Shown here one piece after another: positions 1 to 64,000 of a stretch of 64,000 nucleotides of DNA. The stretch covers positions 1,995,501 through 2,059,500 of the forward strand of contig NZ_CP013118.1 of NCBI RefSeq assembly GCF_001443605.1. The letters are read 5' to 3'. This DNA is from Salinivirga cyanobacteriivorans. GTDB lineage: Bacteria; Bacteroidota; Bacteroidia; Bacteroidales; Salinivirgaceae. The notes beneath the pieces are model-generated. The model made no database searches, was not told the origin of the DNA, and was given only the letters and a program-made list of their open reading frames with translations. Numbering within the stretch: position 1 is the first letter of the stretch; each line of letters begins with the position of its first letter. A program made the position numbers and the translations under genes.

Positions 1-2
1 AG

Positions 3-338
3 CTCCCGACCAACAATGGCGGATTCAAAGCCATTAAATTCGGGAAAACGCATGACAAGGTTTACTCAGAGCTCACTTCTGATAACCCCATAGATCTGAC
101 GCGGTACCAGGTGGCCAACAACTATATGGGCCGGGCAGGCCTTATTAATTCAGGAGGAGCCTCAAAAGGCGAATCTGATTTGGCAGATGCCGTAACCACA
201 GCCGTAGTCAACAAACGCGCGGGTGGCACAGGACTGATTTCAGGCCGGAAAGCCTTCCAAAAACCCATGAAAGAGGGAGTTAAACTACTCAACGCCATTC
301 AGGATGTGTACCTGGAAGAACAAATTGATATTGCTTAA
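3..338 (+). CDS. Class I fructose-bisphosphate aldolase, C-terminal part (partial)
   Basis: The reading frame is open from the window edge, so this is the last ~111 residues of a gene that starts upstream. The tail contains [12 protein letters not shown], then an [19 protein letters not shown] stretch and [11 protein letters not shown] recognise this as the C-terminal phosphate-binding part of DhnA-type class I fructose-bisphosphate aldolase, the Schiff-base, metal-independent glycolytic/gluconeogenic enzyme cleaving fructose-1,6-bisphosphate. A GTG at 111 is an internal codon, because the homologous sequence continues upstream of it in frame. The catalytic lysine lies outside the window. The next gene is convergent. 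Confidence 0.85.
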
Positions 339-396
339 AAGGTTTTATATGTGAGGGTTTCATCATAATCGAAGCCCTCACTTTTCCAAAGATTGT

Positions 397-1167
397 TTAT
401 CTAATGTTACTATCAAACTCCTCACGCATACGCATGGTTTCTCGTTGCATGAAACCCTCCACATAAGCTTTCAGCTCCTTGTTGTCGGTAGTTTGTATGG
501 ATTTGCCGACTTTCACTCCTACGTATCTTTTGGGTACACCGGCCCGGCGAATAAAATGGGGTACAAAAAGATCTTTGCCCACCCAGGCATCATCCGGATT
601 CTTGTATTCAATAGCCACGGGATACACAGGAAAATTGTTGTTCGATGCTATGCGGTAGGTGCTTTCCCGGATTGGTCCTAACCCAGGTCCACGATGGGTG
701 GTACCCTCGGGATAAATAATTAATGACTGATTGTTGAGCAATACATTTTCCATTTTCCGGATATTCTCAATGCGGCTGTTCATGCTACTTCGGTCTATTT
801 GAAGCACATCGTATATTCTAATTCCCCTGCCCAGCATTGGCCAGCTCGCAACTTCTTTTTTGGCAATGATCCGTCCCGGGTTGATGGCCAGGTTAATAAA
901 AATATCGATATAAGATCGATGATTCGAAAGTATAAGTGCCGGCTTATCGGGTTTTTCTTCATACTCCACATGAACCTTTACACCCATAATGCTTAACATA
1001 TTTCGACACCAGTAACTCATATATGCCCGAAGTAATTCCTGAGGCTTTTTTTTGTAAAAAATATCTATCCCTGCTACAATTAAATACAGCACAAAGGTAA
1101 ACAAAACAGCCACCAACAGGCGTCCTATAGCCAAAGGAGAAAGCAATACAATTTTCAGCTTATTCAT
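397..1167 (-). CDS. plsC: 1-acyl-sn-glycerol-3-phosphate acyltransferase (PlsC family)
   Basis: This 256-residue PlsC/LPLAT family protein would acylate lysophosphatidic acid to phosphatidic acid at the inner membrane. It has a hydrophobic N-terminal segment (about residues 6-35), the catalytic H-x4-D motif (NHRSYID, His83/Asp88) and the substrate-binding YPEGTTHRG block near residue 150. I chose the ATG at 1167. It overlaps the end of the upstream patatin gene by 8 nt, whereas the longer frame to 1206 would add 13 non-conserved residues inside that gene. The overlap implies one operon and coupled translation, linking acyl chain release by the patatin with phospholipid re-acylation. A close alternative is an ornithine-lipid or other lyso-lipid acyltransferase. 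Confidence 0.85.
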   Translation of the reverse strand: MNKLKIVLLSPLAIGRLLVAVLFTFVLYLIVAGIDIFYKKKPQELLRAYMSYWCRNMLSIMGVKVHVEYEEKPDKPALILSNHRSYIDIFINLAINPGRIIAKKEVASWPMLGRGIRIYDVLQIDRSSMNSRIENIRKMENVLLNNQSLIIYPEGTTHRGPGLGPIRESTYRIASNNNFPVYPVAIEYKNPDDAWVGKDLFVPHFIRRAGVPKRYVGVKVGKSIQTTDNKELKAYVEGFMQRETMRMREEFDSNIR

Positions 1168-2035
1168 GCTCAAGTACTTTTTTGGTTTGCTGTCTGCCGT
1201 AAGCAATCAGCTCTTCAGCTTTATTGAACTCAAAAGTATCGGCAGATTCACGTGACAGTTCTACCAAAACATCGGGATGATACCTTTGAATAAGCTCCAT
1301 TGTGTAAGATTCCTGCATCATTTCAAATGAACGAAAGAGCACACCATAAAGACCGGGTTTTTTTGTTGTTTTAGTCTTTTTAAAATGAAAGACCTTCCTC
1401 ACATTTTCTTTCCATTGATGAAAAACTTTTTCTGACTGCTCCTGCTCTTTTTTAGTACGCACATTCTCCGGCATTTCATAAGGAATTCTGGCATTGAGGT
1501 TGACTGCAATCATTTTTTCCGTGTCGCTGAGTTCATACACGCTCATTGGCATGGGATTAGTAACGGCACCATCGACCAAAAGTGCACCATTCAGCTGAAA
1601 TGGTGTAAACACACCGGGAATAGAAACAGAGGCGTGTATAGCAGTAATAAGATCACCTTTATCAAAAACCACGGGTTCATGCTTCACAATATCACCTGAT
1701 ACAGCCCGGTAACGTATGGGCAGGTCTTCAATATTTACATCGCCCATTAATTTGCGCATCTCTTTCATAATGCGATCGCCTTTGATAAAACCCCGGCTAC
1801 TAAAGGTTACATCAAAATAACGCATTACGTCAATGCGATCGAGTTTTTTTACCCATTCTTTAAATGCATTGAGCTTACCTGCAGCATAAAAACCACCAAT
1901 TAAGGCGCCAATGCTACTGCCTGCAATTGCACTAATATTCCACCCATTGGCTTCCAATTCCTCAATCACTCCTATTTGCGCGAGCCCTCTTGCTCCACCA
2001 CTGGATAATATTAATACGGCTTCCTTTTCTTTCAT
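1160..2035 (-). CDS. Patatin-like phospholipase (RssA-like)
   Basis: This is a 291-residue patatin-family serine hydrolase without a signal peptide, so probably cytoplasmic or at the inner face of the membrane. The catalytic features are all visible: the glycine-rich oxyanion hole SSGGARG (residues 11-17), the nucleophile elbow GSSIG (Ser41) and the DGA motif with Asp155. Together they form the Ser-Asp dyad typical of patatins and bacterial RssA/YchK-type proteins. The C-terminal third is basic and less conserved. It is the first gene of a two-gene unit with plsC. An inverted repeat lies 29 nt upstream of the start. Substrate is unknown; acyl chains of membrane phospholipids are the family expectation. 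Confidence 0.9.
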   Translation of the reverse strand: MKEKEAVLILSSGGARGLAQIGVIEELEANGWNISAIAGSSIGALIGGFYAAGKLNAFKEWVKKLDRIDVMRYFDVTFSSRGFIKGDRIMKEMRKLMGDVNIEDLPIRYRAVSGDIVKHEPVVFDKGDLITAIHASVSIPGVFTPFQLNGALLVDGAVTNPMPMSVYELSDTEKMIAVNLNARIPYEMPENVRTKKEQEQSEKVFHQWKENVRKVFHFKKTKTTKKPGLYGVLFRSFEMMQESYTMELIQRYHPDVLVELSRESADTFEFNKAEELIAYGRQQTKKVLEHE

Positions 2036-2063
2036 TTATAATTCTGTTTATAATTTACATGGC

Positions 2064-2086
2064 AGTGTCATGTTTGGCATGACACT
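2064..2086. promoter_or_regulatory. Inverted repeat upstream of the patatin-plsC operon (candidate operator)
   Basis: The + strand reads AGTGTCATG-TTTGG-CATGACACT, with perfect 9-bp arms and a 5-bp spacer, ending 29 nt upstream of the patatin start codon. There is no adjacent T-run, so it does not look like a terminator. The size and symmetry fit a dimeric regulator such as a TetR-type protein. The regulator is not identifiable in the window. Confidence 0.5.
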
Positions 2087-2208
2087 AGAACATGCAGGAA
2101 ACGAATTTACACAATTCAAACTACTGTGAAAGTATAATGCAGAAAAAGTTCGAAATATACAACCCTCTCCTCTAATAAGATATTTATAGTCCAATCGACA
2201 AAAATTGC

Positions 2209-3249
2209 CTATGAATTTACATTCCGGTTGGCTAGCTGCCCGCAGGCAGCGTCAATTTGCTGTCCTTTACTCCTGCGCACATTCACAATCATATTGCGTT
2301 TCTCGAGAAACTGTACAAAATCGTTCACGGTTTCCTGTGTGGAGGGTTTTAAGTCGAAAGCTTCAACCGGATTATACTCAATTAAATTTATCTTAACCGG
2401 AAAAGATTTGCAAAATCTAGCCAGTGCAGCAGCCTCATCAAGCGAATCATTTACCCCTCTGAGCATTAAATACTCAAAAGTAATGCGCTCACCGGTTTTT
2501 TCATGAAAGTATTGAATAGCCTCAGACAAAGCATCCAGCGGGTATTTTTTATTGATGGGCATCAATCTGTTACGGGTTTCATCAATAGCTGAGTGCAGTG
2601 ATATAGCTAAATGAAACCGTACTTTATCATCGGCAAGCTTCATAATGCCAGGTACAATACCTGCGGTGGAGACCGTGATTCTGGAAGGTGACATTTCAAG
2701 GCCGGGCTTACCTGTGATGTAGTCTACAGATTGTAATACATTATCGTAGTTCAGCAGCGGTTCACCCATTCCCATGTAAACAATATTGGTCAGCCGGTTA
2801 CCCTGCTCCTCAGCCATATTTTTAATGGCCACAACCTGGTCGAAAATTTCGCCGGCAGTTAAATTACGTCCATGAGTCAATTGACCTGTGGCACAAAAAG
2901 CACAATTAAGATTACAGCCGGTTTGCGAAGACACACAAGCCGTAACCCTTTTCCGGGATGGTATGTAAACACCTTCAGCCAACTGCCCGTCATGAAATTC
3001 AAAGGCTACTTTTGATGTGCCATCAGTAGCAGTCTGTGCATTCTGCACGCTGGCAGCCGGTATTTCAAACGCTTCTTCAAGGACATCAAGCAGTGTACCG
3101 GGTAAATTTTTCATTTGTCTGATATTTGTTGCACCTCTCTCCCACAGCCATTGATTAACTTGTTTAGCACGAAATGGCTTCTGCTTGTGCTTTGCCAAAA
3201 AATCAAGCATCTCCTGCCCGACTATTGATCTTAAATCCTTTTTTTCCAC
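2209..3249 (-). CDS. rlmN: Dual-specificity 23S rRNA/tRNA adenine-C2 methyltransferase RlmN
   Basis: This 346-residue radical-SAM enzyme methylates C2 of A2503 in 23S rRNA and A37 in some tRNAs. The radical-SAM cluster motif CxxxCxxC is seen as CNLNCAFC. The two catalytic cysteines of the ping-pong mechanism are also present: one just upstream in ACVSSQ and the second near the C-terminus in DAACGQL. The N-terminal accessory domain (about residues 1-90) and the glycine-rich MGMGEPL SAM-binding motif are intact, and the length matches the family. It is transcribed alone, and the gap to the next operon upstream holds only regulatory DNA. Confidence 0.95.
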   Translation of the reverse strand: MEKKDLRSIVGQEMLDFLAKHKQKPFRAKQVNQWLWERGATNIRQMKNLPGTLLDVLEEAFEIPAASVQNAQTATDGTSKVAFEFHDGQLAEGVYIPSRKRVTACVSSQTGCNLNCAFCATGQLTHGRNLTAGEIFDQVVAIKNMAEEQGNRLTNIVYMGMGEPLLNYDNVLQSVDYITGKPGLEMSPSRITVSTAGIVPGIMKLADDKVRFHLAISLHSAIDETRNRLMPINKKYPLDALSEAIQYFHEKTGERITFEYLMLRGVNDSLDEAAALARFCKSFPVKINLIEYNPVEAFDLKPSTQETVNDFVQFLEKRNMIVNVRRSKGQQIDAACGQLANRNVNS

Positions 3250-3388
3250 AAATCATTAATTTAATGAAACATGATTACATCAAAAATCATACTATAAAAC
3301 TGAACAATTACCCTTGAAATTACTTTTAATTTATTAGATCGCAAAACACAAATGTACGATTATGAACACAAACCTGACAAATTAAAGC

Positions 3389-3396
3389 TATATTTG
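3389..3396 (+). promoter_or_regulatory. Candidate Bacteroidota -7 promoter element
   Basis: TATATTTG matches the Bacteroidota -7 consensus TAnnTTTG exactly and is followed by CC. It lies in the 387-nt intergenic stretch 3250-3636 and points toward the S46 peptidase gene, which would give a leader of about 240 nt. I see no good -33 TTTG at the right spacing, and nothing else recognisable in the gap. Confidence 0.35.
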
Positions 3397-3636
3397 CCTT
3401 GTATTATCAAAGTATTAAATTTGCAAAAGCATTAGCTAAATTTATTACAAACAGGTTTTTGCAGAAATTTAACAAATGCACTCGTTTAAGTTAGAACAAA
3501 AACCATCCAAATGAACAAATTACGTATGAACGTTCCATTTCATAGTAAGCTCAGAAGTAAATGCCTCAATAGTTTTACTAGCTGATCATATGACATTGGG
3601 ATTTCATCTGACCATTGAAATATAAAACCTTTACAA

Positions 3637-5802
3637 ATGAAAAAAATTCTTGCGATTTTTACCGGATTAGCCCTTATGCTTCAAATAGCCCAGGTACGCG
3701 CTGATGAAGGAATGTGGCTACCAATGCTGATTGAAAAGCTCAACATTGGAACAATGACAGAAATGGGTCTTAAGCTATCAGCCGAGGACATTTACAGTAT
3801 TAACCAGGCTTGCCTGAAGGATGCTATTGTAGCACTTGATCGCGGCTCATGTACTGCTGAGGTAGTATCGGAAAATGGTTTATTACTTACCAACCACCAC
3901 TGTGGATATGGTGAAATCCAGGAGCACAGCACTGTGGAACACGATTACCTCACAGATGGTTTCTGGGCCAAATCTTTCGAAGAAGAGTTACCAAACCCGG
4001 GCAAAACAGCTTCTTTTCTGATAAGAGCAGAAGAAGTAACCAAAAGAATATTAAAAGAAGTTGATAAAGACATGCCCGAGAGCGAGCGTCAGAATATTAT
4101 TGACTCGATAAGTAACGTAATTGTTACAGAAGCAACCAAAGACAGCCATTACCGTGCAAATGTTCGCGGAATTTATAAAGGCAACCAGTATGTACTTTTT
4201 GTTTACGAGGATTACCTGGACGTACGCCTTGTAGGTGCTCCACCAGAATCAATCGGAAAATTTGGTTCAGATACAGATAACTGGATGTGGCCACGCCACA
4301 CTGGTGATTTCGCTATGTTTCGTGTATACGCAGGCCCTGAGGGGAAACCTGCTCCTTATTCAGAAGACAATAAACCAATGGAAGCCAAAAGCCACCTGAA
4401 AATCTCCCTTGACGGTGTTAAAGAAGGTGATTTTGCCATGATTATGGGTTACCCGGGTTCCACACAGCGCTACCTTACTTCGTGGGGTGTAAAAAATGAA
4501 ATGAAATACACCAACCAGTTCCGTGCTCAAATTCGCGGTATTAAGCAGGAAATCTGGAAAGAAGCAATGGACAACAGCGATGAAGTACGCATTAAATACG
4601 CTTCTAAATTTGCCCGCTCAGCCAACTACTGGAAATATTCAATTGGCCAGAATAAAGGGCTGCGCAACCTGAACGTGGTTGAGAAAAAGCAAAAAATAGA
4701 AGAAAAATTCGAAAATTGGGTAAACGACAAAAAAAGGCGTCAGAAAAAATATGGCGAAGCGCTTGATTTGATTAAGAATTTCCAGCAACAAACAGCCCAA
4801 TCACAAGGCGACCTTACAGTGCTTTACGAGACATTGATGGGTGGAACAGAAATTCTTTTCTACAGCTACCGGGCTGGCGCAGGTATGGAACGTGCATTAG
4901 AAAAACACCCCGACAGCACAGAATTCCTAAATAAATATAAAACCCGCATGCAAGGTCGCATGAACGGATTTTTTGAAGATTACGAACCACAACTCGACAA
5001 AAAAGTGATGAAATCCATGATTGAGACCTACATGGAAATGGTGGACACTGCAAAATACCCTGCATTTATAAAAGAAGAAATTAAAACTCAAGAAAACATA
5101 GATCAGTGGGTAAACAACCTTTTTGAAAAATCAATTTTCGTAGATACCGCCAAATTGGCCAAATACCTCGAATCGCCTGAGCTGGAGAAACTGCAGAACG
5201 ACCCTGCATTTGCAGCCGGTAATGACATCATTGACACTTACCGTAGTATGGCCGGAAAACTTCGTGCCATGGCTCCAGGTTATGATAAAGGACAACGCCT
5301 TTTCGTAGCCGGATTAATGAAAATGAACAAAGACAAAGAGTACTATCCGGATGCAAACTCTACCATGCGCCTTACATATGGAACAGTTGGAGGATATGAT
5401 CCCAGAGATGCTGTACACTACAAATATTACACAACGCTGGAAGGTGTTATGGAAAAAGAAGATCCCGAGGTACGTGAATTTAATGTGAAGCCCAAACTCA
5501 AAGAGCTTTATAAAGCCAAAGATTACGGCCGTTATGCCAACGAAAAGGGCGAAATGGTAGTAGCTTTCCTTACAAATAACGACATCACCGGAGGTAACTC
5601 AGGCAGCCCTGTAATGAATGCCAGAGGTGAACTTATAGGTATTGCATTTGATGGCAACTGGGAAGCTATGAGCGGCGATATCGCATTTGAACCTGAACTA
5701 CAGCGTACCATTTGCGTCGACATTCGTTACGTATTGTTCGTAATTGATAAGTTTGCGGGTGCCCAAAACCTTATTGATGAAATGACCATCGTGAAACAAT
5801 AA
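3637..5802 (+). CDS. S46 family dipeptidyl-peptidase, DPP7 type
   Basis: This 721-residue secreted serine peptidase removes dipeptides from the N-terminus of peptides in the periplasm or at the cell surface, feeding amino-acid catabolism. A signal peptide is present (cleavage near residue 22, after VRA). The S46 catalytic elements are visible: TNHHC around His87/His88 and GGNSGSP with Ser655. The residue that distinguishes the subfamilies is Gly673 in FDGNWE. In Porphyromonas numbering glycine at this site marks DPP7 (hydrophobic P1 specificity), while arginine marks DPP11 (acidic P1), so I assign DPP7. Length agrees with the family (~710-720). It is monocistronic with a strong downstream terminator. 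Confidence 0.93.
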   Translation: MKKILAIFTGLALMLQIAQVRADEGMWLPMLIEKLNIGTMTEMGLKLSAEDIYSINQACLKDAIVALDRGSCTAEVVSENGLLLTNHHCGYGEIQEHSTVEHDYLTDGFWAKSFEEELPNPGKTASFLIRAEEVTKRILKEVDKDMPESERQNIIDSISNVIVTEATKDSHYRANVRGIYKGNQYVLFVYEDYLDVRLVGAPPESIGKFGSDTDNWMWPRHTGDFAMFRVYAGPEGKPAPYSEDNKPMEAKSHLKISLDGVKEGDFAMIMGYPGSTQRYLTSWGVKNEMKYTNQFRAQIRGIKQEIWKEAMDNSDEVRIKYASKFARSANYWKYSIGQNKGLRNLNVVEKKQKIEEKFENWVNDKKRRQKKYGEALDLIKNFQQQTAQSQGDLTVLYETLMGGTEILFYSYRAGAGMERALEKHPDSTEFLNKYKTRMQGRMNGFFEDYEPQLDKKVMKSMIETYMEMVDTAKYPAFIKEEIKTQENIDQWVNNLFEKSIFVDTAKLAKYLESPELEKLQNDPAFAAGNDIIDTYRSMAGKLRAMAPGYDKGQRLFVAGLMKMNKDKEYYPDANSTMRLTYGTVGGYDPRDAVHYKYYTTLEGVMEKEDPEVREFNVKPKLKELYKAKDYGRYANEKGEMVVAFLTNNDITGGNSGSPVMNARGELIGIAFDGNWEAMSGDIAFEPELQRTICVDIRYVLFVIDKFAGAQNLIDEMTIVKQ

Positions 5803-5823
5803 ATGAATAGCATATTTTCAGAA

Positions 5824-5852
5824 AAGCAGCGCCAACCCGGCGCTGCTTTTTT
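5824..5852 (+). terminator. Rho-independent terminator of the S46 peptidase gene
   Basis: A perfect 10-bp GC-rich stem (AAGCAGCGCC / GGCGCTGCTT) with a 5-nt loop is followed directly by a T-run, 22 nt after the stop codon. Confidence 0.9.
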
Positions 5853-5915
5853 ATGTCAATATTTTGAAGTACAACAGAAACCCTGATAAATTGTTACTTT
5901 GAAAAAGTATAACCA

Positions 5916-6344
5916 ATGAAACAAAAGCAATACATAATTCTGCTTATTACCTTTTTTATTGCAACAAGTTGCGGCGTAAAAGGCCCCCTTACCGAACCAG
6001 AGAACTTCGAAAAGTTTCACAAAAAATTTTATCGAGATAGTATTTTTCACTACAATCGTATCAATTACCCACTCAAGGTTTACGAATTTTACGGGCATAT
6101 TAAAGAAGATCCGGAGGGTGGAAATGCCAACAGAGAGTTTCACAATGCCTTTACCCGAAAAACCCTGCCGCGTACGGTACGAAGCATGGACGAATACCCC
6201 GATTATTATAAAATGATGGTCGACACCAACAACAATAAAATGGTAGAAAAAATATACATTCCTCACTCAAGCTACATCGAAAAACGATTTTTCCTAAAGA
6301 AAAAGAACCGGTGGTATTTGGATAGCATCCAAATTATTGAATAA
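5916..6344 (+). CDS. Small lipoprotein, tandem paralogue 1 (unknown function)
   Basis: This 142-residue protein has a lipoprotein signal peptide (hydrophobic stretch, then lipobox ATSC with Cys20), so it should be lipid-anchored in the envelope. The mature part begins with PENFEKFHKKFYRDS, followed by FHYNRINYPLKVYE, and ends with a KNRWYLDSI motif. The next gene encodes the same pattern. I do not recognise the function. The FH-x-KFYRD-x-x-FHY-x-RI-x-YPL signature resembles small uncharacterised Bacteroidota lipoprotein families of the DUF4348 kind, but I cannot confirm that. There is no -x-ATG overlap with the preceding gene, so it is probably separately transcribed after the terminator at 5824. 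Confidence 0.8.
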   Translation: MKQKQYIILLITFFIATSCGVKGPLTEPENFEKFHKKFYRDSIFHYNRINYPLKVYEFYGHIKEDPEGGNANREFHNAFTRKTLPRTVRSMDEYPDYYKMMVDTNNNKMVEKIYIPHSSYIEKRFFLKKKNRWYLDSIQIIE

Positions 6345-6453
6345 TATTGCTTTTTTGCTATTTTTCACCTAAATTTCATTATGAAAGCTAACAGCGTTAA
6401 AACTCAATAGCAGGCATTTTTACTATTGACAACAATAAACCAAAATAATAATT

Positions 6454-6897
6454 ATGCTGTTTAATACGCGCACTTCATCAATTATAAAGATCTTTTTGAT
6501 TCTTTTTGTGTTTACCAGCTGTGGTATCCGAAACAATTACAATAAACCTGAAAATTTTAAAAGATTTCACAGAAAATTTTATCGCGATACTGTTTTTCAT
6601 TACAGCCGAATCAATTACCCCCTGAAAATTTATGAACGAGCAAGCATCACCCGCGATTACCCTAAAGGAGACACCAGACCCAGAAATAAACTATATTCTT
6701 ATACTCAAAAAACGCTGCCCCGTGCTGTGATAAGCTTCAAAAAATATCCGGAAGAATATGAGCTGCATATTAATTCGCTAAATGAAAAAAAAGTTGAAAA
6801 AATTTATAGCCCACGTTTTGGTTATGAAGAGACGCGGTTTTTTATTTTGAAAAATAACCGGTGGTATATGGACAGCATACGGATACTTAATGATTAA
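6454..6897 (+). CDS. Small lipoprotein, tandem paralogue 2 (unknown function)
   Basis: This 147-residue lipoprotein (lipobox FTSC, Cys23) is clearly homologous to the gene immediately upstream. Both share PENF-x-RFH-x-KFYRD, FHYSRINYPLKIYE, a QKTLPRAV block and a terminal NNRWYMDSI. The central segment differs, indicating an old tandem duplication that has diverged, and not a recent copy. Function unknown. The 109 nt between the two genes contain no terminator that I can see, so co-transcription is possible. Confidence 0.8.
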   Translation: MLFNTRTSSIIKIFLILFVFTSCGIRNNYNKPENFKRFHRKFYRDTVFHYSRINYPLKIYERASITRDYPKGDTRPRNKLYSYTQKTLPRAVISFKKYPEEYELHINSLNEKKVEKIYSPRFGYEETRFFILKNNRWYMDSIRILND

Positions 6898-6921
6898 AAA
6901 AGGGCCGCCAGAAGGCAGCCC
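6895..6921 (-). terminator. Rho-independent terminator of the small secreted protein gene at 6942-7313
   Basis: Read on the minus strand, GGGCTGCC-TTCT-GGCGGCCC (8-bp stem with one G-T pair) is followed by six T residues. Confidence 0.8.
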
Positions 6922-6941
6922 AGTAAAAGTTTACAAAACTT

Positions 6942-7313
6942 TTAGTTTCTAAAATCAAATTTTGCAATAAACGATTTACCAATTAAACGATAATCTGCAA
7001 AAGAGATATTGGCCAATTGTGCTTGCACATAAGCGGTCAGGGCAGGGTGTCCGTTGATGGCTATAATTTCAAGGCTGCCATCATTGGTAATGCGAACCTC
7101 AGCTTTTACCAGACCGGCCTCGTTGCTAACATCAGCCTGCTTTGGATAATCTACTGCACGATCAAGCACTTGCTTAAGCTGTTGCTTCTGAAAATTAGCC
7201 AGCCGGAAATTTTCAGCAGCTGGGTTGGTAGTAGCCGTCACCATTGTTGTACTTAGTGCCATAATGGCCAATATCATGATAATCCGGGTTGTTTTAGTTT
7301 TAAGGTATTGCAT
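6942..7313 (-). CDS. Small secreted protein with TonB-C-terminal-like fold (unknown function)
   Basis: This 123-residue protein has an N-terminal signal peptide (hydrophobic residues ~10-27, cleavage near VTA-TT). The mature region has LDRAVDYPKQA, then AEVRITNDGSLEII and a C-terminal KSFIAKFDF strand. The pattern of a short helix, a V-x-V-x-I-x-x-DG strand pair and a final hydrophobic strand resembles the TonB C-terminal domain seen in many small Bacteroidota secreted proteins. There is no TM-anchored energy-transducer part. The neighbouring gene 7553-7903 is a paralogue with the same order of motifs. Role unknown. Confidence 0.7.
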   Translation of the reverse strand: MQYLKTKTTRIIMILAIMALSTTMVTATTNPAAENFRLANFQKQQLKQVLDRAVDYPKQADVSNEAGLVKAEVRITNDGSLEIIAINGHPALTAYVQAQLANISFADYRLIGKSFIAKFDFRN

Positions 7314-7491
7314 AACTGTTAAGTTTTATGGGTTAATGTTACTTTTAATACAACAGAAAAGCATTTATGTTAATGGAAAGCCAGGGCAAAAAAACAACAA
7401 ACAAATCCTTAAGGACTAACGTACAGTGACTTTTACGAAAAGTTAAAAAAGACATTAACATCTTTTTTGTACTAAATCGTACACATTCTGA

Positions 7492-7519
7492 AATAAAAAA
7501 AGCCGGAAATACCGGCTTT
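7492..7519 (-). terminator. Rho-independent terminator of the gene at 7553-7903
   Basis: On the minus strand, AAAGCCGG-TATTT-CCGGCTTT is followed by a T-rich run. It is an 8-bp perfect stem located 34 nt after the stop codon. Confidence 0.85.
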
Positions 7520-7552
7520 AAGCTATAAAATCACTAACCAAAACATAGTTTA

Positions 7553-7903
7553 TTATTGTAGGGTAAATCGAATTTTTATGAGATAAGATTTATCATACAT
7601 TTCGAAATTTCTGATTTCCAACCCACCAAGCTCCTTTTCAACATATTTTGCGTAATCAGTTTTGCCGGCTGTTTCATTCACCCTGACTTTACCATTTTTA
7701 TCCACATCAAAATTGACCCAAATCAAAGTCTCCCCTTTTTCACCTTCGGTGTCACCCGGATATTTCATTACTTTGTTTAAAGTTTTATTAAAATCTGCTT
7801 TAACTTCTGCACTCGGTGCAGGTGGAGTATTAGCAGTCAGACTTAGGCCCATAAACATTAAAACTGTAGCCATTGAGATCGAAATTAATTGTATTGTTTT
7901 CAT
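7553..7903 (-). CDS. Small secreted protein, paralogue of 6942-7313
   Basis: This 116-residue protein has a signal peptide (cleavage near LTA-NT). The mature part contains LNKVMKYPGD, then IWVNFDVDKNGKVRVNE and a C-terminal SYLIKIRFTLQ strand. These align in order with LDRAVDYPKQA, AEVRITNDGSLEI and KSFIAKFDF of the previous gene, so the two are paralogues. The fold is likely the TonB C-terminal type (carboxypeptidase-like or binding role unknown). Each gene has its own terminator, and a shared ACTAAATC element lies upstream of each, suggesting a common regulator with separate transcripts. Confidence 0.7.
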   Translation of the reverse strand: MKTIQLISISMATVLMFMGLSLTANTPPAPSAEVKADFNKTLNKVMKYPGDTEGEKGETLIWVNFDVDKNGKVRVNETAGKTDYAKYVEKELGGLEIRNFEMYDKSYLIKIRFTLQ

Positions 7904-8142
7904 AATTTTAAATTTAATTTGTTTAATATTTTATTCAAAAGATTAAACAGAAAATTTACAGAATTGTTGCACTAAATCCGAACAGTTATGCTCAATTTTT
8001 ATCATCAGGACTTAAGGGTAAAGGGTTCAGGAGTATGAGTTAAAGATATGTTAAGGCTCTTTTTAAGCATTTTTGAATTAAAAAACTGCCCTTTCTTTTG
8101 GTCCAAATTTTGTCAATGCTCATAAAACAACCTTCGAATTAG

Positions 8143-8990
8143 AGGGTTTATAAGGTACAATTCAAGACTATGCAAATTTTTAAATCACAAGATGGAGTGG
8201 AGCGCCCTGGATGGACAAATACATTGTACCTACCACATGGAGAGAAATTGGTGTTGGTATTAACGGCAACATTCTTCAGGCATCAATGCGCTACCAGGCA
8301 TACATTATGAATGGATTTAATGGCTTCGACGGAGAAGGGCAGTTTGGTGGTAGTAGCGGACTAAGAGGAGGGCGTCAAAAGGCCATTGAGTCTTACATAA
8401 GCTCACCCAACTTTACAGGTAAAGTTGAGTATTACGGAATAAGAGGACTAAATATCGGCCTTTCCGGATATTTCGGAAGATCTCAAAGCCAGCTATACGA
8501 TGGCATAGAAAAAGACAACAGCGATGCAGAAGCCATAGCAGACTCATCAAGCGTGGGTATTTCAATGATCGGGCTGGATGCACGTTATCAATATCATGGT
8601 TTTGAAATGCGCGGCCAATACTACTATGCAGCAATAAGCAACCCAGACCAGTACAATGCCTTTACGGCAGCTGCAGATGGTACACCTAATGACCTTGGTA
8701 GTGAAATGTCGGGTTTCTATGCAGAAGCAGGGTATAACGTATTAAGACTTTTCTCCAACACCAACAAAAAACTCGTTCCTTTTGTGAGATATTAAAATTA
8801 CAACACCCACGCATCAGTGGAAGATCCTATTCAGCAGAACGATGCATATAACCGCTCTGTACTAACAACAGGATTATCCCTGCAATTATCAAAAGGAGCA
8901 GTATTAAAAACAGACGTACAATTTTTCAATAATGAAGCTGCCGATGAACCATCGCATGTATTCAATGCTGGTTTTGGTGTAATGTTTTAA
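8143..8990 (+). pseudogene. Decayed OprP/O-type porin (frameshift plus in-frame stop, N-terminus missing)
   Basis: The family motif GVERP-x-x-DKYIVPTTWREIG of Bacteroidota phosphate-selective-type porins is present but split. DGVERP is read in the frame open from 8143, whereas MDKYIVPTTWREIG is in the frame starting at 8211, so about one base has been lost near 8208. The second frame runs for 194 codons to FVRY and meets TAA at 8793-8795. It then continues in the same frame as NYNTHASVEDPIQQN and ends in the porin-like NAGFGVMF at 8990. The N-terminal half of a normal ~400-residue porin is absent: a TAG at 8140 closes the first frame and I see no upstream homologous sequence. The three lesions together make this a remnant. 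Sequencing error could explain one lesion but not the missing N-terminus. Confidence 0.8.
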
Positions 8991-9053
8991 ATATAAGGGG
9001 CACAGGCCTTTTATAGTAGTATTTTACTTAGCACGCAACAAACCTTAAACACA

Positions 9054-9644
9054 ATGCAAATTTTAATAAAATATTCAATTTTACTGTTAGGAATGGTTAG
9101 CATGGGCCTTTCTCAACCAAATATCGAACATGAAAATAAAATTTTACTGAGAACCTTAAAAAGAGGATTCGATATTAAAAAACCCGAATTTGATGAGATA
9201 AAAGTATCAGAAAAGATCATAAATGACTATCAGATCAATGGCAAAGTGTTTGAGGTTAGTAATCCCACTAAAAGTCAAGTTGTTATCATATATTCAGGGC
9301 GAGTATACAGCTGCCGAAGCGGTGGCTGTTCTGCTCCCCACAAAACCTCAGGTGAAATAAGCAGGGAGTATTTTGACTATTTTGCAATATTCAATACAAA
9401 AGGAAATATAAAAGAGGTCAGGGTGCATAATTACAAAGCTACCAAAGGACATGGCATAGTATCAAAAGGCTGGTTACGCCAGTTCGAAAAACTTAACCAC
9501 AACGAAAAACCTGTTGTTGGAAAAAATATTGATGGAATATCAGGTGCTACTATCTCATCGCATGCCATTACTGAGGATATGGCGCTTCGGATTAAAATGA
9601 TGGGCAAAATTCTGAAGCGCAAGCCAAAAGTTACCGAAAAATAG
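9054..9644 (+). CDS. Secreted FMN-binding domain protein (NqrC/RnfG-type flavinylation site)
   Basis: This 196-residue protein has a signal peptide (residues 1-20) and a C-terminal FMN-binding domain. The motif DGISGATISSH (Asp160, Thr166) is the site at which ApbE-type transferases attach FMN through a phosphoester to threonine in NqrC, RnfG and secreted flavoproteins. It should therefore be a covalently flavinylated periplasmic electron carrier. A cysteine pair CRSGGC (Cys87, Cys91) lies in the middle of the protein. No Nqr/Rnf subunits or apbE are nearby. The upstream neighbour is the porin remnant, a family I often associate with such proteins in Bacteroidota, so this gene may be the survivor of a former pair. 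Confidence 0.8.
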   Translation: MQILIKYSILLLGMVSMGLSQPNIEHENKILLRTLKRGFDIKKPEFDEIKVSEKIINDYQINGKVFEVSNPTKSQVVIIYSGRVYSCRSGGCSAPHKTSGEISREYFDYFAIFNTKGNIKEVRVHNYKATKGHGIVSKGWLRQFEKLNHNEKPVVGKNIDGISGATISSHAITEDMALRIKMMGKILKRKPKVTEK

Positions 9645-9710
9645 ATTAAAACTTTACCAGCTATTTCTGCCTAAAAGAGGAAAAAACAGGGAAGCTATTG
9701 GTTTTCAACC

Positions 9711-10421
9711 TTAGGCAATATTGGTAAAAACCTCCTGAACATCGTCGTCATCCTCGAGCTTATCGAGCATTTTCTCGATTTCTTCAAGTTGCGCATCAGA
9801 AAATTCTACCGGGCTGTTAGGAATACGTTGTAGGTTGGCTTTTTTGATATCAATCCCCATGTCTTCAATTGCTTTTGTCAACTCGCCAAATTCGGTATAA
9901 TCTCCATAAACATAAATACGCCCCTCGTGCTCTTCAATAGCATCCAAACCGGCATCAATTAGCTCAAGCTCCAGGGTTTCTATATCGGTATCTTCACTTT
10001 TCTCAAACTGAATCACAGCCTTGCGGTCAAACAAAAATTCAAGTGAGCCATTCGGCACCATGCTACCACCAGCTTTGTTGAAATAAGACTTTACGTTGGC
10101 TACGGTACGCATGGTATTATCTGTCATGCATTCCACAAAAACCAAAACACCATGCGGTCCTTTACCTTCGTAGTTAACCTCTGTATAACTTTCGGCATCT
10201 TTACCGTCGGCGCGTTTAATGGCATTTTCAATATTGTCTTTGGGCATATTCTGTGCCTTGGCATTCTGAATCGCGGTACGCAGTTTGGGATTCATTTCGG
10301 GATCTGACCCGCCATCTTTTGCTGCTACAGTTATAGCTTTGGCAAGTTTAGGAAACATTTTAGACATTTTATCCCAGCGTTTCTCTTTTGCTGCACGGCG
10401 ATATTCGAATGCTCGTCCCAT
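9711..10421 (-). CDS. YebC/PmpR (TACO1) family protein
   Basis: This 236-residue YebC-family protein begins with the conserved [16 protein letters not shown] stretch, followed by [16 protein letters not shown] and the [13 protein letters not shown] block. It has the three-domain length normal for the family, and the C-terminus is acidic. Members were described as DNA-binding regulators. More recent work on the family supports a role in relieving ribosome stalling, as with mitochondrial TACO1. It is monocistronic here. Cytoplasmic. Confidence 0.92.
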
Positions 10422-10593
10422 GGTATATGATTTTGAATATTAAAAATGAGGGCGCTAAGATACGGTTTTTTTCCCAGAAATATGACATGAAAAAGGCCTG
10501 ATCAGCTTTCATAAGTTATTGAGACCAATAACCGATTTGCTGAAAAACAAAATTCCTCAAGCATCTTTGCAACAGACAAATCCATCAAAACTT

Positions 10594-10625
10594 AAAGAGG
10601 ATCTCCCCGAAGCAAGACCCTCTTT
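10594..10625 (-). terminator. Candidate terminator downstream of the ammonia-lyase gene
   Basis: The arms AAAGAGG and CCTCTTT close an 18-nt loop located 53 nt past the lyase stop codon. The T-run after it on the minus strand is interrupted, so efficiency is doubtful. The rest of the 256-nt gap 10422-10677 shows nothing further. Confidence 0.4.
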
Positions 10626-10677
10626 ATTATTCTTTAACGAACTTCTATTTTAAAATATGCTTTAGTAACTTTAAGTT

Positions 10678-12207
10678 CTATTCCAGCGAACCAACAGTTT
10701 TCTCAACCTCATCAAGAATCTCAGCCGACTTTATTAAAGCCTTCATGTTGGTATGATCGTCGTAAAGTGGCCTGTCCACATCAAGAAAATCGACATGTTT
10801 GCGCACAGTTTCCCATGCTTTTTGAACACCTTTACCAAAGCTGTATTCTTCTTTACGGAAGTCGAGTGCCTGAGCAGCTGCCATAATTTCAATACCCAGA
10901 ATACCGTATGCATTATCCAGAATCTGGAAATTTTTAATGGCTGTATTCATTCCCATGGAGACAAAATCTTCCTGATCGGCAGCAGCCGGAATGGACTGGA
11001 TTGATGCAGGTGTAGAAAGAATGCGCTGCTCTACAATTTGCATATCGGCAGTATATTGACTTAACATCAAACCTGAAAACATGCCAGCACCTTTGGTTAA
11101 AAATGATGGAAGACCGACATTAAGGGCCGGATGATTCAGGCGATTCATGCGCCGTTCAGACATCACACTAACCATAGTAATGCAGGAGCCCACCATATCC
11201 ATTGGCACAGCAACGGGTGTACCCTGAAAATTTGCTCCGGAGAGTTGCAGTTTTTCATCGGGAAAAAAGATAGGATTATCGCCGACGCCATTCAGTTCAA
11301 TTTCCACCTGCGACCGGGCATAAGCCAGGGCATCGTGTGCTGCGCCAATTACCTGTGGTGTAGAACGCATGGAATAGGCATCCTGCACTTTACATTTGAC
11401 CTTCCCTTCTTTGAGGTCGCCACCTGCTACCAGTTTATTAATGGCATTTGCACTGCGTACAGCTCCCTTAAAACCACGCACTTCATGTAATTTGGCAGTG
11501 TAGGGTTTCATATTGGCTTTAAGTGCTTCCAGTGACATAGCTGCACCAATTTCGGCCTGTTTAAGCCATTTATTGGTATCGTACAGCAAAATTGCGCTCA
11601 TGGCGGTCAGCACATTTGAACCATTAATGGTGGCAAGGCCATCTCGGGCTTCGAGGCCAGGAATGGGTATACCGGCTTTCTCCATGGCTTCTTTACCGGG
11701 CATAAGCTCCCCCTGATAGTAGGCTTTCCCTTCCCCCATCATTAGCAGGGCTATTTGCGACATTGGAGCCAAATCGCCGCTGGCGCCGACTGATCCTTTT
11801 TGGCATACAAAGGGTGTAACGCCTTTGTTGAGCATTTCGACAAGGGTTTGTGTAATTACCAGGCGGTTTCCCGAATGGCCGTTGGCATGAACGTTAATAC
11901 GGCCAAGCATAGCGCCCCGAACGTACTCAATGGGTGCCGGATCGCCAATACCTGCTGCGTGATTATAAATCAGGTATTTCTGAAAATCCTTGACCTGTTC
12001 ATCAGACAGCACCACCTCAGAAAACTCTCCAATGCCTGTATTAACGCCGTACATAATTTCATGTGCCTCGATTTTTTCTTCGAGCATGGCCCGGCATTTA
12101 TTAATTCTTTTTACAGCGTCGGGGTGTAGCTCAACTTTCTGATTATTGCGTGCTACAGCCACAACTTTTTCAATGGTTAAATCTTTACCAGTAATTGTTA
12201 GTGTCAT
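10678..12207 (-). CDS. Aromatic amino acid ammonia-lyase (HutH-like, MIO enzyme)
   Basis: This 509-residue enzyme belongs to the histidine/phenylalanine/tyrosine ammonia-lyase family. The MIO prosthetic group forms from Ala142-Ser143-Gly144 in GSVGASGDLAP, and the catalytic tyrosine is in YGVNTG (Tyr53). Histidine lyases usually carry Ser-His at the substrate-selectivity position, phenylalanine lyases Phe-Leu and tyrosine lyases His-Leu. Here the pair is Asn82-His83 in YNHAAG. The usual His in the QEDHVSM motif is also Phe (QEDFVSMG), and APLAH is APMSQ. None of hutU, hutI or hutG/ftcD is adjacent. A plain histidase annotation is therefore unsafe. An aromatic amino acid lyase or aminomutase is equally possible. 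An 18-bp LacI-type palindrome overlaps the promoter region. Confidence 0.85.
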   Translation of the reverse strand: MTLTITGKDLTIEKVVAVARNNQKVELHPDAVKRINKCRAMLEEKIEAHEIMYGVNTGIGEFSEVVLSDEQVKDFQKYLIYNHAAGIGDPAPIEYVRGAMLGRINVHANGHSGNRLVITQTLVEMLNKGVTPFVCQKGSVGASGDLAPMSQIALLMMGEGKAYYQGELMPGKEAMEKAGIPIPGLEARDGLATINGSNVLTAMSAILLYDTNKWLKQAEIGAAMSLEALKANMKPYTAKLHEVRGFKGAVRSANAINKLVAGGDLKEGKVKCKVQDAYSMRSTPQVIGAAHDALAYARSQVEIELNGVGDNPIFFPDEKLQLSGANFQGTPVAVPMDMVGSCITMVSVMSERRMNRLNHPALNVGLPSFLTKGAGMFSGLMLSQYTADMQIVEQRILSTPASIQSIPAAADQEDFVSMGMNTAIKNFQILDNAYGILGIEIMAAAQALDFRKEEYSFGKGVQKAWETVRKHVDFLDVDRPLYDDHTNMKALIKSAEILDEVEKTVGSLE

Positions 12208-12225
12208 TCTCTCTGATTTTAAGCA

Positions 12226-12243
12226 TTTGCAAACGTTTGCAAA
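12226..12243. promoter_or_regulatory. Perfect 18-bp palindrome, LacI/PurR-type operator
   Basis: TTTGCAAACGTTTGCAAA is a perfect palindrome centred on CG, 18 nt upstream of the ammonia-lyase ATG. Its core GCAAACGTTTGC is the classic LacI/GalR-family half-site arrangement (compare PurR boxes and cre sites). A -7-like TATTTTGC on the minus strand overlaps its upstream edge, so binding would block transcription start. No LacI-family gene lies in the window. Confidence 0.6.
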
Positions 12244-12293
12244 ATACTAATTTTTGAAGTAAGCTGTACACAATTTACTGTAATATAAAAAGA

Positions 12294-12342
12294 TAAAAAA
12301 GTCTGCTACACAGCAAAATGCAACTAAAACCCGCAGCAGGCA
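12294..12342 (-). terminator. Weak candidate terminator after the TonB-dependent receptor gene
   Basis: On the minus strand GCCTGCT pairs imperfectly with AGCAGAC around a long loop that contains a small GCT-GTGT-AGC hairpin. A run of seven T follows. It separates the B12 operon from the ammonia-lyase gene. Confidence 0.4.
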
Positions 12343-12356
12343 TGTGCTTATTTTTT

Positions 12357-14324
12357 TTAAAAAGCCACTTTAACCATCAGCATATAATTTCTTCCCGGCA
12401 TGAACCGGTTCAGTATACTACGGTAAAACTCATCGAACAGGTTCTTCACCTGTAATTCGACATTGATTTTAAATCGATTCACATGCCACCGCCTGCCCAT
12501 AGAAGCGTGGTTAAGATGATAAGGATAAAGTCCGTCGCTTTGATTGTTACTGTAAAGCAAATAACGGGTACTGTATGAATTATGCTGGTAATTGATATAG
12601 TAGCCATCATAGGCTGCAGAAGCAAAAATATTACCTGAATGTATAGGAATAAAAGGTAATTGCTTTCCTTCAGAAATATCTACGTCAGAGAGTCCCCTAC
12701 CCGCATTCACTGTTTGTGTAAACGCATAATTTGCCATTAAATATAACCGGACATTACCTGATGACCACCGGGTTTTTAACATCATTTCAATGCCGGAAGC
12801 CTCAACACTCATTAAATTATAAGGCTCCCATGGCCCTTTCAGACCTGGCAGCCAAATAATCCAATCGTCAATTTGGGAATAGTAGCCGGTAAATTGGCTC
12901 TCAATTGACCATTGCTTTTTTTGCAACAAATAATGTAATCCCCCATCGATCGTGTAGCCTTTTTCGGCTTTAAGATCGGGGTTACCACCCGGCTGCCAGT
13001 ACATATCGTTCAACGAAGGATTACGAAAATTGCGTGTTATACTGCCCTTAAAAACAAGATTTTGCGAAGTAATTGGTTTATAATTTACGCCAAAAGTATA
13101 AATCATCGGGGTGTGCCGCTTTTCCAGCCAATCCTGCCGCAATGTTACAGAAATCTGGAGGGGTGCAAAAGGTTCGTAGTAAATAGCACTCATAACTGAA
13201 GCCTCTTGCCGTGTGACATCATATCCAAGTAGGGCAGCTGTGTCGTACGATGCAATATCATACAGGTTATAATCACCTTTTAGATCTACGGTAATTTTAT
13301 CAGAAAACCTGTATTGACAAGAAATCTGGTTATACCAACTTTGCATATCACTTCCGGAATTCACATTCAGGTTTTCTTCATTATTTACGGTATAACCATT
13401 TACATAATCAACCTCCTGAAAATCGAACCCGGAATGAAATTTAAAAGTCCACGCGTCACCGAAAAAACCTGAATTCACAACGGCTTTAATCGTTCGATCG
13501 TCCTGCCGATTAATACGCTCCTTTGAATCGTCGCTGCTCTCATCGGTCAAAACTGTAGGAATAGAGCGATAAGCATCCTGCCACCACACCTTTGCTGAAA
13601 GCTGCCACTGCGGCAAAGGTCGGTAATAGACCTCCTGCATGACGCCATATCTACCATAATCGGCATTTTGATTACGTTGAACCTCAGGCTCCGGGAGTAA
13701 GTGTTTATTCAAAAAGTCATAGTTGTTTTTCGAAAAAAAATGGTAAGCCCGCGTCTTAGATTGCACTGTGGCTGAGCCTAGATTTATTTGGGCAAACTCG
13801 CTGAATGTATGAAAACTGCCCACTCCCTGGTGATATCGGCCACTAAAGCGATTTTTCCAATCTACTTTATTACGAATACTGATATGGCCACCAAGGCCCC
13901 CGCTTTGCTCACTTACTGAAGCCGCACCATGCTGCAATGTGAGGTCATCAATAATATTCACCGGAATCAATGAAAAGTCAACCATCCCCAACATTGGGGA
14001 ATTGATATTGATTCCATTCCATGAAACCTGTGTATGAGAGGGTGCTGTGCCGCGAAATGATGCTGTGGAAAGCGCACCGCGGCCATAATTTTTGATATAA
14101 ACAGGCGTGTTTTCTGCTAAGACCTCAGATAAATCAGCATTGATTTTTTCCAGTAAAACAAGGGAATCAACCCTGGTCTGTTTCAGCCCGGCATCGGCCT
14201 TTTGGAAAAGTCGTTGTTCAGATATCTCCACCTCAGGGATACGAAACACGGAGTCCTGTATACCCTGGGCGAAGGATATCACATAATTAAAACAAACCAC
14301 TATGCATAAAACATATTTACGCAC
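12357..14324 (-). CDS. TonB-dependent outer-membrane receptor, BtuB-like
   Basis: This 655-residue receptor has a signal peptide (residues 1-19), a TonB-box-like segment (FRIPEVEIS, ~27-35), a plug domain (~45-160) and a 22-strand-type barrel ending in the aromatic residue of VKVAF. The plug contains the conserved NYGRGALSTASFRG and WNGININSP motifs. Length and plug match BtuB-type receptors more than SusC (~1000 residues). It is the last gene of an operon led by a cobalamin riboswitch and two surface proteins, so B12 or another corrinoid is the inferred substrate, taken up with TonB energy. No SusD-like gene and no BtuFCD genes are in the window. The gap to the upstream gene is 6 nt. Confidence 0.88.
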   Translation of the reverse strand: MRKYVLCIVVCFNYVISFAQGIQDSVFRIPEVEISEQRLFQKADAGLKQTRVDSLVLLEKINADLSEVLAENTPVYIKNYGRGALSTASFRGTAPSHTQVSWNGININSPMLGMVDFSLIPVNIIDDLTLQHGAASVSEQSGGLGGHISIRNKVDWKNRFSGRYHQGVGSFHTFSEFAQINLGSATVQSKTRAYHFFSKNNYDFLNKHLLPEPEVQRNQNADYGRYGVMQEVYYRPLPQWQLSAKVWWQDAYRSIPTVLTDESSDDSKERINRQDDRTIKAVVNSGFFGDAWTFKFHSGFDFQEVDYVNGYTVNNEENLNVNSGSDMQSWYNQISCQYRFSDKITVDLKGDYNLYDIASYDTAALLGYDVTRQEASVMSAIYYEPFAPLQISVTLRQDWLEKRHTPMIYTFGVNYKPITSQNLVFKGSITRNFRNPSLNDMYWQPGGNPDLKAEKGYTIDGGLHYLLQKKQWSIESQFTGYYSQIDDWIIWLPGLKGPWEPYNLMSVEASGIEMMLKTRWSSGNVRLYLMANYAFTQTVNAGRGLSDVDISEGKQLPFIPIHSGNIFASAAYDGYYINYQHNSYSTRYLLYSNNQSDGLYPYHLNHASMGRRWHVNRFKINVELQVKNLFDEFYRSILNRFMPGRNYMLMVKVAF

Positions 14325-14330
14325 ACTCTT

Positions 14331-15755
14331 CTATTTTTTGATTACTTTTTCCACAAAAATTCCGGAACCGGTATTCAATTGAACCAAATACAAACCCGGA
14401 CTATATGCAGCCATATTTATGCGCTCGCTGCCTTGAATATATTTTTGATAAATAACGTGTCCCGCTCCGTTGTAAACACGCAATTCTCCACCCGTAGACT
14501 TCACATTTAGCAAATCGGCGAATGGATTAGGATAAATATTAATTAATTCATTGCTGGTCAAATTATCAAAACCGTTCCCCAAATCCACAGCTGCTGTAGC
14601 AGTGGCCGAAATATTTGGAAAACCTGCAAGTGTAGCAGTGACTTCGAGCTCGCCTGATTGAGTAAGATGGAGTATATTATCCCCATCAACAGAGGCCCCG
14701 CTCAAATTTACAGACCAGTTAACGTCATAATCGGCAATCAGCCTCCCCTGATCAAAAGCATAGACCTCCAACTGCAAGGTGCTTTCATAAATCACAGGGG
14801 ATAAATCTTTTATTACGAGCGCAAGCGTTTCGCCGCTTATTGTAGCGTTTGGTGCCACATCAACAGCACCGGTTATCTCTGTAGAGACCTCTCCGAGCCA
14901 TCCTCCGTGAGCCAGCATACCATTTTGCACTTTTACAAAATCAACTTCATCCAACTGCACATAATTGCCGGCTGTATCGACGGCCCAATTTAGATCAAAA
15001 GCATCACCTCCCGAGTTCTCCAGCGTTTGCGTATAAGGGTTATCCGGCAAATCATAGGGCGCCTCACCGCGAAACTCGTTATCGGCATAGCCAAAACCCC
15101 GTTGGTAGATTTTCACCATTGAACTGGTGCTATCGACCGCCGGAAAAATTCGCGATGCGGTAAAACTATATGCTTCCTGATTAATTTCCGGAAAAGAATC
15201 GGCCAAAGGGTAATAAGGTTGGGGATGCACATCATTGGCATAAATATAGCCACTATTTCCAAGATTATCACTCCATGGTACATTTGCCGCTACACCAACT
15301 TGCGGGTTAGTATAACTTACCCAGTAATTATGAACCGTGCCTGAAAAATAGTAATCGCTACCGGCCAGTTGATACCATGTATCATCGGCTAGTCCATTCT
15401 GATTCTCATCCCTCATTACCCAAACAATACCGGGCTCGCTCCAATCGGGCATAGGATTGCCAAAAACAGTAAAATCCACACCAAACGGATTATCAGGATG
15501 GTTCTCCACAGGTGTTGCAAATTTGAACACTACATAGCCTCCCCATGCACCAAGTGACAGGTGACCATTTATACCTCCGGTGATACTACCGGCAGCAGAA
15601 GGCGTACCCCATGGAGCCTCATTAATCAGTTGCCCCGGAGCAGGCTTATACTCAAGCACCTCGCTGATATACTGGGCATGTGATGCATTTATTCCCGCTA
15701 CCAGTAAGACTGCTGAGCACACGCAAAAGATTTTATAAAAATATGTATTAAACAT
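14331..15755 (-). CDS. T9SS-sorted surface protein of the B12 uptake operon
   Basis: This 474-residue protein carries a signal peptide (cleavage near SHA-QY) and a large N-terminal domain starting VLEYKPAPGQLINE. In Bacteroidota this domain accompanies cobalamin transport loci and is usually annotated only as a cell-surface or PKD-domain protein. Then come an Ig-like segment (about residues 300-390) and a C-terminal T9SS type A sorting domain (INIYPNPFADLLNV ... VEKVIKK, ~400-474). It would be exported by SecYEG and then T9SS and fixed at the cell surface. Its place between the propeller/DUF4465 protein (4-nt gap) and the BtuB-like receptor (6-nt gap) suggests capture or hand-over of cobalamin. 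No enzymatic motif is visible. Confidence 0.75.
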   Translation of the reverse strand: MFNTYFYKIFCVCSAVLLVAGINASHAQYISEVLEYKPAPGQLINEAPWGTPSAAGSITGGINGHLSLGAWGGYVVFKFATPVENHPDNPFGVDFTVFGNPMPDWSEPGIVWVMRDENQNGLADDTWYQLAGSDYYFSGTVHNYWVSYTNPQVGVAANVPWSDNLGNSGYIYANDVHPQPYYPLADSFPEINQEAYSFTASRIFPAVDSTSSMVKIYQRGFGYADNEFRGEAPYDLPDNPYTQTLENSGGDAFDLNWAVDTAGNYVQLDEVDFVKVQNGMLAHGGWLGEVSTEITGAVDVAPNATISGETLALVIKDLSPVIYESTLQLEVYAFDQGRLIADYDVNWSVNLSGASVDGDNILHLTQSGELEVTATLAGFPNISATATAAVDLGNGFDNLTSNELINIYPNPFADLLNVKSTGGELRVYNGAGHVIYQKYIQGSERINMAAYSPGLYLVQLNTGSGIFVEKVIKK

Positions 15756-15759
15756 TGTA

Positions 15760-17913
15760 CTATTGTTTCACAATACGTTTGGTCGTAATTTGTTGTCCAT
15801 TTTGAATTTTCAGTATATACATGCCGTCGGGATATGCAGACAGGTCAATTTGCCGGCTATGCAGGGCATTTTTTATTTGTTGTAGTGCCTTTCCGGTATA
15901 ATCATACAATATACAACTGAATGTTTCGGTCGACTGTGATGAAACGGTTACCCGTTCTTTCGCAGGATTAGGATAAAGCGCGAATTCTGATTTTAAGGTA
16001 GTTTCCCTCTCTATTCCAACTTCTGCCTGGCCCACATAGAAATTATCTGCGCAATAATAAGCTGGTGTATTCATACCCCACTGGCCTTCGTCAGATGAAG
16101 ATAATGCCATTTGCAAGCTATCGACAAACCCGAGCGACTCGAGATCGATCCATTGCCAGGTTTCCACAATATAATCTTTGGAGTTATCCTCAAACCTGTA
16201 GTCAGCAAGGTAAAATGAAATTGTATCGGTAGGCATTTCATTATAAAAACCCCAAACCTGCAGTTTAAACCAGTCTGGATCGGAACCGGTTACGCCACCA
16301 AACTTTTTAGTAAACGCATCACCGTATTTCATTGAAAGGGCCGCATAAGTATTATTAGTTACATAAAACCCTTTCACCCGGTGTGCGTTTTCATCATCAA
16401 TACTAATTACGGGCATACCTGAAGCATATGAAACGCCATAAGTAGCACCATCTGAAGAAACCGAATCAAAGCCGCTGCCAGTGATGGCACTATATTGATT
16501 GCCATAACCCGCAGTACTATCATCAGTTACAGTTGAATAAGCCCAACCATTCCATGATCCATAATCTGGGTTATAATTATTTGGAAAAGCTAATAAACCC
16601 GATGTAAAACCTCCGGATGCATCTGACCCATTCCAATAATCATCCGCTCCGACCCCCATGCCTTCAAAGTCGCTAACTGTGTAGTCGCCATTAATCTCAG
16701 GATATGCACCCAATATCATTTCTGCACTTACAGATCTGCCTGCATTAGTGGCCGTTATGTAAATTGTTGTTTGGCCCGGTGCTACAATTTCAATTTGCAG
16801 AATTTGATCCTGTACACTCACTCCGGCTACTTCACTATTGCTGCTCGAAACCGTATAACTAAAATTATCAACGTCATCCGGATCTGTAAAGTGATTATTT
16901 AAATCAACAAAGATACTTTCAATTGAGGCCACTGTTTGTAGTGTTTCAAATGGCTCAGCCACTACAGGCCCATAATTATCTCCATTAACTTTAACCACTG
17001 GTCGTGCATAAGAGAGGGCGAAAGCACCATTATGCTCGCCCGGCTCCTTAACATCACCAATGGTTTTAACCATTGTAAACCAGTCATAATCGCCACCGGT
17101 AGTTGCCAAAGTATCATAAGTATTGCTGAAGCTGTTATAAATGGCGATCACTTTATCGCTGCTGTAATCATTGAAACTAAAAACCACATTACCTGCCTGA
17201 TCTACATCTGTATCGTATGCTCCTGCAGGAATATTAGTTAAAACAGCACCTTCCTCAAACGGCAAAGGGCTTGCCGTGGTATCCTCCATAACTGTAAGGA
17301 GGGCGTCGCCAGAGAAGCGAACCAACTGGTTGTTATCCGTAAAAGATGTACCATAATACAGATTTCCACTGGCATCGATGGCAAAACCAGCAGAGTTGCC
17401 TCCGGTTTCAACAAGTAAGCGATGATCATCACTACCCGTGGTGTCGAGCAAATATATTTTATTAGACTCACCATAAACAGCGCCATCGGCAATAAGGTAC
17501 CCATTAAAAATCTCAAGATCAAAATTACCGGTAAGGGTTGCCTCATGATGCCATGTTCCGGTAGATGTTGGGATTCTGTAAATTCTGTCGTCGGTGTTAC
17601 CCGTTACGGTATATCCGACCCAAATTTCTGTCCCATTCTCATTGACAGTGATAAAACTTGGAAAAGCGTCATAGGTATCGGGCTTTGCGTAAGTTGCCAA
17701 TTCGTTTCCGGTTGCAAGGTCCAACACACGAATGGTATCTCCCTCATTTCCATAAAGCAAACCGTCTCTGATATCAAACGTAGAGAACAGATCGTAATTG
17801 ACTAAAATATCCTGAGCCACATAATTCTCTCCGGCACTCACATAGCTATCCTGTGCCTTAATTCCGGCGGCATAGATCATTGCTACCAAAAACAAAAAGT
17901 AAAGCTTTTTCAT
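15760..17913 (-). CDS. Surface protein: YncE/BtuG-like beta-propeller + DUF4465 + T9SS sorting domain
   Basis: This 717-residue protein has a signal peptide (1-20) and a repetitive beta-propeller region (~25-320) with blade-like units such as GNLYYGTSF and GNVVFSFNDY. An Ig/cadherin-like segment follows (~325-405, ending QTTIYITATNAGRS). Next is a domain I read as DUF4465 (~410-625: FEGMGVGADDYWNG, GFYVTNNTYAAL, WFKLQVWG, W-x-WIDLESLG, ADNFYVG), then a T9SS type A sorting domain (~640-717, LYPNPAKERVTV ... TKRIVKQ). In Bacteroides, BtuG is a surface propeller that binds B12 with very high affinity, and DUF4465 proteins (BtuH) are a second B12-binding class. Here both appear in one chain, exported by T9SS instead of lipid-anchored. 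It is the first gene after the cobalamin riboswitch. The domain reading is by eye. Confidence 0.75.
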   Translation of the reverse strand: MKKLYFLFLVAMIYAAGIKAQDSYVSAGENYVAQDILVNYDLFSTFDIRDGLLYGNEGDTIRVLDLATGNELATYAKPDTYDAFPSFITVNENGTEIWVGYTVTGNTDDRIYRIPTSTGTWHHEATLTGNFDLEIFNGYLIADGAVYGESNKIYLLDTTGSDDHRLLVETGGNSAGFAIDASGNLYYGTSFTDNNQLVRFSGDALLTVMEDTTASPLPFEEGAVLTNIPAGAYDTDVDQAGNVVFSFNDYSSDKVIAIYNSFSNTYDTLATTGGDYDWFTMVKTIGDVKEPGEHNGAFALSYARPVVKVNGDNYGPVVAEPFETLQTVASIESIFVDLNNHFTDPDDVDNFSYTVSSSNSEVAGVSVQDQILQIEIVAPGQTTIYITATNAGRSVSAEMILGAYPEINGDYTVSDFEGMGVGADDYWNGSDASGGFTSGLLAFPNNYNPDYGSWNGWAYSTVTDDSTAGYGNQYSAITGSGFDSVSSDGATYGVSYASGMPVISIDDENAHRVKGFYVTNNTYAALSMKYGDAFTKKFGGVTGSDPDWFKLQVWGFYNEMPTDTISFYLADYRFEDNSKDYIVETWQWIDLESLGFVDSLQMALSSSDEGQWGMNTPAYYCADNFYVGQAEVGIERETTLKSEFALYPNPAKERVTVSSQSTETFSCILYDYTGKALQQIKNALHSRQIDLSAYPDGMYILKIQNGQQITTKRIVKQ

Positions 17914-17999
17914 AAAAAATAAATTTAAAAATTAAACAAAAAAATAACCTCACCCTTTGGCAACAGGCTTATTTTATCTCATTTAAAATGATTTAGAAT

Positions 18000-18037
18000 T
18001 CTGCTGCCAATAAGGTTCTTTTTCAGATTGCAGCAGA
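18000..18037 (-). promoter_or_regulatory. Hairpin downstream of the riboswitch (possible expression platform)
   Basis: The arms TCTGCTGC (18000-18007 on the + strand) and GCAGCAGA (18030-18037) form an 8-bp stem between the aptamer and the first gene. No strong T-run follows, so if it acts with the aptamer it may work on translation or RNA stability and not as an intrinsic terminator. Confidence 0.35.
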
Positions 18038-18099
18038 CGATACTGTGGATAGCTCTATACCAGTATGATCAGCTTCCTGTTCACCGCAGGCTGCGAAAT

Positions 18100-18278
18100 C
18101 TGATATCACTGGCAGGTCTTCTGACTCTCCTCTGGTTACTGGCGCCTTCCCATTCTTCAGTTAAGAAAAGTGGCATGTTGCCAGTCCTTTGATGAGGATC
18201 ACAGCAGCGGGAACTGTTGCCGAATTTCGCGGCATTCCCTTTTCATCCCATGGTTAAAAAACCATTTCGGGAACCAAT
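18100..18278 (-). promoter_or_regulatory. Cobalamin riboswitch (B12 aptamer)
   Basis: The minus strand carries the class hallmark B12 box AGTCAGAAGACCTGCC (complement of 18111-18126). Upstream are the conserved GATGAAAAGGGAA block, GGAACAGTTCCCGC-type core elements (seen as CAACAGTTCCCGCTGCTGTGATC) and GGTTCCCGAAATGG at the 5' end. Order and spacing fit the adenosylcobalamin-type aptamer. It precedes the surface-protein/BtuB operon, so high B12 should repress uptake. Confidence 0.93.
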
Positions 18279-18285
18279 GATGAGA

Positions 18286-18293
18286 CAAAGGTA
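18286..18293 (-). promoter_or_regulatory. Bacteroidota -7 promoter element for the B12 operon
   Basis: On the minus strand TACCTTTG matches TAnnTTTG. It sits just upstream of the riboswitch 5' end, placing the transcription start near 18280. The gap 17914-18444 is thus explained by promoter, aptamer and leader. Confidence 0.6.
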
Positions 18294-18444
18294 TGATTTT
18301 TTAATATCAACATAAATATTTTAAAAAACATATTTTTCAATTACTCTTGCAGAAACAGGAATAAAGAGCCCTACAGTAAAGGTTCATAAGTATTTTGTAT
18401 AAGAAATATCTTTTAAAATAACTCACTGTTAGGAATTCTGCTTT

Positions 18445-19032
18445 CTAAAGACTCTGAATATAATCTATGAACTTATCAGAACCCCATTTGGTTGCCCCGG
18501 TCTCTTTGAGCAAGAGGTTTCCTTTTTCATCTATTAAAAACGAAGCAGGTATTTTTTTACTATGGAGCATCTCTCCGGCACGGCTTTTTTGCCGGTAAAG
18601 TGGCAGATCGTAACCTTTTTGTTCAATATAAGCAGCAGCCTTATCAAGATCTTCATTTACAAGTACTACCAGGTGTATATCGTCACCGGCTTTTTCGTAC
18701 AACTTTGCCAATGCAGGCAGCTCAGCCACACAATGGTGACACCATGTAGCCCAATAGGTTAACAATACCGGTTTATCAAGCATGTTGCCCAGCTGATAAA
18801 TCTGTCCTGACTCGGAGGCATAAGTTAATGTCAGTTCTGCTGGTGGTAATGCTTTTTTGTTGGTCACTTCAATGTCAGGTGATGACATAAATAACCTGAC
18901 CACAACTGAACCAACCTCACGGCGCCATGATGGCACAAGCATTACAATGATAAGCGCAACCAATACAATATCTGATATAATGGAAGACTTTTTACGTTTT
19001 TTATACTTATCGAACCATTTTTTAAGACCCAT
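18445..19032 (-). CDS. Membrane-anchored thioredoxin-like protein (TlpA/ResA type)
   Basis: This 195-residue protein has an N-terminal membrane anchor (residues ~18-35, IISDIVLVALIIVMLVP) followed by a periplasmic thioredoxin fold of the TlpA/ResA group. The active-site CxxC is CHHC in TYWATWCHHC, with the cis-Pro region seen as KIPASFLID. It probably reduces or transfers electrons to periplasmic thiols, such as apocytochromes or other substrates. It lies 16 nt downstream of ispG on the same strand and is likely co-transcribed. No functional link to isoprenoid synthesis is known, although IspG is an iron-sulfur enzyme needing reductant. Confidence 0.88.
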   Translation of the reverse strand: MGLKKWFDKYKKRKKSSIISDIVLVALIIVMLVPSWRREVGSVVVRLFMSSPDIEVTNKKALPPAELTLTYASESGQIYQLGNMLDKPVLLTYWATWCHHCVAELPALAKLYEKAGDDIHLVVLVNEDLDKAAAYIEQKGYDLPLYRQKSRAGEMLHSKKIPASFLIDEKGNLLLKETGATKWGSDKFIDYIQSL

Positions 19033-19048
19033 AATTTCTGAATTTCAT

Positions 19049-20965
19049 TTATGGCGCTATCCAGTCGCCATTATCTTTAATTAATTGTACTAGCTCATCA
19101 ACAGCATTTGCAGATGAAATGTTTTTCCGCTCGGGTTTTTTGCCTTTGTACAAGGTAACCTTCCCGGGTGCTGCCCCCACGTAGCCATAATCTGCGTCGG
19201 CCATTTCTCCCGGGCCATTCACAATACAACCCATTACACCAATCTTAAGGTTATACAGATGTCCTGTTTTTGCTTTCACCTCCTGCAATACTTTTTCTAT
19301 ATCGAACTGTGTGCGGCCGCATGACGGGCAGGCAATAAATTCAGTTGTGGTTGTTCTTGCTCTTGAAGCCTGCAATATTTCAAAATCCAGTTTGCCAATA
19401 AAAGATATATCAGGTAAAAATGGGTTGGTAAGCCAAATCCCTTGGCCAAAACCATCGATAAAAAGCAGTGCTGAATCTGCAGCAGCCTTTATGGTCATCA
19501 ATTCTGTATTTTCTTCAATATAGTTACGTTTTACAATCACCGGATGATTTAACCTGTGCGCCTGCATTTGCATAAAAAACGCCCTTTGATCTGCGGTTCC
19601 ATTAATATGTGTAGTTTCCAGAATAATAACAGCATGCTGGTCAGTGCGAAGTATTTCAATCATTTCATCAGAAAGTTCTTCGTTTCTGAGATATACCCAC
19701 TTCTCCTTCAAACGCATCAATTTATGAAGCTGCACATATTCTGCACGCGTCAGCACAGGCAATGCTTGTTCTGTGGGTTTTCCGGTAACACTTGTCTCGT
19801 AAAGCAATTTCAAGCCATCAGGCAAATCGACCTGCACCTGAGTGGTGCTTACAAATATATAATCGGCAGCACGTCGTGTGGCACTCCATCCACTTTCAGT
19901 CGACTCATAACCTAATTGCTCAATAACCCTTTTGTCAATTACTTCCACATGTCTCAGGTCTACAATTACAGCAGGCCGATCCGGGTTAATGCTTAAATTC
20001 CCCTGCGCTTTACGACGCGCAAAAACCAATGGATTGTATCCATGCGTTTCTGGAACTTTCACTGCGGTTGAAGATCGATTAGTAAAATGATTAACCAATG
20101 TAGCGGCCACAGGAATTTCTGCCACCGGATCCTCAGTTAGAGATACCCGTATGGTATCACCCAAACCATCATTTAGCAAAGCTCCGATCCCCGCTGCAGA
20201 TTTAACCCTGCCAGACACACCATCCCCGGCTTCTGTAACACCCAAATGCAAAGGAAAGTACATCTCCTCATTTTGCATAGCTGCAACAAGATTGCGATAG
20301 GCCTCTACCATCACACGTACGTTTGAGGATTTGAGCGACACAACAACATTTTCAAAACTGGTTTTTTTGCAAATGCGTAAAAACTCCATAGTCGATACCA
20401 CCATGCCTTTGACTGTGTTGCCATAACGGCTCATTATGCGATCTGAAAGCGATCCGTGATTGGTTCCAATGCGTAATGCAGTGTCGTTCGCTTTGCAAAC
20501 TTCAATCATCGACACAAATTTTTTCTCCAAACGATCCAGTTCTATGTTCCATGCCTCATCGTCAAGCTTGCTCTCTTCGAACTTTGCTCTTTTATCAACA
20601 AAATTTCCTGGGTTAATGCGCACTTTTTCGATGGAGCTACCAGCCAACATTACAGCAAGGTCTGCATTGAAATGTACATCAGCTACTATTGGAGTATCAT
20701 ACCCCATAGCTTTCAGTCGCTTACTTATTGCAATCAATCCATCAGCATCTTTGCGATGGCGCACCGTATAGCGCACCAGTTCACCCCCCGCTTCAATAAT
20801 TTCTATTGTCTGTTTTACAGAAGCTTCCACATTGGTTGTTGCCGTGTTACACATTGACTGTATCCTAACCGGGGCATCACCTCCAATGGAGACATTCCCT
20901 ACGTGCACCTGCTCTGTTTGGAAACGCTTATGTTGATTAAGCGGATATGGAAATTTATCGGTCAT
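19049..20965 (-). CDS. ispG: 4-hydroxy-3-methylbut-2-en-1-yl diphosphate synthase, long form (IspG/GcpE)
   Basis: This 638-residue enzyme catalyses the penultimate step of the MEP isoprenoid pathway, reductive ring opening of MEcPP to HMBPP. The N-terminal TIM barrel (GNVSIGGDAPVRIQSMCNT, RINPGNF, RIGTNHGSL) and the C-terminal [4Fe-4S] domain (cysteines in ACPSCGR and GVMGCIVNGPGE) are separated by an insertion domain of about 250 residues (~280-530). This three-domain form is typical of Bacteroidota, Chlamydiae and plants. The length is normal for that type. It is divergent from cmk-ispH, with a TAnnTTTG-type promoter on each side of the shared intergenic region. Confidence 0.96.
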   Translation of the reverse strand: MTDKFPYPLNQHKRFQTEQVHVGNVSIGGDAPVRIQSMCNTATTNVEASVKQTIEIIEAGGELVRYTVRHRKDADGLIAISKRLKAMGYDTPIVADVHFNADLAVMLAGSSIEKVRINPGNFVDKRAKFEESKLDDEAWNIELDRLEKKFVSMIEVCKANDTALRIGTNHGSLSDRIMSRYGNTVKGMVVSTMEFLRICKKTSFENVVVSLKSSNVRVMVEAYRNLVAAMQNEEMYFPLHLGVTEAGDGVSGRVKSAAGIGALLNDGLGDTIRVSLTEDPVAEIPVAATLVNHFTNRSSTAVKVPETHGYNPLVFARRKAQGNLSINPDRPAVIVDLRHVEVIDKRVIEQLGYESTESGWSATRRAADYIFVSTTQVQVDLPDGLKLLYETSVTGKPTEQALPVLTRAEYVQLHKLMRLKEKWVYLRNEELSDEMIEILRTDQHAVIILETTHINGTADQRAFFMQMQAHRLNHPVIVKRNYIEENTELMTIKAAADSALLFIDGFGQGIWLTNPFLPDISFIGKLDFEILQASRARTTTTEFIACPSCGRTQFDIEKVLQEVKAKTGHLYNLKIGVMGCIVNGPGEMADADYGYVGAAPGKVTLYKGKKPERKNISSANAVDELVQLIKDNGDWIAP

Positions 20966-20982
20966 GTAATTAAATATTTATG

Positions 20983-20990
20983 CAAAAATA
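20983..20990 (-). promoter_or_regulatory. Bacteroidota -7 element upstream of ispG
   Basis: The minus strand reads TATTTTTGC, matching TAnnTTTG, 18 nt upstream of the ispG start. A -33 TTTG at the expected place is not evident. Confidence 0.45.
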
Positions 20991-21057
20991 GCGATCAATA
21001 CAGTTTTTTGTTCTATAAACCTTTAGTTTTTAAACAATCGTTCAATTTTTGCCATAA

Positions 21058-21091
21058 TTTGAGCAGGACAGCTCATTGATGCTTATATTTG
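21058..21091 (+). promoter_or_regulatory. Promoter for cmk-ispH (-33 TTTG, -7 TATATTTG)
   Basis: TTTG at 21058-21061 and TATATTTG at 21084-21091 are separated by 22 bp, close to the Bacteroidota consensus. The predicted start near 21097 lies downstream of the ATG at 21076, which supports the ATG at 21142 as the true cmk start. Confidence 0.6.
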
Positions 21092-21141
21092 TAGTTGGAA
21101 AGAAATTTGCTAATCATTTATCAATTGATAACAGACCGCCT

Positions 21142-21828
21142 ATGTCCGCATATTATCGCATAGCAGTAGATGGCTTCTCATCGTGTGGCAAAAGCACACT
21201 TGCCAGGCAAATTGCCGAGGTTCTTGGCGCAGTGTATATTGACTCGGGTGCAATGTACAGGGCCGCTACCCTGCTCGCCATACAAAACAATTGCATTAGA
21301 GACTGGCACCTCGACACAGGTTGCTTCATGCCTGTTATTCAACGTGCTACAATTGAATTCCGTACCACAGACAACCATTTATTATTGAACGAAAAAGATG
21401 TGGAAAAAGAGATCAGGAGTCCGGAGGTGGCAGACCATGTAAGCGAAGTAGCCAGTCATGGATTTATAAGAGAAATCATGGTACAAATGCAACGAAGCTA
21501 CAGTGAGAAATCCCCTGTGGTTATGGATGGACGCGACATCGGAACCCATGTATTTCCCGATGCTGAAGTTAAAATATTTCTGACGGCAGAACCCCGTATA
21601 CGGGCCGAACGCCGCTACCAGGAACTACAGGAACAAAGTGTAAACATTAGTTTTGATGAAGTTTTTGAAAACGTAAAAAAACGGGACGAAAAAGATCAAA
21701 ACCGTTCTGTTGCACCATTACGAAAAGCAGATGATGCAATTGAAATAAACAACAGCTACCTCAGCAGGAGTGAACAACTTGAGCAGGCACTTGAAATTGT
21801 TCACAAAAAAATTGGTGATGTATTATGA
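21142..21828 (+). CDS. cmk: Cytidylate kinase
   Basis: This 228-residue (d)CMP kinase makes CDP/dCDP for nucleic acid and phospholipid synthesis. The P-loop is GFSSCGKST (residues ~10-18). DSGAMYRAAT, the DGRDIGT motif and the RR-x-x-EL arginines of the lid follow. The start is set at 21142 (MSAYYRIAVDG), because the 22-residue upstream extension is not family-like and would lie before the predicted transcription start. The stop overlaps the ispH ATG by 4 nt (ATGA), so translation is coupled. Confidence 0.93.
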   Translation: MSAYYRIAVDGFSSCGKSTLARQIAEVLGAVYIDSGAMYRAATLLAIQNNCIRDWHLDTGCFMPVIQRATIEFRTTDNHLLLNEKDVEKEIRSPEVADHVSEVASHGFIREIMVQMQRSYSEKSPVVMDGRDIGTHVFPDAEVKIFLTAEPRIRAERRYQELQEQSVNISFDEVFENVKKRDEKDQNRSVAPLRKADDAIEINNSYLSRSEQLEQALEIVHKKIGDVL

Positions 21829-22685
21829 TTCATGTAGAAATTGACCCGAACAGTGGATTTTGCTTCGGCGTAGTGCGTGCAATAGAAATGGCTGAAGAGC
21901 ATCTGGCAAAGGGGAAAAGCATTAGTTCCCTGGGAGAAATGGTACATAACGCTGAGGAGGTTAAGCGGCTTGAGTCAATGGGTATGCATACCATAACCTG
22001 CCGGGATCTTGACCGGGATAAAAACCAAACCGTTTTGATCAGGGCGCATGGCGAACCACCCTCCACGTATGCCACTTTAAAAGATAAAGGACGCCACATA
22101 GTTGATGCAACCTGCCCTATTGTTTTAAAACTACAGGAAAGAGTAAAAAAAACTTATGAAAACCATCCGGGAGCACAAATTGTAATTTACGGAAAAAAAG
22201 GCCATGCAGAGGTGATTGGACTAGCAGGACAAACCAATGGAGAAGCCTTTATAATGAATAATGCAGAAGATGTAAAAAAACTGAACCCCGATAAACCGGT
22301 TTTTATGTTTTCGCAAACCACGATGCCCCTGGAAGGTTTTGCTGAGATGAAAACAGCACTTGAAGCCTACATAGAGGCAGAGGTTATTTCATACGACACT
22401 ATTTGCAGAAAAGTAGCACACCGTATACCAGAAGTCAAACGCTTTGCAGCCATGCATGATGTATGTGTTTTTGTAAGCGGCAAAAACAGTTCAAATGGTA
22501 AGATGCTTTATAATGCTGCTAAAAAAGCCAATTCAAGTACTTATTTCGTTAGCCATGCAAATGAAATAGACAAACGATGGTTCAAAAACGAAATGAGTGT
22601 AGGTGTTTGCGGAGCAACATCTACCCCTCAATGGCAGATGGAGGAAGCTAAAACAACCATTGAAAGCTGGTTTAATCATACCTAA
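21825..22685 (+). CDS. ispH: 4-hydroxy-3-methylbut-2-enyl diphosphate reductase (IspH/LytB)
   Basis: This 286-residue [4Fe-4S] enzyme performs the last MEP-pathway step, reducing HMBPP to IPP and DMAPP. The three cluster cysteines are recognisable in SGFCFGV (Cys13), DATCPIV and GVCGATSTP. The HGEPPS and EVIGLAGQ motifs with substrate-binding histidines and the catalytic glutamate region are intact. It is coupled to cmk by a 4-nt overlap. ispG lies just across the divergent promoter, so both iron-sulfur steps of the pathway are grouped here. Confidence 0.95.
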   Translation: MIHVEIDPNSGFCFGVVRAIEMAEEHLAKGKSISSLGEMVHNAEEVKRLESMGMHTITCRDLDRDKNQTVLIRAHGEPPSTYATLKDKGRHIVDATCPIVLKLQERVKKTYENHPGAQIVIYGKKGHAEVIGLAGQTNGEAFIMNNAEDVKKLNPDKPVFMFSQTTMPLEGFAEMKTALEAYIEAEVISYDTICRKVAHRIPEVKRFAAMHDVCVFVSGKNSSNGKMLYNAAKKANSSTYFVSHANEIDKRWFKNEMSVGVCGATSTPQWQMEEAKTTIESWFNHT

Positions 22686-22836
22686 CTCTCCCGAGCTACA
22701 AGCCAGATAACACAAAGCAAGCAACTCCCTTTCTTTCAACCAATCAGATAATTAAAAAATTTACTGAGAAGGGAAAAATAATTAAAATTCTATAGTAAAT
22801 TTACGAACTAATTTTTACTCATTTTTTAATAAGAAA

Positions 22837-23415
22837 ATGTTACTGATCATTGACAACCAAAGTGCTTTTATAAAAAAGTACAAAAGGCAATATCTTGCAG
22901 AACAAGATTTTGACTATGTTTTTTTCGACCATAACCAACCTATAACCTTGTCGAGTAAAACAAAAATTAAGGGTATCATCCTTTCAGGAGGTAAAGGCAA
23001 CCCATTTGAGCCACTCAACCTCACTTCAAATTTTGTCGCTATGATGAATTTCAACGTGCCAATACTGGGTTTTTGCCTGGGCCACGAAATTATTGCAGTT
23101 GCACACAGAGGTCGCATCAAAAAAATGCCTGAATATCACGGTAAAAAAGAAATGGTTACCATCACGAAACCGGAAGACCCGATTTTTACCGGATTAGAGA
23201 AGACAGAAATATTACTTGTAAAAAGACATTCATTTTTCGTGGCAGAATTACCTGACTCATTTGAAAGTCTGGCATCATCAGACACTTGCGATACGGAAAT
23301 TATTAAACATAAGTCCAAGCCTATATACGGCTTTCAATCGCATCCGGAAGTATCGGGGCCAGAAGGCATAGTGATGGTAAATAACTTCCTAAGAATGTGT
23401 AAGATTATTGCTTAG
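22837..23415 (+). CDS. Class I glutamine amidotransferase domain protein (stand-alone)
   Basis: This 192-residue protein is a complete class I (triad) glutamine amidotransferase with nucleophile Cys80 in GFCLGHE and the His169/Glu171 pair in SHPEVSG. The oxyanion strand is LSGGKGNP. It resembles the glutaminase half of GMP synthase but has no synthetase domain. It would hydrolyse glutamine and deliver ammonia to a partner. Two bases separate it from the ATP-grasp/M20 fusion gene, the obvious candidate acceptor. Alternatively it may be a gamma-glutamyl hydrolase-like enzyme. No guaA synthetase domain is nearby. Confidence 0.85.
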   Translation: MLLIIDNQSAFIKKYKRQYLAEQDFDYVFFDHNQPITLSSKTKIKGIILSGGKGNPFEPLNLTSNFVAMMNFNVPILGFCLGHEIIAVAHRGRIKKMPEYHGKKEMVTITKPEDPIFTGLEKTEILLVKRHSFFVAELPDSFESLASSDTCDTEIIKHKSKPIYGFQSHPEVSGPEGIVMVNNFLRMCKIIA

Positions 23416-23417
23416 CC

Positions 23418-25565
23418 ATGAAAGTAGCCATTATTTACAATAAAGACATCCAGGGGGTAATCAATACTTTTGGGATGCAAAGTAAGGAGTTCTACAATGA
23501 ACAAACCGTAAAAAAGGTAGCTCAAAGTCTTGAGCGGGCCGGCCATAACGTGGTAATACTTGATGGTAACAAAAAAATCATTGACCGGCTCGAGAGCTTT
23601 ATGCCCCGTGTACGAGAAGGGGAGCAAATGGGAATGGTCTTTAACATGGCTTACGGCATTCAGGGTGAAAGCCGTTACACGCACATTCCTTCAATGCTTG
23701 AAATGTTGGGCCTCCCATATGTAGGCTCATCACCATCGGGCCATGCCCTGGCACTTGATAAAGTACTGACAAAGGTAATTTGGAAGAACCACAATTTACC
23801 TACCCCTGAGTTCTGGGTTTTTAACAGCCACGATGATGATCTGACTGACGTAAAATATCCGGTAATTGTAAAACCAAAAATGGAGAGCGTGTCTTTCGGG
23901 CTACAAGTAGTCTGGAACGAAAAAAAGTTACGGGAAGCTATACAATTTATCGTATCAGAATTTAGTCAACAGGCACTGGTGGAGCAATTTATCAGAGGCA
24001 GAGAGTTTGCTGTAGGTATTTTAGGTAATGGGCAGGCTGAAACATTTCCAGTGTTAGAAATTGATTTAGGAGGCAACCCGGATGCTATACAAACAGTAAC
24101 CGATAAACAAAAAAAACCCAGACAGAAAATTTGTCCGGCCAACATTGCTAAGGATTTAACAATTAATATGCAACAGCTCAGCCTTGATGCCTTCCATGCA
24201 TTGAACCTGCGTGATTTTTCAAGGGTCGACATTCGTCTTGACGACCAAAACAACATCTATTTGCTCGAAATCAATTCCATGGCAAGTCTGGGAGAAAATG
24301 GATCTTACCCCACAGCTGCAAGAGCTGCCGGATATAAATTTGACGGACTGGTCAATAAAATTCTGGATGTAGCCGCTGTAAGATATTTTTCCAATACCAT
24401 CATGCTCCAGCTGCCCGGAGAAGAACAAAAAGGGAAACTACCCCTACAGGCTCGAATGCGAACTTTTCTAAAAACACGGCAAGACCAAACTGAATTATTA
24501 CTAAAAAAACTGGTAGATACAAATTGCCATGTGCGCAATGTAAAAGGGGTTAATCATTGCAGCCAAATAATAAGCAATGAGCTAAGCAGCCTAGGTTTTA
24601 GCCACGAAGTTTATACACAACTCGAAGTAGGCAACATACTTTATTGTTCTAATGCTGTAAACCAACCTGTAGATTACCTTATTTTATTACCAATAGACAA
24701 CACCATTAAATTATCCAATCACGAAAACTATAGTGAAAATGAACAATATCTTGAAGGAACAGGTATATGGGAAAGTAAAGGTGGTGCAGTCATTTTAATT
24801 TCCGCTCTACAGGTATTACGTTTTACCAGAAATCTAAAAAAAATCAAAATTGGGGTTTTATTGACCACAGACTCTTCTCTGGATGGTCGTTACTCCAGAA
24901 ATATAATCAGGCGAAAAGCGGATGCAGCTTCAAGGATAATAGCCATGAGCGGATCTTCAAAAAATTGCGGGCTTGTATTGTCAAGGTCCGGCTCAGCATC
25001 TTACCGCATGGAATCAAGACTTGTGAATAAAGTATCGCCTGCACATGTATCTTCAATGGCCATGAATTTTAATAAAACAATTGCTGCCATTACAGATATT
25101 TCCAAGAATGATCCTGAAAATGTCATTGCACCTTACGAAATTGATTTCAGGAGTAATATTTTCAAAATTAATGCTCACGGCTCAGCCGGGTTAAGTGTGC
25201 GCTTCAATTCGAATGAAACACTAGGTACTATAGAACAAAAAATTAAAAAAATAATTAGTTTACAAAAACGCAACAGCGCGTACCAAACCCAATTTGAGGG
25301 CGGACAGCGCAGACCAGCCATGATTGCCACCAAAGAAAGTCTGGCATTTTATGAACAAATAAAAGCCATAGCAGATAAAATTGATGTTAATATTACCAAG
25401 GAACATCGCTGGAGCTCGTCAGACATTTGCCACATACCAGCACACAAACCTAAAATAGATGCTATGGGACCTATAGGGGAATTCCTACATAATAACAACG
25501 AGCGCATTGTTAGACACAGCCTTAATGAGCGGGCTCTACTTATGGCAATGGTGTTAAAAAAATAG
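23418..25565 (+). CDS. ATP-grasp ligase (D-Ala-D-Ala ligase-like) fused to a degenerate M20 peptidase-like domain
   Basis: This 715-residue protein has two parts. Residues 1 to ~330 form a Ddl-like ATP-grasp enzyme, with NMAYGIQGESRYTHIP, LPYVGSSP, the ATP-binding VIVKPKMES, LVEQFIRGREF and the metal-binding LLEINSMASLGENGSYP. This class joins a carboxylate to an amine using ATP. Residues ~370-715 follow the M20 metallopeptidase pattern. KGG is kept in GIWESKGGA, the dimerisation-domain RFNSNETL is present, and the tail has SSDICHIPAHKPKIDAMGPIGEFLHNNNERI. The usual metal ligands are mostly lost: H-x-D is replaced by LLPIDN, the KGG-preceding Asp by Glu, and the Glu-Glu pair by TDSSLDG. Only the last His is retained. 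It likely binds a peptide without hydrolysing it. The product is unknown. It forms a unit with the amidotransferase 2 nt upstream. Confidence 0.8.
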   Translation: MKVAIIYNKDIQGVINTFGMQSKEFYNEQTVKKVAQSLERAGHNVVILDGNKKIIDRLESFMPRVREGEQMGMVFNMAYGIQGESRYTHIPSMLEMLGLPYVGSSPSGHALALDKVLTKVIWKNHNLPTPEFWVFNSHDDDLTDVKYPVIVKPKMESVSFGLQVVWNEKKLREAIQFIVSEFSQQALVEQFIRGREFAVGILGNGQAETFPVLEIDLGGNPDAIQTVTDKQKKPRQKICPANIAKDLTINMQQLSLDAFHALNLRDFSRVDIRLDDQNNIYLLEINSMASLGENGSYPTAARAAGYKFDGLVNKILDVAAVRYFSNTIMLQLPGEEQKGKLPLQARMRTFLKTRQDQTELLLKKLVDTNCHVRNVKGVNHCSQIISNELSSLGFSHEVYTQLEVGNILYCSNAVNQPVDYLILLPIDNTIKLSNHENYSENEQYLEGTGIWESKGGAVILISALQVLRFTRNLKKIKIGVLLTTDSSLDGRYSRNIIRRKADAASRIIAMSGSSKNCGLVLSRSGSASYRMESRLVNKVSPAHVSSMAMNFNKTIAAITDISKNDPENVIAPYEIDFRSNIFKINAHGSAGLSVRFNSNETLGTIEQKIKKIISLQKRNSAYQTQFEGGQRRPAMIATKESLAFYEQIKAIADKIDVNITKEHRWSSSDICHIPAHKPKIDAMGPIGEFLHNNNERIVRHSLNERALLMAMVLKK

Positions 25566-25568
25566 GAG

Positions 25569-25610
25569 ACAGAGCACATGAAACAAAATTTCATCATGTG
25601 CTCTGTTTTC
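25569..25610. terminator. Bidirectional terminator between convergent genes
   Basis: The perfect 13-bp arms ACAGAGCACATGA and TCATGTGCTCTGT enclose a 12-nt loop, with TTTT on the + side and A/T-rich flanks on the other. It serves the ATP-grasp gene and probably the convergent gene at 25625-26656. Confidence 0.85.
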
Positions 25611-25624
25611 CATTTCAAACAAAT

Positions 25625-26656
25625 TTAAACATCTTTAAAATCAGGCGTATTTTTCATTTCATTATACTTTTTTATACGCTTCTGATCAATTTGATCACCA
25701 TTCCTGAAAAATGGCTTTGCATCAAACCTTTTGTCAATGGACTGTATTCGGTCCAGATAGCCTTGCGCTTTGCGGTAATCTCTAAGCAAAAAACTTGTGT
25801 TGGCCAGGTTTAAAAGCGCATAGCATGTGATTTCTTTATTTACGCGCGATTTGCGCTTATTAAGATTAGATTCTTTCAGGGCTTTGGCCCATATCTGTCG
25901 TGCTGGTGTAATAGCCTTTTTATAGGCTGGCAGGTCTTTCTCTTTTATAAAAGCTTGCGTGGCTTTAAATGCTATTTCCCGGGCACTGTTAAAGTCTGAA
26001 TAATCGAAACGTTTAAATTTATCAACTGTGTAAAATTTAATTGTTCTGTTGGCATTATAAAGCATAAACTCGTCATTAATCCGGTCGTTTATGGTTTCGT
26101 TTAAAACTTGCTGTACAACTTCTTCAACTTTTTTATCAAGTGCCCAACTTTCCATTTTTGATTTAGCCTCTAACTCGGTTCCGCCGGTTTCCTGCGCCAT
26201 TACATTCTTTACAATTTTACCTGAATAGTATTTATGCTGCTCATATTTACCATTGTCATCATTGGCTTTTTTGCCTGACAGCACATAATCTACCTTATAC
26301 TGAATATTTGATTTGGCCACAAAAGTTGTATACCCACGGGTAATTTTAGTGGTTTTTATTGGTGAGGTTTTCACTTTGTTCAAAACAATTTCAATTTCAA
26401 TACAATCTTTCGGGTTATTGGCCCCTGCCTTTCTCTCCAAACCATTTAAATCGAGATTTAAATTGTAGTTTTTTGCATCTAACGAGGGGTGTCCCGGCGC
26501 CACCGTCACATCAACTGAATAGCATTTAAATCGGGGTGGGATTGGTTTTGCGGGGTAATGTTTAATTTGATAGTCCAGATCTTTTGAACTAATACGTTGC
26601 CCCATCATCATTGAGGTTAAAAATGCGAAAATCAATAATAAGCTTACTCGTTTCAT
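25625..26656 (-). CDS. Secreted protein of unknown function, TPR-like C-terminus
   Basis: This 343-residue protein has a signal peptide (1-19, cleavage near MMG-QR), a beta-rich N-terminal domain with an YSVDVTVAPG-type strand (~25-190) and an alpha-helical C-terminal half. Its final part, YALLNLANTSFLLRDYRKAQGYLDRI (as separate helices), resembles a single tetratricopeptide unit. I do not recognise a named family. It is convergent with the amidotransferase/ATP-grasp pair and stands alone. The lack of a lipobox or T9SS tail suggests it is periplasmic. Confidence 0.75.
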   Translation of the reverse strand: MKRVSLLLIFAFLTSMMMGQRISSKDLDYQIKHYPAKPIPPRFKCYSVDVTVAPGHPSLDAKNYNLNLDLNGLERKAGANNPKDCIEIEIVLNKVKTSPIKTTKITRGYTTFVAKSNIQYKVDYVLSGKKANDDNGKYEQHKYYSGKIVKNVMAQETGGTELEAKSKMESWALDKKVEEVVQQVLNETINDRINDEFMLYNANRTIKFYTVDKFKRFDYSDFNSAREIAFKATQAFIKEKDLPAYKKAITPARQIWAKALKESNLNKRKSRVNKEITCYALLNLANTSFLLRDYRKAQGYLDRIQSIDKRFDAKPFFRNGDQIDQKRIKKYNEMKNTPDFKDV

Positions 26657-26704
26657 AATTGTTGTTTTTGTTTTTATAATAAATTAAGAAAAATGTGATC
26701 GAAA

Positions 26705-28033
26705 CTAAACAGGCCACTGCTCAAAATCAATACCTCTAATATCACGAAACAATTGCACTGCGTAAATATCAGTCATTCCACTAATAAAGTCCAGCACATA
26801 ACGCAGGCGGTTATACAAATCTCCTTCACGCACCTCAAATTGCGCCGGAATCAACGATAACAATTGCTGGCTGTATGATGCTTCAGGGTTCATTGCGGCA
26901 CCCACAAACTCTTCAAGCAATGTTCCCAGCACATGATAGCCAGCGAGTTGTATTTTAACTACAGAACGATGATTATAGATTTTCTCGACGCTCACTTTTT
27001 TACAGCGTTTCATATTTTCCCTCAGATAATCTGGCAGATGTTTGTACAAGGGATCCTGAAAGGTGCCGTTCATAATCGCATCGTAATTTTCCACAAATAC
27101 ATCGGCACTGGCGTTGACGAGTTTATTAATTATTGAAGCCCGGAGAAAGGAAATCAGTTCATTCTTATCCGTAACCTCTTTTTGTACCTCTTCAAACTTT
27201 TGTTTCAATGATTCATCAGCCTCATAAAAAGGAGCGAGATATCGTATAATTTCCTCATAGCTGAGAATTTTTAATCTGTGCGCATCTTCCATATCCATCA
27301 GCAAATAAGAGATGTCATCTGCTGCCTCTACCAGAAACACCAGGGGATGTCGATTAAAAGATCCGTCAGCCTGAAGATTTAAACCTGTTTGCCGGGCTAC
27401 TTCCTGAAAGTTTTTTTGCTCTGTACTAAAAAAACCATATTTGTTTCCCTGCGAATGGGTTGACGCGTACGGATACTTGATCACAGAAGCCAATGTGGCA
27501 TAAGTGGTTACAAAACCACCTTTCCTCCTGCCTTTAAATTGATGGGTAAGCAAACGCAAAACATTGGCATTGCCTTCAAAATATGTAAGATCTTTCCATT
27601 GTTGCTCATCAAACTCCTGCTTTAAAGCCTGACCTTTTCCATCGCGAAAAAAACGCGATAAAGCATCTTCACCGGAATGACCAAATGGAGGGTTGCCCAT
27701 ATCGTGACACAAACATGCCGTAGATACAATAGTAGGAAGCTCCTCAAGCAGGTGCGAAGAGGGTCCATCATCAATACTCATTAAATAATTCGCAACCTTT
27801 CTGCCTAAAGACCTTCCTACACTGGCAACCTCTAAACTATGTGTAAGCCGGTTATGTACATATACAGATCCCGGCAATGGAAAAACCTGTGTTTTATTTT
27901 GCAACCTTCTGAATGCCGGAGCAAAAATTATACGATCATAATCACGCTGAAACTGAGATCTTATCTCAACAGGATCTAACTGACGTGTATCCTGCCCGAA
28001 ACGATTCGCATTTAATAATTTACTCCAATTCAT
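26705..28033 (-). CDS. dgt: Deoxyguanosinetriphosphate triphosphohydrolase
   Basis: This 442-residue HD-domain enzyme hydrolyses dGTP (or other dNTPs) to the nucleoside and tripolyphosphate, controlling dNTP pools. The metal-binding HD signature is split as usual: RLTHSLEVA (His), CHDMGNPPFGHSGE (His-Asp) and VEAADDISYLLMD (Asp). The N-terminal DYDRIIFAPAFRRLQNKTQVF motif is the conserved dGTPase stretch. The length fits the dGTPase family. It is monocistronic, with a TAnnTTTG element upstream. Confidence 0.95.
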   Translation of the reverse strand: MNWSKLLNANRFGQDTRQLDPVEIRSQFQRDYDRIIFAPAFRRLQNKTQVFPLPGSVYVHNRLTHSLEVASVGRSLGRKVANYLMSIDDGPSSHLLEELPTIVSTACLCHDMGNPPFGHSGEDALSRFFRDGKGQALKQEFDEQQWKDLTYFEGNANVLRLLTHQFKGRRKGGFVTTYATLASVIKYPYASTHSQGNKYGFFSTEQKNFQEVARQTGLNLQADGSFNRHPLVFLVEAADDISYLLMDMEDAHRLKILSYEEIIRYLAPFYEADESLKQKFEEVQKEVTDKNELISFLRASIINKLVNASADVFVENYDAIMNGTFQDPLYKHLPDYLRENMKRCKKVSVEKIYNHRSVVKIQLAGYHVLGTLLEEFVGAAMNPEASYSQQLLSLIPAQFEVREGDLYNRLRYVLDFISGMTDIYAVQLFRDIRGIDFEQWPV

Positions 28034-28059
28034 ATATGATTCTTTATGCTGCGAACTTA

Positions 28060-28067
28060 CAAAAATA
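28060..28067 (-). promoter_or_regulatory. Bacteroidota -7 element upstream of dgt
   Basis: The minus strand reads TATTTTTG, matching TAnnTTTG, 27 nt upstream of the dgt ATG. The rest of the 321-nt gap 28034-28354 shows only a one-mismatch element (TATCTTTA at 28304-28311) facing the C25 protease gene. Confidence 0.45.
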
Positions 28068-28354
28068 AAAAGAAAACCTCAGTCCAACTCTACAAATAAA
28101 ATCGTATCTTTTGAAACTCCGACCAAGGAAATCACCTGTTAGGATGAAGCTATGAGCCAAAAAAGGATGATTTACTTTATCGAATTCGCAAGCATCCTGT
28201 AATTATTCAATATTTATGCTTGCGGATTTTGGGTGAAACCTATTGCAGGAACCTTTTTCTGAAAATATTCAATACGCAAAGCATTAAATATGATAAACTT
28301 TTCTATCTTTATCAGCGAATTAAGCTATGAGAATCCAAATAAAAACATTTCACT

Positions 28355-31300
28355 ATGAGAAATTTCTTCCTAAAGACAACCTTAATGGTGTCTTTCCTAA
28401 CTTTGTGTGCCCTTTTTCTTCAGGGCCAAAAATTTGAATATGCAGATGGTTGGGGCAAACAGGGCCTGACTATCGAGCAACAAAAAATAGATGGAATAAC
28501 ATTTAACTATTCCATAAAAAAGTTTGCGTTTACAGACCAACAAATTAAGGGTGAAGTACTAAAAGTAGTGCAGTTACCCGGCAACATGCTTCCGAATGAT
28601 GCCGGAATGCCCAACTTACCGGGCGAGAGTAAAATGGTAGCCATTCCCCTTGGTGCAAAACCAAAACTCAAAGTTACAGACTTTAAAGTTGAAACCATTG
28701 AGAATGTAGCCATTGCGCCTGCTCCAGTCATTCCACTGGACACAGATGAAAAGCCAATGGTTTATGAAAAAAATGAAAAAGTTTATTCTGCAGACCGGTT
28801 TTATCCTGCAGATCCTTTTCAAATCTCTGAATCCATAAAAATAAGAGGCGTAAATGCTATAACGCTTGGAATCACACCTTTTCAATATAACCCGGTTACA
28901 AAGGTTTTAAAAATTTACCGCGACATAAAACTGGAAATAGCATTTGAAGGTGGAAATGGAAAACTCAGTGAAGCCAAATACAGAAGCCGTTATTGGGAAT
29001 CGATTCTTCAACAAAATATCATCAATTATAACGCTTTACCGAAAATAGATTTTGCTAAGCAAAACACACCCAGCAAAGATGGCGAAGCAGATTATGTGAT
29101 CCTGACTATTGACGACCCTGACTTTATAGCCAAAGCTAATGAAATTGCTGAATTCAGAAGAAAACAGGGAATTTCGAGTATGGTCATCACTACAACAGAT
29201 GTGGGAGGCAATACAGTTACAGCTATTGAAGACTGGGTAGACAATGCCTACAACAACTGGACAAACCCACCTGAAGCGTTCCTGCTACTCGGAGATTACA
29301 GTACCGGTTCAGATGGAATCATATCACATTTGTATGAACACCCGGCTTCTGGGTGGGGCTACCCGGATTTCGCCTCTGACAACCGCTATGCCGATGTGGA
29401 TGGAGATGAGCTCCCCGACATTGTATTTGCCAGAATTACTGCAGAAAACACTGATCAGCTCAACACCATGGTATCAAAATTTATGGATTATGAGCAAAAC
29501 CCACCGACAGATGCCGGTTTTTACGACAACCCTATTACAGCCTTAGGGTGGCAAACAGAGCGTTGGTTCCAGATCTGTTCAGAAGTAGTAGGCGGATTTT
29601 GGAATAACGAACTTGGGAAAAACACAGTCAGAATTAATGCTGTGTACGAAGGTAGCCCTGCATCTGATCCATGGTCAACTGCCACAAATACGGAAACTGT
29701 AATGAACTATTTCGGACCAAACGGACTGAATTATTTGCCTGAAACCCCCGGGGAACTTGGTGCATGGACAGGCGGAACAGCAGGAGATGTGGCCAATGCC
29801 ATAAATAATGGAGCATTTATGCTACAACACCGCGACCATGGTGCATATTATGGTTGGGGCGAACCTGCATTTCAGACCGGCAACATCAGTTCCTTAACAA
29901 ACGTGGACAATAAATTACCATTTATTTTCTCCATAAACTGTCAAACAGGCGCTTACCACAATCCCGAAGAAGACCCCACATTTACTGAAGCATTGCACCG
30001 TTACACTTATAACGGTCAAAACAGCGGGGCCTTAGGGTTAATTGCAGCTACAGAAGTATCCTATTCATTTGTAAACGATGTTTATGTTTGGGGACTATTT
30101 GACAACATGTGGCCAAATTTTATGCCCGATGAAACAGCTGAATTCCCTGCCGGTTTTGTATATCCGGCCTTTGGAAATACGGCGGGTAAATATTTCCTTG
30201 AACAATCATCGTGGCCATACAACACAGACAACAAGCAGGTAACGCACAGGCTATTTCATCATCACGGCGATGCTTATCTGAACGTATACACTGAAGTACC
30301 CCAGGAACTGACTGTAAACACTCCTGACTCACATGTATTTGGAAGCAGCACAATTGATATATCTGCAGATGAAGGTGCTACAATAGCAGTAACCTACTTC
30401 AATGAAAACACACAACAAACGGATATTCTGGGTACTGCAATAAGCACAGGAGGGACAACCACAATAAATCTCTCAGAGGTGCCCAATCCGGGAACTGAGA
30501 TGCTCATAACCATCACAAAACAAAATTATTTCCGTCACACATCAACTGTTACTGTAATTGCCCCATCCGGGCCATACGACGTGGTTGATAGTTTCACTAT
30601 AAACGATGGTGAAAACAACGCTGCAGATTTTGGCGAAACATTTAACCTGGATATCAGCATCAAAAACGTAGGGGTCGACCTTTCTGAAAACGTAGAAGTT
30701 ACACTTACCACTGAAGATACCAATGTAATTTCACTTACCAATGCCAGCAATGTGAGCTATGGCGATATTCAGCCAGATTCTATTGAAACAAGCAACGGTA
30801 GTTTTACTGTAGAGCTGGGCAACAACATACCTGATGAAACCACCATAAGCTTTGATGCAGTAATTACCGATGCAGCAACTAAAAGCACTTATGAGGGTAG
30901 TCTTTCATTTAAGGTTAATGCTCCTGTAATAACCATCGGTACTATGATTATAGATGATGCTGCAGGGAACGGCGATGCAATTCTCGATCCGGGCGAAACC
31001 GCTGATATCGTAATTCCGGTTACCAACATAGGTCACGCAGATGTAACAAATGTAATTGGAAACATTACTTCATCAAGCACAAACATTACCATAAATTCAG
31101 CCACAACAAGTCCGGTTGAACTCACTACAGAAGGAACTGAAAACCTGATTTTTAATGTAACAGCTGATGCGGCTACACCTGATGGCACTCCTGTAAACAT
31201 TGATTTTAATGTTGATGCAGGCGCTGAGGGACAATACGCTGCAACAGAAACAAAATCGCTGGTTATCGGGTTCGTTCCCGAATATTGCGATGCAGGTTCT

Positions 31301-33484
31301 GACGGTCAAAGCGATGAACATATTTCAAGAGTTCAATTTGTAGACATTGACAATACATCTGGCGCATCAAGCTACACCGATTACACAGATATGTCGACAG
31401 ATGTTTTTGTAAACGAATCGTACCCCATTACTATTACAAACGGAGAACATTGGAGCGGCGACGAAATGGGTTGCTGGGTCGACTGGAATTACGATGGCGA
31501 CTTCGATGATGCCAATGAAAACATATCTATCAACTACTCAGATCCAGATGGCACGGGCACCATCACCATACCCGCCGATGTACATATTGGTATGCTAACT
31601 ATGCGTGTAAGAGTTAAATACTCTTCGGGCGATCTTACACCCTGTGGCAATACCAGTTATGGAGAGGTAGAGGATTACACCATCAATGTAATTTCTCCGA
31701 ATATTTATGCCGGCGAAGCAAGTGCTAATCCATTAGAAATATGTAGTTCAGGAACCACCACACTTAATATTACCGGCTGGATTGGCGATAGCCTCCAGTG
31801 GCAGCAATCGGAAAATGGCACCACCTGGACAGACATTACCGATGCCACAACAGAAAGCTACACCACTACAACGTTTACTGAGAGCCGCTATTTCAGAGCT
31901 GAAATATATGCTGAAGGAGAAAACCCTGTAACTACCGATGTGCTCTTTGTAGAGATATTCGAAACCCCGGTTGCAGGCACAGCTACCTCCAACACTAATG
32001 AAATATGTGGCGGCGAATCTGTAGAGCTCAGTCTCGAAGGTAGTACCGGCAATATCCAGTGGCAAAGTTCAACTGACGAGGCAAACTGGACCAACATAAA
32101 TGGAGCAGTTACAACACCATACACAACCACTGCGCTTACAGGTGATATTTATTTCAGAGCACAGGTAAGCAATGGAGTTTGCACTGCTGTTAATTCCAAC
32201 AGCTCCTTTGTTACTGTTAATGAATCGCCCGATGGTGGAACAGTTACAGCTGAAAATACAGCGATTTGTGAAGGCGAAGCAACCATCATTAGTTTAGCGG
32301 GCCATGTCGGCACAATACAATGGCAGAAGTCGACTGACCAGGAATCCTGGACAGACATCACAGATGCCACAAGTGAGACATATACAACCGAAGCACTGAC
32401 AGAGGACACTTATTACCAGGCAGTATTGTCAACGGCCAGCTGTGGCACCGCCACCTCAAACACCGTTATGATTGACACTTACGCACCATTGGCAGCCGGT
32501 TCAGCGGAGAGCAACACAAATGAAATATGCGCCGGCGAAACAGTTGATTTAAACCTAAGCGGTTATAGTGGTAACATACAGTGGCAAAAATCTGATGATG
32601 GCAGCAGTTGGTTAAATATCTATGGAGCTACAGACGAAACTTATAGCTCTAATGCATTATCGAGCGACAGATATTTCAGAGCAAGGGTGTCAAATGCGGG
32701 ATGTGGTGAAGTCTATTCCAACGAATTGTTAATTACTGTTAATCCGCTTGCTGAAACTGGCACAATAACCTCAGATGAAACTTCTGTTTGTGAGGGCAGT
32801 ACCATTACGTTAAACACATCAGATTACCTGGGTACTATGCAATGGCAAGTATCTGACGATAACACAGAATGGACCAACCTGGATGGTGCAACAGCTGATA
32901 ATTACACATCAGAAGTGCTCACAACATCATGCTTTTTCCGCTTGATGGCGACTAATGGTTGTGGCGATGTATATTCGGAACCACTGGAGATAAGTGTATT
33001 TGCCAACCCAATATCTGCTTTCACATACGAGACCGATAGTCTGGACATTATATTAACTAATGAATCTGAAAATGCAGATGGTTACACCTGGGACTTCGGT
33101 GACGGCGCAGGCACATCAACAGCAACCAACCCTGTATACACTTATGCTGCTGCAGGCAACTACACGGTAGCCCTTTCAGCGTCTAACGGAATATGTCCGG
33201 ACAGTCAATGGAGCGAAGAAGTTAACATTTCAGGCACCGGAATTGATGATTTGGCAAAACTGGGCATTGAGATATTCCCCAACCCAACCAATGGAATATT
33301 TAACGTAACAGTTGAGGCTAAAGCAACCATCACCATTATGAACAATACCGGTAAAATTGTACATCAGGAATTAATTAATAATACAACCACAGAGGTTGAC
33401 ATCAAGTCGCTTCCGGATGGTTATTACATCATAAGATTCCTTACCGGAGATCAAATGGCTTACAAGAAAATTATTAAACAGTAA
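28355..33484 (+). CDS. Gingipain-like C25 cysteine protease with GEVED, five Ig-like repeats, PKD and T9SS sorting domain
   Basis: This 1709-residue cell-surface protease has a signal peptide (1-24), a propeptide-like region (~25-245) and a C25 caspase-like catalytic domain (~245-620) with LLLGDYS. The His/Cys dyad is His495 (RDHG) and Cys529 (SINCQTG). CARDB-like beta domains follow (~640-970), then a GEVED domain (~975-1115, ending YGEVEDYTINV). Five ~86-residue Ig-like repeats come next (~1120-1550), each with an EIC-x-G start and IQWQ-x-S-x-D-x-x-W-x-x-I core. A PKD domain (YTWDFGDGAGTSTATNP) and a T9SS type A sorting tail (IEIFPNPTNGIFNV ... KKIIKQ) complete it. The modules suggest surface anchoring with adhesive or polysaccharide/protein-binding extensions. 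It is monocistronic, with a strong terminator. Confidence 0.9.
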   Translation: MRNFFLKTTLMVSFLTLCALFLQGQKFEYADGWGKQGLTIEQQKIDGITFNYSIKKFAFTDQQIKGEVLKVVQLPGNMLPNDAGMPNLPGESKMVAIPLGAKPKLKVTDFKVETIENVAIAPAPVIPLDTDEKPMVYEKNEKVYSADRFYPADPFQISESIKIRGVNAITLGITPFQYNPVTKVLKIYRDIKLEIAFEGGNGKLSEAKYRSRYWESILQQNIINYNALPKIDFAKQNTPSKDGEADYVILTIDDPDFIAKANEIAEFRRKQGISSMVITTTDVGGNTVTAIEDWVDNAYNNWTNPPEAFLLLGDYSTGSDGIISHLYEHPASGWGYPDFASDNRYADVDGDELPDIVFARITAENTDQLNTMVSKFMDYEQNPPTDAGFYDNPITALGWQTERWFQICSEVVGGFWNNELGKNTVRINAVYEGSPASDPWSTATNTETVMNYFGPNGLNYLPETPGELGAWTGGTAGDVANAINNGAFMLQHRDHGAYYGWGEPAFQTGNISSLTNVDNKLPFIFSINCQTGAYHNPEEDPTFTEALHRYTYNGQNSGALGLIAATEVSYSFVNDVYVWGLFDNMWPNFMPDETAEFPAGFVYPAFGNTAGKYFLEQSSWPYNTDNKQVTHRLFHHHGDAYLNVYTEVPQELTVNTPDSHVFGSSTIDISADEGATIAVTYFNENTQQTDILGTAISTGGTTTINLSEVPNPGTEMLITITKQNYFRHTSTVTVIAPSGPYDVVDSFTINDGENNAADFGETFNLDISIKNVGVDLSENVEVTLTTEDTNVISLTNASNVSYGDIQPDSIETSNGSFTVELGNNIPDETTISFDAVITDAATKSTYEGSLSFKVNAPVITIGTMIIDDAAGNGDAILDPGETADIVIPVTNIGHADVTNVIGNITSSSTNITINSATTSPVELTTEGTENLIFNVTADAATPDGTPVNIDFNVDAGAEGQYAATETKSLVIGFVPEYCDAGSDGQSDEHISRVQFVDIDNTSGASSYTDYTDMSTDVFVNESYPITITNGEHWSGDEMGCWVDWNYDGDFDDANENISINYSDPDGTGTITIPADVHIGMLTMRVRVKYSSGDLTPCGNTSYGEVEDYTINVISPNIYAGEASANPLEICSSGTTTLNITGWIGDSLQWQQSENGTTWTDITDATTESYTTTTFTESRYFRAEIYAEGENPVTTDVLFVEIFETPVAGTATSNTNEICGGESVELSLEGSTGNIQWQSSTDEANWTNINGAVTTPYTTTALTGDIYFRAQVSNGVCTAVNSNSSFVTVNESPDGGTVTAENTAICEGEATIISLAGHVGTIQWQKSTDQESWTDITDATSETYTTEALTEDTYYQAVLSTASCGTATSNTVMIDTYAPLAAGSAESNTNEICAGETVDLNLSGYSGNIQWQKSDDGSSWLNIYGATDETYSSNALSSDRYFRARVSNAGCGEVYSNELLITVNPLAETGTITSDETSVCEGSTITLNTSDYLGTMQWQVSDDNTEWTNLDGATADNYTSEVLTTSCFFRLMATNGCGDVYSEPLEISVFANPISAFTYETDSLDIILTNESENADGYTWDFGDGAGTSTATNPVYTYAAAGNYTVALSASNGICPDSQWSEEVNISGTGIDDLAKLGIEIFPNPTNGIFNVTVEAKATITIMNNTGKIVHQELINNTTTEVDIKSLPDGYYIIRFLTGDQMAYKKIIKQ
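31712..33010 (+). repeat. Five tandem Ig-like domain repeats within the C25 protease gene
   Basis: Five protein repeats of about 86 residues start G-x-x-x-x-x-x-EIC, then carry an L-x-L strand, QWQ-x-S, W-x-x-I/L-x-GAT and a YFRA-type strand, ending before the PKD domain. Repeats 2 and 4 share SNTNEIC-x-GE, and repeats 2 and 4 share GNIQWQ. Divergence at DNA level is substantial, so this is not a recent expansion. Confidence 0.85.
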
Positions 33485-33499
33485 AAAAGCCTATAAATC

Positions 33500-33532
33500 A
33501 AAATGGCTGCCTCAAACGGGGCAGCCATTTTT
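33500..33532 (+). terminator. Terminator of the C25 protease gene
   Basis: AAAATGGCTGCC pairs with GGCAGCCATTTT around an 8-nt loop and ends in a T-run, 16 nt after the stop codon. Confidence 0.88.
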
Positions 33533-33575
33533 AGTAAACTTGGTCTGAATGATACTTTTACGGGTTAATAATCAC

Positions 33576-35852
33576 CTACTTCGGATGATAAAAATAAAAC
33601 GTAGTTCCCTCTCCAACTGTCGATTCTAAACTCAAGCGCCCTCCCAGCAATTCGGCAAATCCTTTACAGATAGAAAGGCCTAAACCTGTTCCACTTTTCT
33701 TTTGATTGGTTTCCAGTTGCATGAAGCGCTCAAATATTTTGTCGTTTTCATTTTTGGGAATACCGAAACCAGTATCCTTGACAAAAAACATAACCTCATT
33801 TTCAAAAACCTCATAACCGAATTCTACAGTACCTTCAGCTGTAAACTTCAGTGCATTATTTATCAGGTTTGTGAGAATTTGCTGTATTTTGGTTTGGTCA
33901 GAATACAAAAAAAGATGCTCATCAGGAGTATGGGTAACAATACTAACCTTTGGATTTGAGTGAATACGTTGATGTACAGATTGCAAATCGGTTATCATCT
34001 CATTCAAATCAATTTCTTCTTTATATATTTTGGCCTGGCCTGCCTCAAGTTTTGATATATCTACAATATCTGAAATAATATGTAAAAGCTGCGTAGACTG
34101 ATGATTAACAATGTTGACATATTTTGCTTGCTTCTCTTTGCTTAGTGAAGGGTTTTTTAGCATTTGAGCAAAGTTCACGATTCCATTCATTGGTGTGCGT
34201 ATCTCATGACTCATATTTGCCAAAAAAGCTGATTTAAGCCGATCACTCTCTTCGGCCTGGTTTTTAGCATCGATAAGTTGCTGCTTATACCGCATTTCTT
34301 TCAACCGTGCGTTTAATAAGGGTGCTACATAATTACAAATAGAAACCAATATATTTAAATCATTCTCACTATACCTGTCTGAATTCCTTGCAACTGCTAT
34401 CTGCCCTATCACTGAGTCATGATCGTTACTAATGGTCGAAACAATTACATTCTCAAATTTAATGTGGGTGGATGGAAAAGCAAGATTTCCATTTTTCATG
34501 ACAGCCTTATTTTGTTGTAAGGATTCTCCCCATACACCCTTCCAATTTTCTTTTTTGAATACCATTAAATCGCTTTTGATCTTGTCGCCGGTCCAAACAG
34601 AATTCGTTATGGCAGGACATGCCAGATCACCATTTTTATCAATATAGCCGAAGAAGCCATATTTACTTGCAAGCTGGTTCATTACAATTGATAAAACCTG
34701 CTGATAAAAGCGATTGTCATTAAAGCGTAAAAAGGCGTTTGAAATACTGGTTCTTAATTCTAATTGCGCATTGGTTTGGCGGAGTTCTCTTTGCGCTTTC
34801 TTTGTTTGCGTCATATCACGTACAATGGCGAGTGTTGTATCTTGAGAAAGAGGGACCATACGAGTTTCATAAATATGCATTTCTCCTTTCAAATCCATTG
34901 TATATTCGTATTCCTGAACTCCGTTCTTTAAGGTTTCGTCTATTTTTTCCTGTGTTAGCCTGGCTAAAAAGTCGGGTAAAGTTTTATAAATAGATTGGTT
35001 TATAAACTCTTTTGGTTTTTTGTATAATTCTTTGTCTGCTGCGTTATAGTCCAGAATTATTCCGTTTTTATTGAAGACAAACATCAAATCTGGAATAGCA
35101 TCTAATAAACTTTTAACTTTGCGTTCATTTTGAATAGCATCGTCCTTTGCCTTTAGAAGCTGTTCCTGGGTTTGTTCATACTGCGTAAAATCTTCCACAA
35201 TAACCTGTGCAATAGTAGGATTAGAACCAGAAAAGAACACCGGAGTGATAGTATATTTTAATGAGAGGCTAATTCCCCAGATTGATTGGTATTTTTTTAC
35301 ATTGGCAATTGTTTTTCCGGTTTTTATGCCTTCGCCTAAATCGTGGGCTATACCTGATTCCACGAGGGCGGGAAGGGAAAAAACATTTAATTTCTTTGTA
35401 GCCTCTATGCTCGGCGAACCCAGTATTTCTATCAATTTATTATTCACATCTAAAACCTGACCCTGGGTATTATAGGTCATTACGCCTATAGGTGAGTTCT
35501 TAAAAAGTAACTGATACTTTTCCTGTTCAATTTGCAGTTCCCGAACTTTCAAATTCTTATTGGCAACATTCTCCAAAATAACACCAAGCATTTGTGTGGC
35601 GTTTTTAAATATGGCTTGCTCTGTACTATTTAGCTTGCCTTTTATTATTTTAATCCCTCCAAATGCACTGTTTTTTGTACAAACCTCATAATCACCGGCA
35701 TCGTTACTATCTTCACCAGTCCATAAAAACTCAAAATCAGGGAATAGCCCTGACACACCTTCAAGAAAGAGCTGCTTTATCCTATCCGAATTGTGTAATT
35801 GACTCAAATTGGCGGTAAGTAAAAGCAAGTTATGCGCAAAATTCTCCATCAA
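33576..35852 (-). CDS. Sensor histidine kinase with PAS and GAF domains
   Basis: This 758-residue soluble histidine kinase has no clear transmembrane segment. Order: N-terminal helical/GAF-like region (1-100), PAS (~105-230), PAS (~250-365), GAF-like (~375-530), HisKA dimerisation domain with phospho-accepting His in FLANMSHEIRTPMNG (~555), and HATPase. The HATPase has N-box NLINNALKF, G1 DTGFGIP, F-box IFERF and G2 GTGLGLSI. There is no receiver domain, so the response regulator must be encoded elsewhere. It lies 1 nt downstream of the MEDS-domain gene, which points to one signalling unit sensing a cytoplasmic small molecule or redox/light cue through PAS/GAF. Confidence 0.92.
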   Translation of the reverse strand: MMENFAHNLLLLTANLSQLHNSDRIKQLFLEGVSGLFPDFEFLWTGEDSNDAGDYEVCTKNSAFGGIKIIKGKLNSTEQAIFKNATQMLGVILENVANKNLKVRELQIEQEKYQLLFKNSPIGVMTYNTQGQVLDVNNKLIEILGSPSIEATKKLNVFSLPALVESGIAHDLGEGIKTGKTIANVKKYQSIWGISLSLKYTITPVFFSGSNPTIAQVIVEDFTQYEQTQEQLLKAKDDAIQNERKVKSLLDAIPDLMFVFNKNGIILDYNAADKELYKKPKEFINQSIYKTLPDFLARLTQEKIDETLKNGVQEYEYTMDLKGEMHIYETRMVPLSQDTTLAIVRDMTQTKKAQRELRQTNAQLELRTSISNAFLRFNDNRFYQQVLSIVMNQLASKYGFFGYIDKNGDLACPAITNSVWTGDKIKSDLMVFKKENWKGVWGESLQQNKAVMKNGNLAFPSTHIKFENVIVSTISNDHDSVIGQIAVARNSDRYSENDLNILVSICNYVAPLLNARLKEMRYKQQLIDAKNQAEESDRLKSAFLANMSHEIRTPMNGIVNFAQMLKNPSLSKEKQAKYVNIVNHQSTQLLHIISDIVDISKLEAGQAKIYKEEIDLNEMITDLQSVHQRIHSNPKVSIVTHTPDEHLFLYSDQTKIQQILTNLINNALKFTAEGTVEFGYEVFENEVMFFVKDTGFGIPKNENDKIFERFMQLETNQKKSGTGLGLSICKGFAELLGGRLSLESTVGEGTTFYFYHPK

Positions 35853-35853
35853 A

Positions 35854-36498
35854 TTATATATTTAAGTATGCCGGATAATTCTCTCTTAACCAAATATCGG
35901 GGTCAATAAAGTAAGGGTTCTCTGTTAAAATGCCTCCATTTATTGTAAATGGATGGGTCCGTAATACATTCATAATGGTTGCTCCAGAAAATTTATTTAC
36001 ATTATATAAACAAATGCTAATCCAGGGTTTGCCAGCAATAAAATAGTTTAAGCGGGATTCATATACCATGAGTAATTCTGAACCAGGAATGGCATCTAAT
36101 GCCCAAACCATTTCTGCTGTTGCACGAATTGTACGCTTTCCATTTTCCTGTGATTTCGTAAAAAAATCATTAAGGCCTATGTCCATTTGTTTAGGACTGA
36201 ATGTACCTTCGGGGTAGTACAAATCTTTGGCAGAATCAATTTGAAAATAATTTCTATCATACGTATTGCAATGGGGACATCGATGATGCATCTTTTCATG
36301 AAAATCTTCAGCTGTACGTTCTGCAGGGCAATATAATTGTAAATCACCTTCTTTATAGCCCTGAGAAAGGAAACCCATGATAATATCATCTCTCTCCTGT
36401 TCGGTTTCATATAATCCGGCAACATGTAATCCCAGATTACATGTATAGTCACCAATACCTAATGTAAATGGTTCTTGATTGGAGGTTTTTATATGCAT
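35854..36498 (-). CDS. MEDS-domain sensory protein (DcmR-like)
   Basis: This 214-residue protein shows the MEDS pattern. It has an early His in LGLHVAGLYETEQERDD, a GFLSQGYKEGDLQLYCP strand-loop, and later an ATAEMVWALD and a SELLMVYESRLN helix, corresponding to H-x-x-x-x-Y, GL-x-x-GE-x-x-x-Y and the E-x-x-x-N features. MEDS domains occur in DcmR of methylotrophs and in archaeal and bacterial sensors, and are thought to bind hydrocarbon derivatives or to regulate sigma/kinase partners. A CPHC pair (residues ~74-77) may bind metal. It is the first gene of the unit with the PAS/GAF kinase. There is no DNA-binding domain, so it probably acts through the kinase. Confidence 0.78.
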   Translation of the reverse strand: MHIKTSNQEPFTLGIGDYTCNLGLHVAGLYETEQERDDIIMGFLSQGYKEGDLQLYCPAERTAEDFHEKMHHRCPHCNTYDRNYFQIDSAKDLYYPEGTFSPKQMDIGLNDFFTKSQENGKRTIRATAEMVWALDAIPGSELLMVYESRLNYFIAGKPWISICLYNVNKFSGATIMNVLRTHPFTINGGILTENPYFIDPDIWLRENYPAYLNI

Positions 36499-36701
36499 AT
36501 TTTTATTTGAAAATATAGAAAAAATAAAGCCAGAAAAAAGGCGTAATTATGCGTGTTTTTTTCTCATTTCAATATTATTATTGGCTAACCATTGAAAAGT
36601 AAAGTCGTATACAAAAAGCACTTTGTTGCATAGAAAACCTATTTGCATATAAGTTTTACATGCAGATTGCAAAATTACATTAAGAGAAAGCCTCAATAAT
36701 T

Positions 36702-39700
36702 TTAAAACATAGCCCGCACACGCATACTGGCAATATGTATGGTTTTAGTATCGTCGCCTGCACGACCGTTATAGCGAATTGTCATTTGAAAACTTTTAGA
36801 TAATTGCCTGTTCCAATTCAGCTCCCAGGTATAGTTAGCCCCTTTTTGCAATCCGTTGAGCAATTCGTAAGTCAGCGAATTGTTGCCCGTTCCATTAAAG
36901 GTAACATCTATGTAATGTAAAGCTGCATCAATGCTGTTTTTACCTGCTTTAGCAAAATGAAACGCCACTCCGCCATCGTGATGAACGGCCCGCTCTTCGC
37001 CGCGCGTATTCTCCTTTTCATCGTATTTATATTTTAGCTCAAAACGATATGAAACTTGTGGCTGTATACGAAAAGTGGCGTCTGTTTTATAGTTCCTGAT
37101 ATTATAATTATTTGCTGTAAAATAATCTGCTGTTTTAGACTTTTCACTCAACGATGCGGTATTGAGTAAGGTCAGGAATTGTGTAATATTCCAGCGGGCT
37201 TGCAACTCAAGAGTCTGCAACTCCCTACCCTCGAGCCCGTTAGTCAACAAATTCTTACTCACAGTTTGATTCACAACCAGATCTGCTCCAAACCTGGGGT
37301 TTGTTTTGTTGAAACTGAACATATTTCTCAATGACTGACTATTGGCAACCAAAGCAGTATCGTTGTTTTGCAAATTAAATGGATTGGCATATACCGAAAA
37401 TTTATTATTGGTAACTTTTCGATTCACACTAAAAGCAAACTGATTAGAGAACCTGGCAAGTAGCCGGAGCCATTTATTTTCGCTCACTTTCCATTTACGA
37501 AAATTTACATGTATGTTTTGTTTAAATTGATTGGCATAAACAGAAATATAATCATCTGTTGGAATATACATTCTGATGTGATCGGCTTCTGCAGGGATTT
37601 GTCCTATTTCAAACTCATTCAGTTCTTTCACACCATTTTCATTACGGTCGATCCAGATATAATTTCCCTGCCCCTTTTCTACCTCCAGGTAGGCATACTC
37701 TTTTTTGCTTTCGAGCCCTGTACTCACCTCATAAAATGTAGAAGACCGAATAATGCCATCCCAAACCGTGCTGCGGTTCTCAATACGGGCACTAACATGC
37801 TGATCGGGAATATCAACCCGTACAAGCGAATCATTTAAAATGCGCACCTCCCTGTAATTGGCTACCAGCCGCCATTTTACATTTGCATTGCGATGCAAAT
37901 CTGTGTTGAGTGAAATTCCTCTACGCTCTTTTTTGGGTGTCATATCTCCACCAAGTGCCTGATGATCTATTCGGTAATTTGCTGTTAGTTCTGCGTCTAC
38001 ACCTTCCATTTTTCGATTTTGCAAATACGCTTCATAAATAAAAAACTCATAAGAGGCAGGGTTAAGTACATCTTGTTGGTTTACAAAAGTATTGATCTCA
38101 AGCTCCTGCCGCACACCGGCTTCAAGTTTCCAAAAAGGGACACCCAATGCAGATTTCGATCTAAAAAAATCACTTTTTAGACTATCGTTCTCAGCTCTTA
38201 AATAGCTGACCTGACTCTTCAGATTAAAAAATTTGTTCTGCCATAAAGCATTGCCGTCACCTTTCAATCCATTAAATGAGCCCGGAACCCAATATTGATT
38301 CGCACCCAAAGCGAGGTCAAGCACTTTTTGTTTTTTATACTGCACGGCTAACCCGGCCAAGTGCTGATTTGCCCTGATCTGCAAATCACGGGTATTCCAA
38401 TCGCGTTCAAACTCAGCTCTGCGAAACCGTTCAAAAGGATTAAAATTACTATGCACAAACTGATACTTTGATTGAAGAGTAAAGCTTTTTAAGGAATCTC
38501 CCAACAGCCTGTGCTGACCTTCATAATTTACACCAAGCCCGTGGTCGTCGGACTGATCCAGTGTTGAAAAAGTATTTTCATCTTTTCTTGACCATGCCAC
38601 CTCAATACGGCTTGTGCTGAACTTGCTATGGTTTACTTCAAGGCCGGTGGTAACCATTTGCTGCGATTGGGGTGCTGCCAACTTCACTACCGGAGCGTAA
38701 TTCCCCTGTGGTGTTCCATTCTCCGGGGCAACCCACCGGTAAACCTTTCCATTGGCCAGGTTATTGGTTTGCACATAATTTCCATTTTGAGCGCCAACCA
38801 GGCTAAAGCCCAACCGGTATTTGGCTGAATCTGGATTATTGGAGTAATAATAAACCTCATATATCTGACCACCTACCATAGAATCGCGGCGTGCATACAA
38901 GATAATATCCTCATCGAACTCCTGTTCGTTTATATTTGGAACGACAGCTTCATCGGTATTGTCACCCACACTGGCAAGCACATCAATTTGTTCCTGGTCC
39001 AGATCCTGATCAACCGGTTGGTTTTTGCTATCACTTTCGCTGATAACATTCATCCATATGCGGGTATTGCCGCTTTTAATCTCAGCATAGTCGGCCACCA
39101 GGAAACGGGTATAATTGCGCTCAGTATATTCAAACTCTACATAAACCCTCATATCATTTGAGATGGGCACTGAAGGATTAAAGGTCACTTCTGCACTGTT
39201 GTAGTCAATGATATAATCGTTCTGCTGTCCCCTTTTCATCTCTTCGCCATCGATGATAACACGTTCCGATCCAGCAATAATTATAATGAAACGTTCGCCG
39301 TTTGCACCATTTAGTTTATAAGGACCCTGGTTGCCTTCTACCGGCTGCAGCTGTTGACGATAATATTTCCCTTTAGCCACGGCACCTGATACAGTATTGG
39401 TTATTTTTACTGTATTGGTATCCCGCAAATTAATTTTATTGGTTACCTGAATACCCTGCAGCTTTTTATTCACATTTAAAAACGTACCGGCAGGTTTATC
39501 TAATTGGTAATCGCCAAGCACCAGGTTGACCTTTTCATTAAAAACCCGGATAAATATTTTATCGAACTCCTGTAATTGCTGGGTATTACCATCAGGCTGC
39601 ACCGGAATATTATTGTCGGTAATAGAAGCTACAACCGACAACTCATTGGTCAGCTTGCCGGAGAGTTGCAAGTTTAAACTTGAATTCATGGTTACATCCT

Positions 39701-40130
39701 GATTATTACCAAGGGTGAAACCACGGGAAATGCTTCCGGAGCGATTAATATCTGATTCCTGGAAAAGCTCAGTACGCTGATTGTTTTTTCTCAAAACAGG
39801 AAATGGCTTGTTAGATTCGAGCAAGGCTTTGCTTTTATGATAATAAGAAGAATAGAGAACAGACGGATATCTGCGCCAGGTAATATGCACAGAATCTGTA
39901 TTGGGTAGCTGTTCAAAGTAAAGAATAGAATTTTTATGGTCGACCCGATACTGCTTATCCGGAATAATGCCATCAGACGCTCTGATGATAAGGCTGCCAT
40001 TCACGCTTTGAAGCGAATCGAATTGAATTGTATCAGTAAGTCTGAAAAACCGGCTATACAGATTTGATTGCTGGGCATAGACTGAACCAGCCAAAAAGAT
40101 AAACACACATACAAACCAAAATCTCTGCAT
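36702..40130 (-). CDS. Very large outer-membrane beta-rich protein of unknown function
   Basis: This 1142-residue protein has a signal peptide (1-19, cleavage at VYA-QQ) and no lipobox. Its N-terminal part contains GFTLGNNQDVTMNSSLN, then ELSVVASITDNNIPVQPDGN and a FDKIFIRV motif. The pattern recurs in large uncharacterised Bacteroidota outer-membrane proteins and resembles segments of SprA-like barrels. The C-terminal half is dense in alternating amphipathic strands (e.g. YRFELKYKYDEKEN) and ends in Phe (RVRAMF), typical of barrels inserted by BamA. I infer an outer-membrane barrel with a periplasmic or extracellular N-terminal domain. SprA itself is about twice as long. It is monocistronic. 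Confidence 0.75.
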   Translation of the reverse strand: MQRFWFVCVFIFLAGSVYAQQSNLYSRFFRLTDTIQFDSLQSVNGSLIIRASDGIIPDKQYRVDHKNSILYFEQLPNTDSVHITWRRYPSVLYSSYYHKSKALLESNKPFPVLRKNNQRTELFQESDINRSGSISRGFTLGNNQDVTMNSSLNLQLSGKLTNELSVVASITDNNIPVQPDGNTQQLQEFDKIFIRVFNEKVNLVLGDYQLDKPAGTFLNVNKKLQGIQVTNKINLRDTNTVKITNTVSGAVAKGKYYRQQLQPVEGNQGPYKLNGANGERFIIIIAGSERVIIDGEEMKRGQQNDYIIDYNSAEVTFNPSVPISNDMRVYVEFEYTERNYTRFLVADYAEIKSGNTRIWMNVISESDSKNQPVDQDLDQEQIDVLASVGDNTDEAVVPNINEQEFDEDIILYARRDSMVGGQIYEVYYYSNNPDSAKYRLGFSLVGAQNGNYVQTNNLANGKVYRWVAPENGTPQGNYAPVVKLAAPQSQQMVTTGLEVNHSKFSTSRIEVAWSRKDENTFSTLDQSDDHGLGVNYEGQHRLLGDSLKSFTLQSKYQFVHSNFNPFERFRRAEFERDWNTRDLQIRANQHLAGLAVQYKKQKVLDLALGANQYWVPGSFNGLKGDGNALWQNKFFNLKSQVSYLRAENDSLKSDFFRSKSALGVPFWKLEAGVRQELEINTFVNQQDVLNPASYEFFIYEAYLQNRKMEGVDAELTANYRIDHQALGGDMTPKKERRGISLNTDLHRNANVKWRLVANYREVRILNDSLVRVDIPDQHVSARIENRSTVWDGIIRSSTFYEVSTGLESKKEYAYLEVEKGQGNYIWIDRNENGVKELNEFEIGQIPAEADHIRMYIPTDDYISVYANQFKQNIHVNFRKWKVSENKWLRLLARFSNQFAFSVNRKVTNNKFSVYANPFNLQNNDTALVANSQSLRNMFSFNKTNPRFGADLVVNQTVSKNLLTNGLEGRELQTLELQARWNITQFLTLLNTASLSEKSKTADYFTANNYNIRNYKTDATFRIQPQVSYRFELKYKYDEKENTRGEERAVHHDGGVAFHFAKAGKNSIDAALHYIDVTFNGTGNNSLTYELLNGLQKGANYTWELNWNRQLSKSFQMTIRYNGRAGDDTKTIHIASMRVRAMF

Positions 40131-40135
40131 ATAGG

Positions 40136-40143
40136 CAAAAATA
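40136..40143 (-). promoter_or_regulatory. -7-like element immediately upstream of the large outer-membrane protein gene
   Basis: The minus strand reads TATTTTTG followed by CC, matching TAnnTTTG, but it ends only 5 nt before the ATG. If used it would give a nearly leaderless mRNA. No -33 element is evident. Confidence 0.25.
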
Positions 40144-40211
40144 AGTCATCATTGTGATAAATAACGATGAATAGCTCAATTTCATGTATTTGATGAGTAG
40201 GAATATTCAAT

Positions 40212-40244
40212 AAAAAAATGGCCGGCAATAACACCAGCCATTTT
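40212..40244 (-). terminator. Terminator of the lipoprotein gene at 40269-40745
   Basis: On the minus strand AAATGGCTGG pairs with CCGGCCATTT (one T-G pair) around an 8-nt loop and is followed by a T-run. Confidence 0.82.
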
Positions 40245-40268
40245 CCTTAAGTCCTTTAAGCCGTTTTT

Positions 40269-40745
40269 TCACAAGCTGGTCCCCTTTATTTTATTCTCTT
40301 TGAGATGTTGTCTGAAAAAATAGTTTTTCAGGGAATCCATTTGCCTGAAATAGTTCTCCATATGTTTTAAGTTCTGCTCAAAACGATTTTGAAAAAAATC
40401 GTCCTTGTAAAAATCATAATGTAGCAGGGAGTCTGTAAAGAAGAGCTCATCGAAAAATGGTTCATCAGAAAAAGGATATTCCGCATTAAATTGCCGTATA
40501 AAACTATTGAAAGCACTATCACTCTTCAGGGAATCGCCTTGCATATTGCTGTAGTAAGTTGAGTATGTGGAATCATAACGGACGAGATTACCCTCATCGT
40601 CATATTCCCTGTTAACCTGAATTTTAGTTTGGGGTTCGAATTTCGTACTATCTGGAGCTTCAGCTACCTGATCTTTATTGCCTTGGGCACTACACCCTAC
40701 CACAAACAAGACCAGAAACAGATATAAAAACAAAAAATATCTCAT
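40269..40745 (-). CDS. Lipoprotein of unknown function
   Basis: This 158-residue protein starts MRYFLFLYLFLVLFVVGC, a short lipoprotein signal with lipobox VVGC, so I prefer the ATG at 40745 over the longer frame to 40796. The mature part is acidic and aromatic-rich, with DEPFFDELFFTDSLLHYDFYKDD split over several helices, and the C-terminus is basic. No family recognised. It lies ~150 nt downstream of hsp20 on the same strand, with alternative hairpins between them, so co-transcription with attenuation is possible. Confidence 0.7.
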   Translation of the reverse strand: MRYFLFLYLFLVLFVVGCSAQGNKDQVAEAPDSTKFEPQTKIQVNREYDDEGNLVRYDSTYSTYYSNMQGDSLKSDSAFNSFIRQFNAEYPFSDEPFFDELFFTDSLLHYDFYKDDFFQNRFEQNLKHMENYFRQMDSLKNYFFRQHLKENKIKGTSL

Positions 40746-40853
40746 GACTTTGATTTTTTGTTTTGTTAAAATAAAGACATTTAGAATGTCACACATTTTG
40801 CTTTGAGCAAATCATCCAGGCCTTTGCAGGATGGAACCACAATTCAAGAAAAA

Positions 40854-40895
40854 GGGCACCAGCCGTAGCTAATGCCCCGGGTGCCTGACGGCACC
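40854..40895 (-). terminator. Terminator with alternative hairpin downstream of hsp20
   Basis: On the minus strand three 6-nt blocks occur in order: GGTGCC, GGCACC and GGTGCC, the last followed by CTTTTT. Blocks 1-2 form a tight perfect hairpin (4-nt loop). Blocks 2-3 form the hairpin next to the T-run. The two are mutually exclusive. Confidence 0.6.
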
Positions 40896-41339
40896 TTATG
40901 AAATTTTAATTGTACGAGGGGGTTTGGGTTTTGCTTCTTCCTTTTTAGGAATTGTAATGCGAAGTTCGCCATTCTCGTACTTAGCTGATATTTTATCCGC
41001 ATCCACAATATTTTCAGGCAATGTGAATGAACGGGTGAACGATTGATAAGAATACTCTCTGCGGGTGTAATGATCTTCATCCATGTTCTTTTCATTTTCT
41101 TTCTCTGAAGAAATGGTCAACATGTTGTCTTTAAGATCAATATTAAAGTCTTTTTTCTCCATTCCTGGAACAGCTACTTCTACCAGAAATTTGTCTTCTT
41201 CGTCTTTAATATTTACCGCAGGCAATGTCGTATTTGTTGGTGAATAATTGCTATTTGTCCAATCTGTAAGCTCTTTGTCAAAGAAGTCACCAAACAATTT
41301 TGACATAGTTGGGAATAGTTCATTTCTACGTGCTAACAT
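40896..41339 (-). CDS. Small heat-shock protein, Hsp20/alpha-crystallin family
   Basis: This 147-residue ATP-independent holdase chaperone has the alpha-crystallin domain from about residue 40 to 135. The signature strands are LPAVNIKDEEDKF, VEVAVPGMEKKDFNI, FTRSFTLPE and YENGELRITIPK (G-x-L). The C-terminal IKIS is a variant of the I-x-I oligomerisation motif. Length is typical. An unusually strong Shine-Dalgarno sequence precedes the ATG, and a sigma54-like element lies ~50 nt upstream. Cytoplasmic, stress induced by family knowledge. Confidence 0.95.
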   Translation of the reverse strand: MLARRNELFPTMSKLFGDFFDKELTDWTNSNYSPTNTTLPAVNIKDEEDKFLVEVAVPGMEKKDFNIDLKDNMLTISSEKENEKNMDEDHYTRREYSYQSFTRSFTLPENIVDADKISAKYENGELRITIPKKEEAKPKPPRTIKIS

Positions 41340-41344
41340 AGTGG

Positions 41345-41354
41345 CCTCCTTCCT
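41345..41354 (-). promoter_or_regulatory. Strong Shine-Dalgarno sequence of hsp20
   Basis: The minus strand reads AAGGAAGGAGG ending 5-6 nt before the ATG, with near-perfect anti-SD complementarity. Most genes in this window, like most Bacteroidota genes, lack one. Confidence 0.7.
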
Positions 41355-41390
41355 TTTTTAGTTTAACTTTTTTGCCTTCATCCAACATAA

Positions 41391-41407
41391 ATCAAATGGT
41401 ATGCCAG
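41391..41407 (-). promoter_or_regulatory. Possible sigma54-type -24/-12 element upstream of hsp20
   Basis: The minus strand has CTGGCA, six bases, then TTGAT. The spacing equals the sigma54 consensus TGGCA-N6-TTGC. The invariant GC of the -12 box is GA here, which weakens the case. Confidence 0.25.
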
Positions 41408-41536
41408 TGGTTAAACAAGCCAATGTGTCACCCATAAACCCACCTTAAAATGCCTTTTTGTCACCCGCATTAATACAAGTTCTTAATCCCGGGCATTTTA
41501 ATCGGGGGAAAAGAAAAAATGACAGAGCTAACCGAA

Positions 41537-41570
41537 CAAAAAAAGGCTCCGCTGAAAAGCGAAGCCTTAA
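41537..41570 (-). terminator. Terminator of the S9 peptidase gene
   Basis: On the minus strand AAGGCTTCGCT pairs with AGCGGAGCCTT (one T-G pair) around TTTC and is followed by seven T residues. The rest of the 260-nt gap 41340-41599 holds the hsp20 upstream signals. Confidence 0.88.
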
Positions 41571-41599
41571 TTTATAATTATAAAAAGTTCATTCGTTAA

Positions 41600-44425
41600 T
41601 TACTCCAGTTCATATCCCATGGTTTTGCCTTTTTTAACAGCAGGAATACCTTCGCGCATCCATTTGGGTGCAGCTTCTTCTTTGAGATAGTGATCAAAGA
41701 ATTGCTTCATACGAATACTTAAATCTTTCCGATTAGGGGTTTTACCGCGTTCATTGTGGGCACCATCATTATAGTTGAGCAGCCAAACGGGTTTATTGAG
41801 ACGACGCAACGCAACGAAATACTCTATTCCCTGGTACCAGGGTACAGCACCATCGCCATCATTATGCCGCATGAGTAATGGTGTATGAACCTTTGGAGCA
41901 TAGAAAACCGGAGAGTTTTCGATATAGTGCAGAGGTTTCTCCCAAAGCGTTCCGCCTATGCGGCTTTGAGTTTCCTCATACTGGAACATTCGGCTCATGC
42001 CACTTCCCCAACGAATGCCGCCATAGGCTGAAGTCATGTTAGATACAGGTGCCCCGGCTGAAGCTGCTGCAAACATATCAGTTTTAGTAATAATATATGC
42101 AGCCTCATATCCGCCCCAGCTTTGTCCCTGAATCCCAATATGATCTTTATCAATAAAATCATACTTATTCAACAATGCAACCGTTCCGCTTGAAACATAA
42201 TTGTAGGCACTTTCACCGGGGTAGCCTACTTTATACCGGATATTAGGAATGAAAACAATATAATCGTTACTGGTATAAAATGTAGTGTTGATAATAGAAC
42301 GGCTTGGCTTTGGTGTCCAGTGCGCATGCAACCTGTCCGAGTAAAGGCGATAAAAATATACCATCATTGGGTATTTCTTATTTGGATCGAAGTTCTCTGG
42401 TTTGTAAAGCAAACCCTCCTCCTCGGTTCCTTCAGAAGTAATCCACTTCACCAACTCTACACTGCCCCATTTATATTTGTTTTGCTGGGGGTTCGTATTT
42501 GAAATTTTCACAGGTTCTGAAATCTTCATGTCGCTGTACCAAACATCCGGATAGTCTCTAAACGAAGCTTTTTGCCAAATGAGCTTATCGGCGTTTTTTG
42601 CCTTGCGTGGGGCATAAAAGCGGTAATCATCCATGATAAGTTTTTCCGGATTTTCACCACCACCCAAACTGGTTATATAGTAACCTGACGCCTTTGTTTT
42701 TTGGTCAAAAGCAGTAAGCCAGAGGTCCGACTTTGGATCTATATATTTGGCATCGCGGTCTAATTGCCTGTAACGAAACCTGATGTTATTTTTTCGTCCG
42801 TATTCATTGGTAAGGCATACGGGATCTTTACGGCCCGACGGGTCAATTTGCCAAATATCAAATTCATCGTAAACCAGAAACCAATCATCATCTTTAGTCC
42901 ATCCGGCATAGTAGTATGGCGAAGGTTCATTGGGGTAATCATGGGTTACGCGATAGAACGGCACATCCAGGTTGCCTGTCAAATTTCTGTCTTTTTTGTC
43001 TTGAATATCGTACACGTGCCAGGCGCTGTCATTATTATTGTAATAATTTATATATTTTCCTGAAAAGGAGACACTTGTAGCTGACTGAATTTCCTCCAGC
43101 ACTTTGATTTTTTGGCCTGTAATTACATCTACCACGTATACATCTTTGTAGTAAGGCATCTCCCATGATCCTCGCTTTTCATACGGCTCATAATCGGCTC
43201 CGTAGGCTACATCTCCATTACCATCAAGCGTTAACCGTACATTTTGAAGCTTTTCATCTTCCAACTGTACCAGTTTTTCTTCCGATATATGGTATACAGT
43301 GAGATAGTTACGATTTTCTTCTCTTTTTTTCTCTTTCAACTGTTCGGGCTGAAGTTTTCCGTCTGTCCAACTCCACAAATCAAGGTTCACTTTTTCTTCG
43401 TCAAGCAGGGTATCTTTGGGCTCAGGTTCCGGAGCATCTGCGATTCCAAAAAACAGTCGTTCATCATTATCTGAAAAATAAATTCTGCCGTGTTCACTAA
43501 CAGTCCAACCTTCGGGAATTTCGGTTGACAAAGTATCAACCAACCCGATAGTTTCTTTGCCATTCCAGTAATGCAAACTATAAACCCTGGCTTTTATGGT
43601 GTCGGCACTATGTATAAAGGCAACATGCTGTTCGTCAATGCCTGGCTCCACCTTTTTAGCCAGCCCGTCGGCTACAAAAACAGTATCTACATGCTGCTTT
43701 CGTGTATCGAATGTGACCACAGCTGATCGGAGTACAGTGTCGTTTTGCTGTTTTATAAACGTAAGCAAACGGCCATTGTCAGAAAAGGCATACTCTGTAA
43801 CATTCTTGAATCGGTGTGTAATATCTTCTACTGGATTATATACCACTAACTCATAAGCATCGGGTGCATTTTTATCTGCCTTTTGCTTTTTCTTTTTGGC
43901 TTTTTCCCTGGCAGAGTCGGCAACTGTACTATCTTTTTTCGTTTTATCTTTTAACGGTTTCTCATTTTGCCATGCAATCCAGTCACCATCATCTTCAGGG
44001 ATTTTAAAAGATCTTACACGGGCATATTTTTTCAGTTTTTCAGATTCTGTCAAATATATCCCCAGGGAATCTTTTGGTAGTTTATCTTTTTTTACGCCAT
44101 CGAGTTTCATTTTCCTGACCGAATCATGCTGAGGTTTAATCGAAAAAGCAAGAAACGCAGAATTAGGGGCAAACTTTGGGTTGCCTCCACGTTGAAAAGT
44201 CGTTTTCTCACCAGAAGAAGCCCCCCTTATTTTTAGCACCCCATCTCCTTTATAAGGATTTATTTCGTAAGCCACAAACATACCATTGGGTGAAATTTTT
44301 TCGTTACTCAAATGATTCCAGTGATCGAAATCATCGACCTGGAGTGATTTCTTTTCCTGTGCGCTTAATGAAAAGCTTGCTATAGCGAACAGTACAATTG
44401 TAAATGCAAAATATTTAAAATACAT
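41600..44425 (-). CDS. S9 family prolyl-oligopeptidase-type peptidase
   Basis: This 941-residue secreted peptidase has a signal peptide (1-22), an N-terminal beta-propeller (~30-650) and a C-terminal alpha/beta hydrolase domain (~680-930). The catalytic triad is visible: Ser769 in GQSWGGY, Asp in HNDGDGAVPW and His in NDGAHNERG. The S9 family cleaves oligopeptides after proline or related residues. This long form with an extra Lys/Asp-rich insertion (DKTKKDSTVADSAREKAKKKK broken over ~165-190) is common in Bacteroidota and is often annotated as an S9 peptidase or acylaminoacyl-type. It would work in the periplasm alongside the DPP7. Monocistronic, with a terminator. Confidence 0.92.
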   Translation of the reverse strand: MYFKYFAFTIVLFAIASFSLSAQEKKSLQVDDFDHWNHLSNEKISPNGMFVAYEINPYKGDGVLKIRGASSGEKTTFQRGGNPKFAPNSAFLAFSIKPQHDSVRKMKLDGVKKDKLPKDSLGIYLTESEKLKKYARVRSFKIPEDDGDWIAWQNEKPLKDKTKKDSTVADSAREKAKKKKQKADKNAPDAYELVVYNPVEDITHRFKNVTEYAFSDNGRLLTFIKQQNDTVLRSAVVTFDTRKQHVDTVFVADGLAKKVEPGIDEQHVAFIHSADTIKARVYSLHYWNGKETIGLVDTLSTEIPEGWTVSEHGRIYFSDNDERLFFGIADAPEPEPKDTLLDEEKVNLDLWSWTDGKLQPEQLKEKKREENRNYLTVYHISEEKLVQLEDEKLQNVRLTLDGNGDVAYGADYEPYEKRGSWEMPYYKDVYVVDVITGQKIKVLEEIQSATSVSFSGKYINYYNNNDSAWHVYDIQDKKDRNLTGNLDVPFYRVTHDYPNEPSPYYYAGWTKDDDWFLVYDEFDIWQIDPSGRKDPVCLTNEYGRKNNIRFRYRQLDRDAKYIDPKSDLWLTAFDQKTKASGYYITSLGGGENPEKLIMDDYRFYAPRKAKNADKLIWQKASFRDYPDVWYSDMKISEPVKISNTNPQQNKYKWGSVELVKWITSEGTEEEGLLYKPENFDPNKKYPMMVYFYRLYSDRLHAHWTPKPSRSIINTTFYTSNDYIVFIPNIRYKVGYPGESAYNYVSSGTVALLNKYDFIDKDHIGIQGQSWGGYEAAYIITKTDMFAAASAGAPVSNMTSAYGGIRWGSGMSRMFQYEETQSRIGGTLWEKPLHYIENSPVFYAPKVHTPLLMRHNDGDGAVPWYQGIEYFVALRRLNKPVWLLNYNDGAHNERGKTPNRKDLSIRMKQFFDHYLKEEAAPKWMREGIPAVKKGKTMGYELE

Positions 44426-44555
44426 AACAGGTTGATTTATATAATAGCACGCAAAATAGTTAATTTCGGTAATATATTAAAAATCGTCCGACAACGAACA
44501 CTCAATTCAAACCACTTGACAAGCACTCAACAAAACAGTAAATTAGTTAGAAAAA

Positions 44556-45287
44556 ATGCAAACCGTCCTGAAACTCTCAAATAAAATAATTTGGCCAGTA
44601 ATTGCCTTTGGCATTACAATGGCAATGTTCGAAGCCTCAGTTGTTGTATATCTCCGCGAGCTTTATTATCCTGAAGGCTTTTCTTTTCCGTTAAAACTCA
44701 CAAGTGACAATGTCGCCATCACTGAATTTCTAAGAGAAGCTGCATCGCTTATCATGATAGGAGCTGTGGCATGGCTGGCCGGCAGAGGCTTCACACAGCG
44801 CTTTGCATGGTTCCTGATCATTTTTGCCATCTGGGATATCTTTTACTATGTTTTTCTTAAGGCAATTCTCAATTGGCCCGAATCATTTATGACATGGGAT
44901 ATTCTCTTCCTTATTCCGGTACACTGGACAGGTCCGGTGATTGCCCCGGTATTAATATCTCTCATCATGATTGCACTGGGTACATTAATGCTTAAATTTA
45001 CTGCACTCAAACAAGCTCCTGCTATTATAAACAAGAATGAATGGTGGTTTTTAGGCAGCGGGGCCTTTGTTGTATTTACCGCATTTATACTCGATTATAC
45101 AATATACCTGATATCGAATTTCGGCAAAGCACTGCAAGGCAGTCTTATTGAAAAATTAACAGCCCTTTCTTTGAAATACAAACCAGACTACTTTCCATGG
45201 TGGCTTTTCTTAACGGGTGTAGCATTGCTTGTTTTTATGATCTCCCGCTATTACATACGAAACAAGCAAACAAGCCCAACAGATTAA
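44556..45287 (+). CDS. Integral membrane protein of unknown function
   Basis: This 243-residue protein has about six predicted transmembrane helices (e.g. residues 11-32, 68-85, 90-108, 125-147, 165-190, 215-235) and no signal peptide or recognisable catalytic motif. Loops are short, and a FLREAASLIMIGAVAWL helix follows a periplasmic segment. I do not recognise a family. It is followed after 80 nt by the permease gene, which has its own TAnnTTTG element, so the two may be separately transcribed. Confidence 0.75.
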   Translation: MQTVLKLSNKIIWPVIAFGITMAMFEASVVVYLRELYYPEGFSFPLKLTSDNVAITEFLREAASLIMIGAVAWLAGRGFTQRFAWFLIIFAIWDIFYYVFLKAILNWPESFMTWDILFLIPVHWTGPVIAPVLISLIMIALGTLMLKFTALKQAPAIINKNEWWFLGSGAFVVFTAFILDYTIYLISNFGKALQGSLIEKLTALSLKYKPDYFPWWLFLTGVALLVFMISRYYIRNKQTSPTD

Positions 45288-45330
45288 AATAAAAGGAGAT
45301 GGTTTAAAGCTCTGCAGATAGCAATTTTTA

Positions 45331-45338
45331 TAACTTTG
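45331..45338 (+). promoter_or_regulatory. Bacteroidota -7 element upstream of the OppC-like permease
   Basis: TAACTTTG followed by CC matches TAnnTTTG exactly and lies 29 nt before the permease ATG. No clear -33 TTTG at consensus spacing. Confidence 0.5.
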
Positions 45339-45367
45339 CCTTTCGGACTAATGCAACGTTTTACCTC

Positions 45368-46549
45368 ATGATCAGAAGCAGGGTTTTAAAAAACTTTTTC
45401 AAAATCAAGGTAGCCGTAACAGGTTTAATTATTATATCATTGATATTTATCATTGCTCTTCTGGCTTATGTAATAGCACCAGACAACACTCCATATGCCA
45501 ATGGTCAGCAAATTACCCTGGGAAATATCAAACCAGGCAAGGTAATAACATTTCTAAATATCAAGCGCAACAAAAAAACAGATTCGGAATCCTGGATTTA
45601 TAAATTCATGCATGGCTTTCCTTCTGCATACAATCGCATACCCATTAATAACTATGAGGTTAACGGCGACAGCATTTTTATAGAAGAGTACGGCAGTACA
45701 AGTAAAACCAAGTTTCAAAACAGTTTTCATCTGGCCGACATCTTTTATGCCATACAAGGGGGACGAACAATTAAAAAGAAAAGCGGAAATTACATTATCC
45801 CAATTGTTAATGACAAGTCCAAAACCGTATCAATCTCAAAGCTTAAAGCGCAAATACCAGAAGAAGCCATAAAGCAGCAAACATTTTGGTTAGGCACCGA
45901 CCGGTTTGGGCGCGACATGTTAAGCCGTATAATTGTGGGCAGCCGAATCTCTATTTCAGTCGGCTTTATTGCTGTTGGCATATCACTCTTTGTGGGCATT
46001 ATACTGGGCTTACTCGGTGGTTATTACGGCGGCATTATAGACAAACTAATTATGTGGCTAATAAATGTAGTGTGGTCCATTCCTACGCTCCTTTTGGTGA
46101 TCGCCATAAGTATGGTATTAGGGAAGGGATTTTGGCAAATATTTCTGGCTGTAGGGTTAACCATGTGGGTAGAAGTAGCGCGTGTTGTGCGGGGCCAGGT
46201 AAAAAGCTTAAAAGAAAAAGACTTTGTGCTATCCGCAAGGGTGCTTGGTATTTCTGGTAGCCGCATCATGTTCCGGCATATTTTACCTAACACCACAGGA
46301 CCATTAATTGTAATTTCAGCAGCTAACTTTGCAACAGCAATACTTCTAGAAGCAGGCTTAAGCTTTCTGGGCATAGGCGTACAGCCACCAATGCCATCCT
46401 GGGGCAATATGATACGCGACCATTATGGCTATATTGTGGTGGACCAGGCTTACCTTGCTATTGTTCCCGGACTTGCCATCATGCTTATGGTGTGGTCTTT
46501 CAATGTACTTGGCTATGGTTTAAGAGATGCTTTCGATGTAAAAAACTAG
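45368..46549 (+). CDS. ABC transporter permease, OppC/DppC family (isolated)
   Basis: This 393-residue inner-membrane permease of the peptide/nickel ABC importer family has TM1 at ~16-37. A periplasmic insertion of about 120 residues (~40-165) follows, then the conserved LGTDRFGRDMLSRII entry and five further helices. The EAA-type coupling loop is seen around VRGQVKSLKEKDFVLSARVLGIS, and the C-terminal signature is EAGLSFLGIGVQPPMPSWG. Importers of this class need an OppB partner, ATPases and a binding protein, none of which is adjacent, so partners must be encoded elsewhere. The N-terminal insertion is longer than in Escherichia OppC. Confidence 0.9.
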   Translation: MIRSRVLKNFFKIKVAVTGLIIISLIFIIALLAYVIAPDNTPYANGQQITLGNIKPGKVITFLNIKRNKKTDSESWIYKFMHGFPSAYNRIPINNYEVNGDSIFIEEYGSTSKTKFQNSFHLADIFYAIQGGRTIKKKSGNYIIPIVNDKSKTVSISKLKAQIPEEAIKQQTFWLGTDRFGRDMLSRIIVGSRISISVGFIAVGISLFVGIILGLLGGYYGGIIDKLIMWLINVVWSIPTLLLVIAISMVLGKGFWQIFLAVGLTMWVEVARVVRGQVKSLKEKDFVLSARVLGISGSRIMFRHILPNTTGPLIVISAANFATAILLEAGLSFLGIGVQPPMPSWGNMIRDHYGYIVVDQAYLAIVPGLAIMLMVWSFNVLGYGLRDAFDVKN

Positions 46550-46750
46550 GTATTAAAACACCCCCTTTTGGTATAAAATCTCACTTTTTCTGAACTTTCT
46601 ACCCCGGCTTTGCGTTTAAATAATACAAACTGTTAATGAATGAGTTATATTCACAACACAGAACACATATTTCAGTGGAACAGGTTAATATTTGCCCGAA
46701 TCAATATCCTGTCTGTTAAGTTTGTAGTTAAAATAAACCAGGGCCACTGA

Positions 46751-46759
46751 TAGCTTTGC
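46751..46759 (+). promoter_or_regulatory. Bacteroidota -7 element for the coiled-coil cluster
   Basis: TAGCTTTGC matches TAnnTTTG. A TTTG at 46721-46724 is 26 bp upstream, longer than ideal. It sits in the 336-nt gap 46550-46885, where I see nothing else definite. The leader would be ~120 nt. Confidence 0.45.
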
Positions 46760-46885
46760 GCAAACAGGGAAACTACATTCCTGTTTATTATTTTCATTTA
46801 CATAGTTAAAGATCCTCAAAAATAGCACAGAAGCTATTTTTTGACACCACGCACAAATTATTAAATTCTTAAAAATAAATTTATT

Positions 46886-48274
46886 ATGAGACGAATAATC
46901 ATTTTCTTATCAACCGCCATTTTCTTATTCACAATGGCATGCAGTAACGAACAGACAAAAGATGAGGCACAAAAGCTTATAGATAAGCAGACAAAAGCCC
47001 TTGAAAAGGAACAGGAATCAGTAGAACAGGTTTTTGATAAACTGGATAAAGCCAGGGATTCACTTACACAAGAACAACAAAGGCTTAAAAGCACAAAAGC
47101 AACTGTAGAAAAAAATGTAAATGAACTTGAACAGGAGCAAAAAGAGTTCGCAAAAAGCTTAAAGCAAGAGGAAAAATCGACGCTTGAGAAGAAAAGAAGC
47201 GAACTTGAAAAACGCCTGACAGAGCTTGAAGACAGCATAAAAACAGTAGAAGAAGAACTTGGCAGCCTTGATGAAAAGACTGACACTCTTTCAATGCAGG
47301 AAAAACAGTTAAAAGACCAGCAAAAGCAGGCAAAAGCAAAGCTCGTTACGGGTATTGAGAAAATTGATGAAAGGCTCGTTGAAATTGAGAATCAGCGCAA
47401 GATAAAACAGAAAGAGATTGAAATAAACAAACAGAAACAGAAACTGGCACAACAAAAGATTGATTTACTCAAAGATGAAAAAAGTGTTTACCTGAGAGAA
47501 AAAAACGAAGTACTTTCAAGCGACGGAGATGATGCAGAACTCGAAAAGTATAATCTCAAAATTAAAGACATTGAAAGTAAGATAAATGATGAAGAGAGCA
47601 AAGCACTGGTTGCTGAGAAACGCATATCGAGTTTAAAAAAATGGATGGAGGATGTAGAAGAACTTCAAACAAGGCTGAGTACGATGATGGAGGAAGAGTA
47701 CAGCGAAAATGAAATCATTAATGAATTCACCAATAAAGAAACACAAAGGCTCAAACAAGAGCAAACGAACATTGAGGAGGAAATGAAGTCCCTCAAACAA
47801 ATGAAAACCGACCTGGCAGACAAGAAAAAAGCTGTAGATGAGCAACTATCAAATGTAGACGAACAAATTGAACTTGTAAAAAGTCAGGAATTGTTTGAAA
47901 TTCTGGCCAGAAAGTCGGCCATTGAAGAACAGGCAGCCCAGCTTTCGAGCGAAGAGCAGCAACTACATAAAAAACAAAAAGTCACGACTCCCGTGCCAAA
48001 AGTTGACACAACGGTAGAGGGAACAGATTTACTAAAAAGCATTGAAGAAGACATTAATGCCAAGCGTAAAAACATTGAGAACCTGAAAAATGAAATTGCA
48101 TTAGAACGGCAAAAGCTGGCTGAAAAGCAAGCAAAAATTGAGGAAAGACGTTCAGAAAACGTAAAAAAAGCAGCCAAAACCACGGCTATTATCATAATTG
48201 CAGGCCTTATAGTTGTAGTGCTCCTTTACCTTATTGGACGTAATGCAGCAAGAAAAAAGAAAGCAAAAAAATAA
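46886..48274 (+). CDS. Long coiled-coil lipoprotein with C-terminal transmembrane helix
   Basis: This 462-residue protein begins with a lipoprotein signal (lipobox TMAC, Cys19). About 390 residues of near-continuous heptad-rich, Lys/Glu/Gln-dominated coiled coil follow (~25-430). A hydrophobic helix at ~436-455 (AIIIIAGLIVVVLLYLI) and a short basic tail RKKKAKK end the chain. The basic tail predicts that its C-terminus is cytoplasmic, so the chain would be acylated at one end and membrane-spanning at the other. No enzymatic motif. It is the first of three co-directional genes whose products are all helical or membrane-associated. Envelope spacer or tether is my inference. Confidence 0.75.
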   Translation: MRRIIIFLSTAIFLFTMACSNEQTKDEAQKLIDKQTKALEKEQESVEQVFDKLDKARDSLTQEQQRLKSTKATVEKNVNELEQEQKEFAKSLKQEEKSTLEKKRSELEKRLTELEDSIKTVEEELGSLDEKTDTLSMQEKQLKDQQKQAKAKLVTGIEKIDERLVEIENQRKIKQKEIEINKQKQKLAQQKIDLLKDEKSVYLREKNEVLSSDGDDAELEKYNLKIKDIESKINDEESKALVAEKRISSLKKWMEDVEELQTRLSTMMEEEYSENEIINEFTNKETQRLKQEQTNIEEEMKSLKQMKTDLADKKKAVDEQLSNVDEQIELVKSQELFEILARKSAIEEQAAQLSSEEQQLHKKQKVTTPVPKVDTTVEGTDLLKSIEEDINAKRKNIENLKNEIALERQKLAEKQAKIEERRSENVKKAAKTTAIIIIAGLIVVVLLYLIGRNAARKKKAKK

Positions 48275-48322
48275 TTCAGGGAAACGTCGAATAGATTTTC
48301 TAACCATAAAAATCAAATAATT

Positions 48323-48850
48323 ATGACAACAAAGAAAGAACAAGATAAAGCCAAAGAAACTGAAGAAAAAAAAGCAAAAAGCACACAGAATAATGAGCAA
48401 AAAAACACCCAGGAAACAGCAGACACCGGATTCTGGGATGAAGCCAAAGACAATGTTTCTGAGGGGGCCAAAATTGTTGGTGAGGAAGCCAAAAGAATAG
48501 GTGGAAAAATTTCATCATACTCGGAAAAAATTTTTGGTAAAATATCGGAATCGGCTTCAGATGTATATAAAATCAGCTCAGAGTTTACGAAAGATGCGGT
48601 AAACTCAGCCCAGGAACTGGCAGAGAAATACAAAGACAAATATGAAATCAATAAGCTCAATAACCAGAAGAAGCATTACGCCACACAATTGGGCATGAGG
48701 TTTTACCTTGACATAAAAAACAATGATAACCGCATCCCGAGAGGCTTCCTTGATGAGAACGACATTAAAGGACTGATCAGCAAACTCGAAAAAATTGATC
48801 AGGAAGTTTTGGAGATCACTAAAGATGAAGAAAAGAAATCAAACTCATAA
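48323..48850 (+). CDS. Hydrophilic helical protein of unknown function
   Basis: This 175-residue protein has no signal peptide. A charged, low-complexity N-terminus (residues 1-32, Lys/Glu/Gln/Thr-rich) precedes amphipathic helices with an 11-residue-like periodicity (DEAKDNVSEGAKIVGEEAKRI, shown here as separate blocks), reminiscent of LEA/apolipoprotein-type membrane-binding helices. A more globular C-terminal part follows (MRFYLDIKNNDNRIPRGFLDE). No family recognised. It lies 48 nt downstream of the coiled-coil lipoprotein and 30 nt upstream of the membrane protein, presumably in one operon. Confidence 0.7.
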   Translation: MTTKKEQDKAKETEEKKAKSTQNNEQKNTQETADTGFWDEAKDNVSEGAKIVGEEAKRIGGKISSYSEKIFGKISESASDVYKISSEFTKDAVNSAQELAEKYKDKYEINKLNNQKKHYATQLGMRFYLDIKNNDNRIPRGFLDENDIKGLISKLEKIDQEVLEITKDEEKKSNS

Positions 48851-48880
48851 TGACTAAAACAAATATTAAATGATCTTTTT

Positions 48881-49339
48881 ATGAAAAATAATCAGCATAA
48901 AATCATTATCGATGTTTTACTGGTAATTTGGACTTTTCTCTGGGTGTATTACATGGCATTTAACTGGGCCATATTTAGCATAGAATTAAAAGTCAACCTT
49001 GGTTTCGCTGTTATTTCAGGCTACCCCTTTGTATTTTTCTTTATACTCGGATTGCTGACTTTAATTATTATCAAATACAGTTACCACTTCGCAGCAATAA
49101 AGCTATCCAGTAAAGAAAAAGAGGAGCATAATCAAAAAAGCTTACTGGAAAAAGATATCGAGATTCTAAAACTCAAAGAAGTACTCTTTAAAATGCAAAC
49201 CAAGGATATGAGCGAAAGTAGCACGGCTTTAAGTGCACTTCAGGAAAAACTGGACAACATTTCCAAACAAATATCCAGTGATGAGCAAACGAAAGAACCC
49301 CCTGAAAAAAGCCAGGGCGAAAATAAAGAACAAAAATAG
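48881..49339 (+). CDS. Small membrane protein with C-terminal coiled coil
   Basis: This 152-residue protein has two transmembrane helices (~9-31 and ~47-70). A cytoplasmic, charged coiled-coil tail follows (~78-135) and then an unstructured Glu/Lys/Gln-rich end. No catalytic motif or known family. It is the third gene of the cluster with the coiled-coil lipoprotein, and is followed by a terminator, so the cluster is probably a complete transcription unit. Confidence 0.7.
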   Translation: MKNNQHKIIIDVLLVIWTFLWVYYMAFNWAIFSIELKVNLGFAVISGYPFVFFFILGLLTLIIIKYSYHFAAIKLSSKEKEEHNQKSLLEKDIEILKLKEVLFKMQTKDMSESSTALSALQEKLDNISKQISSDEQTKEPPEKSQGENKEQK

Positions 49340-49359
49340 TAAAGCCCCACAATCAAATA

Positions 49360-49397
49360 AAAATAAGCTGGCGATTGACTCGTCAGCTTATTTTTTT
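49360..49397 (+). terminator. Terminator of the coiled-coil cluster
   Basis: AAATAAGCTG-GC pairs with GT-CAGCTTATTT around a ~9-nt loop and ends in a T-run, about 25 nt after the last stop codon. Confidence 0.82.
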
Positions 49398-49443
49398 ATT
49401 CAGCGTATTTTCACCCTTTTAATTCTCACATAAAAGAATTAAA

Positions 49444-52071
49444 TTGTTATTCTTTAAAGCACAAAGCCAAGCACGAAACCCTATGATGCTGACCACCAAT
49501 GAAATAAAGCCAATCACTAAAAAATTTTACCTTTTACTGCTTTTAATAATTTTTTTGCATGGCATACTTTTAAGCAATAACAATGAACTGCCAAAAGTAT
49601 TAATCCTTCACTCCTACCACCAGCAGTTCAAATGGACGAGTGAGATAACCCGGGGTATTGAAAGCCAAATCGGAGAAATATGCGACATACAGGTGCAATA
49701 CATGGATACCAAGCGGCAATTCGACAGCACATATCAAAAACTTTTATTTGACCTAATTTATCACAAACATAAAAAACACCACTACGATGTAATTATAGTA
49801 TCCGACAATAACGCACTGAATTTTCTCAAAAAATATCATGACACCATATTTCAAAATACACCAATTGTATTTTGCGGAATCAATTACGCATCGGAGCAAG
49901 ATTTCGAGCCATTCCAACAAATAACCGGAGTCAGTGAAGAAGTCGATATTGCGAAAAATTTCAAATTAATAAAAAAACTTCAACCCCGGGTAGATACCCT
50001 TGTTATTGTGACCGATGAAACACCAACAGTGTCAAGGATTACAAAAAAACTTTCGGCACATACGCAAAAAGCAAACAGGCACTTTGGAGCAGTTAAAATA
50101 TGGGACCACATTAGCATGCATAAACTGGAGGAAAAACTATCGGACCTCAATGCAAACTACGCTGTACTTTTAGTACTTTTCTTCAGGGATGTAGATGATA
50201 AATACTACAGTTACAGGGAGAGCGCCCGTAGAATTGCATTAAGCAGCACAGTACCGGTTTATGTTTTATGGGATTTTAATCTAGGTTATGGTACATTGGG
50301 GGGATATATGGTCGATGGCTTTGAACAGGGTAAAGCTGCCGGCGAAATGACTAAAAGAATTTTACAGGGTGAAAAAGCCAGTCAGATACCAATAAAGTGG
50401 CAAAGCCCCAACCATTATAAATTCGATTTCGAACAACTCCAGAAATTCGGCATCGACCTGAATAGGTTACCCCGAAACAGCAAACTTATAAACGAGCCAT
50501 ACTCACTCTACAAGCACGACCGGCAACTTTTCTGGCAAATAATCACTGTAATAATCATACTTCTGGTGCTATCCATATTCCTGATTATTGCAGCATTAAA
50601 CTATCGCAGGCTGCTACACAAATTAGCTCAAAACCACTACTATTTACGTGCATTGCTTAATGTGGTAGGAGAAGGCATTATCGACGTAGACCTGAACAAA
50701 AAAATTAAAAACATGAACTACCTGGCGGTAGCTCTGACCGGCTATAGCGAGACTGAAGCCAGAGGGAAAAAAATCAAAGATGTTTTTGACCCAACACCTG
50801 TAAAGACACCTAACGATAAGGTTGCATATTATCTTTTAAGATCAAAAGACGGCACCAGCTATAAAATATCAAAATCTGAAAATCCGGTAAAAAGCAAAAC
50901 CAAAGAATCCGGGTATGTGGTGGCATTTAGTGATATAACCAGAATTATTGACAACGAGGAGCGATTTAGCAGGCTTGCCGAAAATGCAAAAGACCTAATT
51001 TACCGCATTAAAATCCCCGAAGGACAATTTGAATATGTAAGCCCGGCCGCACGTGAAATACTGGGATACAGCCCTGATGAACTTTACCACAAGCCTTCGT
51101 TAATAAGGCAATTCATACCTGAACAATGGAAAAAATATGTATTCAGCCGTTGGCTGGAGCTAAAAAACGGCATGATAACCGGGACATACGAGCTGCAGGT
51201 TAAGGATAAAGCCGGCAGACTCAAATGGGTTAATCAGCGCAGTGTACTTGTATATGACAACGACGGGCACCCCGTGGCCATGGAAGGAATTGTCACCGAC
51301 ATTTCGAGTCAGAAAGAAGTTGAAGAAAGGCTTAGAGAGAGCAACCTGGCACTGGAAGAAGCAAAAGAAAGGGCAGAAGAGAGTGATCGGCTTAAATCTG
51401 CTTTTCTGGCCAATATTGCCCATGAGATTAGAACCCCGATGAATGGCATCATCGGATTTGCTGAGTTGCTGCGCAGTAAAGACACAACCCCGATGTCGCA
51501 AAAGAAATACATTAATGTAATACAACGTAGTAGCGAGCGAATGCTCAACATTATTGACGACCTGGTAAATATTGCACAGATTGAGTCGGGAGCAACACGT
51601 TCACGAATGGAAGATGTAGATATTGAGATATTGCTTAATCAAATCAATGACCATTTTGAACCAATAGCAAACAATAAAGGAATAACTCTCACAATAGAAA
51701 AAGACTCTAACAAGAACCTGAATAAAAAAATACACACCGACTTATACAAACTCGATTATTCCATAAGAAGGCTCGTTGACAATGCCATAAAATATACAAA
51801 CAAGGGGGAGGTAAAAGTGCATTATGTCATTACCAACGACAAACTGGAAATAAGCGTACAAGACACTGGCATAGGCATAAGCAAAGCAAACCAAAAGAAA
51901 ATTTTTGAACGGTTTGTGCAGGCAGATAACACACCGTTGAAAGCAGAAGAAGGAACGGGGCTGGGCCTGGCCATAACACGTTCGTTTGTAGAAATAATGG
52001 GTGGCAAAATCACAGTAGAGTCGGACGTTGAAACAGGTGCTAAATTCACATTTTACATTCCGGTAAAATAG
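49444..52071 (+). CDS. Membrane sensor histidine kinase with ABC-type periplasmic binding domain and two PAS domains
   Basis: This 875-residue kinase has a first hydrophobic segment at ~29-45. A periplasmic domain (~50-345) of the ABC substrate-binding type follows (VLILHSYHQQFKWT, DVIIVSDNNAL, PIVFCGINY, GYMVDGFEQGK). TM2 is at ~360-382, then PAS (~395-500), PAS/PAC (~505-635), HisKA with His in FLANIAHEIRTPMNG (~665) and HATPase (NAIKYTN, DTGIGIS, GTGLGLAI). It should sense a small extracellular ligand directly. There is no receiver domain or adjacent regulator. The start could instead be Met14 or Met15 (49483/49486), which better precede the signal helix. Confidence 0.9.
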   Translation: MLFFKAQSQARNPMMLTTNEIKPITKKFYLLLLLIIFLHGILLSNNNELPKVLILHSYHQQFKWTSEITRGIESQIGEICDIQVQYMDTKRQFDSTYQKLLFDLIYHKHKKHHYDVIIVSDNNALNFLKKYHDTIFQNTPIVFCGINYASEQDFEPFQQITGVSEEVDIAKNFKLIKKLQPRVDTLVIVTDETPTVSRITKKLSAHTQKANRHFGAVKIWDHISMHKLEEKLSDLNANYAVLLVLFFRDVDDKYYSYRESARRIALSSTVPVYVLWDFNLGYGTLGGYMVDGFEQGKAAGEMTKRILQGEKASQIPIKWQSPNHYKFDFEQLQKFGIDLNRLPRNSKLINEPYSLYKHDRQLFWQIITVIIILLVLSIFLIIAALNYRRLLHKLAQNHYYLRALLNVVGEGIIDVDLNKKIKNMNYLAVALTGYSETEARGKKIKDVFDPTPVKTPNDKVAYYLLRSKDGTSYKISKSENPVKSKTKESGYVVAFSDITRIIDNEERFSRLAENAKDLIYRIKIPEGQFEYVSPAAREILGYSPDELYHKPSLIRQFIPEQWKKYVFSRWLELKNGMITGTYELQVKDKAGRLKWVNQRSVLVYDNDGHPVAMEGIVTDISSQKEVEERLRESNLALEEAKERAEESDRLKSAFLANIAHEIRTPMNGIIGFAELLRSKDTTPMSQKKYINVIQRSSERMLNIIDDLVNIAQIESGATRSRMEDVDIEILLNQINDHFEPIANNKGITLTIEKDSNKNLNKKIHTDLYKLDYSIRRLVDNAIKYTNKGEVKVHYVITNDKLEISVQDTGIGISKANQKKIFERFVQADNTPLKAEEGTGLGLAITRSFVEIMGGKITVESDVETGAKFTFYIPVK

Positions 52072-53562
52072 TTACTCCACCAACCTGGTAAAATCAGCTT
52101 CAATTTTCTGTTTACGCTTAAAATTATATAAAGTATAACCACGTATGCGGTAATAGTTTTGCCAAAAGTCCCGCAAAGCAGCAATATAATCTCTTCGCGA
52201 AACATCCTTTTCCTGTAGTGCCACGTTTAAATCTAAAATACTCACCTTGCCCACTTTAAACCGCTGTTTGGTAATATTATAACGAATCTGGGCTATGGTA
52301 TCTGATTTAGCAGCAATTAAAAGTTGCTCATCCTGCATATTGAACCGGGCAACCTCCAAATAAACTTCCTGATCAAAATCGACCTGCTCCTGTTCTATAT
52401 TGACAAGACTGAGCTCTCGTTGCGACTTAGCCATTTCATAACGACCTTTCCCTACCCCCCAGTCGAGTATAGGAATAGAAACCCCTACAGAAACCATTTG
52501 TGAATTTTCAAGATTATTAAAAGCATTATCGAGCCCTTCGCTAAACTTATTCAACCCGAGTGTGGCATTTAAATTGGCATTAAATAAATTTTCGGCCCTG
52601 GCCTCAGCCACATCTCTGTTCGCCTCAATACGTTGTCGCTTTAGCGAAAGCATTTTGGGATGTTGCTCGTGGGCGTAATGCAACGCAGTGTCTACATTTA
52701 TCTTGAATTTTGGAATTTCGGAAGGAATAACCAGGCTCAGCGATTTTTCATCGGTAAGGCCTAAAAAAGATTTTAAATTAAATCGTGCTACACGTAAATT
52801 CAAATCAGCTTCATTAAATGCTTTGCGGGAAGTAAGGTAACTAAGCTCCATCTGTAAAAGCTCATCTTTTGCAATGGTACCCATATTGTATCTTCCCTCG
52901 GCAATTTTATAAAGCGTATCGTTATTGTGAAAGTTAGTTTCGCTAATTTCTTTATTGATTTGAGCCAGTGCCAAATCGAAAAAATAGCTTATGGCCATGC
53001 GGGAAATCTCTTCAAGCGTAAGTAAATAATTACGTTCAGCCTCCTTATATTTTAAAGGTTCAATTTTACGTTCCCAACGATAGGCGTTATATGTAACGAG
53101 TGGTTGCCGGTAACCAATTCGAATCGGAGCAATAAGATAGGTAGTGGTTTTATTGCCGGTTAGCAATTGCACCCGCTCCAGTGAAGAACTCAGATAAAGG
53201 TTCCCGCCTGTTGGGGCAACGCGTTGTGAAATCTCCAAAGATCCGCTATTGGTCATTGAACGGCGTTCCACGAACTGATCGCTACCGTCATCAATAGTGA
53301 TGGATTCGTAAGAACGGTTCAAATCGAAAGGTGTACTGTTTAGTGTGAGCGAGGGCAGATAATTTGCTTTATAAGAACGAAAACTCCAGTAAGAAGCTCT
53401 GAAAGTATGGCGGGCCATAATGGCTCGTGGCGATTTATGCACAGCCATATCAATCACCTCATTGAGTGAAAGTAACCGTTCGTCGTTATCCTGTGCCATA
53501 CTTTGCACGCTTCCAAAAAATATAATAAAAATGCTTATTCCTATTCGCTGTATAGTATTCAT
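52072..53562 (-). CDS. TolC family outer-membrane efflux protein
   Basis: This 496-residue protein begins MNTIQRIGISIFIIFFGSVQSMAQ, a signal peptide. I therefore place the start at 53562; the longer frame to 53679 runs into the permease gene. Two TolC/OEP repeats are visible: an LLSLNEVIDMAVHKSPRAI start, an internal second repeat near LHYAHEQHPKMLSLK, and long alpha-helical stretches with conserved ILDLNVALQEKD. It forms the outer-membrane channel of the tripartite exporter encoded by the two genes upstream on the same strand. The gap to the permease is 2 nt. Confidence 0.92.
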   Translation of the reverse strand: MNTIQRIGISIFIIFFGSVQSMAQDNDERLLSLNEVIDMAVHKSPRAIMARHTFRASYWSFRSYKANYLPSLTLNSTPFDLNRSYESITIDDGSDQFVERRSMTNSGSLEISQRVAPTGGNLYLSSSLERVQLLTGNKTTTYLIAPIRIGYRQPLVTYNAYRWERKIEPLKYKEAERNYLLTLEEISRMAISYFFDLALAQINKEISETNFHNNDTLYKIAEGRYNMGTIAKDELLQMELSYLTSRKAFNEADLNLRVARFNLKSFLGLTDEKSLSLVIPSEIPKFKINVDTALHYAHEQHPKMLSLKRQRIEANRDVAEARAENLFNANLNATLGLNKFSEGLDNAFNNLENSQMVSVGVSIPILDWGVGKGRYEMAKSQRELSLVNIEQEQVDFDQEVYLEVARFNMQDEQLLIAAKSDTIAQIRYNITKQRFKVGKVSILDLNVALQEKDVSRRDYIAALRDFWQNYYRIRGYTLYNFKRKQKIEADFTRLVE

Positions 53563-53564
53563 GT

Positions 53565-54881
53565 TTATTCGCTTCTGAGTGAAACAATCGGGTCCTGGGT
53601 AGCAGCTTTTCGTGCCGGCATATAGCCAAAAATAATACCGATGGCCACTGATATTCCAAAAGATATAATTACCGACCATACCGAAACTATGGTTATGATA
53701 CCGGTGACAGTGGTTACAAAATGTGATGAAATAATCCCCAGCATCACACCAATAATACCGCCACTAAAACTTATAAGGGCTGCTTCGGCCACAAACTGTG
53801 TTAAAATATCCTTTTTTCGGGCACCTACCGCCATACGTATGCCTATCTCCTTGAAACGCTCCATTACGGTAGCCAGCATAATATTCATAATACCTATTCC
53901 CCCTACCAACAAAGATATGCCGGCAATGGCTCCAAGCACGAGGTTAAAAATATCACGTGTTTTTTGCTGTTGTTGCAGTAAAAGTTCGGGTACAATTATT
54001 TCAAAATCGTCCACATCGTTGTGCAAGCGCTTAAGCATCTTTGCCAGCACAGCACGTGTTGGTTGCAGGTTTTCGCTTTTATTTACCTGCACAATAACTT
54101 TATCAAGCTGGTTATAGTTTTTCTTTTCTGCAGCAGAGGTATTCTCCTCCTCATCTTCATCGGCCTCAAGTTGGCTTTTGGTCACTAAAGAACGGTTTAC
54201 ATATCGCAACAACATTGTTTGAACTGGCACATACACTACCTGATTGTCGCGCACAAGACCAAGTTCTCCGCTACTTTCATCTAGCACAGGTTTTTCTACA
54301 ACACCGACTACCCTTAACCATATATCACCACACTTAATCTCTTTACCAATGGGACTTTGGTTATTGAAAATAGAAACTTTTATTTGATCTGTTACAATAC
54401 AAACTGGCTGACCATATTCAACCTGGTGTGCATTAAAAAAACTGCCTTCAGAAAGCTCTTTATTAAAAAGGGTAAAGTAGTTATTGGCAGTACCGATAAC
54501 TTTCACACGCGAAGATTTACCCTGTCTGATGAGGGTTTTATTTTGAATAACCTGTGGGCAAACCTGCTCTACAGAGGGTAAAACCTGCCTTATACTTTTA
54601 ACATCTTTTAATGCCAAGCCGGGGGAAAATCTTTTTACCTGCGACTGATCATCTTCTTCCTGCTCCTCGTTACTTTCAATAATCGGCTGGATGATAATAT
54701 TATTGACACCCACCATTTTCATTTGGTTCAATATTTCCTGGCGGGCCCCATTGCCAATAGCCAACATGGTAATAACAGCGGCAACGCCAAAAATTATACC
54801 CAATGCTGTTAGTATTGTTTTGACCTTATTGGCCAGAATAGCTTCAAGTGCAATGGTTATGTCGAGCAAAAATCGGTTCAT
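53565..54881 (-). CDS. ABC exporter permease, MacB/FtsX-like core
   Basis: This 438-residue inner-membrane protein has TM1 at ~18-40, a large periplasmic MacB_PCD-type domain (~45-290) and three C-terminal TM helices in FtsX topology. The C-terminal region has the conserved GGIGIMNIMLATVMER-F-KEIGIRMAVGA (two blocks) and PARKAATQDPI motifs. Unlike MacB of Escherichia it lacks the N-terminal ATPase domain. It lies between a MacA-like adaptor and a TolC protein, so the three form a mechanotransmission-type exporter. The ATPase (LolD/MacB-N type) is not in this operon within the window. Confidence 0.9.
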   Translation of the reverse strand: MNRFLLDITIALEAILANKVKTILTALGIIFGVAAVITMLAIGNGARQEILNQMKMVGVNNIIIQPIIESNEEQEEDDQSQVKRFSPGLALKDVKSIRQVLPSVEQVCPQVIQNKTLIRQGKSSRVKVIGTANNYFTLFNKELSEGSFFNAHQVEYGQPVCIVTDQIKVSIFNNQSPIGKEIKCGDIWLRVVGVVEKPVLDESSGELGLVRDNQVVYVPVQTMLLRYVNRSLVTKSQLEADEDEEENTSAAEKKNYNQLDKVIVQVNKSENLQPTRAVLAKMLKRLHNDVDDFEIIVPELLLQQQQKTRDIFNLVLGAIAGISLLVGGIGIMNIMLATVMERFKEIGIRMAVGARKKDILTQFVAEAALISFSGGIIGVMLGIISSHFVTTVTGIITIVSVWSVIISFGISVAIGIIFGYMPARKAATQDPIVSLRSE

Positions 54882-54884
54882 ACA

Positions 54885-56102
54885 CTATTCTTCTGGCAAG
54901 TTTAGGGTTACCTCATCGTTTTCATTCAGGCCGTCTTCCACAATGATAAAATTATCATTGGCCTTACCTGTAGTAACCTTTGTTTTATTAAGACCAACAG
55001 CAGCCTTTTTATACACAAACCGGGCAGAATCTGTTACCCTGAGGGCCTCAAGCGGCACGCTAAGCACAGAATCGAAATGAGATACCATAATACGGTTGCT
55101 GGTTGTCATGCCGGGTTTAAGTACCGAATCGGTTTCACTTAAACGAATGATCACCTCAAACACCTTGGCATCGGAACCTGGTCTTTGCTCGCCTACATTA
55201 GCCACATCTATAATTTCAGCGGCAAATTGCTTATCGGGAAATGCATCTACCCCTACCTCAACCTGTTGGCCTTTTGATATTTTACTTATATCGACCTCAT
55301 TGATATAAGCGCGCGAAATCATTGAAGACATATCGGGCAATGTTGCCACAATGGGATTCCATGGACTAATGGAGGATCCTACTTTACGTTTTGTTCCATT
55401 CCAGCTTCGCTGATAGATAACCATGCCACCTTTTGGTGCTTTTACATCGAACCTTCCCATTAAGTCGAGCATTTCCTGCATCTTGCGCTGGGTTTTAGCC
55501 AAATCGGCCTCTACTTCGCGCATTTTTGCAACGGCTTTATCTCTTTTAATTTTATAATTCTCCACAGCCTGTTCATAACGCCTTTTGGCTTTATCCAAAT
55601 TAATCTCGGCCTGCCGTATTGTAGCCGGAGGCTCAAACTTCGATTGCTCCAGCTTTATTCTATTCTCTTCGAGGACATATTTAAGATTGATAAGCTCATC
55701 GCGCGTTTGCCGCATCTCAAGGGTAGTATCGAGCTTGGTTTGCAGATACTGATTTTTCTTGGTCTGAATTTCGGTTTCAATATCCTTGAGTTTTTTCGAA
55801 AGCTCCGATTTATCAAGCGATGCCACAAAGTCTCCTGAATCTACAATGGTACCTTCAGGCACAAGATCTGTAATCTTAATCCGGTATAAACCGCTTCTTT
55901 GCAAGCCGGCCGGGCCTCTTATGTCCATGCTGTTTTCGGCCTGAAGCTCTCCTGTAGTGGTTACAACAACATCAAAATCACCGTATTGAACTTTATGATA
56001 AAGTTGTGTAGTTTTTGTTTTGTCGGAAGATCCAAAAGCAATCCAGACAATGATGAGCAATACCAGCAGTGCACCGCCCCAAATGAGGCCTTTTTTCTTC
56101 AT
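54885..56102 (-). CDS. Periplasmic adaptor (membrane fusion) protein, MacA/HlyD family
   Basis: This 405-residue protein has an N-terminal membrane anchor (~5-22, LIWGGALLVLLIIVWIAFG), a lipoyl-like half-motif before a long alpha-hairpin (~90-215) and a beta-barrel region (~230-330: GMVIYQRSWNG, ISKGQQVEVGVDAFP). The C-terminal membrane-proximal domain ends at ~405. It links the inner-membrane permease to TolC. It is the first gene of the adaptor-permease-TolC operon; the spacing to the permease gene is 3 nt. Confidence 0.9.
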   Translation of the reverse strand: MKKKGLIWGGALLVLLIIVWIAFGSSDKTKTTQLYHKVQYGDFDVVVTTTGELQAENSMDIRGPAGLQRSGLYRIKITDLVPEGTIVDSGDFVASLDKSELSKKLKDIETEIQTKKNQYLQTKLDTTLEMRQTRDELINLKYVLEENRIKLEQSKFEPPATIRQAEINLDKAKRRYEQAVENYKIKRDKAVAKMREVEADLAKTQRKMQEMLDLMGRFDVKAPKGGMVIYQRSWNGTKRKVGSSISPWNPIVATLPDMSSMISRAYINEVDISKISKGQQVEVGVDAFPDKQFAAEIIDVANVGEQRPGSDAKVFEVIIRLSETDSVLKPGMTTSNRIMVSHFDSVLSVPLEALRVTDSARFVYKKAAVGLNKTKVTTGKANDNFIIVEDGLNENDEVTLNLPEE

Positions 56103-56204
56103 TAGATATATGTTTTGTTGTTTTCATTTAAAATTTGCCCCGCTAAAATAACAATAAGTTACCACATTCGAAATATAATGGGTAAAAGGTTTTATTCTAA
56201 TCTT

Positions 56205-59200
56205 TTATTTCGGTTTTTTTAATACCAGAACCGGAAGCCATACAATTATCCCGATTAATGAAAAAACAAGACCTCCTATTGAACCTGCTGCAAATGCATA
56301 CCAAAAAGGTTCTTCTTTAACATAAATTATGAAAGGTAAAAGGGCTAATATAGTTGAAATGACCGTCAAAAGAATTGGGATGATCTTGTTTGAAAAAGCT
56401 TTAATATAGATTTGTTTATTATCAAAATTCCTGGTTTTGGCTATTACATTAAATTCATTAAGAATATATAATGATGCATTGATACTAATTCCGGCAATAA
56501 GAATAAATGAGGCGTATCCACCCTGATCAAAATTTATATCGAAACAGTAGAAGGTTAAAAATATTCCACTAAAAGCCACAAGCGTGAGAGCAATAATTGC
56601 TATGGGTTTTTTGATGGATTCTAATAATACTGATAGAATAATAAATAAGAGGAATAAAACTACTATAATAGCCCATGAATAATTAGATCTTTTTTGAAAA
56701 AAACTACCATAGCCTGGCAAATCTGCTTTGTAACCCATGGGTAATTCACTATTTATATGAGATACTGTTTCTCTGACGAATTTTTTTTCAAGCATGGCTG
56801 TACCAGCAAAATTAAAACCTATTACGATTTGGTATTGTTGGTTTTTTTTATGAATATCATGCCCAACGTATTTTTCATTGATTGTTGAATAACCACTTAA
56901 TTTGCTATATTGATTGTTTGTGAAGACTGGTTTGTTTTGTATTTCCCATATTGTTGATTGCTCATTAGTTGGTTTTAAAGATACTTTATGCAATTGTCCG
57001 TTTTTTAAAATATGGGTAACAGGAAACATCTTTCCTGATTTCAACTGCATAGCCTTGTAAATATTAAAGATATTGAAATCTATTATACTTAAATAATCTG
57101 CATCAAATCCCATTAGCCATTTTTTTCTGGATATATCACTGAAAAAACTGCCGCTTCCTTTTATTTTTAAATCTTTAACCCGTCTATTTTGGTTTATTTT
57201 TTCTGAATACGCCATGGCATAATTGTACAAATCGTTATAATTGTAGCCATATAGGTATATATTAGAGGAGTTATAACCTTCATTGATTGCGTTGGAGAAA
57301 CCCCTTCCGACACCCACAACGCCCCAGTCTACACCTCCAATTTTATCCACAAACTCAATAATTTTGTTTTTTAACTGAAAAGGGAATGAGGTTTTCGAAA
57401 CCGACTCATTAAATAAAACCCTAACTGAGCCTTTATTTGATCTTTCAATATTTGTTGTAAACGATTCAATTTCACTAAAACCGGAAAGGAAACCCTCAAC
57501 AAGCTGCAAGTTTTTATTAATTTGTTGAATTGTTGTGCCATCCTTTCCTTCGCAATGAATACTTAAAACTGTTTTACGGGGTTCTGAGGTATATGAATCT
57601 GTGAATACGTATTTTGAAAACAATCTATAAGTACCCCCTAAACCAAGTTCGACATATTCTTTAAGATGTGCCTGATAAAAATTAGAACCTATTGTGGCAT
57701 TATATAATGCTGCTGGCCCTGTATCTTTCTCTATTTTCTGAGGAAGTTTATGAACCGGAAGTCCAAAAAGCACAACCAACGCAACAATAAAAAACCCACG
57801 TGATTTATTCTGAACAGTAATCCAATTTGAGTATAGTCTGTTTATATATATGATGGTTCTGTACCTTTTTTGAACAAAATTATTTTTAAGTTTATTAACG
57901 GGTAGGTAATCAATGAGTGCGGGGACAAACCACAAAGAAAGCATAAGTGAAACTGGAAGGTTAATAATAATTACATAACTAAAATCAATCAAACTTATTT
58001 GTGTTTCGTAGTTCAAAAACAATATTATGCTTAATGCTCCAATAGTAGTCAAACTGGCAGCAACAATTGGCAAAATAACATTTCGGTTTTGATGATGGCG
58101 AATGTGATCTACCATGATGATGCAATTGTCAATTATTACGCCCAGTGAAATTGTAATACCTGCTAAAGAATAGATGTGTATTTCAACACCTAATAACTGA
58201 TAGAAAATAATCGCTACCAACAAATTGGCCACCAGCGTAATGGTGATAATGAGCAAATACCTAAAACTTCTGGTTAGCAACAAAACAAAAACCAGCAAAG
58301 AAAATAAAGCTATAAGCGTACGCCACAAAATTTTATTAAGCTCTTTCTTAATAAATTTAGTTGTATCATAAACAACCTGATGACTAATTGTTGCATCATA
58401 TTTAGAAAGAATCTTAGAAATTGTGCGCTTAACTTTTGAGCCTACTTTAATATTATTCGCGTTTTTTACGGGGTAAATTGTCAAACCAATTGTTTCAAGA
58501 CCATTAATCCTGTAATATTTATTTCTTGGTGGCAGTTTAAAATGGACGTTAGCAATCTGTCCCAGCTTAATCAGGTACCCATTACTATTTTCAACAACAA
58601 TATTAGCCCATTCCGGAAAATGATTACTATTGAGACCTGTTTTTATTGGAACGCGTCCGGTTGGCTGATTGGACGAATTTTTAGCAAAACCAATATATTC
58701 AGAGTTCAAATGATTTTTTATCGATTCGGAGATATCAGCAATTTCAACATTTAAATTTTGCAGTTTACGAGGTTCATATTCAATTATATACTCTTTTTTT
58801 TGCTTTCCATATATCTCAACATGGCTCACACCCTCTAATTGTGAAATTTGTGGTACAAATACCTGTTCTGCAATGTGGGTTAATTCAGGGGATGATAACC
58901 TACCAAAGAGTACATAATTCAATAATGGTTTTTGATCTTCACCTGGTTTATTTACATCAATTACCGGGTAGGATAAATTGTCAGGAAGCTTTGCATATAA
59001 TTCTCTGATGGCGGTGGAAACATTAAACCGGGCAATATCCATTGGGGTTTCTTTGTCAAATTTGACTTTAACATGGCCATGACCCTTACTGGTAAAGGAG
59101 GAGGTTTCTGCTACTCCCTGCATTTTTTCAACCACAGATTCAATTTTCTTTGTTACACTATTCTCCAGGACTCTTGCAGACGCATTAGGTAAGCTGTAAC

Positions 59201-59333
59201 TAATGGTTATTGAGGGTAAAGTACGATTGGGCAAAAGCGCTAATTTAAGATCGGTAATAAAAACACTCCCAAGTAAGGCTAAAAGCACTACTGTCATTAT
59301 AATGGAAAAACTGGAAGTGGTTTTTTTATGCAT
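56205..59333 (-). CDS. RND-family transporter, second pump of the operon
   Basis: This 1042-residue RND protein shows the AcrB-type layout: TM1 (~10-30), porter domain (~35-330), TM2-6, a second periplasmic domain (~540-850) and TM7-12. The TM4 motif is LGVIIDNCIIMVDHIR, keeping one Asp of the AcrB Asp-Asp pair. Sequence conservation to standard HAE1 pumps is weak, the TM10 region is NKIIPILLTVISTI, and the gene is AT-rich. Its start overlaps the signal peptidase stop (TAATG), so translation is coupled. Together with the upstream RND it may form a heteromeric MdtBC-like pump. Substrate unknown. Confidence 0.85.
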   Translation of the reverse strand: MHKKTTSSFSIIMTVVLLALLGSVFITDLKLALLPNRTLPSITISYSLPNASARVLENSVTKKIESVVEKMQGVAETSSFTSKGHGHVKVKFDKETPMDIARFNVSTAIRELYAKLPDNLSYPVIDVNKPGEDQKPLLNYVLFGRLSSPELTHIAEQVFVPQISQLEGVSHVEIYGKQKKEYIIEYEPRKLQNLNVEIADISESIKNHLNSEYIGFAKNSSNQPTGRVPIKTGLNSNHFPEWANIVVENSNGYLIKLGQIANVHFKLPPRNKYYRINGLETIGLTIYPVKNANNIKVGSKVKRTISKILSKYDATISHQVVYDTTKFIKKELNKILWRTLIALFSLLVFVLLLTRSFRYLLIITITLVANLLVAIIFYQLLGVEIHIYSLAGITISLGVIIDNCIIMVDHIRHHQNRNVILPIVAASLTTIGALSIILFLNYETQISLIDFSYVIIINLPVSLMLSLWFVPALIDYLPVNKLKNNFVQKRYRTIIYINRLYSNWITVQNKSRGFFIVALVVLFGLPVHKLPQKIEKDTGPAALYNATIGSNFYQAHLKEYVELGLGGTYRLFSKYVFTDSYTSEPRKTVLSIHCEGKDGTTIQQINKNLQLVEGFLSGFSEIESFTTNIERSNKGSVRVLFNESVSKTSFPFQLKNKIIEFVDKIGGVDWGVVGVGRGFSNAINEGYNSSNIYLYGYNYNDLYNYAMAYSEKINQNRRVKDLKIKGSGSFFSDISRKKWLMGFDADYLSIIDFNIFNIYKAMQLKSGKMFPVTHILKNGQLHKVSLKPTNEQSTIWEIQNKPVFTNNQYSKLSGYSTINEKYVGHDIHKKNQQYQIVIGFNFAGTAMLEKKFVRETVSHINSELPMGYKADLPGYGSFFQKRSNYSWAIIVVLFLLFIILSVLLESIKKPIAIIALTLVAFSGIFLTFYCFDINFDQGGYASFILIAGISINASLYILNEFNVIAKTRNFDNKQIYIKAFSNKIIPILLTVISTILALLPFIIYVKEEPFWYAFAAGSIGGLVFSLIGIIVWLPVLVLKKPK

Positions 59334-60310
59334 TACCTGTTGTCGTTAAAGAAAGAATTACTTTGATCATTTGGCCTGGAAGAATAAATAATATAATCAA
59401 CTTCTCCAATAATTTCGCTTTCTTTTACAAGCCCCCAATGTCTGCTATCACATGAATAATCCCTATTATCACCCATAACAAAATATGTTTTCTCTTTTTG
59501 ATTATTATCACTATCCATTTTTTGAGATATTATAATCTGCTTAAAATGGTTACCTACAGCAAGGGAATCATGTTGGTATAAAAATGGATAATTAGTTTTT
59601 TTCAATTGTAGTTTAAAACCATTTTTTCCTTTATTTTCAACAAACTGATCACGATAAATCACCTTATTAACACAGGGTAACGACTCAATTTTAGCCAATT
59701 GTGCCTCGTTCACTGAAGCATAGAAAACAGTATCATTTAATCGAAATTTCACTTCACTTTTATTTTTAAATAAACAATTCTCAAGGTCTGGATTTCGATT
59801 CAATATAACAACATAATGATAATTGACTTTGCTACCTTGCGGGATAAGATGGTTATTAATAAACAAGTTGCCATTTTCCATAGCAATAGTATCCCCGCCC
59901 AGGCCTACACATCGCTTTATAAGTATTTTTTTACTATGCGGATTTTTAAATGCAATCAAATCATTTCTTTCAATTTTTAGAAAAGATCTTTTTTTTACAT
60001 ACTTATTGACCCAAACCATATCATTTGGATAAATCGTAGGAAGCATTGAGTTGGTGGGTACGGTATAGACAGATCCAATAAAAAGCCTTACCCAAATTGC
60101 AATGAAAACAAAAATTATAATGAAAACCACAATCGATAACACCTTAGCGAAAACACTATTGTTTTGAATCTTAAAAAACAAAAGGACTATGGGTATTAGG
60201 AGTAGACCCCCCACCCCTGAAATTATTGCTGACCCAGCAAATAAAACAATGGTTATAATTAAAACCATTGCAATAGATGTCCTTAGTTTAACTTTTAACA
60301 TTTGAGGCAA
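59333..60310 (-). CDS. lepB: Signal peptidase I (S26) inside an RND operon
   Basis: This 325-residue protein has two or three N-terminal TM helices (~12-47 and ~56-80), then the S26 catalytic core. The nucleophile is Ser88 in PTNSMLPT, the general base Lys132 in ILIKRCVGLGGD, and box E is GDNRDYSCDSRHWG. A Bacteroidota-type insertion lies between (~160-270). It cleaves signal peptides of exported proteins. Its gene overlaps the end of the upstream RND gene by 23 nt, and its stop overlaps the next RND start by 1 nt. The coupling suggests a dedicated role, or at least strict co-expression. The start could also be Met4 (60301). A housekeeping LepB may exist elsewhere. Confidence 0.92.
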   Translation of the reverse strand: MPQMLKVKLRTSIAMVLIITIVLFAGSAIISGVGGLLLIPIVLLFFKIQNNSVFAKVLSIVVFIIIFVFIAIWVRLFIGSVYTVPTNSMLPTIYPNDMVWVNKYVKKRSFLKIERNDLIAFKNPHSKKILIKRCVGLGGDTIAMENGNLFINNHLIPQGSKVNYHYVVILNRNPDLENCLFKNKSEVKFRLNDTVFYASVNEAQLAKIESLPCVNKVIYRDQFVENKGKNGFKLQLKKTNYPFLYQHDSLAVGNHFKQIIISQKMDSDNNQKEKTYFVMGDNRDYSCDSRHWGLVKESEIIGEVDYIIYSSRPNDQSNSFFNDNR

Positions 60311-63300
60311 TCTTCTTAAAAGTATAAAACAGGATTGGAATAATAAACAAACTTACCAATGTTCCAACTGCCATTCCTGCGATTAAAGAAACAGCTAATG
60401 ATTTTTGCAAATCTGCACCGATTCCGGTCATGAATAAAAAAGGCACCATTGCGAAAATCGTGGTTAAACTCGTCATTAGTATTGGCCTCAACCTGATGCG
60501 CCCTCCTGCAAATATTGAATTTATGAGGGTATAACCTGATAAGTTCAAACGGTTAATTGCATCAATTTTCAAAATAGAATCATTCACAATAATTCCCACC
60601 ATTACAATGATTCCAATTAAAGACATCACATTAACAGAAATACCAGAAAGGTATAGAATTAACAATGCCCCTGCAATATCTAACGGGATTTCGATGAGTA
60701 CTATGAGTGGGAGCACCAAAGATTCAAATTGGGCAGCCAGAATGAAATATAATAGTAAAATCGAGATTAACAATACTATCATCATTTGACGAATCATTTG
60801 CTGATTGCTAATAATACTGCCACTCCAATTCAGTAAATAATCTTTAATTGTTTCAAAATGTTTTGATACTTGCTGCTGTTTAGCTTTGTAATTTGAAGCG
60901 TTGGCCATCACATTCATTGATTGATAAACTCCATTTTCTCCGGCAATAATTTTGTTAAATGATTGATTTTGACTAACGCTAATTAAATCTCTCAAGGGGA
61001 TTGATTCACTATTGGCATTTATGACAAAACTATGCTGAATGGCTTCATAAAAATTCGAATTTGAAGCAGAAATAATAATTGGTAAAGACCATTGTTGATC
61101 GTCAATATTAGTAATATGGTAGTTACCAAAAATCATTTTTAGTTTTCTGACTAACATTTTGGCGGGTACTTGATAAAGAAGGAGATTTTCTCTTTTAAAA
61201 GCTATTTGAATATAATTCGCCCCTAATATGTCTTGTTGCCTGATAAAAGGAAATTGCTTTTGAAGGTTCTTGCCTATTCGCTTCATCTCAGAAAATCGAA
61301 GTCCGGCAGATCGTTTGGCATGCAATATTTCTAAAATAAGAGGTGCTTGCTGGTCTCCAAATATTAAACTGAATGCACTTTCTGCTGGTTTAAAATCATA
61401 TTTTGCATTTGTATAATTTGTATTAAAAAAGGTTTTAATTTTTTGTTTAACTAATGAAACATCCTTAACATTCCGTAATTCAACATATATTTTGCTTTCA
61501 CTTGATTTTTGATTTTCCTCTGGGTTTAGGGTGTAATTCTGTTTTCCCACATATAGAGTGGTGTTTTCACTATGTGATTCGATTAATTTTGTAAGCAGCA
61601 CACTTCTTTTTTTATTTTCATGCACATCTATTGGAGCGTCCCAATCAATTTCCACAAATAACTCCTTTTGCCTGATGTTTGGAAGTTTCTTTTTATCAAT
61701 CTGGATATAGGAAATTATGCCACTAATTAATAAAACCAGAACGATAGTTCCAATTATGACTGGTTTACGAAAGGATTTAATAAGTAATTTTTCATAAATT
61801 AAGTGATACCATGCATGTTTGACCTTACCTATTGAACTTTTTGCATCATTTTTTGGATGCATTAGCTTGAAGGACACAGGTATCAATGTAATGGAAACAA
61901 TGTAAGATGATAAAAGGCCTATTGTGACAGCCAAAGCCTGATCGAGTAATAATGCTCCCGGAAGCCCGCCAATATATATCATGGGCAAGAAAATAGCACA
62001 AGTAGTTAGCACAGAACTCAATAGAGGCCTTATAATTTCATTTGTACCTATTTCGCATGCCTTGAGTATGGGGTTCTTTTCTTGCCAATACCTGGTTATA
62101 TTATCAACAACAATAATTGTATTGTCTATCATTAGACCAATGCCTAACACCAACCCTGAAAGAGAAATAATATTGATACTTAAATTGAACAGGTAAAAAA
62201 ACAAAATACTGATTAATAAAGATACGGGAATGGCAACACCAATTAAAATAGGAGTTTGCCACCTTTTAATAAAAACCAGCATTACAATGAAAGCAAGAAT
62301 ACTACCGAGCCACAGTGTATTCATTAAATTGTTTAATGAATAATTGAGTAAACGTGTTTGATCCCTGATTTTCTCGAACTTCAAAAATGGATAGTCCTGA
62401 ATAATTTGATCTACAAGTTTATTAAGTTCTTCCTGCATCTGAGAAATACGAGTACCTGCTTTTTTTACAACTGCAATGGAAACGGCTTGAGCATTATTGC
62501 TTGTAATTATGCCTTCCCTGTCCCTAACTATTTTATTAATGAATGCAATATCTTTAAGTCTAACCTTTTTTTCAGGGGTAGAAATCCAAATATTTTGAAT
62601 TTGTTCAATATTATTTATTTGGGTTTCAAATGTCAGGTTATACTCGTAGATACCTTCTTTAGCTACAATAGATCCAATATTAATGTGATTTGTTAAAATA
62701 GCATTTTCTATATCTTCAAACGATATGTTTAAAGCCTTCATTTGTTTTTCTTTAGGTCTTATTTGAATTTGCTCAGCTACCGTACCGCTCACATCTGCCA
62801 ATGCAACACCTTCAAGCTGTTCCAAACGCCTGCTGATAACATTTGAAGCGAAATTACTTAATTCAGTAAATTGCACAGCTGAATCTTCTTTTGCAGAAAT
62901 ATTCAAATAAAAAACGGGAATATCTGAAACAGATGACTTTACAACCCTGGGCCTATCAACCTTAATTGATAAATGCCCTAATACCCGGTCAATTTTTTCG
63001 TTTACTTCAATAAATGCAAGGTCGGTGTTCGTCTCAAAATGCAGTCGTATTTCAATACTACCATTTCCATTTTCTGATAGTGATTTTATATCTTTTAATC
63101 CCCGAACTTGTTGTAGTTTTTCCCGTAAGGGTTTTATCACAGAATTTTCCGTTTGACGAGCATCTAATTGAGGGTTAGTAACTTTTACAGTGATAACTGG
63201 AACATCGATATCAGGCATTAATGCTATGGGTATTTTTTGAATAGCAATTACACCTAACAAAACGAAAGCCACATATACCATTGAAACCGCAATGGGGCGG

Positions 63301-63320
63301 TTTACAAGAAAACGAATCAT
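60288..63320 (-). CDS. RND efflux transporter (HAE1/AcrB-like), first pump of the operon
   Basis: This 1010-residue RND pump has an N-terminal MIRFLVNRPIAVSMVYVAF helix (split for the motif) and porter domains. TM4 reads LGIGLMIDNTIIVVDNI, with Asp at the AcrB 407 position and Asn at 408. The TM10-11 segment is RLRPILMTSLTTIFAMVPF and the C-terminus is basic. The family exports hydrophobic compounds or lipids by proton antiport. The start overlaps the adaptor stop by 4 nt (ATGA). It should work with the adaptor cut by the window edge. No TolC gene lies between, so the channel gene is either upstream beyond the window or shared with the MacAB-type operon. Confidence 0.92.
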   Translation of the reverse strand: MIRFLVNRPIAVSMVYVAFVLLGVIAIQKIPIALMPDIDVPVITVKVTNPQLDARQTENSVIKPLREKLQQVRGLKDIKSLSENGNGSIEIRLHFETNTDLAFIEVNEKIDRVLGHLSIKVDRPRVVKSSVSDIPVFYLNISAKEDSAVQFTELSNFASNVISRRLEQLEGVALADVSGTVAEQIQIRPKEKQMKALNISFEDIENAILTNHINIGSIVAKEGIYEYNLTFETQINNIEQIQNIWISTPEKKVRLKDIAFINKIVRDREGIITSNNAQAVSIAVVKKAGTRISQMQEELNKLVDQIIQDYPFLKFEKIRDQTRLLNYSLNNLMNTLWLGSILAFIVMLVFIKRWQTPILIGVAIPVSLLISILFFYLFNLSINIISLSGLVLGIGLMIDNTIIVVDNITRYWQEKNPILKACEIGTNEIIRPLLSSVLTTCAIFLPMIYIGGLPGALLLDQALAVTIGLLSSYIVSITLIPVSFKLMHPKNDAKSSIGKVKHAWYHLIYEKLLIKSFRKPVIIGTIVLVLLISGIISYIQIDKKKLPNIRQKELFVEIDWDAPIDVHENKKRSVLLTKLIESHSENTTLYVGKQNYTLNPEENQKSSESKIYVELRNVKDVSLVKQKIKTFFNTNYTNAKYDFKPAESAFSLIFGDQQAPLILEILHAKRSAGLRFSEMKRIGKNLQKQFPFIRQQDILGANYIQIAFKRENLLLYQVPAKMLVRKLKMIFGNYHITNIDDQQWSLPIIISASNSNFYEAIQHSFVINANSESIPLRDLISVSQNQSFNKIIAGENGVYQSMNVMANASNYKAKQQQVSKHFETIKDYLLNWSGSIISNQQMIRQMMIVLLISILLLYFILAAQFESLVLPLIVLIEIPLDIAGALLILYLSGISVNVMSLIGIIVMVGIIVNDSILKIDAINRLNLSGYTLINSIFAGGRIRLRPILMTSLTTIFAMVPFLFMTGIGADLQKSLAVSLIAGMAVGTLVSLFIIPILFYTFKKIASNVKS

Positions 63321-64000
63321 TGGGATTTAATCTTTGTAGCGTAAACAATTTTCTTATGACTTAACCGCTCATTATTATCTATGATAATTGTATCACCAAC
63401 CTTTAACCCATTTTTTATAAGATACTCATCTGTATTTTCATTGCCAATTTCCACATAATTCCAAATGGCAACTGAATCATTCTTAAGCGTAAAGACTACA
63501 TGCTTTTTTTGTCTTTTGAGTACAGCTTTTTTAGGAATTGTAATTTGTTTTCCTTTATTAATTGTGATTTTAACTTTTACATTCATACCAGCTAATAAAC
63601 CCTTGTCAGAGTTGTTTACAATCCCATACACATCAACAACTCCATTGACATCAACCCTGGGGTTTATATGATCTATTGTGCCCTGATAGGTATCTCCGGA
63701 AACTGTTTCAATAATAATACCCTGCCCAAGATTTACAATATCAATTTCGCTTTCAATGATTTTAAATTTCACAATAAAGTTTTTATTATCAATAAGCGTG
63801 CATAGCGGACTACCTGCATCTATTTTTTCATATTGATTTGCCTCAAGGTCAGCTATTACACCAGCAAAAGGAGCTTTAATAATGGTTTTTTCAATGGCAT
63901 TTTTTGCTTCTGCCAGGGCTAGTTTTGCACTGGCAACACCAGATCGTATTTTAGCGACCTCCATTATCTCCTTAGGTATCTGGGTAGAATCGTCAACAGA
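63317..64000 (-). CDS. RND periplasmic adaptor (HlyD/MFP family), partial
   Basis: The frame stays open to the window edge, so only the C-terminal ~227 residues are seen. Visible features are the end of the alpha-hairpin (SAKLALAEAKNAIEKT), the lipoyl-domain strand IIKAPFAGVIADLE, the beta-barrel (IVNLGQGIIIETVSGD, ISP-like INPRVD) and the membrane-proximal domain (IPKKAVLKRQKKHVVF, GLKVGDTIII). The ATG at 63964 is internal, because homologous hairpin sequence continues upstream. It couples with the RND gene via a 4-nt overlap. Confidence 0.9.
   Translation of the reverse strand, partial: SVDDSTQIPKEIMEVAKIRSGVASAKLALAEAKNAIEKTIIKAPFAGVIADLEANQYEKIDAGSPLCTLIDNKNFIVKFKIIESEIDIVNLGQGIIIETVSGDTYQGTIDHINPRVDVNGVVDVYGIVNNSDKGLLAGMNVKVKITINKGKQITIPKKAVLKRQKKHVVFTLKNDSVAIWNYVEIGNENTDEYLIKNGLKVGDTIIIDNNERLSHKKIVYATKIKSQ

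Follow-up and report, generated by a model that had tools for sequence, protein, structure and literature searches.

The 717-aa protein encoded in the window, i.e., the 64,000-nucleotide stretch of the Salinivirga cyanobacteriivorans genome analyzed here, is probably a riboswitch-controlled cobamide-capture protein that is exported by the type IX secretion system (T9SS) and whose gene opens a btuH-btuB uptake operon. The positions of its domains and of the neighboring genes are given in Table 1. The observation made on this gene in an earlier note is partly confirmed by the present analysis, and the reading drawn from it is partly supported.

Table 1. Features of the probable cobamide-capture locus, with positions in the window
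Feature	Position	Strand	Residues or model span	Basis
717-aa protein: signal peptide, six-bladed propeller, Ig-like spacer, DUF4465/BtuJ and T9SS C-terminal sorting domain (CTD)	15760..17913	(-)		ORF; Pfam/NCBIfam; AF2
Signal peptide	17854..17913	(-)	1-20; mature N-terminus Q21, without lipobox cysteine	Sequence
Unnamed six-bladed beta-propeller domain (NTD), predicted	16978..17850	(-)	22-312	AF2; VIA
Ig-like spacer	16702..16941	(-)	325-404	Strands in full-length model; Big_2 sub-threshold
DUF4465/BtuJ B12-binding jelly-roll (predicted binder)	16024..16692	(-)	408-630	Pfam; PDB matches; tyrosines; VIA
Type A T9SS CTD	15763..15978	(-)	646-717	TIGR04183; PF18962
Cobalamin riboswitch aptamer (RF00174), upstream of the operon	18094..18293	(-)	Full model, 1-189	cmscan, 101.5 bits, E 3e-24
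BtuH homologue, 474 aa, with its own T9SS CTD	14331..15755	(-)		7biz (BtuH2), E 9.6e-35; 8blw_B (BtuG1 H-domain), E 1e-30; TIGR04183, E 5e-13
BtuB-type TonB-dependent transporter, 655 aa	12357..14324	(-)		8bmx_C, E 6e-104; 8p98, E 4e-101; PF00593 and PF07715

Riboswitch and the btuH-btuB operon

The gene had been placed under a B12 riboswitch in the earlier note, and this assignment was borne out: the RF00174 aptamer (gathering score, 31.5 bits) lies on the strand of the gene, 181 bp ahead of its start codon. The gene of the 717-aa protein comes first and is followed by btuH and btuB, with intergenic gaps of 4 and 6 bp; thus, co-transcription of the three genes from the riboswitch is likely. 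Residues 20-299 of the BtuH homologue are matched by 7biz, which shows homology to the C-terminal domain through which BtuH2 binds B12. The transporter matched TIGR01779 below its cutoff (63.6 vs 599.7 bits), and the PDB chains closest to it are the transporters of the Bacteroides BtuB-BtuG complexes 8bmx and 8p97/8p98; the strength of the match to 8bmx_C, the BtuB of the BtuB2G2 complex, indicates a transporter of the Bacteroides BtuB kind and not of the enterobacterial one. No btuG gene follows btuB within the window.

The genome contains three cobalamin riboswitches, including the one described above. The other two are located at L059:2398-2600 and 8457-8650 (4.558 and 4.564 Mb); one precedes a transporter-like gene, behind which lie acyl-CoA (propionyl-CoA) carboxylase-like genes, and the other precedes anaerobic ribonucleotide reductase-like genes, all of them named from a reading of their sequences.

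Export signals and domain layout

The signal peptide ends in IKAQ; because a lipobox cysteine is absent and Gln occupies position +1, the 717-aa protein is not a lipoprotein. The sorting tail was recognized by both the NCBIfam model TIGR04183 (53.1 bits against a cutoff of 23, E 2.3e-14) and the Pfam model PF18962 (residues 646-715, E 2.9e-14), and the genome encodes the SprA translocon (2456 bits against a cutoff of 200). The T9SS tail proposed in the earlier note is thereby confirmed, and its suggestion that the protein takes an export route different from that of the Bacteroides lipoproteins is supported by the predicted T9SS route.

The full-length AF2 model has a pLDDT of 89.5 and a pTM of 0.57, a value at which the mutual placement of the domains is not fixed. 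The Ig-like spacer, also proposed earlier, is folded in this model at about residues 325-404, though the match of Big_2 at residues 344-396 stays below the Pfam cutoff (17.7 vs 22.8 bits).

The DUF4465/BtuJ domain

The earlier note had named the lack of a DUF4465 match in the central domain as grounds for abandoning its reading. The profile search placed Pfam DUF4465 (PF14717) at residues 450-625 with an E value of 3.9e-51 and 174.4 bits against a cutoff of 25, covering positions 2-176 of the 176-position profile. DUF4465 proteins have been described as B12 binders (PMC13398666, PMC12751083), and binding of B12 has been shown for eight of its members with identities down to 16% (PMC13398666). 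The closest sequence matches in the PDB are 9hmu (E 1.1e-25) and BtuJ1 (9qpm/9fct, E 1e-19 to 2e-19), and the chains nearest to this region are DUF4465 proteins that were crystallized with B12 or are known B12 binders.

In the alignment to 9fct, all three conserved contact tyrosines of BtuJ1 (Y97, Y146, and Y245) are kept as Y470, Y523, and Y619, Y245 having been placed on the tyrosine of MNTPSY by the chain positions of 9fct, and W78 of BtuJ1 aligns with Y451. The NTPAY motif of the HI-loop is present as MNTPAY at residues 614-619. Within the full-length predicted model, the region matches 9hmu with a VIA Z score of 27.0 (rmsd 1.9, 201 aligned), BtuJ1 with 26.4-26.6 (9fct, 26.4), and BtuJ2 with 22.1 (9i2l), and it reproduces the augmented beta-jelly-roll seen in the solved complexes with B12. 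We predict with high probability that the DUF4465 domain of the 717-aa protein is a cobamide binder.

The N-terminal propeller

The N-terminal part had been described in the earlier note as a BtuG-like propeller; the propeller stood up to structure prediction, whereas the likeness to BtuG did not. The AF2 model of the NTD, built from an alignment of 11 homologues, has a pLDDT of 90.2 and a pTM of 0.88 and contains 24 strands, that is, six blades of four strands each. Its best VIA matches are the six-bladed Pizza6, NHL, and PknD propellers (Z 24-25 over model residues 9-290). The fold of the model is shared with the NHL/Pizza6/PknD and SMP-30/lactonase types of propeller (Z 21-25), but identities to these structural neighbors are 8-18%, and a family model match is lacking.

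Profile searches gave no match of residues 22-330 to any propeller, YncE, or BtuG model in Pfam or NCBIfam, and no match of BtuG/DUF5074 (PF16819) at E values up to 1, either in the whole protein or in the 11 members of the NTD family. The 11-member NTD profile had no significant sequence match in the PDB and retrieved no BtuG chain, a comparison of the NTD family with DUF5074 sequences by hhalign gave an unconvincing probability of 43%, and a search of the NTD against a viral fold library yielded generic propellers only. BtuG is missing among the listed structural neighbors of the NTD, which by itself excludes nothing; BtuG2 is seven-bladed (PMC6143338). A true BtuG is encoded elsewhere in this genome, at 4.33 Mb, as a lipoprotein of its own (8p97_B, E 5e-107; 3dsm, E 1e-101), with none of the three riboswitches nearby. 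Within the genus, another genome encodes its homologue (64% identity) at L053:1751-2863, just upstream of a riboswitch. Given the lack of model and PDB matches, the six predicted blades, the hhalign result, and the separate BtuG in the genome, the identification of the NTD as BtuG was rejected; according to its model, the NTD is an unnamed six-bladed propeller family that is separate from BtuG.

Conservation in the NTD is highest where the six inner strands begin, with a mean of 0.707. Random placement gave 0.587 +/- 0.031 and did not attain the observed value in any of 20,000 draws, and the other strand classes lie at 0.60-0.61. This pattern fits an axial binding pocket, but it can also be that of a structural core. 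The axial ring of the model includes N130, D132, S174, Y233, D234, and W278.

Occurrence and fusion partners of the propeller

Of 393 genomes sampled from the order, 10 yielded the NTD, whereas a phylum-wide sample of 395 genomes gave no copy outside the order; one further copy was identified in a Salinivirgaceae MAG (L032). Ten of the 11 copies studied are preceded by a same-strand cobalamin riboswitch at a distance of 104-629 bp. The following architectures were observed: (i) propeller-Ig-DUF4465-CTD in the window, L032, L053, L046, and L054, the last assigned by phmmer only, (ii) propeller-Ig-DUF5074-CTD in L049 and L050, (iii) propeller-BtuH-CTD in L052, and (iv) propeller-CTD without any other module in L047, L048, and L051. 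In the NTD tree, the four nearest DUF4465 fusions are grouped (97/97), and the remaining part is weakly resolved.

BtuH is encoded immediately downstream or is fused in all ten riboswitch-bearing loci, and BtuB then follows in every such locus with a long enough contig (the L054 contig ends). A BtuG-like DUF5074 gene comes after BtuB in L046, L047, L048, L050, and L052; the copy in L046 matches 3dsm with an E value of 1e-129. The idea that the NTD is a stand-in for a missing BtuG was rejected as a general rule, since btuG follows btuB in these five loci and the S. cyanobacteriivorans genome encodes BtuG elsewhere.

The eleventh copy (L049:7358-10096 (-), genome G220) is a propeller-DUF5074-T9SS gene located among genes for SusC, SusD, a GH29-type fucosidase, and a PNGase-like protein, as far as sequence reading allows naming them, and no cobalamin riboswitch was detected in this locus even with a permissive threshold. 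Since this copy lies outside a B12 locus, the NTD is not strictly a B12 module, and for the same reason B12 binding by the propeller is something that we infer. The DUF5074 module of another copy (L050:9399-12185 (+), residues 423-750) matches 9s6c, a quinoprotein amine dehydrogenase-like chain, with an E value of 2e-20 and matches no BtuG chain at E 0.001; thus, this module may have another ligand.

Other module combinations in the order

Matches to the 717-aa protein were found in 111 of 295 genomes of the order, and in approximately 50 of the 111, by our count, the match spans the region from DUF4465 through the T9SS tail. Judging from these matches, DUF4465 proteins with a T9SS tail occur commonly in the order. 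Each of the 12 further DUF4465 loci checked has a cobalamin riboswitch.

Several other arrangements were observed at such loci. Tandem DUF4465 domains in one T9SS-tailed chain are encoded behind a cobalamin riboswitch in L078, L079, and L089, and a BtuH-DUF4465-T9SS fusion with a cobalamin riboswitch ahead is encoded at L087:1861-3867 (+). Another module without a name, about 225 aa long and with the motif PAAGQxGSTAI...DFAVFENxFxDTFLELAFVEVSSDG, occurs in riboswitch loci. It is fused before or after DUF4465 in L055:9474-11165 (residues 1-240), L077, L080, L083, and L088, is also present in L082, and is encoded by a separate gene next to that of DUF4465 in L033, L078, L084, and L089. This module had no match in Pfam or the PDB; its profile weakly resembles that of BtuH over 65 columns. 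Giant DUF4465 proteins are encoded at L084:978-10049 (+) (3024 aa), behind a cobalamin riboswitch, and at L091:1423-8760 (+) (2446 aa). The tandem, BtuH-DUF4465, and unnamed-module fusions indicate that shuffling of B12-capture modules on T9SS chains is general in this group, and that the protein of the window is one form of it.

Comparison with known B12-capture systems

The premise of the earlier note that the surface B12 binders of Bacteroides are separate lipoproteins is partly right. BtuJ1 and BtuJ2 (BT_1491/BT_1957, PF14717) are single-domain lipoproteins, but BtuGH of B. thetaiotaomicron (BT_1490, formerly BtuG1; 8blw_B) is already a fusion of a BtuG propeller and a BtuH domain, with B12 bound by both halves (PMC12751083). 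The BtuJ proteins share with the protein described here the jelly-roll (predicted in our case), the three B12-contact tyrosines, the MNTPAY loop, and the link to a riboswitch, whereas the propeller fusion and the T9SS tail are found only in the latter. BtuGH is similar in that a propeller and a second module are combined in one surface chain encoded in a btuB locus (PMC12751083, PMC10404256); however, it is a lipoprotein composed of BtuG and BtuH modules, whereas here a predicted six-bladed propeller of an unnamed family is combined with BtuJ and a T9SS tail. BtuG2 and BtuG3 (3DSM, 8p97_B; PF16819) are also beta-propellers of a B12 uptake system, but they are seven-bladed lipoprotein lids of BtuB, and no sequence relation of the NTD to them was found. 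The BtuH protein of the operon is homologous to BtuH2 (BT_1956; 7BIZ; E 1e-34), but differs from it by the T9SS tail and by the lack of a lipid anchor and of the N-terminal PKD domains. A B12 locus of B. thetaiotaomicron also encodes a lipoprotein that does not bind B12, BtuL.

In the literature searched, we found nothing that links the T9SS with BtuG, BtuH, or cobamide capture, and no description of T9SS export of B12-capture proteins, of a propeller-DUF4465 fusion, or of the NTD propeller family. Relative to this literature, the predicted export by the T9SS, the fusion to BtuJ, and the propeller family are new here, whereas B12 binding by DUF4465 and the fusion of two modules, as in BtuGH, were already known.

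Proposed function and alternative explanations

In the proposed pathway, scarcity of cobalamin would permit expression of the operon, as expected for this riboswitch family. The 717-aa protein would cross the inner membrane via Sec, its signal peptide being removed before Gln21, and the CTD would take it through the outer membrane by the type IX system, after which it would be held at the surface or released. The DUF4465/BtuJ domain, whose fold and contact residues were recovered, would hold cobamides in a tyrosine-rich pocket by analogy with its relatives. From there, as suggested by the B. thetaiotaomicron system, the cobamide would be handed to BtuH, likewise exported by the T9SS, and to the BtuG lipoprotein and BtuB. 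The NTD would act as an extra module of the B12 locus that most likely either adds another corrinoid site to the chain or serves as its dock to BtuH, BtuB, or BtuG. The former role, favored by the stand-alone T9SS propellers behind riboswitches, is a realistic possibility that falls short of probable, and we would say the same of the latter, favored by the variety of fusion partners and by the L049 locus. It is possible, but tentative, that the NTD is a new surface corrinoid-binding propeller, a cassette swapped among T9SS B12-capture proteins, and that the chain carries two different corrinoid sites. Concerning the two corrinoid modules on one surface molecule proposed in the earlier note, the DUF4465 site is well supported, and the propeller site would follow from the genomic context.

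The NTD may well have no corrinoid-binding function and instead dock or space the capture domain toward BtuB, BtuG, BtuH, or the cell surface, although we would not call this probable. Its fusion to three different binding modules, the copy joined to a DUF5074 module outside a B12 locus, and the constant presence of BtuH in riboswitch loci agree with such a role; on the other hand, the conserved axial ring argues for a binder, which is also better suited by a stand-alone T9SS propeller behind a B12 riboswitch in three genomes. As a six-bladed enzyme of the SMP-30/lactonase/PQQ-dehydrogenase type, the NTD would alter a corrinoid, or some different ligand, ahead of its uptake; such catalysis is highly unlikely. 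Lactonases, gluconolactonase, and PQQ sugar dehydrogenases are indeed among its structural neighbors (Z 21-24), and Asp/Asn residues are conserved at the inner strands, but the designed or non-enzymatic six-bladed Pizza6, NHL, and PknD match equally well or better, the identities are low, and the single stray match to SGL (E 0.0044) came from one member.

We give very little credence to the NTD as a BtuG-like lid, in which case the protein would be a BtuG-BtuJ fusion that, like BtuGH, caps BtuB directly. The propeller is real, it is encoded in a btuH-btuB operon, and btuG is missing after btuB in the window; against these points stand the lack of a BtuG/DUF5074 match, the six predicted blades vs seven in BtuG2, the separate BtuG of this genome, and the btuG genes right after btuB in the five loci listed above. 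The place of action was also considered: BtuJ1 and BtuJ2 of B. thetaiotaomicron act on extracellular vesicles (PMC12751083), and release of T9SS cargo is possible, so the 717-aa protein could work off the cell, on vesicles or free, and not as a surface-anchored receptor. This is unlikely, as A-LPS usually serves as the anchor of type A CTD cargo (PMC9143113).

Implications for B12 capture in Bacteroidales

Surface capture of B12 is known mostly from the lipoproteins of gut Bacteroides. In a large group of Bacteroidales-type genomes, the same BtuJ and BtuH modules would be delivered via the type IX route, and they are shuffled into chimeras that include one or more undescribed propellers. If the NTD binds a corrinoid, it would represent a new class of B12-binding fold; if it docks to BtuB or BtuG, it would reveal the route by which captured B12 is passed on, which is an open point in the field.

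Follow-up and report, generated by a model that had tools for sequence, protein, structure and literature searches.

A conserved three-gene module of Bacteroidota encodes a predicted helical-hairpin lipoprotein with a second, transmembrane anchor

The window is the whole stretch of DNA that we analysed, 64,000 nucleotides corresponding to positions 1,995,501-2,059,500 of a 4.81-Mb single-contig genome. It contains three genes, here called A, B and C, whose open reading frames lie on the plus strand exactly where the initial annotation had placed them and are separated by gaps of 48 nt (A-B) and 30 nt (B-C) (Table 1). Behind C we find a terminator-like hairpin with a U run (-20 kcal/mol, z -7.05), so A, B and C appear to form one unit, apart from the kinase gene downstream. 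The trio is preceded by a permease gene of OppC type (Pfam matches PF00528 and OppC_N) and followed by a sensor kinase (ABC_sub_bind, PAS, HisKA and HATPase_c) and then by a MacB/HlyD/OEP efflux group. Genome G001 likewise has an OppC-like gene before the trio and a kinase after it, as judged by eye. The OEP, MacB and HlyD-type genes of the efflux group, which adjoins the sensor kinase, occupy window positions 52072-56102 on the minus strand, and more large transporter-like open reading frames lie beside them, reaching position 63964. Elsewhere in the window, a MEDS-domain sensory protein (PF14417, 35854-36498) adjoins a large minus-strand open reading frame (33576-35852).

Table 1. Features of the A-B-C locus in window coordinates
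Feature	Position	Strand	Basis
Gene A: predicted lipoprotein, helical hairpin, TM helix, basic tail; 462 aa	46886..48274	+	Sequence, model, homologues in 10 further intact-trio genomes
A, predicted signal peptide and lipobox FTMAC; Cys19 codon 46940-46942	46886..46942	+	Sequence; lipobox Cys in 11/11
A, N leg, residues 22-211, single helix in model	46949..47518	+	AlphaFold model
A, hairpin tip, residues 212-215, conserved loop	47519..47530	+	Model, homologues
A, C leg, residues 216-363, helix	47531..47974	+	AlphaFold model
A, linker, residues 364-379, Thr/Pro/Val rich	47975..48022	+	Model; pLDDT under 50 at 360-381
A, membrane-proximal helix, residues 380-432, lower confidence	48023..48181	+	AlphaFold model
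A, TM helix, residues 433-451, ending Y-x-x-G-R	48182..48238	+	Hydropathy, homologues
A, basic tail RNAARKKKAKK, predicted cytoplasmic	48239..48271	+	Sequence
Gene B: soluble protein; low-confidence N-terminus, amphipathic helix 33-72, helices 78-135 and 145-174; 175 aa	48323..48850	+	Sequence, model
Gene C: 2-TM protein, predicted cytoplasmic coiled-coil tail, LapA-like in topology only; 152 aa	48881..49339	+	Sequence
Intrinsic-terminator-like stem-loop with U run, closing the A-B-C unit	49359..49395	+	Folding energy

Gene A codes for a protein with an anchor signal at either end, as the initial annotation had described. The first 19 residues make up a short hydrophobic signal that terminates in FTMAC, with Cys19 as the candidate lipidation site; a TM helix at residues 433-451 (Kyte-Doolittle mean 2.93) is followed by the basic tail RNAARKKKAKK. 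Both the N-terminal lipobox and the C-terminal TM are present in 11/11 A homologues, where the TM ends Y-x-x-G-[RK] before a basic tail. This motif-bearing TM and the candidate lipidation cysteine are the invariant parts of A, which is predicted to carry a signal peptide II with a conserved cysteine. The lipobox cysteine, located at residue 17-29, is the sole cysteine of A in all 11 homologues, leaving no periplasmic cysteine, and the residue before it is always Ala, Gly or Ser. This pattern argues against A being an ordinary inner-membrane protein with a non-acylated cysteine, a signal cut by signal peptidase I or uncut, and a coil that acts as a plain periplasmic scaffold. Such a protein would accommodate the relaxed lipobox of the window protein, whose -3 residue is Thr and lies outside the classical [LVI] consensus, but we consider it improbable.

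Sequence families give little guidance for the three proteins. Pfam and NCBIfam return no match above the curated cut-off for A, B or C of the window, and PADLOC and PHROGs return nothing past apparent coiled-coil cross-talk. We rejected a defence or SMC-like identity for A, as its hits in PADLOC, NCBIfam and Pfam resemble cross-matches between coiled coils and fall far under the cut-off where one is given. TIGR04211 weakly matches A over residues 338-452 (21.0 bits, cut-off 65).

A, B and C are adjacent, in the same order and on the same strand, in 11 genomes (G000, G001, G194, G523, G994, G932, G852, G1127, G912, G756 and G1109), comprising 2 of Salinivirgaceae type, 7 others of the same order and 2 of another order. 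The trio is a real, rare and conserved module, in keeping with the neighbourhood conservation that the initial annotation had suggested looking for. Identity of the A homologues to the window protein drops to 24-27%, so that further homologues were likely missed in our searches. A first search of 41 genomes returned true homologues of each gene in just one genome apart from that of the window, G001; a match for A in G002 (L011) was spurious, being a different type of lipoprotein with 146 aa. Profile searches of 296 genomes of the phylum located G194, and a two-row profile of B, run against 296 genomes, recovered the window's own genome only. G194 was the only match among 149 genomes of its family, and 3 of 199 genomes matched in its genus (g43), which we tentatively take to be Flavobacterium-type. 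In the order of the window 9 of 393 genomes matched, 2 of them spuriously (G687 and G903; L042, L043), with no trio at these loci. Four of 385 genomes matched across the phylum, two of them new (G277 and G1087, left out of the trio count, with matches in 849- and 715-aa frames), as did 7 of the 28 genomes from the G852 family (4/4 in genus g440, 2/18 in genus g9). The distribution of the trio in Bacteroidota is patchy. G622 contains broken frames of all three genes near a contig end (L024, 5182-6577), which could reflect decay or an assembly error. A LapA-like protein in G142 (L017, L026; 20 bits, below cut-off) was rejected, with no A or B in the 8 kb examined. We found no plasmid copies of B, and recognised no description of the trio in a literature search of titles and abstract openings.

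The 413 residues between the anchors of A are mostly helical, 43% of them charged, and show heptad-type local hydrophobic periodicity (0.923 versus 0.292, sd 0.064, above all 200 shuffles). This agrees with the coiled coil of ~390 residues proposed initially, but an AlphaFold model calculated from two sequences (mean pLDDT 74.9, pTM 0.38) places three helices (residues 22-211, 216-363 and 380-460) in the protein instead of one continuous coil. The block from residue 91 to 330 has pLDDT values of 80-97. Both sides of the helix break align, in VIA alignments, to solved antiparallel hairpins: the dynein stalk (8i3j; A 141-286, Z 12.3, rmsd 1.9, 142 aligned), a chemoreceptor (3g67; A 106-317, Z 12.5, rmsd 4.3) and EmrA (4tko; A 108-317, Z 11.2, rmsd 6.2), where Z-scores of such size between long helices say little about kinship. 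The alignments indicate that the modelled chain would form an antiparallel hairpin in space, with no kinship implied; a Foldseek search with the model returned no match at E under 0.001. The model break falls on a loop that is conserved in the 10 coil-bearing homologues (GADD, DGDD, GAAP and like), and the best-conserved 20-residue blocks of A, 181-200 and 201-220, are located at the tip.

Leg lengths bear on whether A bridges the two membranes or folds back, the two options between which the initial annotation had left the choice. The N and C legs comprise 195/219, 195/219, 197/213, 195/212, 195/213, 195/214, 192/217 and 192/217 residues in the eight homologues of the long form, and 126/134 and 129/133 residues in the short form (G194 and G523, Flavobacterium-type). 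The C leg is longer by just 4-25 residues in 10/11 homologues, and the short form is trimmed about alike on both legs. As a bridge predicts a leg difference of about the width of the periplasm, near-equal legs favour folding back, and together with the hairpin model and the symmetric shortening they tip the choice towards a fold-back that is, in part, predicted from the model. The distance from the cysteine to the tyrosine of Y-x-x-G is 426-429 residues in 8/11 homologues (CV 0.30%, with these eight equal-length proteins drawn from three genera); the lengths of B and C vary more in these genomes, with CVs of 6.28% and 2.79%, respectively. Starts were shortened by eye before lengths were counted for C of G994, G932 and G852, A of G756, G194 and G523, and B of G001 and G523. 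The constant length may come from a low tolerance of coiled coils to indels instead of a ruler. In G912, the A homologue (L047, 8655-9515) has lost the hairpin, leaving 246 residues from Cys to Tyr, and keeps the lipobox, the TM motif and the order LapA-A-B-C-DUF308. With both anchors and all neighbours retained, the hairpin is not essential everywhere, which counts against a strict ruler; this homologue is a natural experiment on the purpose of the hairpin.

The precedent that keeps a trans-envelope bridge alive is the phage u-spanin T1 gp11, from the one well-studied class of proteins that has the same anchor order, lipobox first and TM last, and is taken in PMC6139136 to bridge both membranes; periplasmic cysteines are absent from 58/58 u-spanins according to the same source, and from A. 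In such an arrangement Lol would send the lipid of A to the outer membrane, the TM would stay in the inner membrane, and the base of the hairpin would unzip at the linker. LolA and LolB are described for Bacteroidota in PMC11885536, and none of the lipoprotein surface-export signals given in PMC5080379 (C-X-K-(D/E)2, SDDDD, SDDFE) follows the cysteine in the 11 A lipobox strings. Furthermore, the trio of the two Flavobacterium-type genomes, G194 and G523, is flanked by an OmpA-type gene divergent before A (Pfam run on G194 only) and, directly after C, by a predicted outer-membrane barrel (L022 8907-10835; L023 8557-10365) that has no Pfam match and whose helical C-terminal tail is rich in Thr and Val. 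Against this, equal legs bring both termini of A to the same end of the rod, and the surplus of the C leg is small. By our arithmetic an unzipped base could supply ~190 Å of reach, so we regard a bridge as unlikely, if worth keeping in view. Doubtful, too, is a more elaborate form in which A spans both membranes as a host-encoded coiled-coil counterpart of u-spanins, its constant-length, collapsible hairpin setting or sensing membrane distance and reporting to B and C.

The product of gene B lacks both a TM helix (its 19-residue hydropathy peaks at 0.13) and an export signal. Its residues 37-108 are strongly amphipathic at an 11/3 angle (0.445 versus 0.150, sd 0.050, reached by 0/500 shuffles), so the term LEA-like used in the initial annotation is justified as far as the helix pattern goes. 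A model of B (two sequences, mean pLDDT 71.7) contains helices 33-72, 78-135 and 145-174; Foldseek with this model finds no PDB match under E 1 (best 1.1), and a B sequence profile matches just designed helical bundles (best 9.2e-05) and flagellins, without an informative relative. C has hydrophobic segments at ~8-26 and ~44-63 followed by a helical tail, matching its earlier description as a 2-TM coiled-coil protein, and the positive-inside rule predicts that its N-terminus and tail face the cytoplasm. We rejected C as a LapA family member and retain a topological likeness. PF06305 does not match C, nor is there a match at its place in a whole-genome scan, which returned no LapA above cut-off anywhere in the genome of the window; the G001 homologue scores 12.6 bits (curated cut-off 28 bits). 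Profile-profile comparison of C with the LapA genes that adjoin the trio elsewhere gives a probability of 3%, and of 44% on the coil stretch alone.

In 5 of the 11 genomes (G994, G932, G852, G1127 and G912) A is directly preceded by a LapA_dom gene (41-56 bits, cut-off 28) and C directly followed by a DUF308/HdeD gene, and in G932 the trio and DUF308 gene are followed by MlaE, ABC ATPase and MlaD genes. A tblastn search of the 64-kb window with the G194 barrel, the G194 OmpA and the G932 LapA, HdeD, MlaE and MlaD proteins returned no match. At a further locus, in G1123 (L061, 4835-8439), neither A nor C adjoins B, and the genes that follow B are of the DUF308, MlaE, ABC-ATPase and MlaD types; this arrangement suggests that B is linked to phospholipid transport independently of A and C. 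This locus would fit three co-transcribed yet functionally separate general stress genes; we give that explanation a small chance, as order and strand are constant in 11 genomes from two orders, down to 24-28% identity. Neighbours also speak to the idea that A is a phage lysis gene (a u-spanin) copied into the host, or part of a prophage remnant, for which topology is the one point in favour. LapA, DUF308, Mla and OmpA genes surround the trio, and no holin or endolysin is seen among the neighbours at the opened loci (inspected by eye, with Pfam for part). When six proteins were scanned against PHROGs, no match went below E 0.0028, the matches being to unnamed, head or tail families, and A is a helical rather than β-rich protein of 286-469 aa. 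A phage origin is therefore very improbable.

We propose, with a probability of about one half, that A is a hairpin strut of the inner membrane, pinned there by lipid and TM, with its tip towards the outer membrane, and that B and C lie at its cytoplasmic face. The computed basis consists of gene conservation, anchor signals, the helix break in the model, leg lengths and neighbours, from which we infer acylation, the location of both anchors in one membrane, tip contact, partnership with B and C, and function. For two anchors on a closed hairpin, both in the inner membrane is the simplest arrangement. Sec would export A, Cys19 would be lipidated, and the C-terminal TM would halt export, leaving the basic tail in the cytoplasm. 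The 413 residues would fold as an antiparallel coiled-coil hairpin with both legs rising from the inner membrane, the lipid holding one leg and the TM the other, so that the rod is kept upright. With 195 residues at 1.5 Å each, its tip (around residue 214) would lie ~29 nm from the inner membrane, a reach sufficient for contact with the outer membrane or peptidoglycan. For the short form of the Flavobacterium-type genomes, OmpA or the adjacent barrel would be the expected contacts of the tip. C, as a 2-TM hairpin with a cytoplasmic coiled coil, and B, with its amphipathic helix, may partner the TM and tail of A from the cytoplasmic side. The conserved unit in 11 genomes makes a joint envelope role of A, B and C likely. 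The single envelope structure initially envisaged for all three is harder to reconcile with a periplasmic A rod, a B without export signal and a C tail predicted to be cytoplasmic, and any joint structure must connect across the inner membrane. Judged from neighbours alone, the most probable role of the module is an accessory one, in maintaining or spacing the envelope under stress.

To our knowledge, how Bacteroidota set the distance between their two membranes is little understood. Its two predicted anchors, together with a rod whose length stays constant to 0.3% across eight genomes as sequence identity falls to 25%, make A a good candidate spacer or distance sensor, and its natural long (~29 nm) and short (~19 nm) versions pose the question whether periplasm width tracks rod length. 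A link of the module to lipid and LPS homeostasis would follow from its recurrent neighbours LapA, DUF308/HdeD and Mla.

Comparison with known systems reveals partial likenesses for both membrane proteins of the module. LapA (YciS, PF06305) has two TM helices and a cytoplasmic coiled coil, as predicted for C, which is set apart by the missing PF06305 match. SH3-coiled-coil-TM proteins (TIGR04211, such as YgiM) share a coiled coil and a C-terminal TM with A, which has no SH3 domain and a predicted lipidated N-terminus. The u-spanin T1 gp11, as described in PMC6139136, resembles A in its N-terminal lipobox, C-terminal TM and lack of periplasmic cysteines. The periplasmic domain of u-spanins is mostly β, whereas A is a helical, predicted hairpin encoded on the chromosome outside a holin-endolysin lysis cassette. 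T1 gp11 is also smaller than A. Periplasmic adaptors (EmrA, HlyD, AcrA/MexA), of which AcrA/MexA are lipid-anchored, differ from A in their lipoyl and β-barrel domains: neither a lipoyl/barrel-sandwich domain (Pfam HlyD models) nor a strand in the model is found in A, whose unit contains no transporter gene and whose legs have ~200 residues each. What A would share with these adaptors, according to its model, is an inner-membrane-anchored α-hairpin that points towards the outer membrane.
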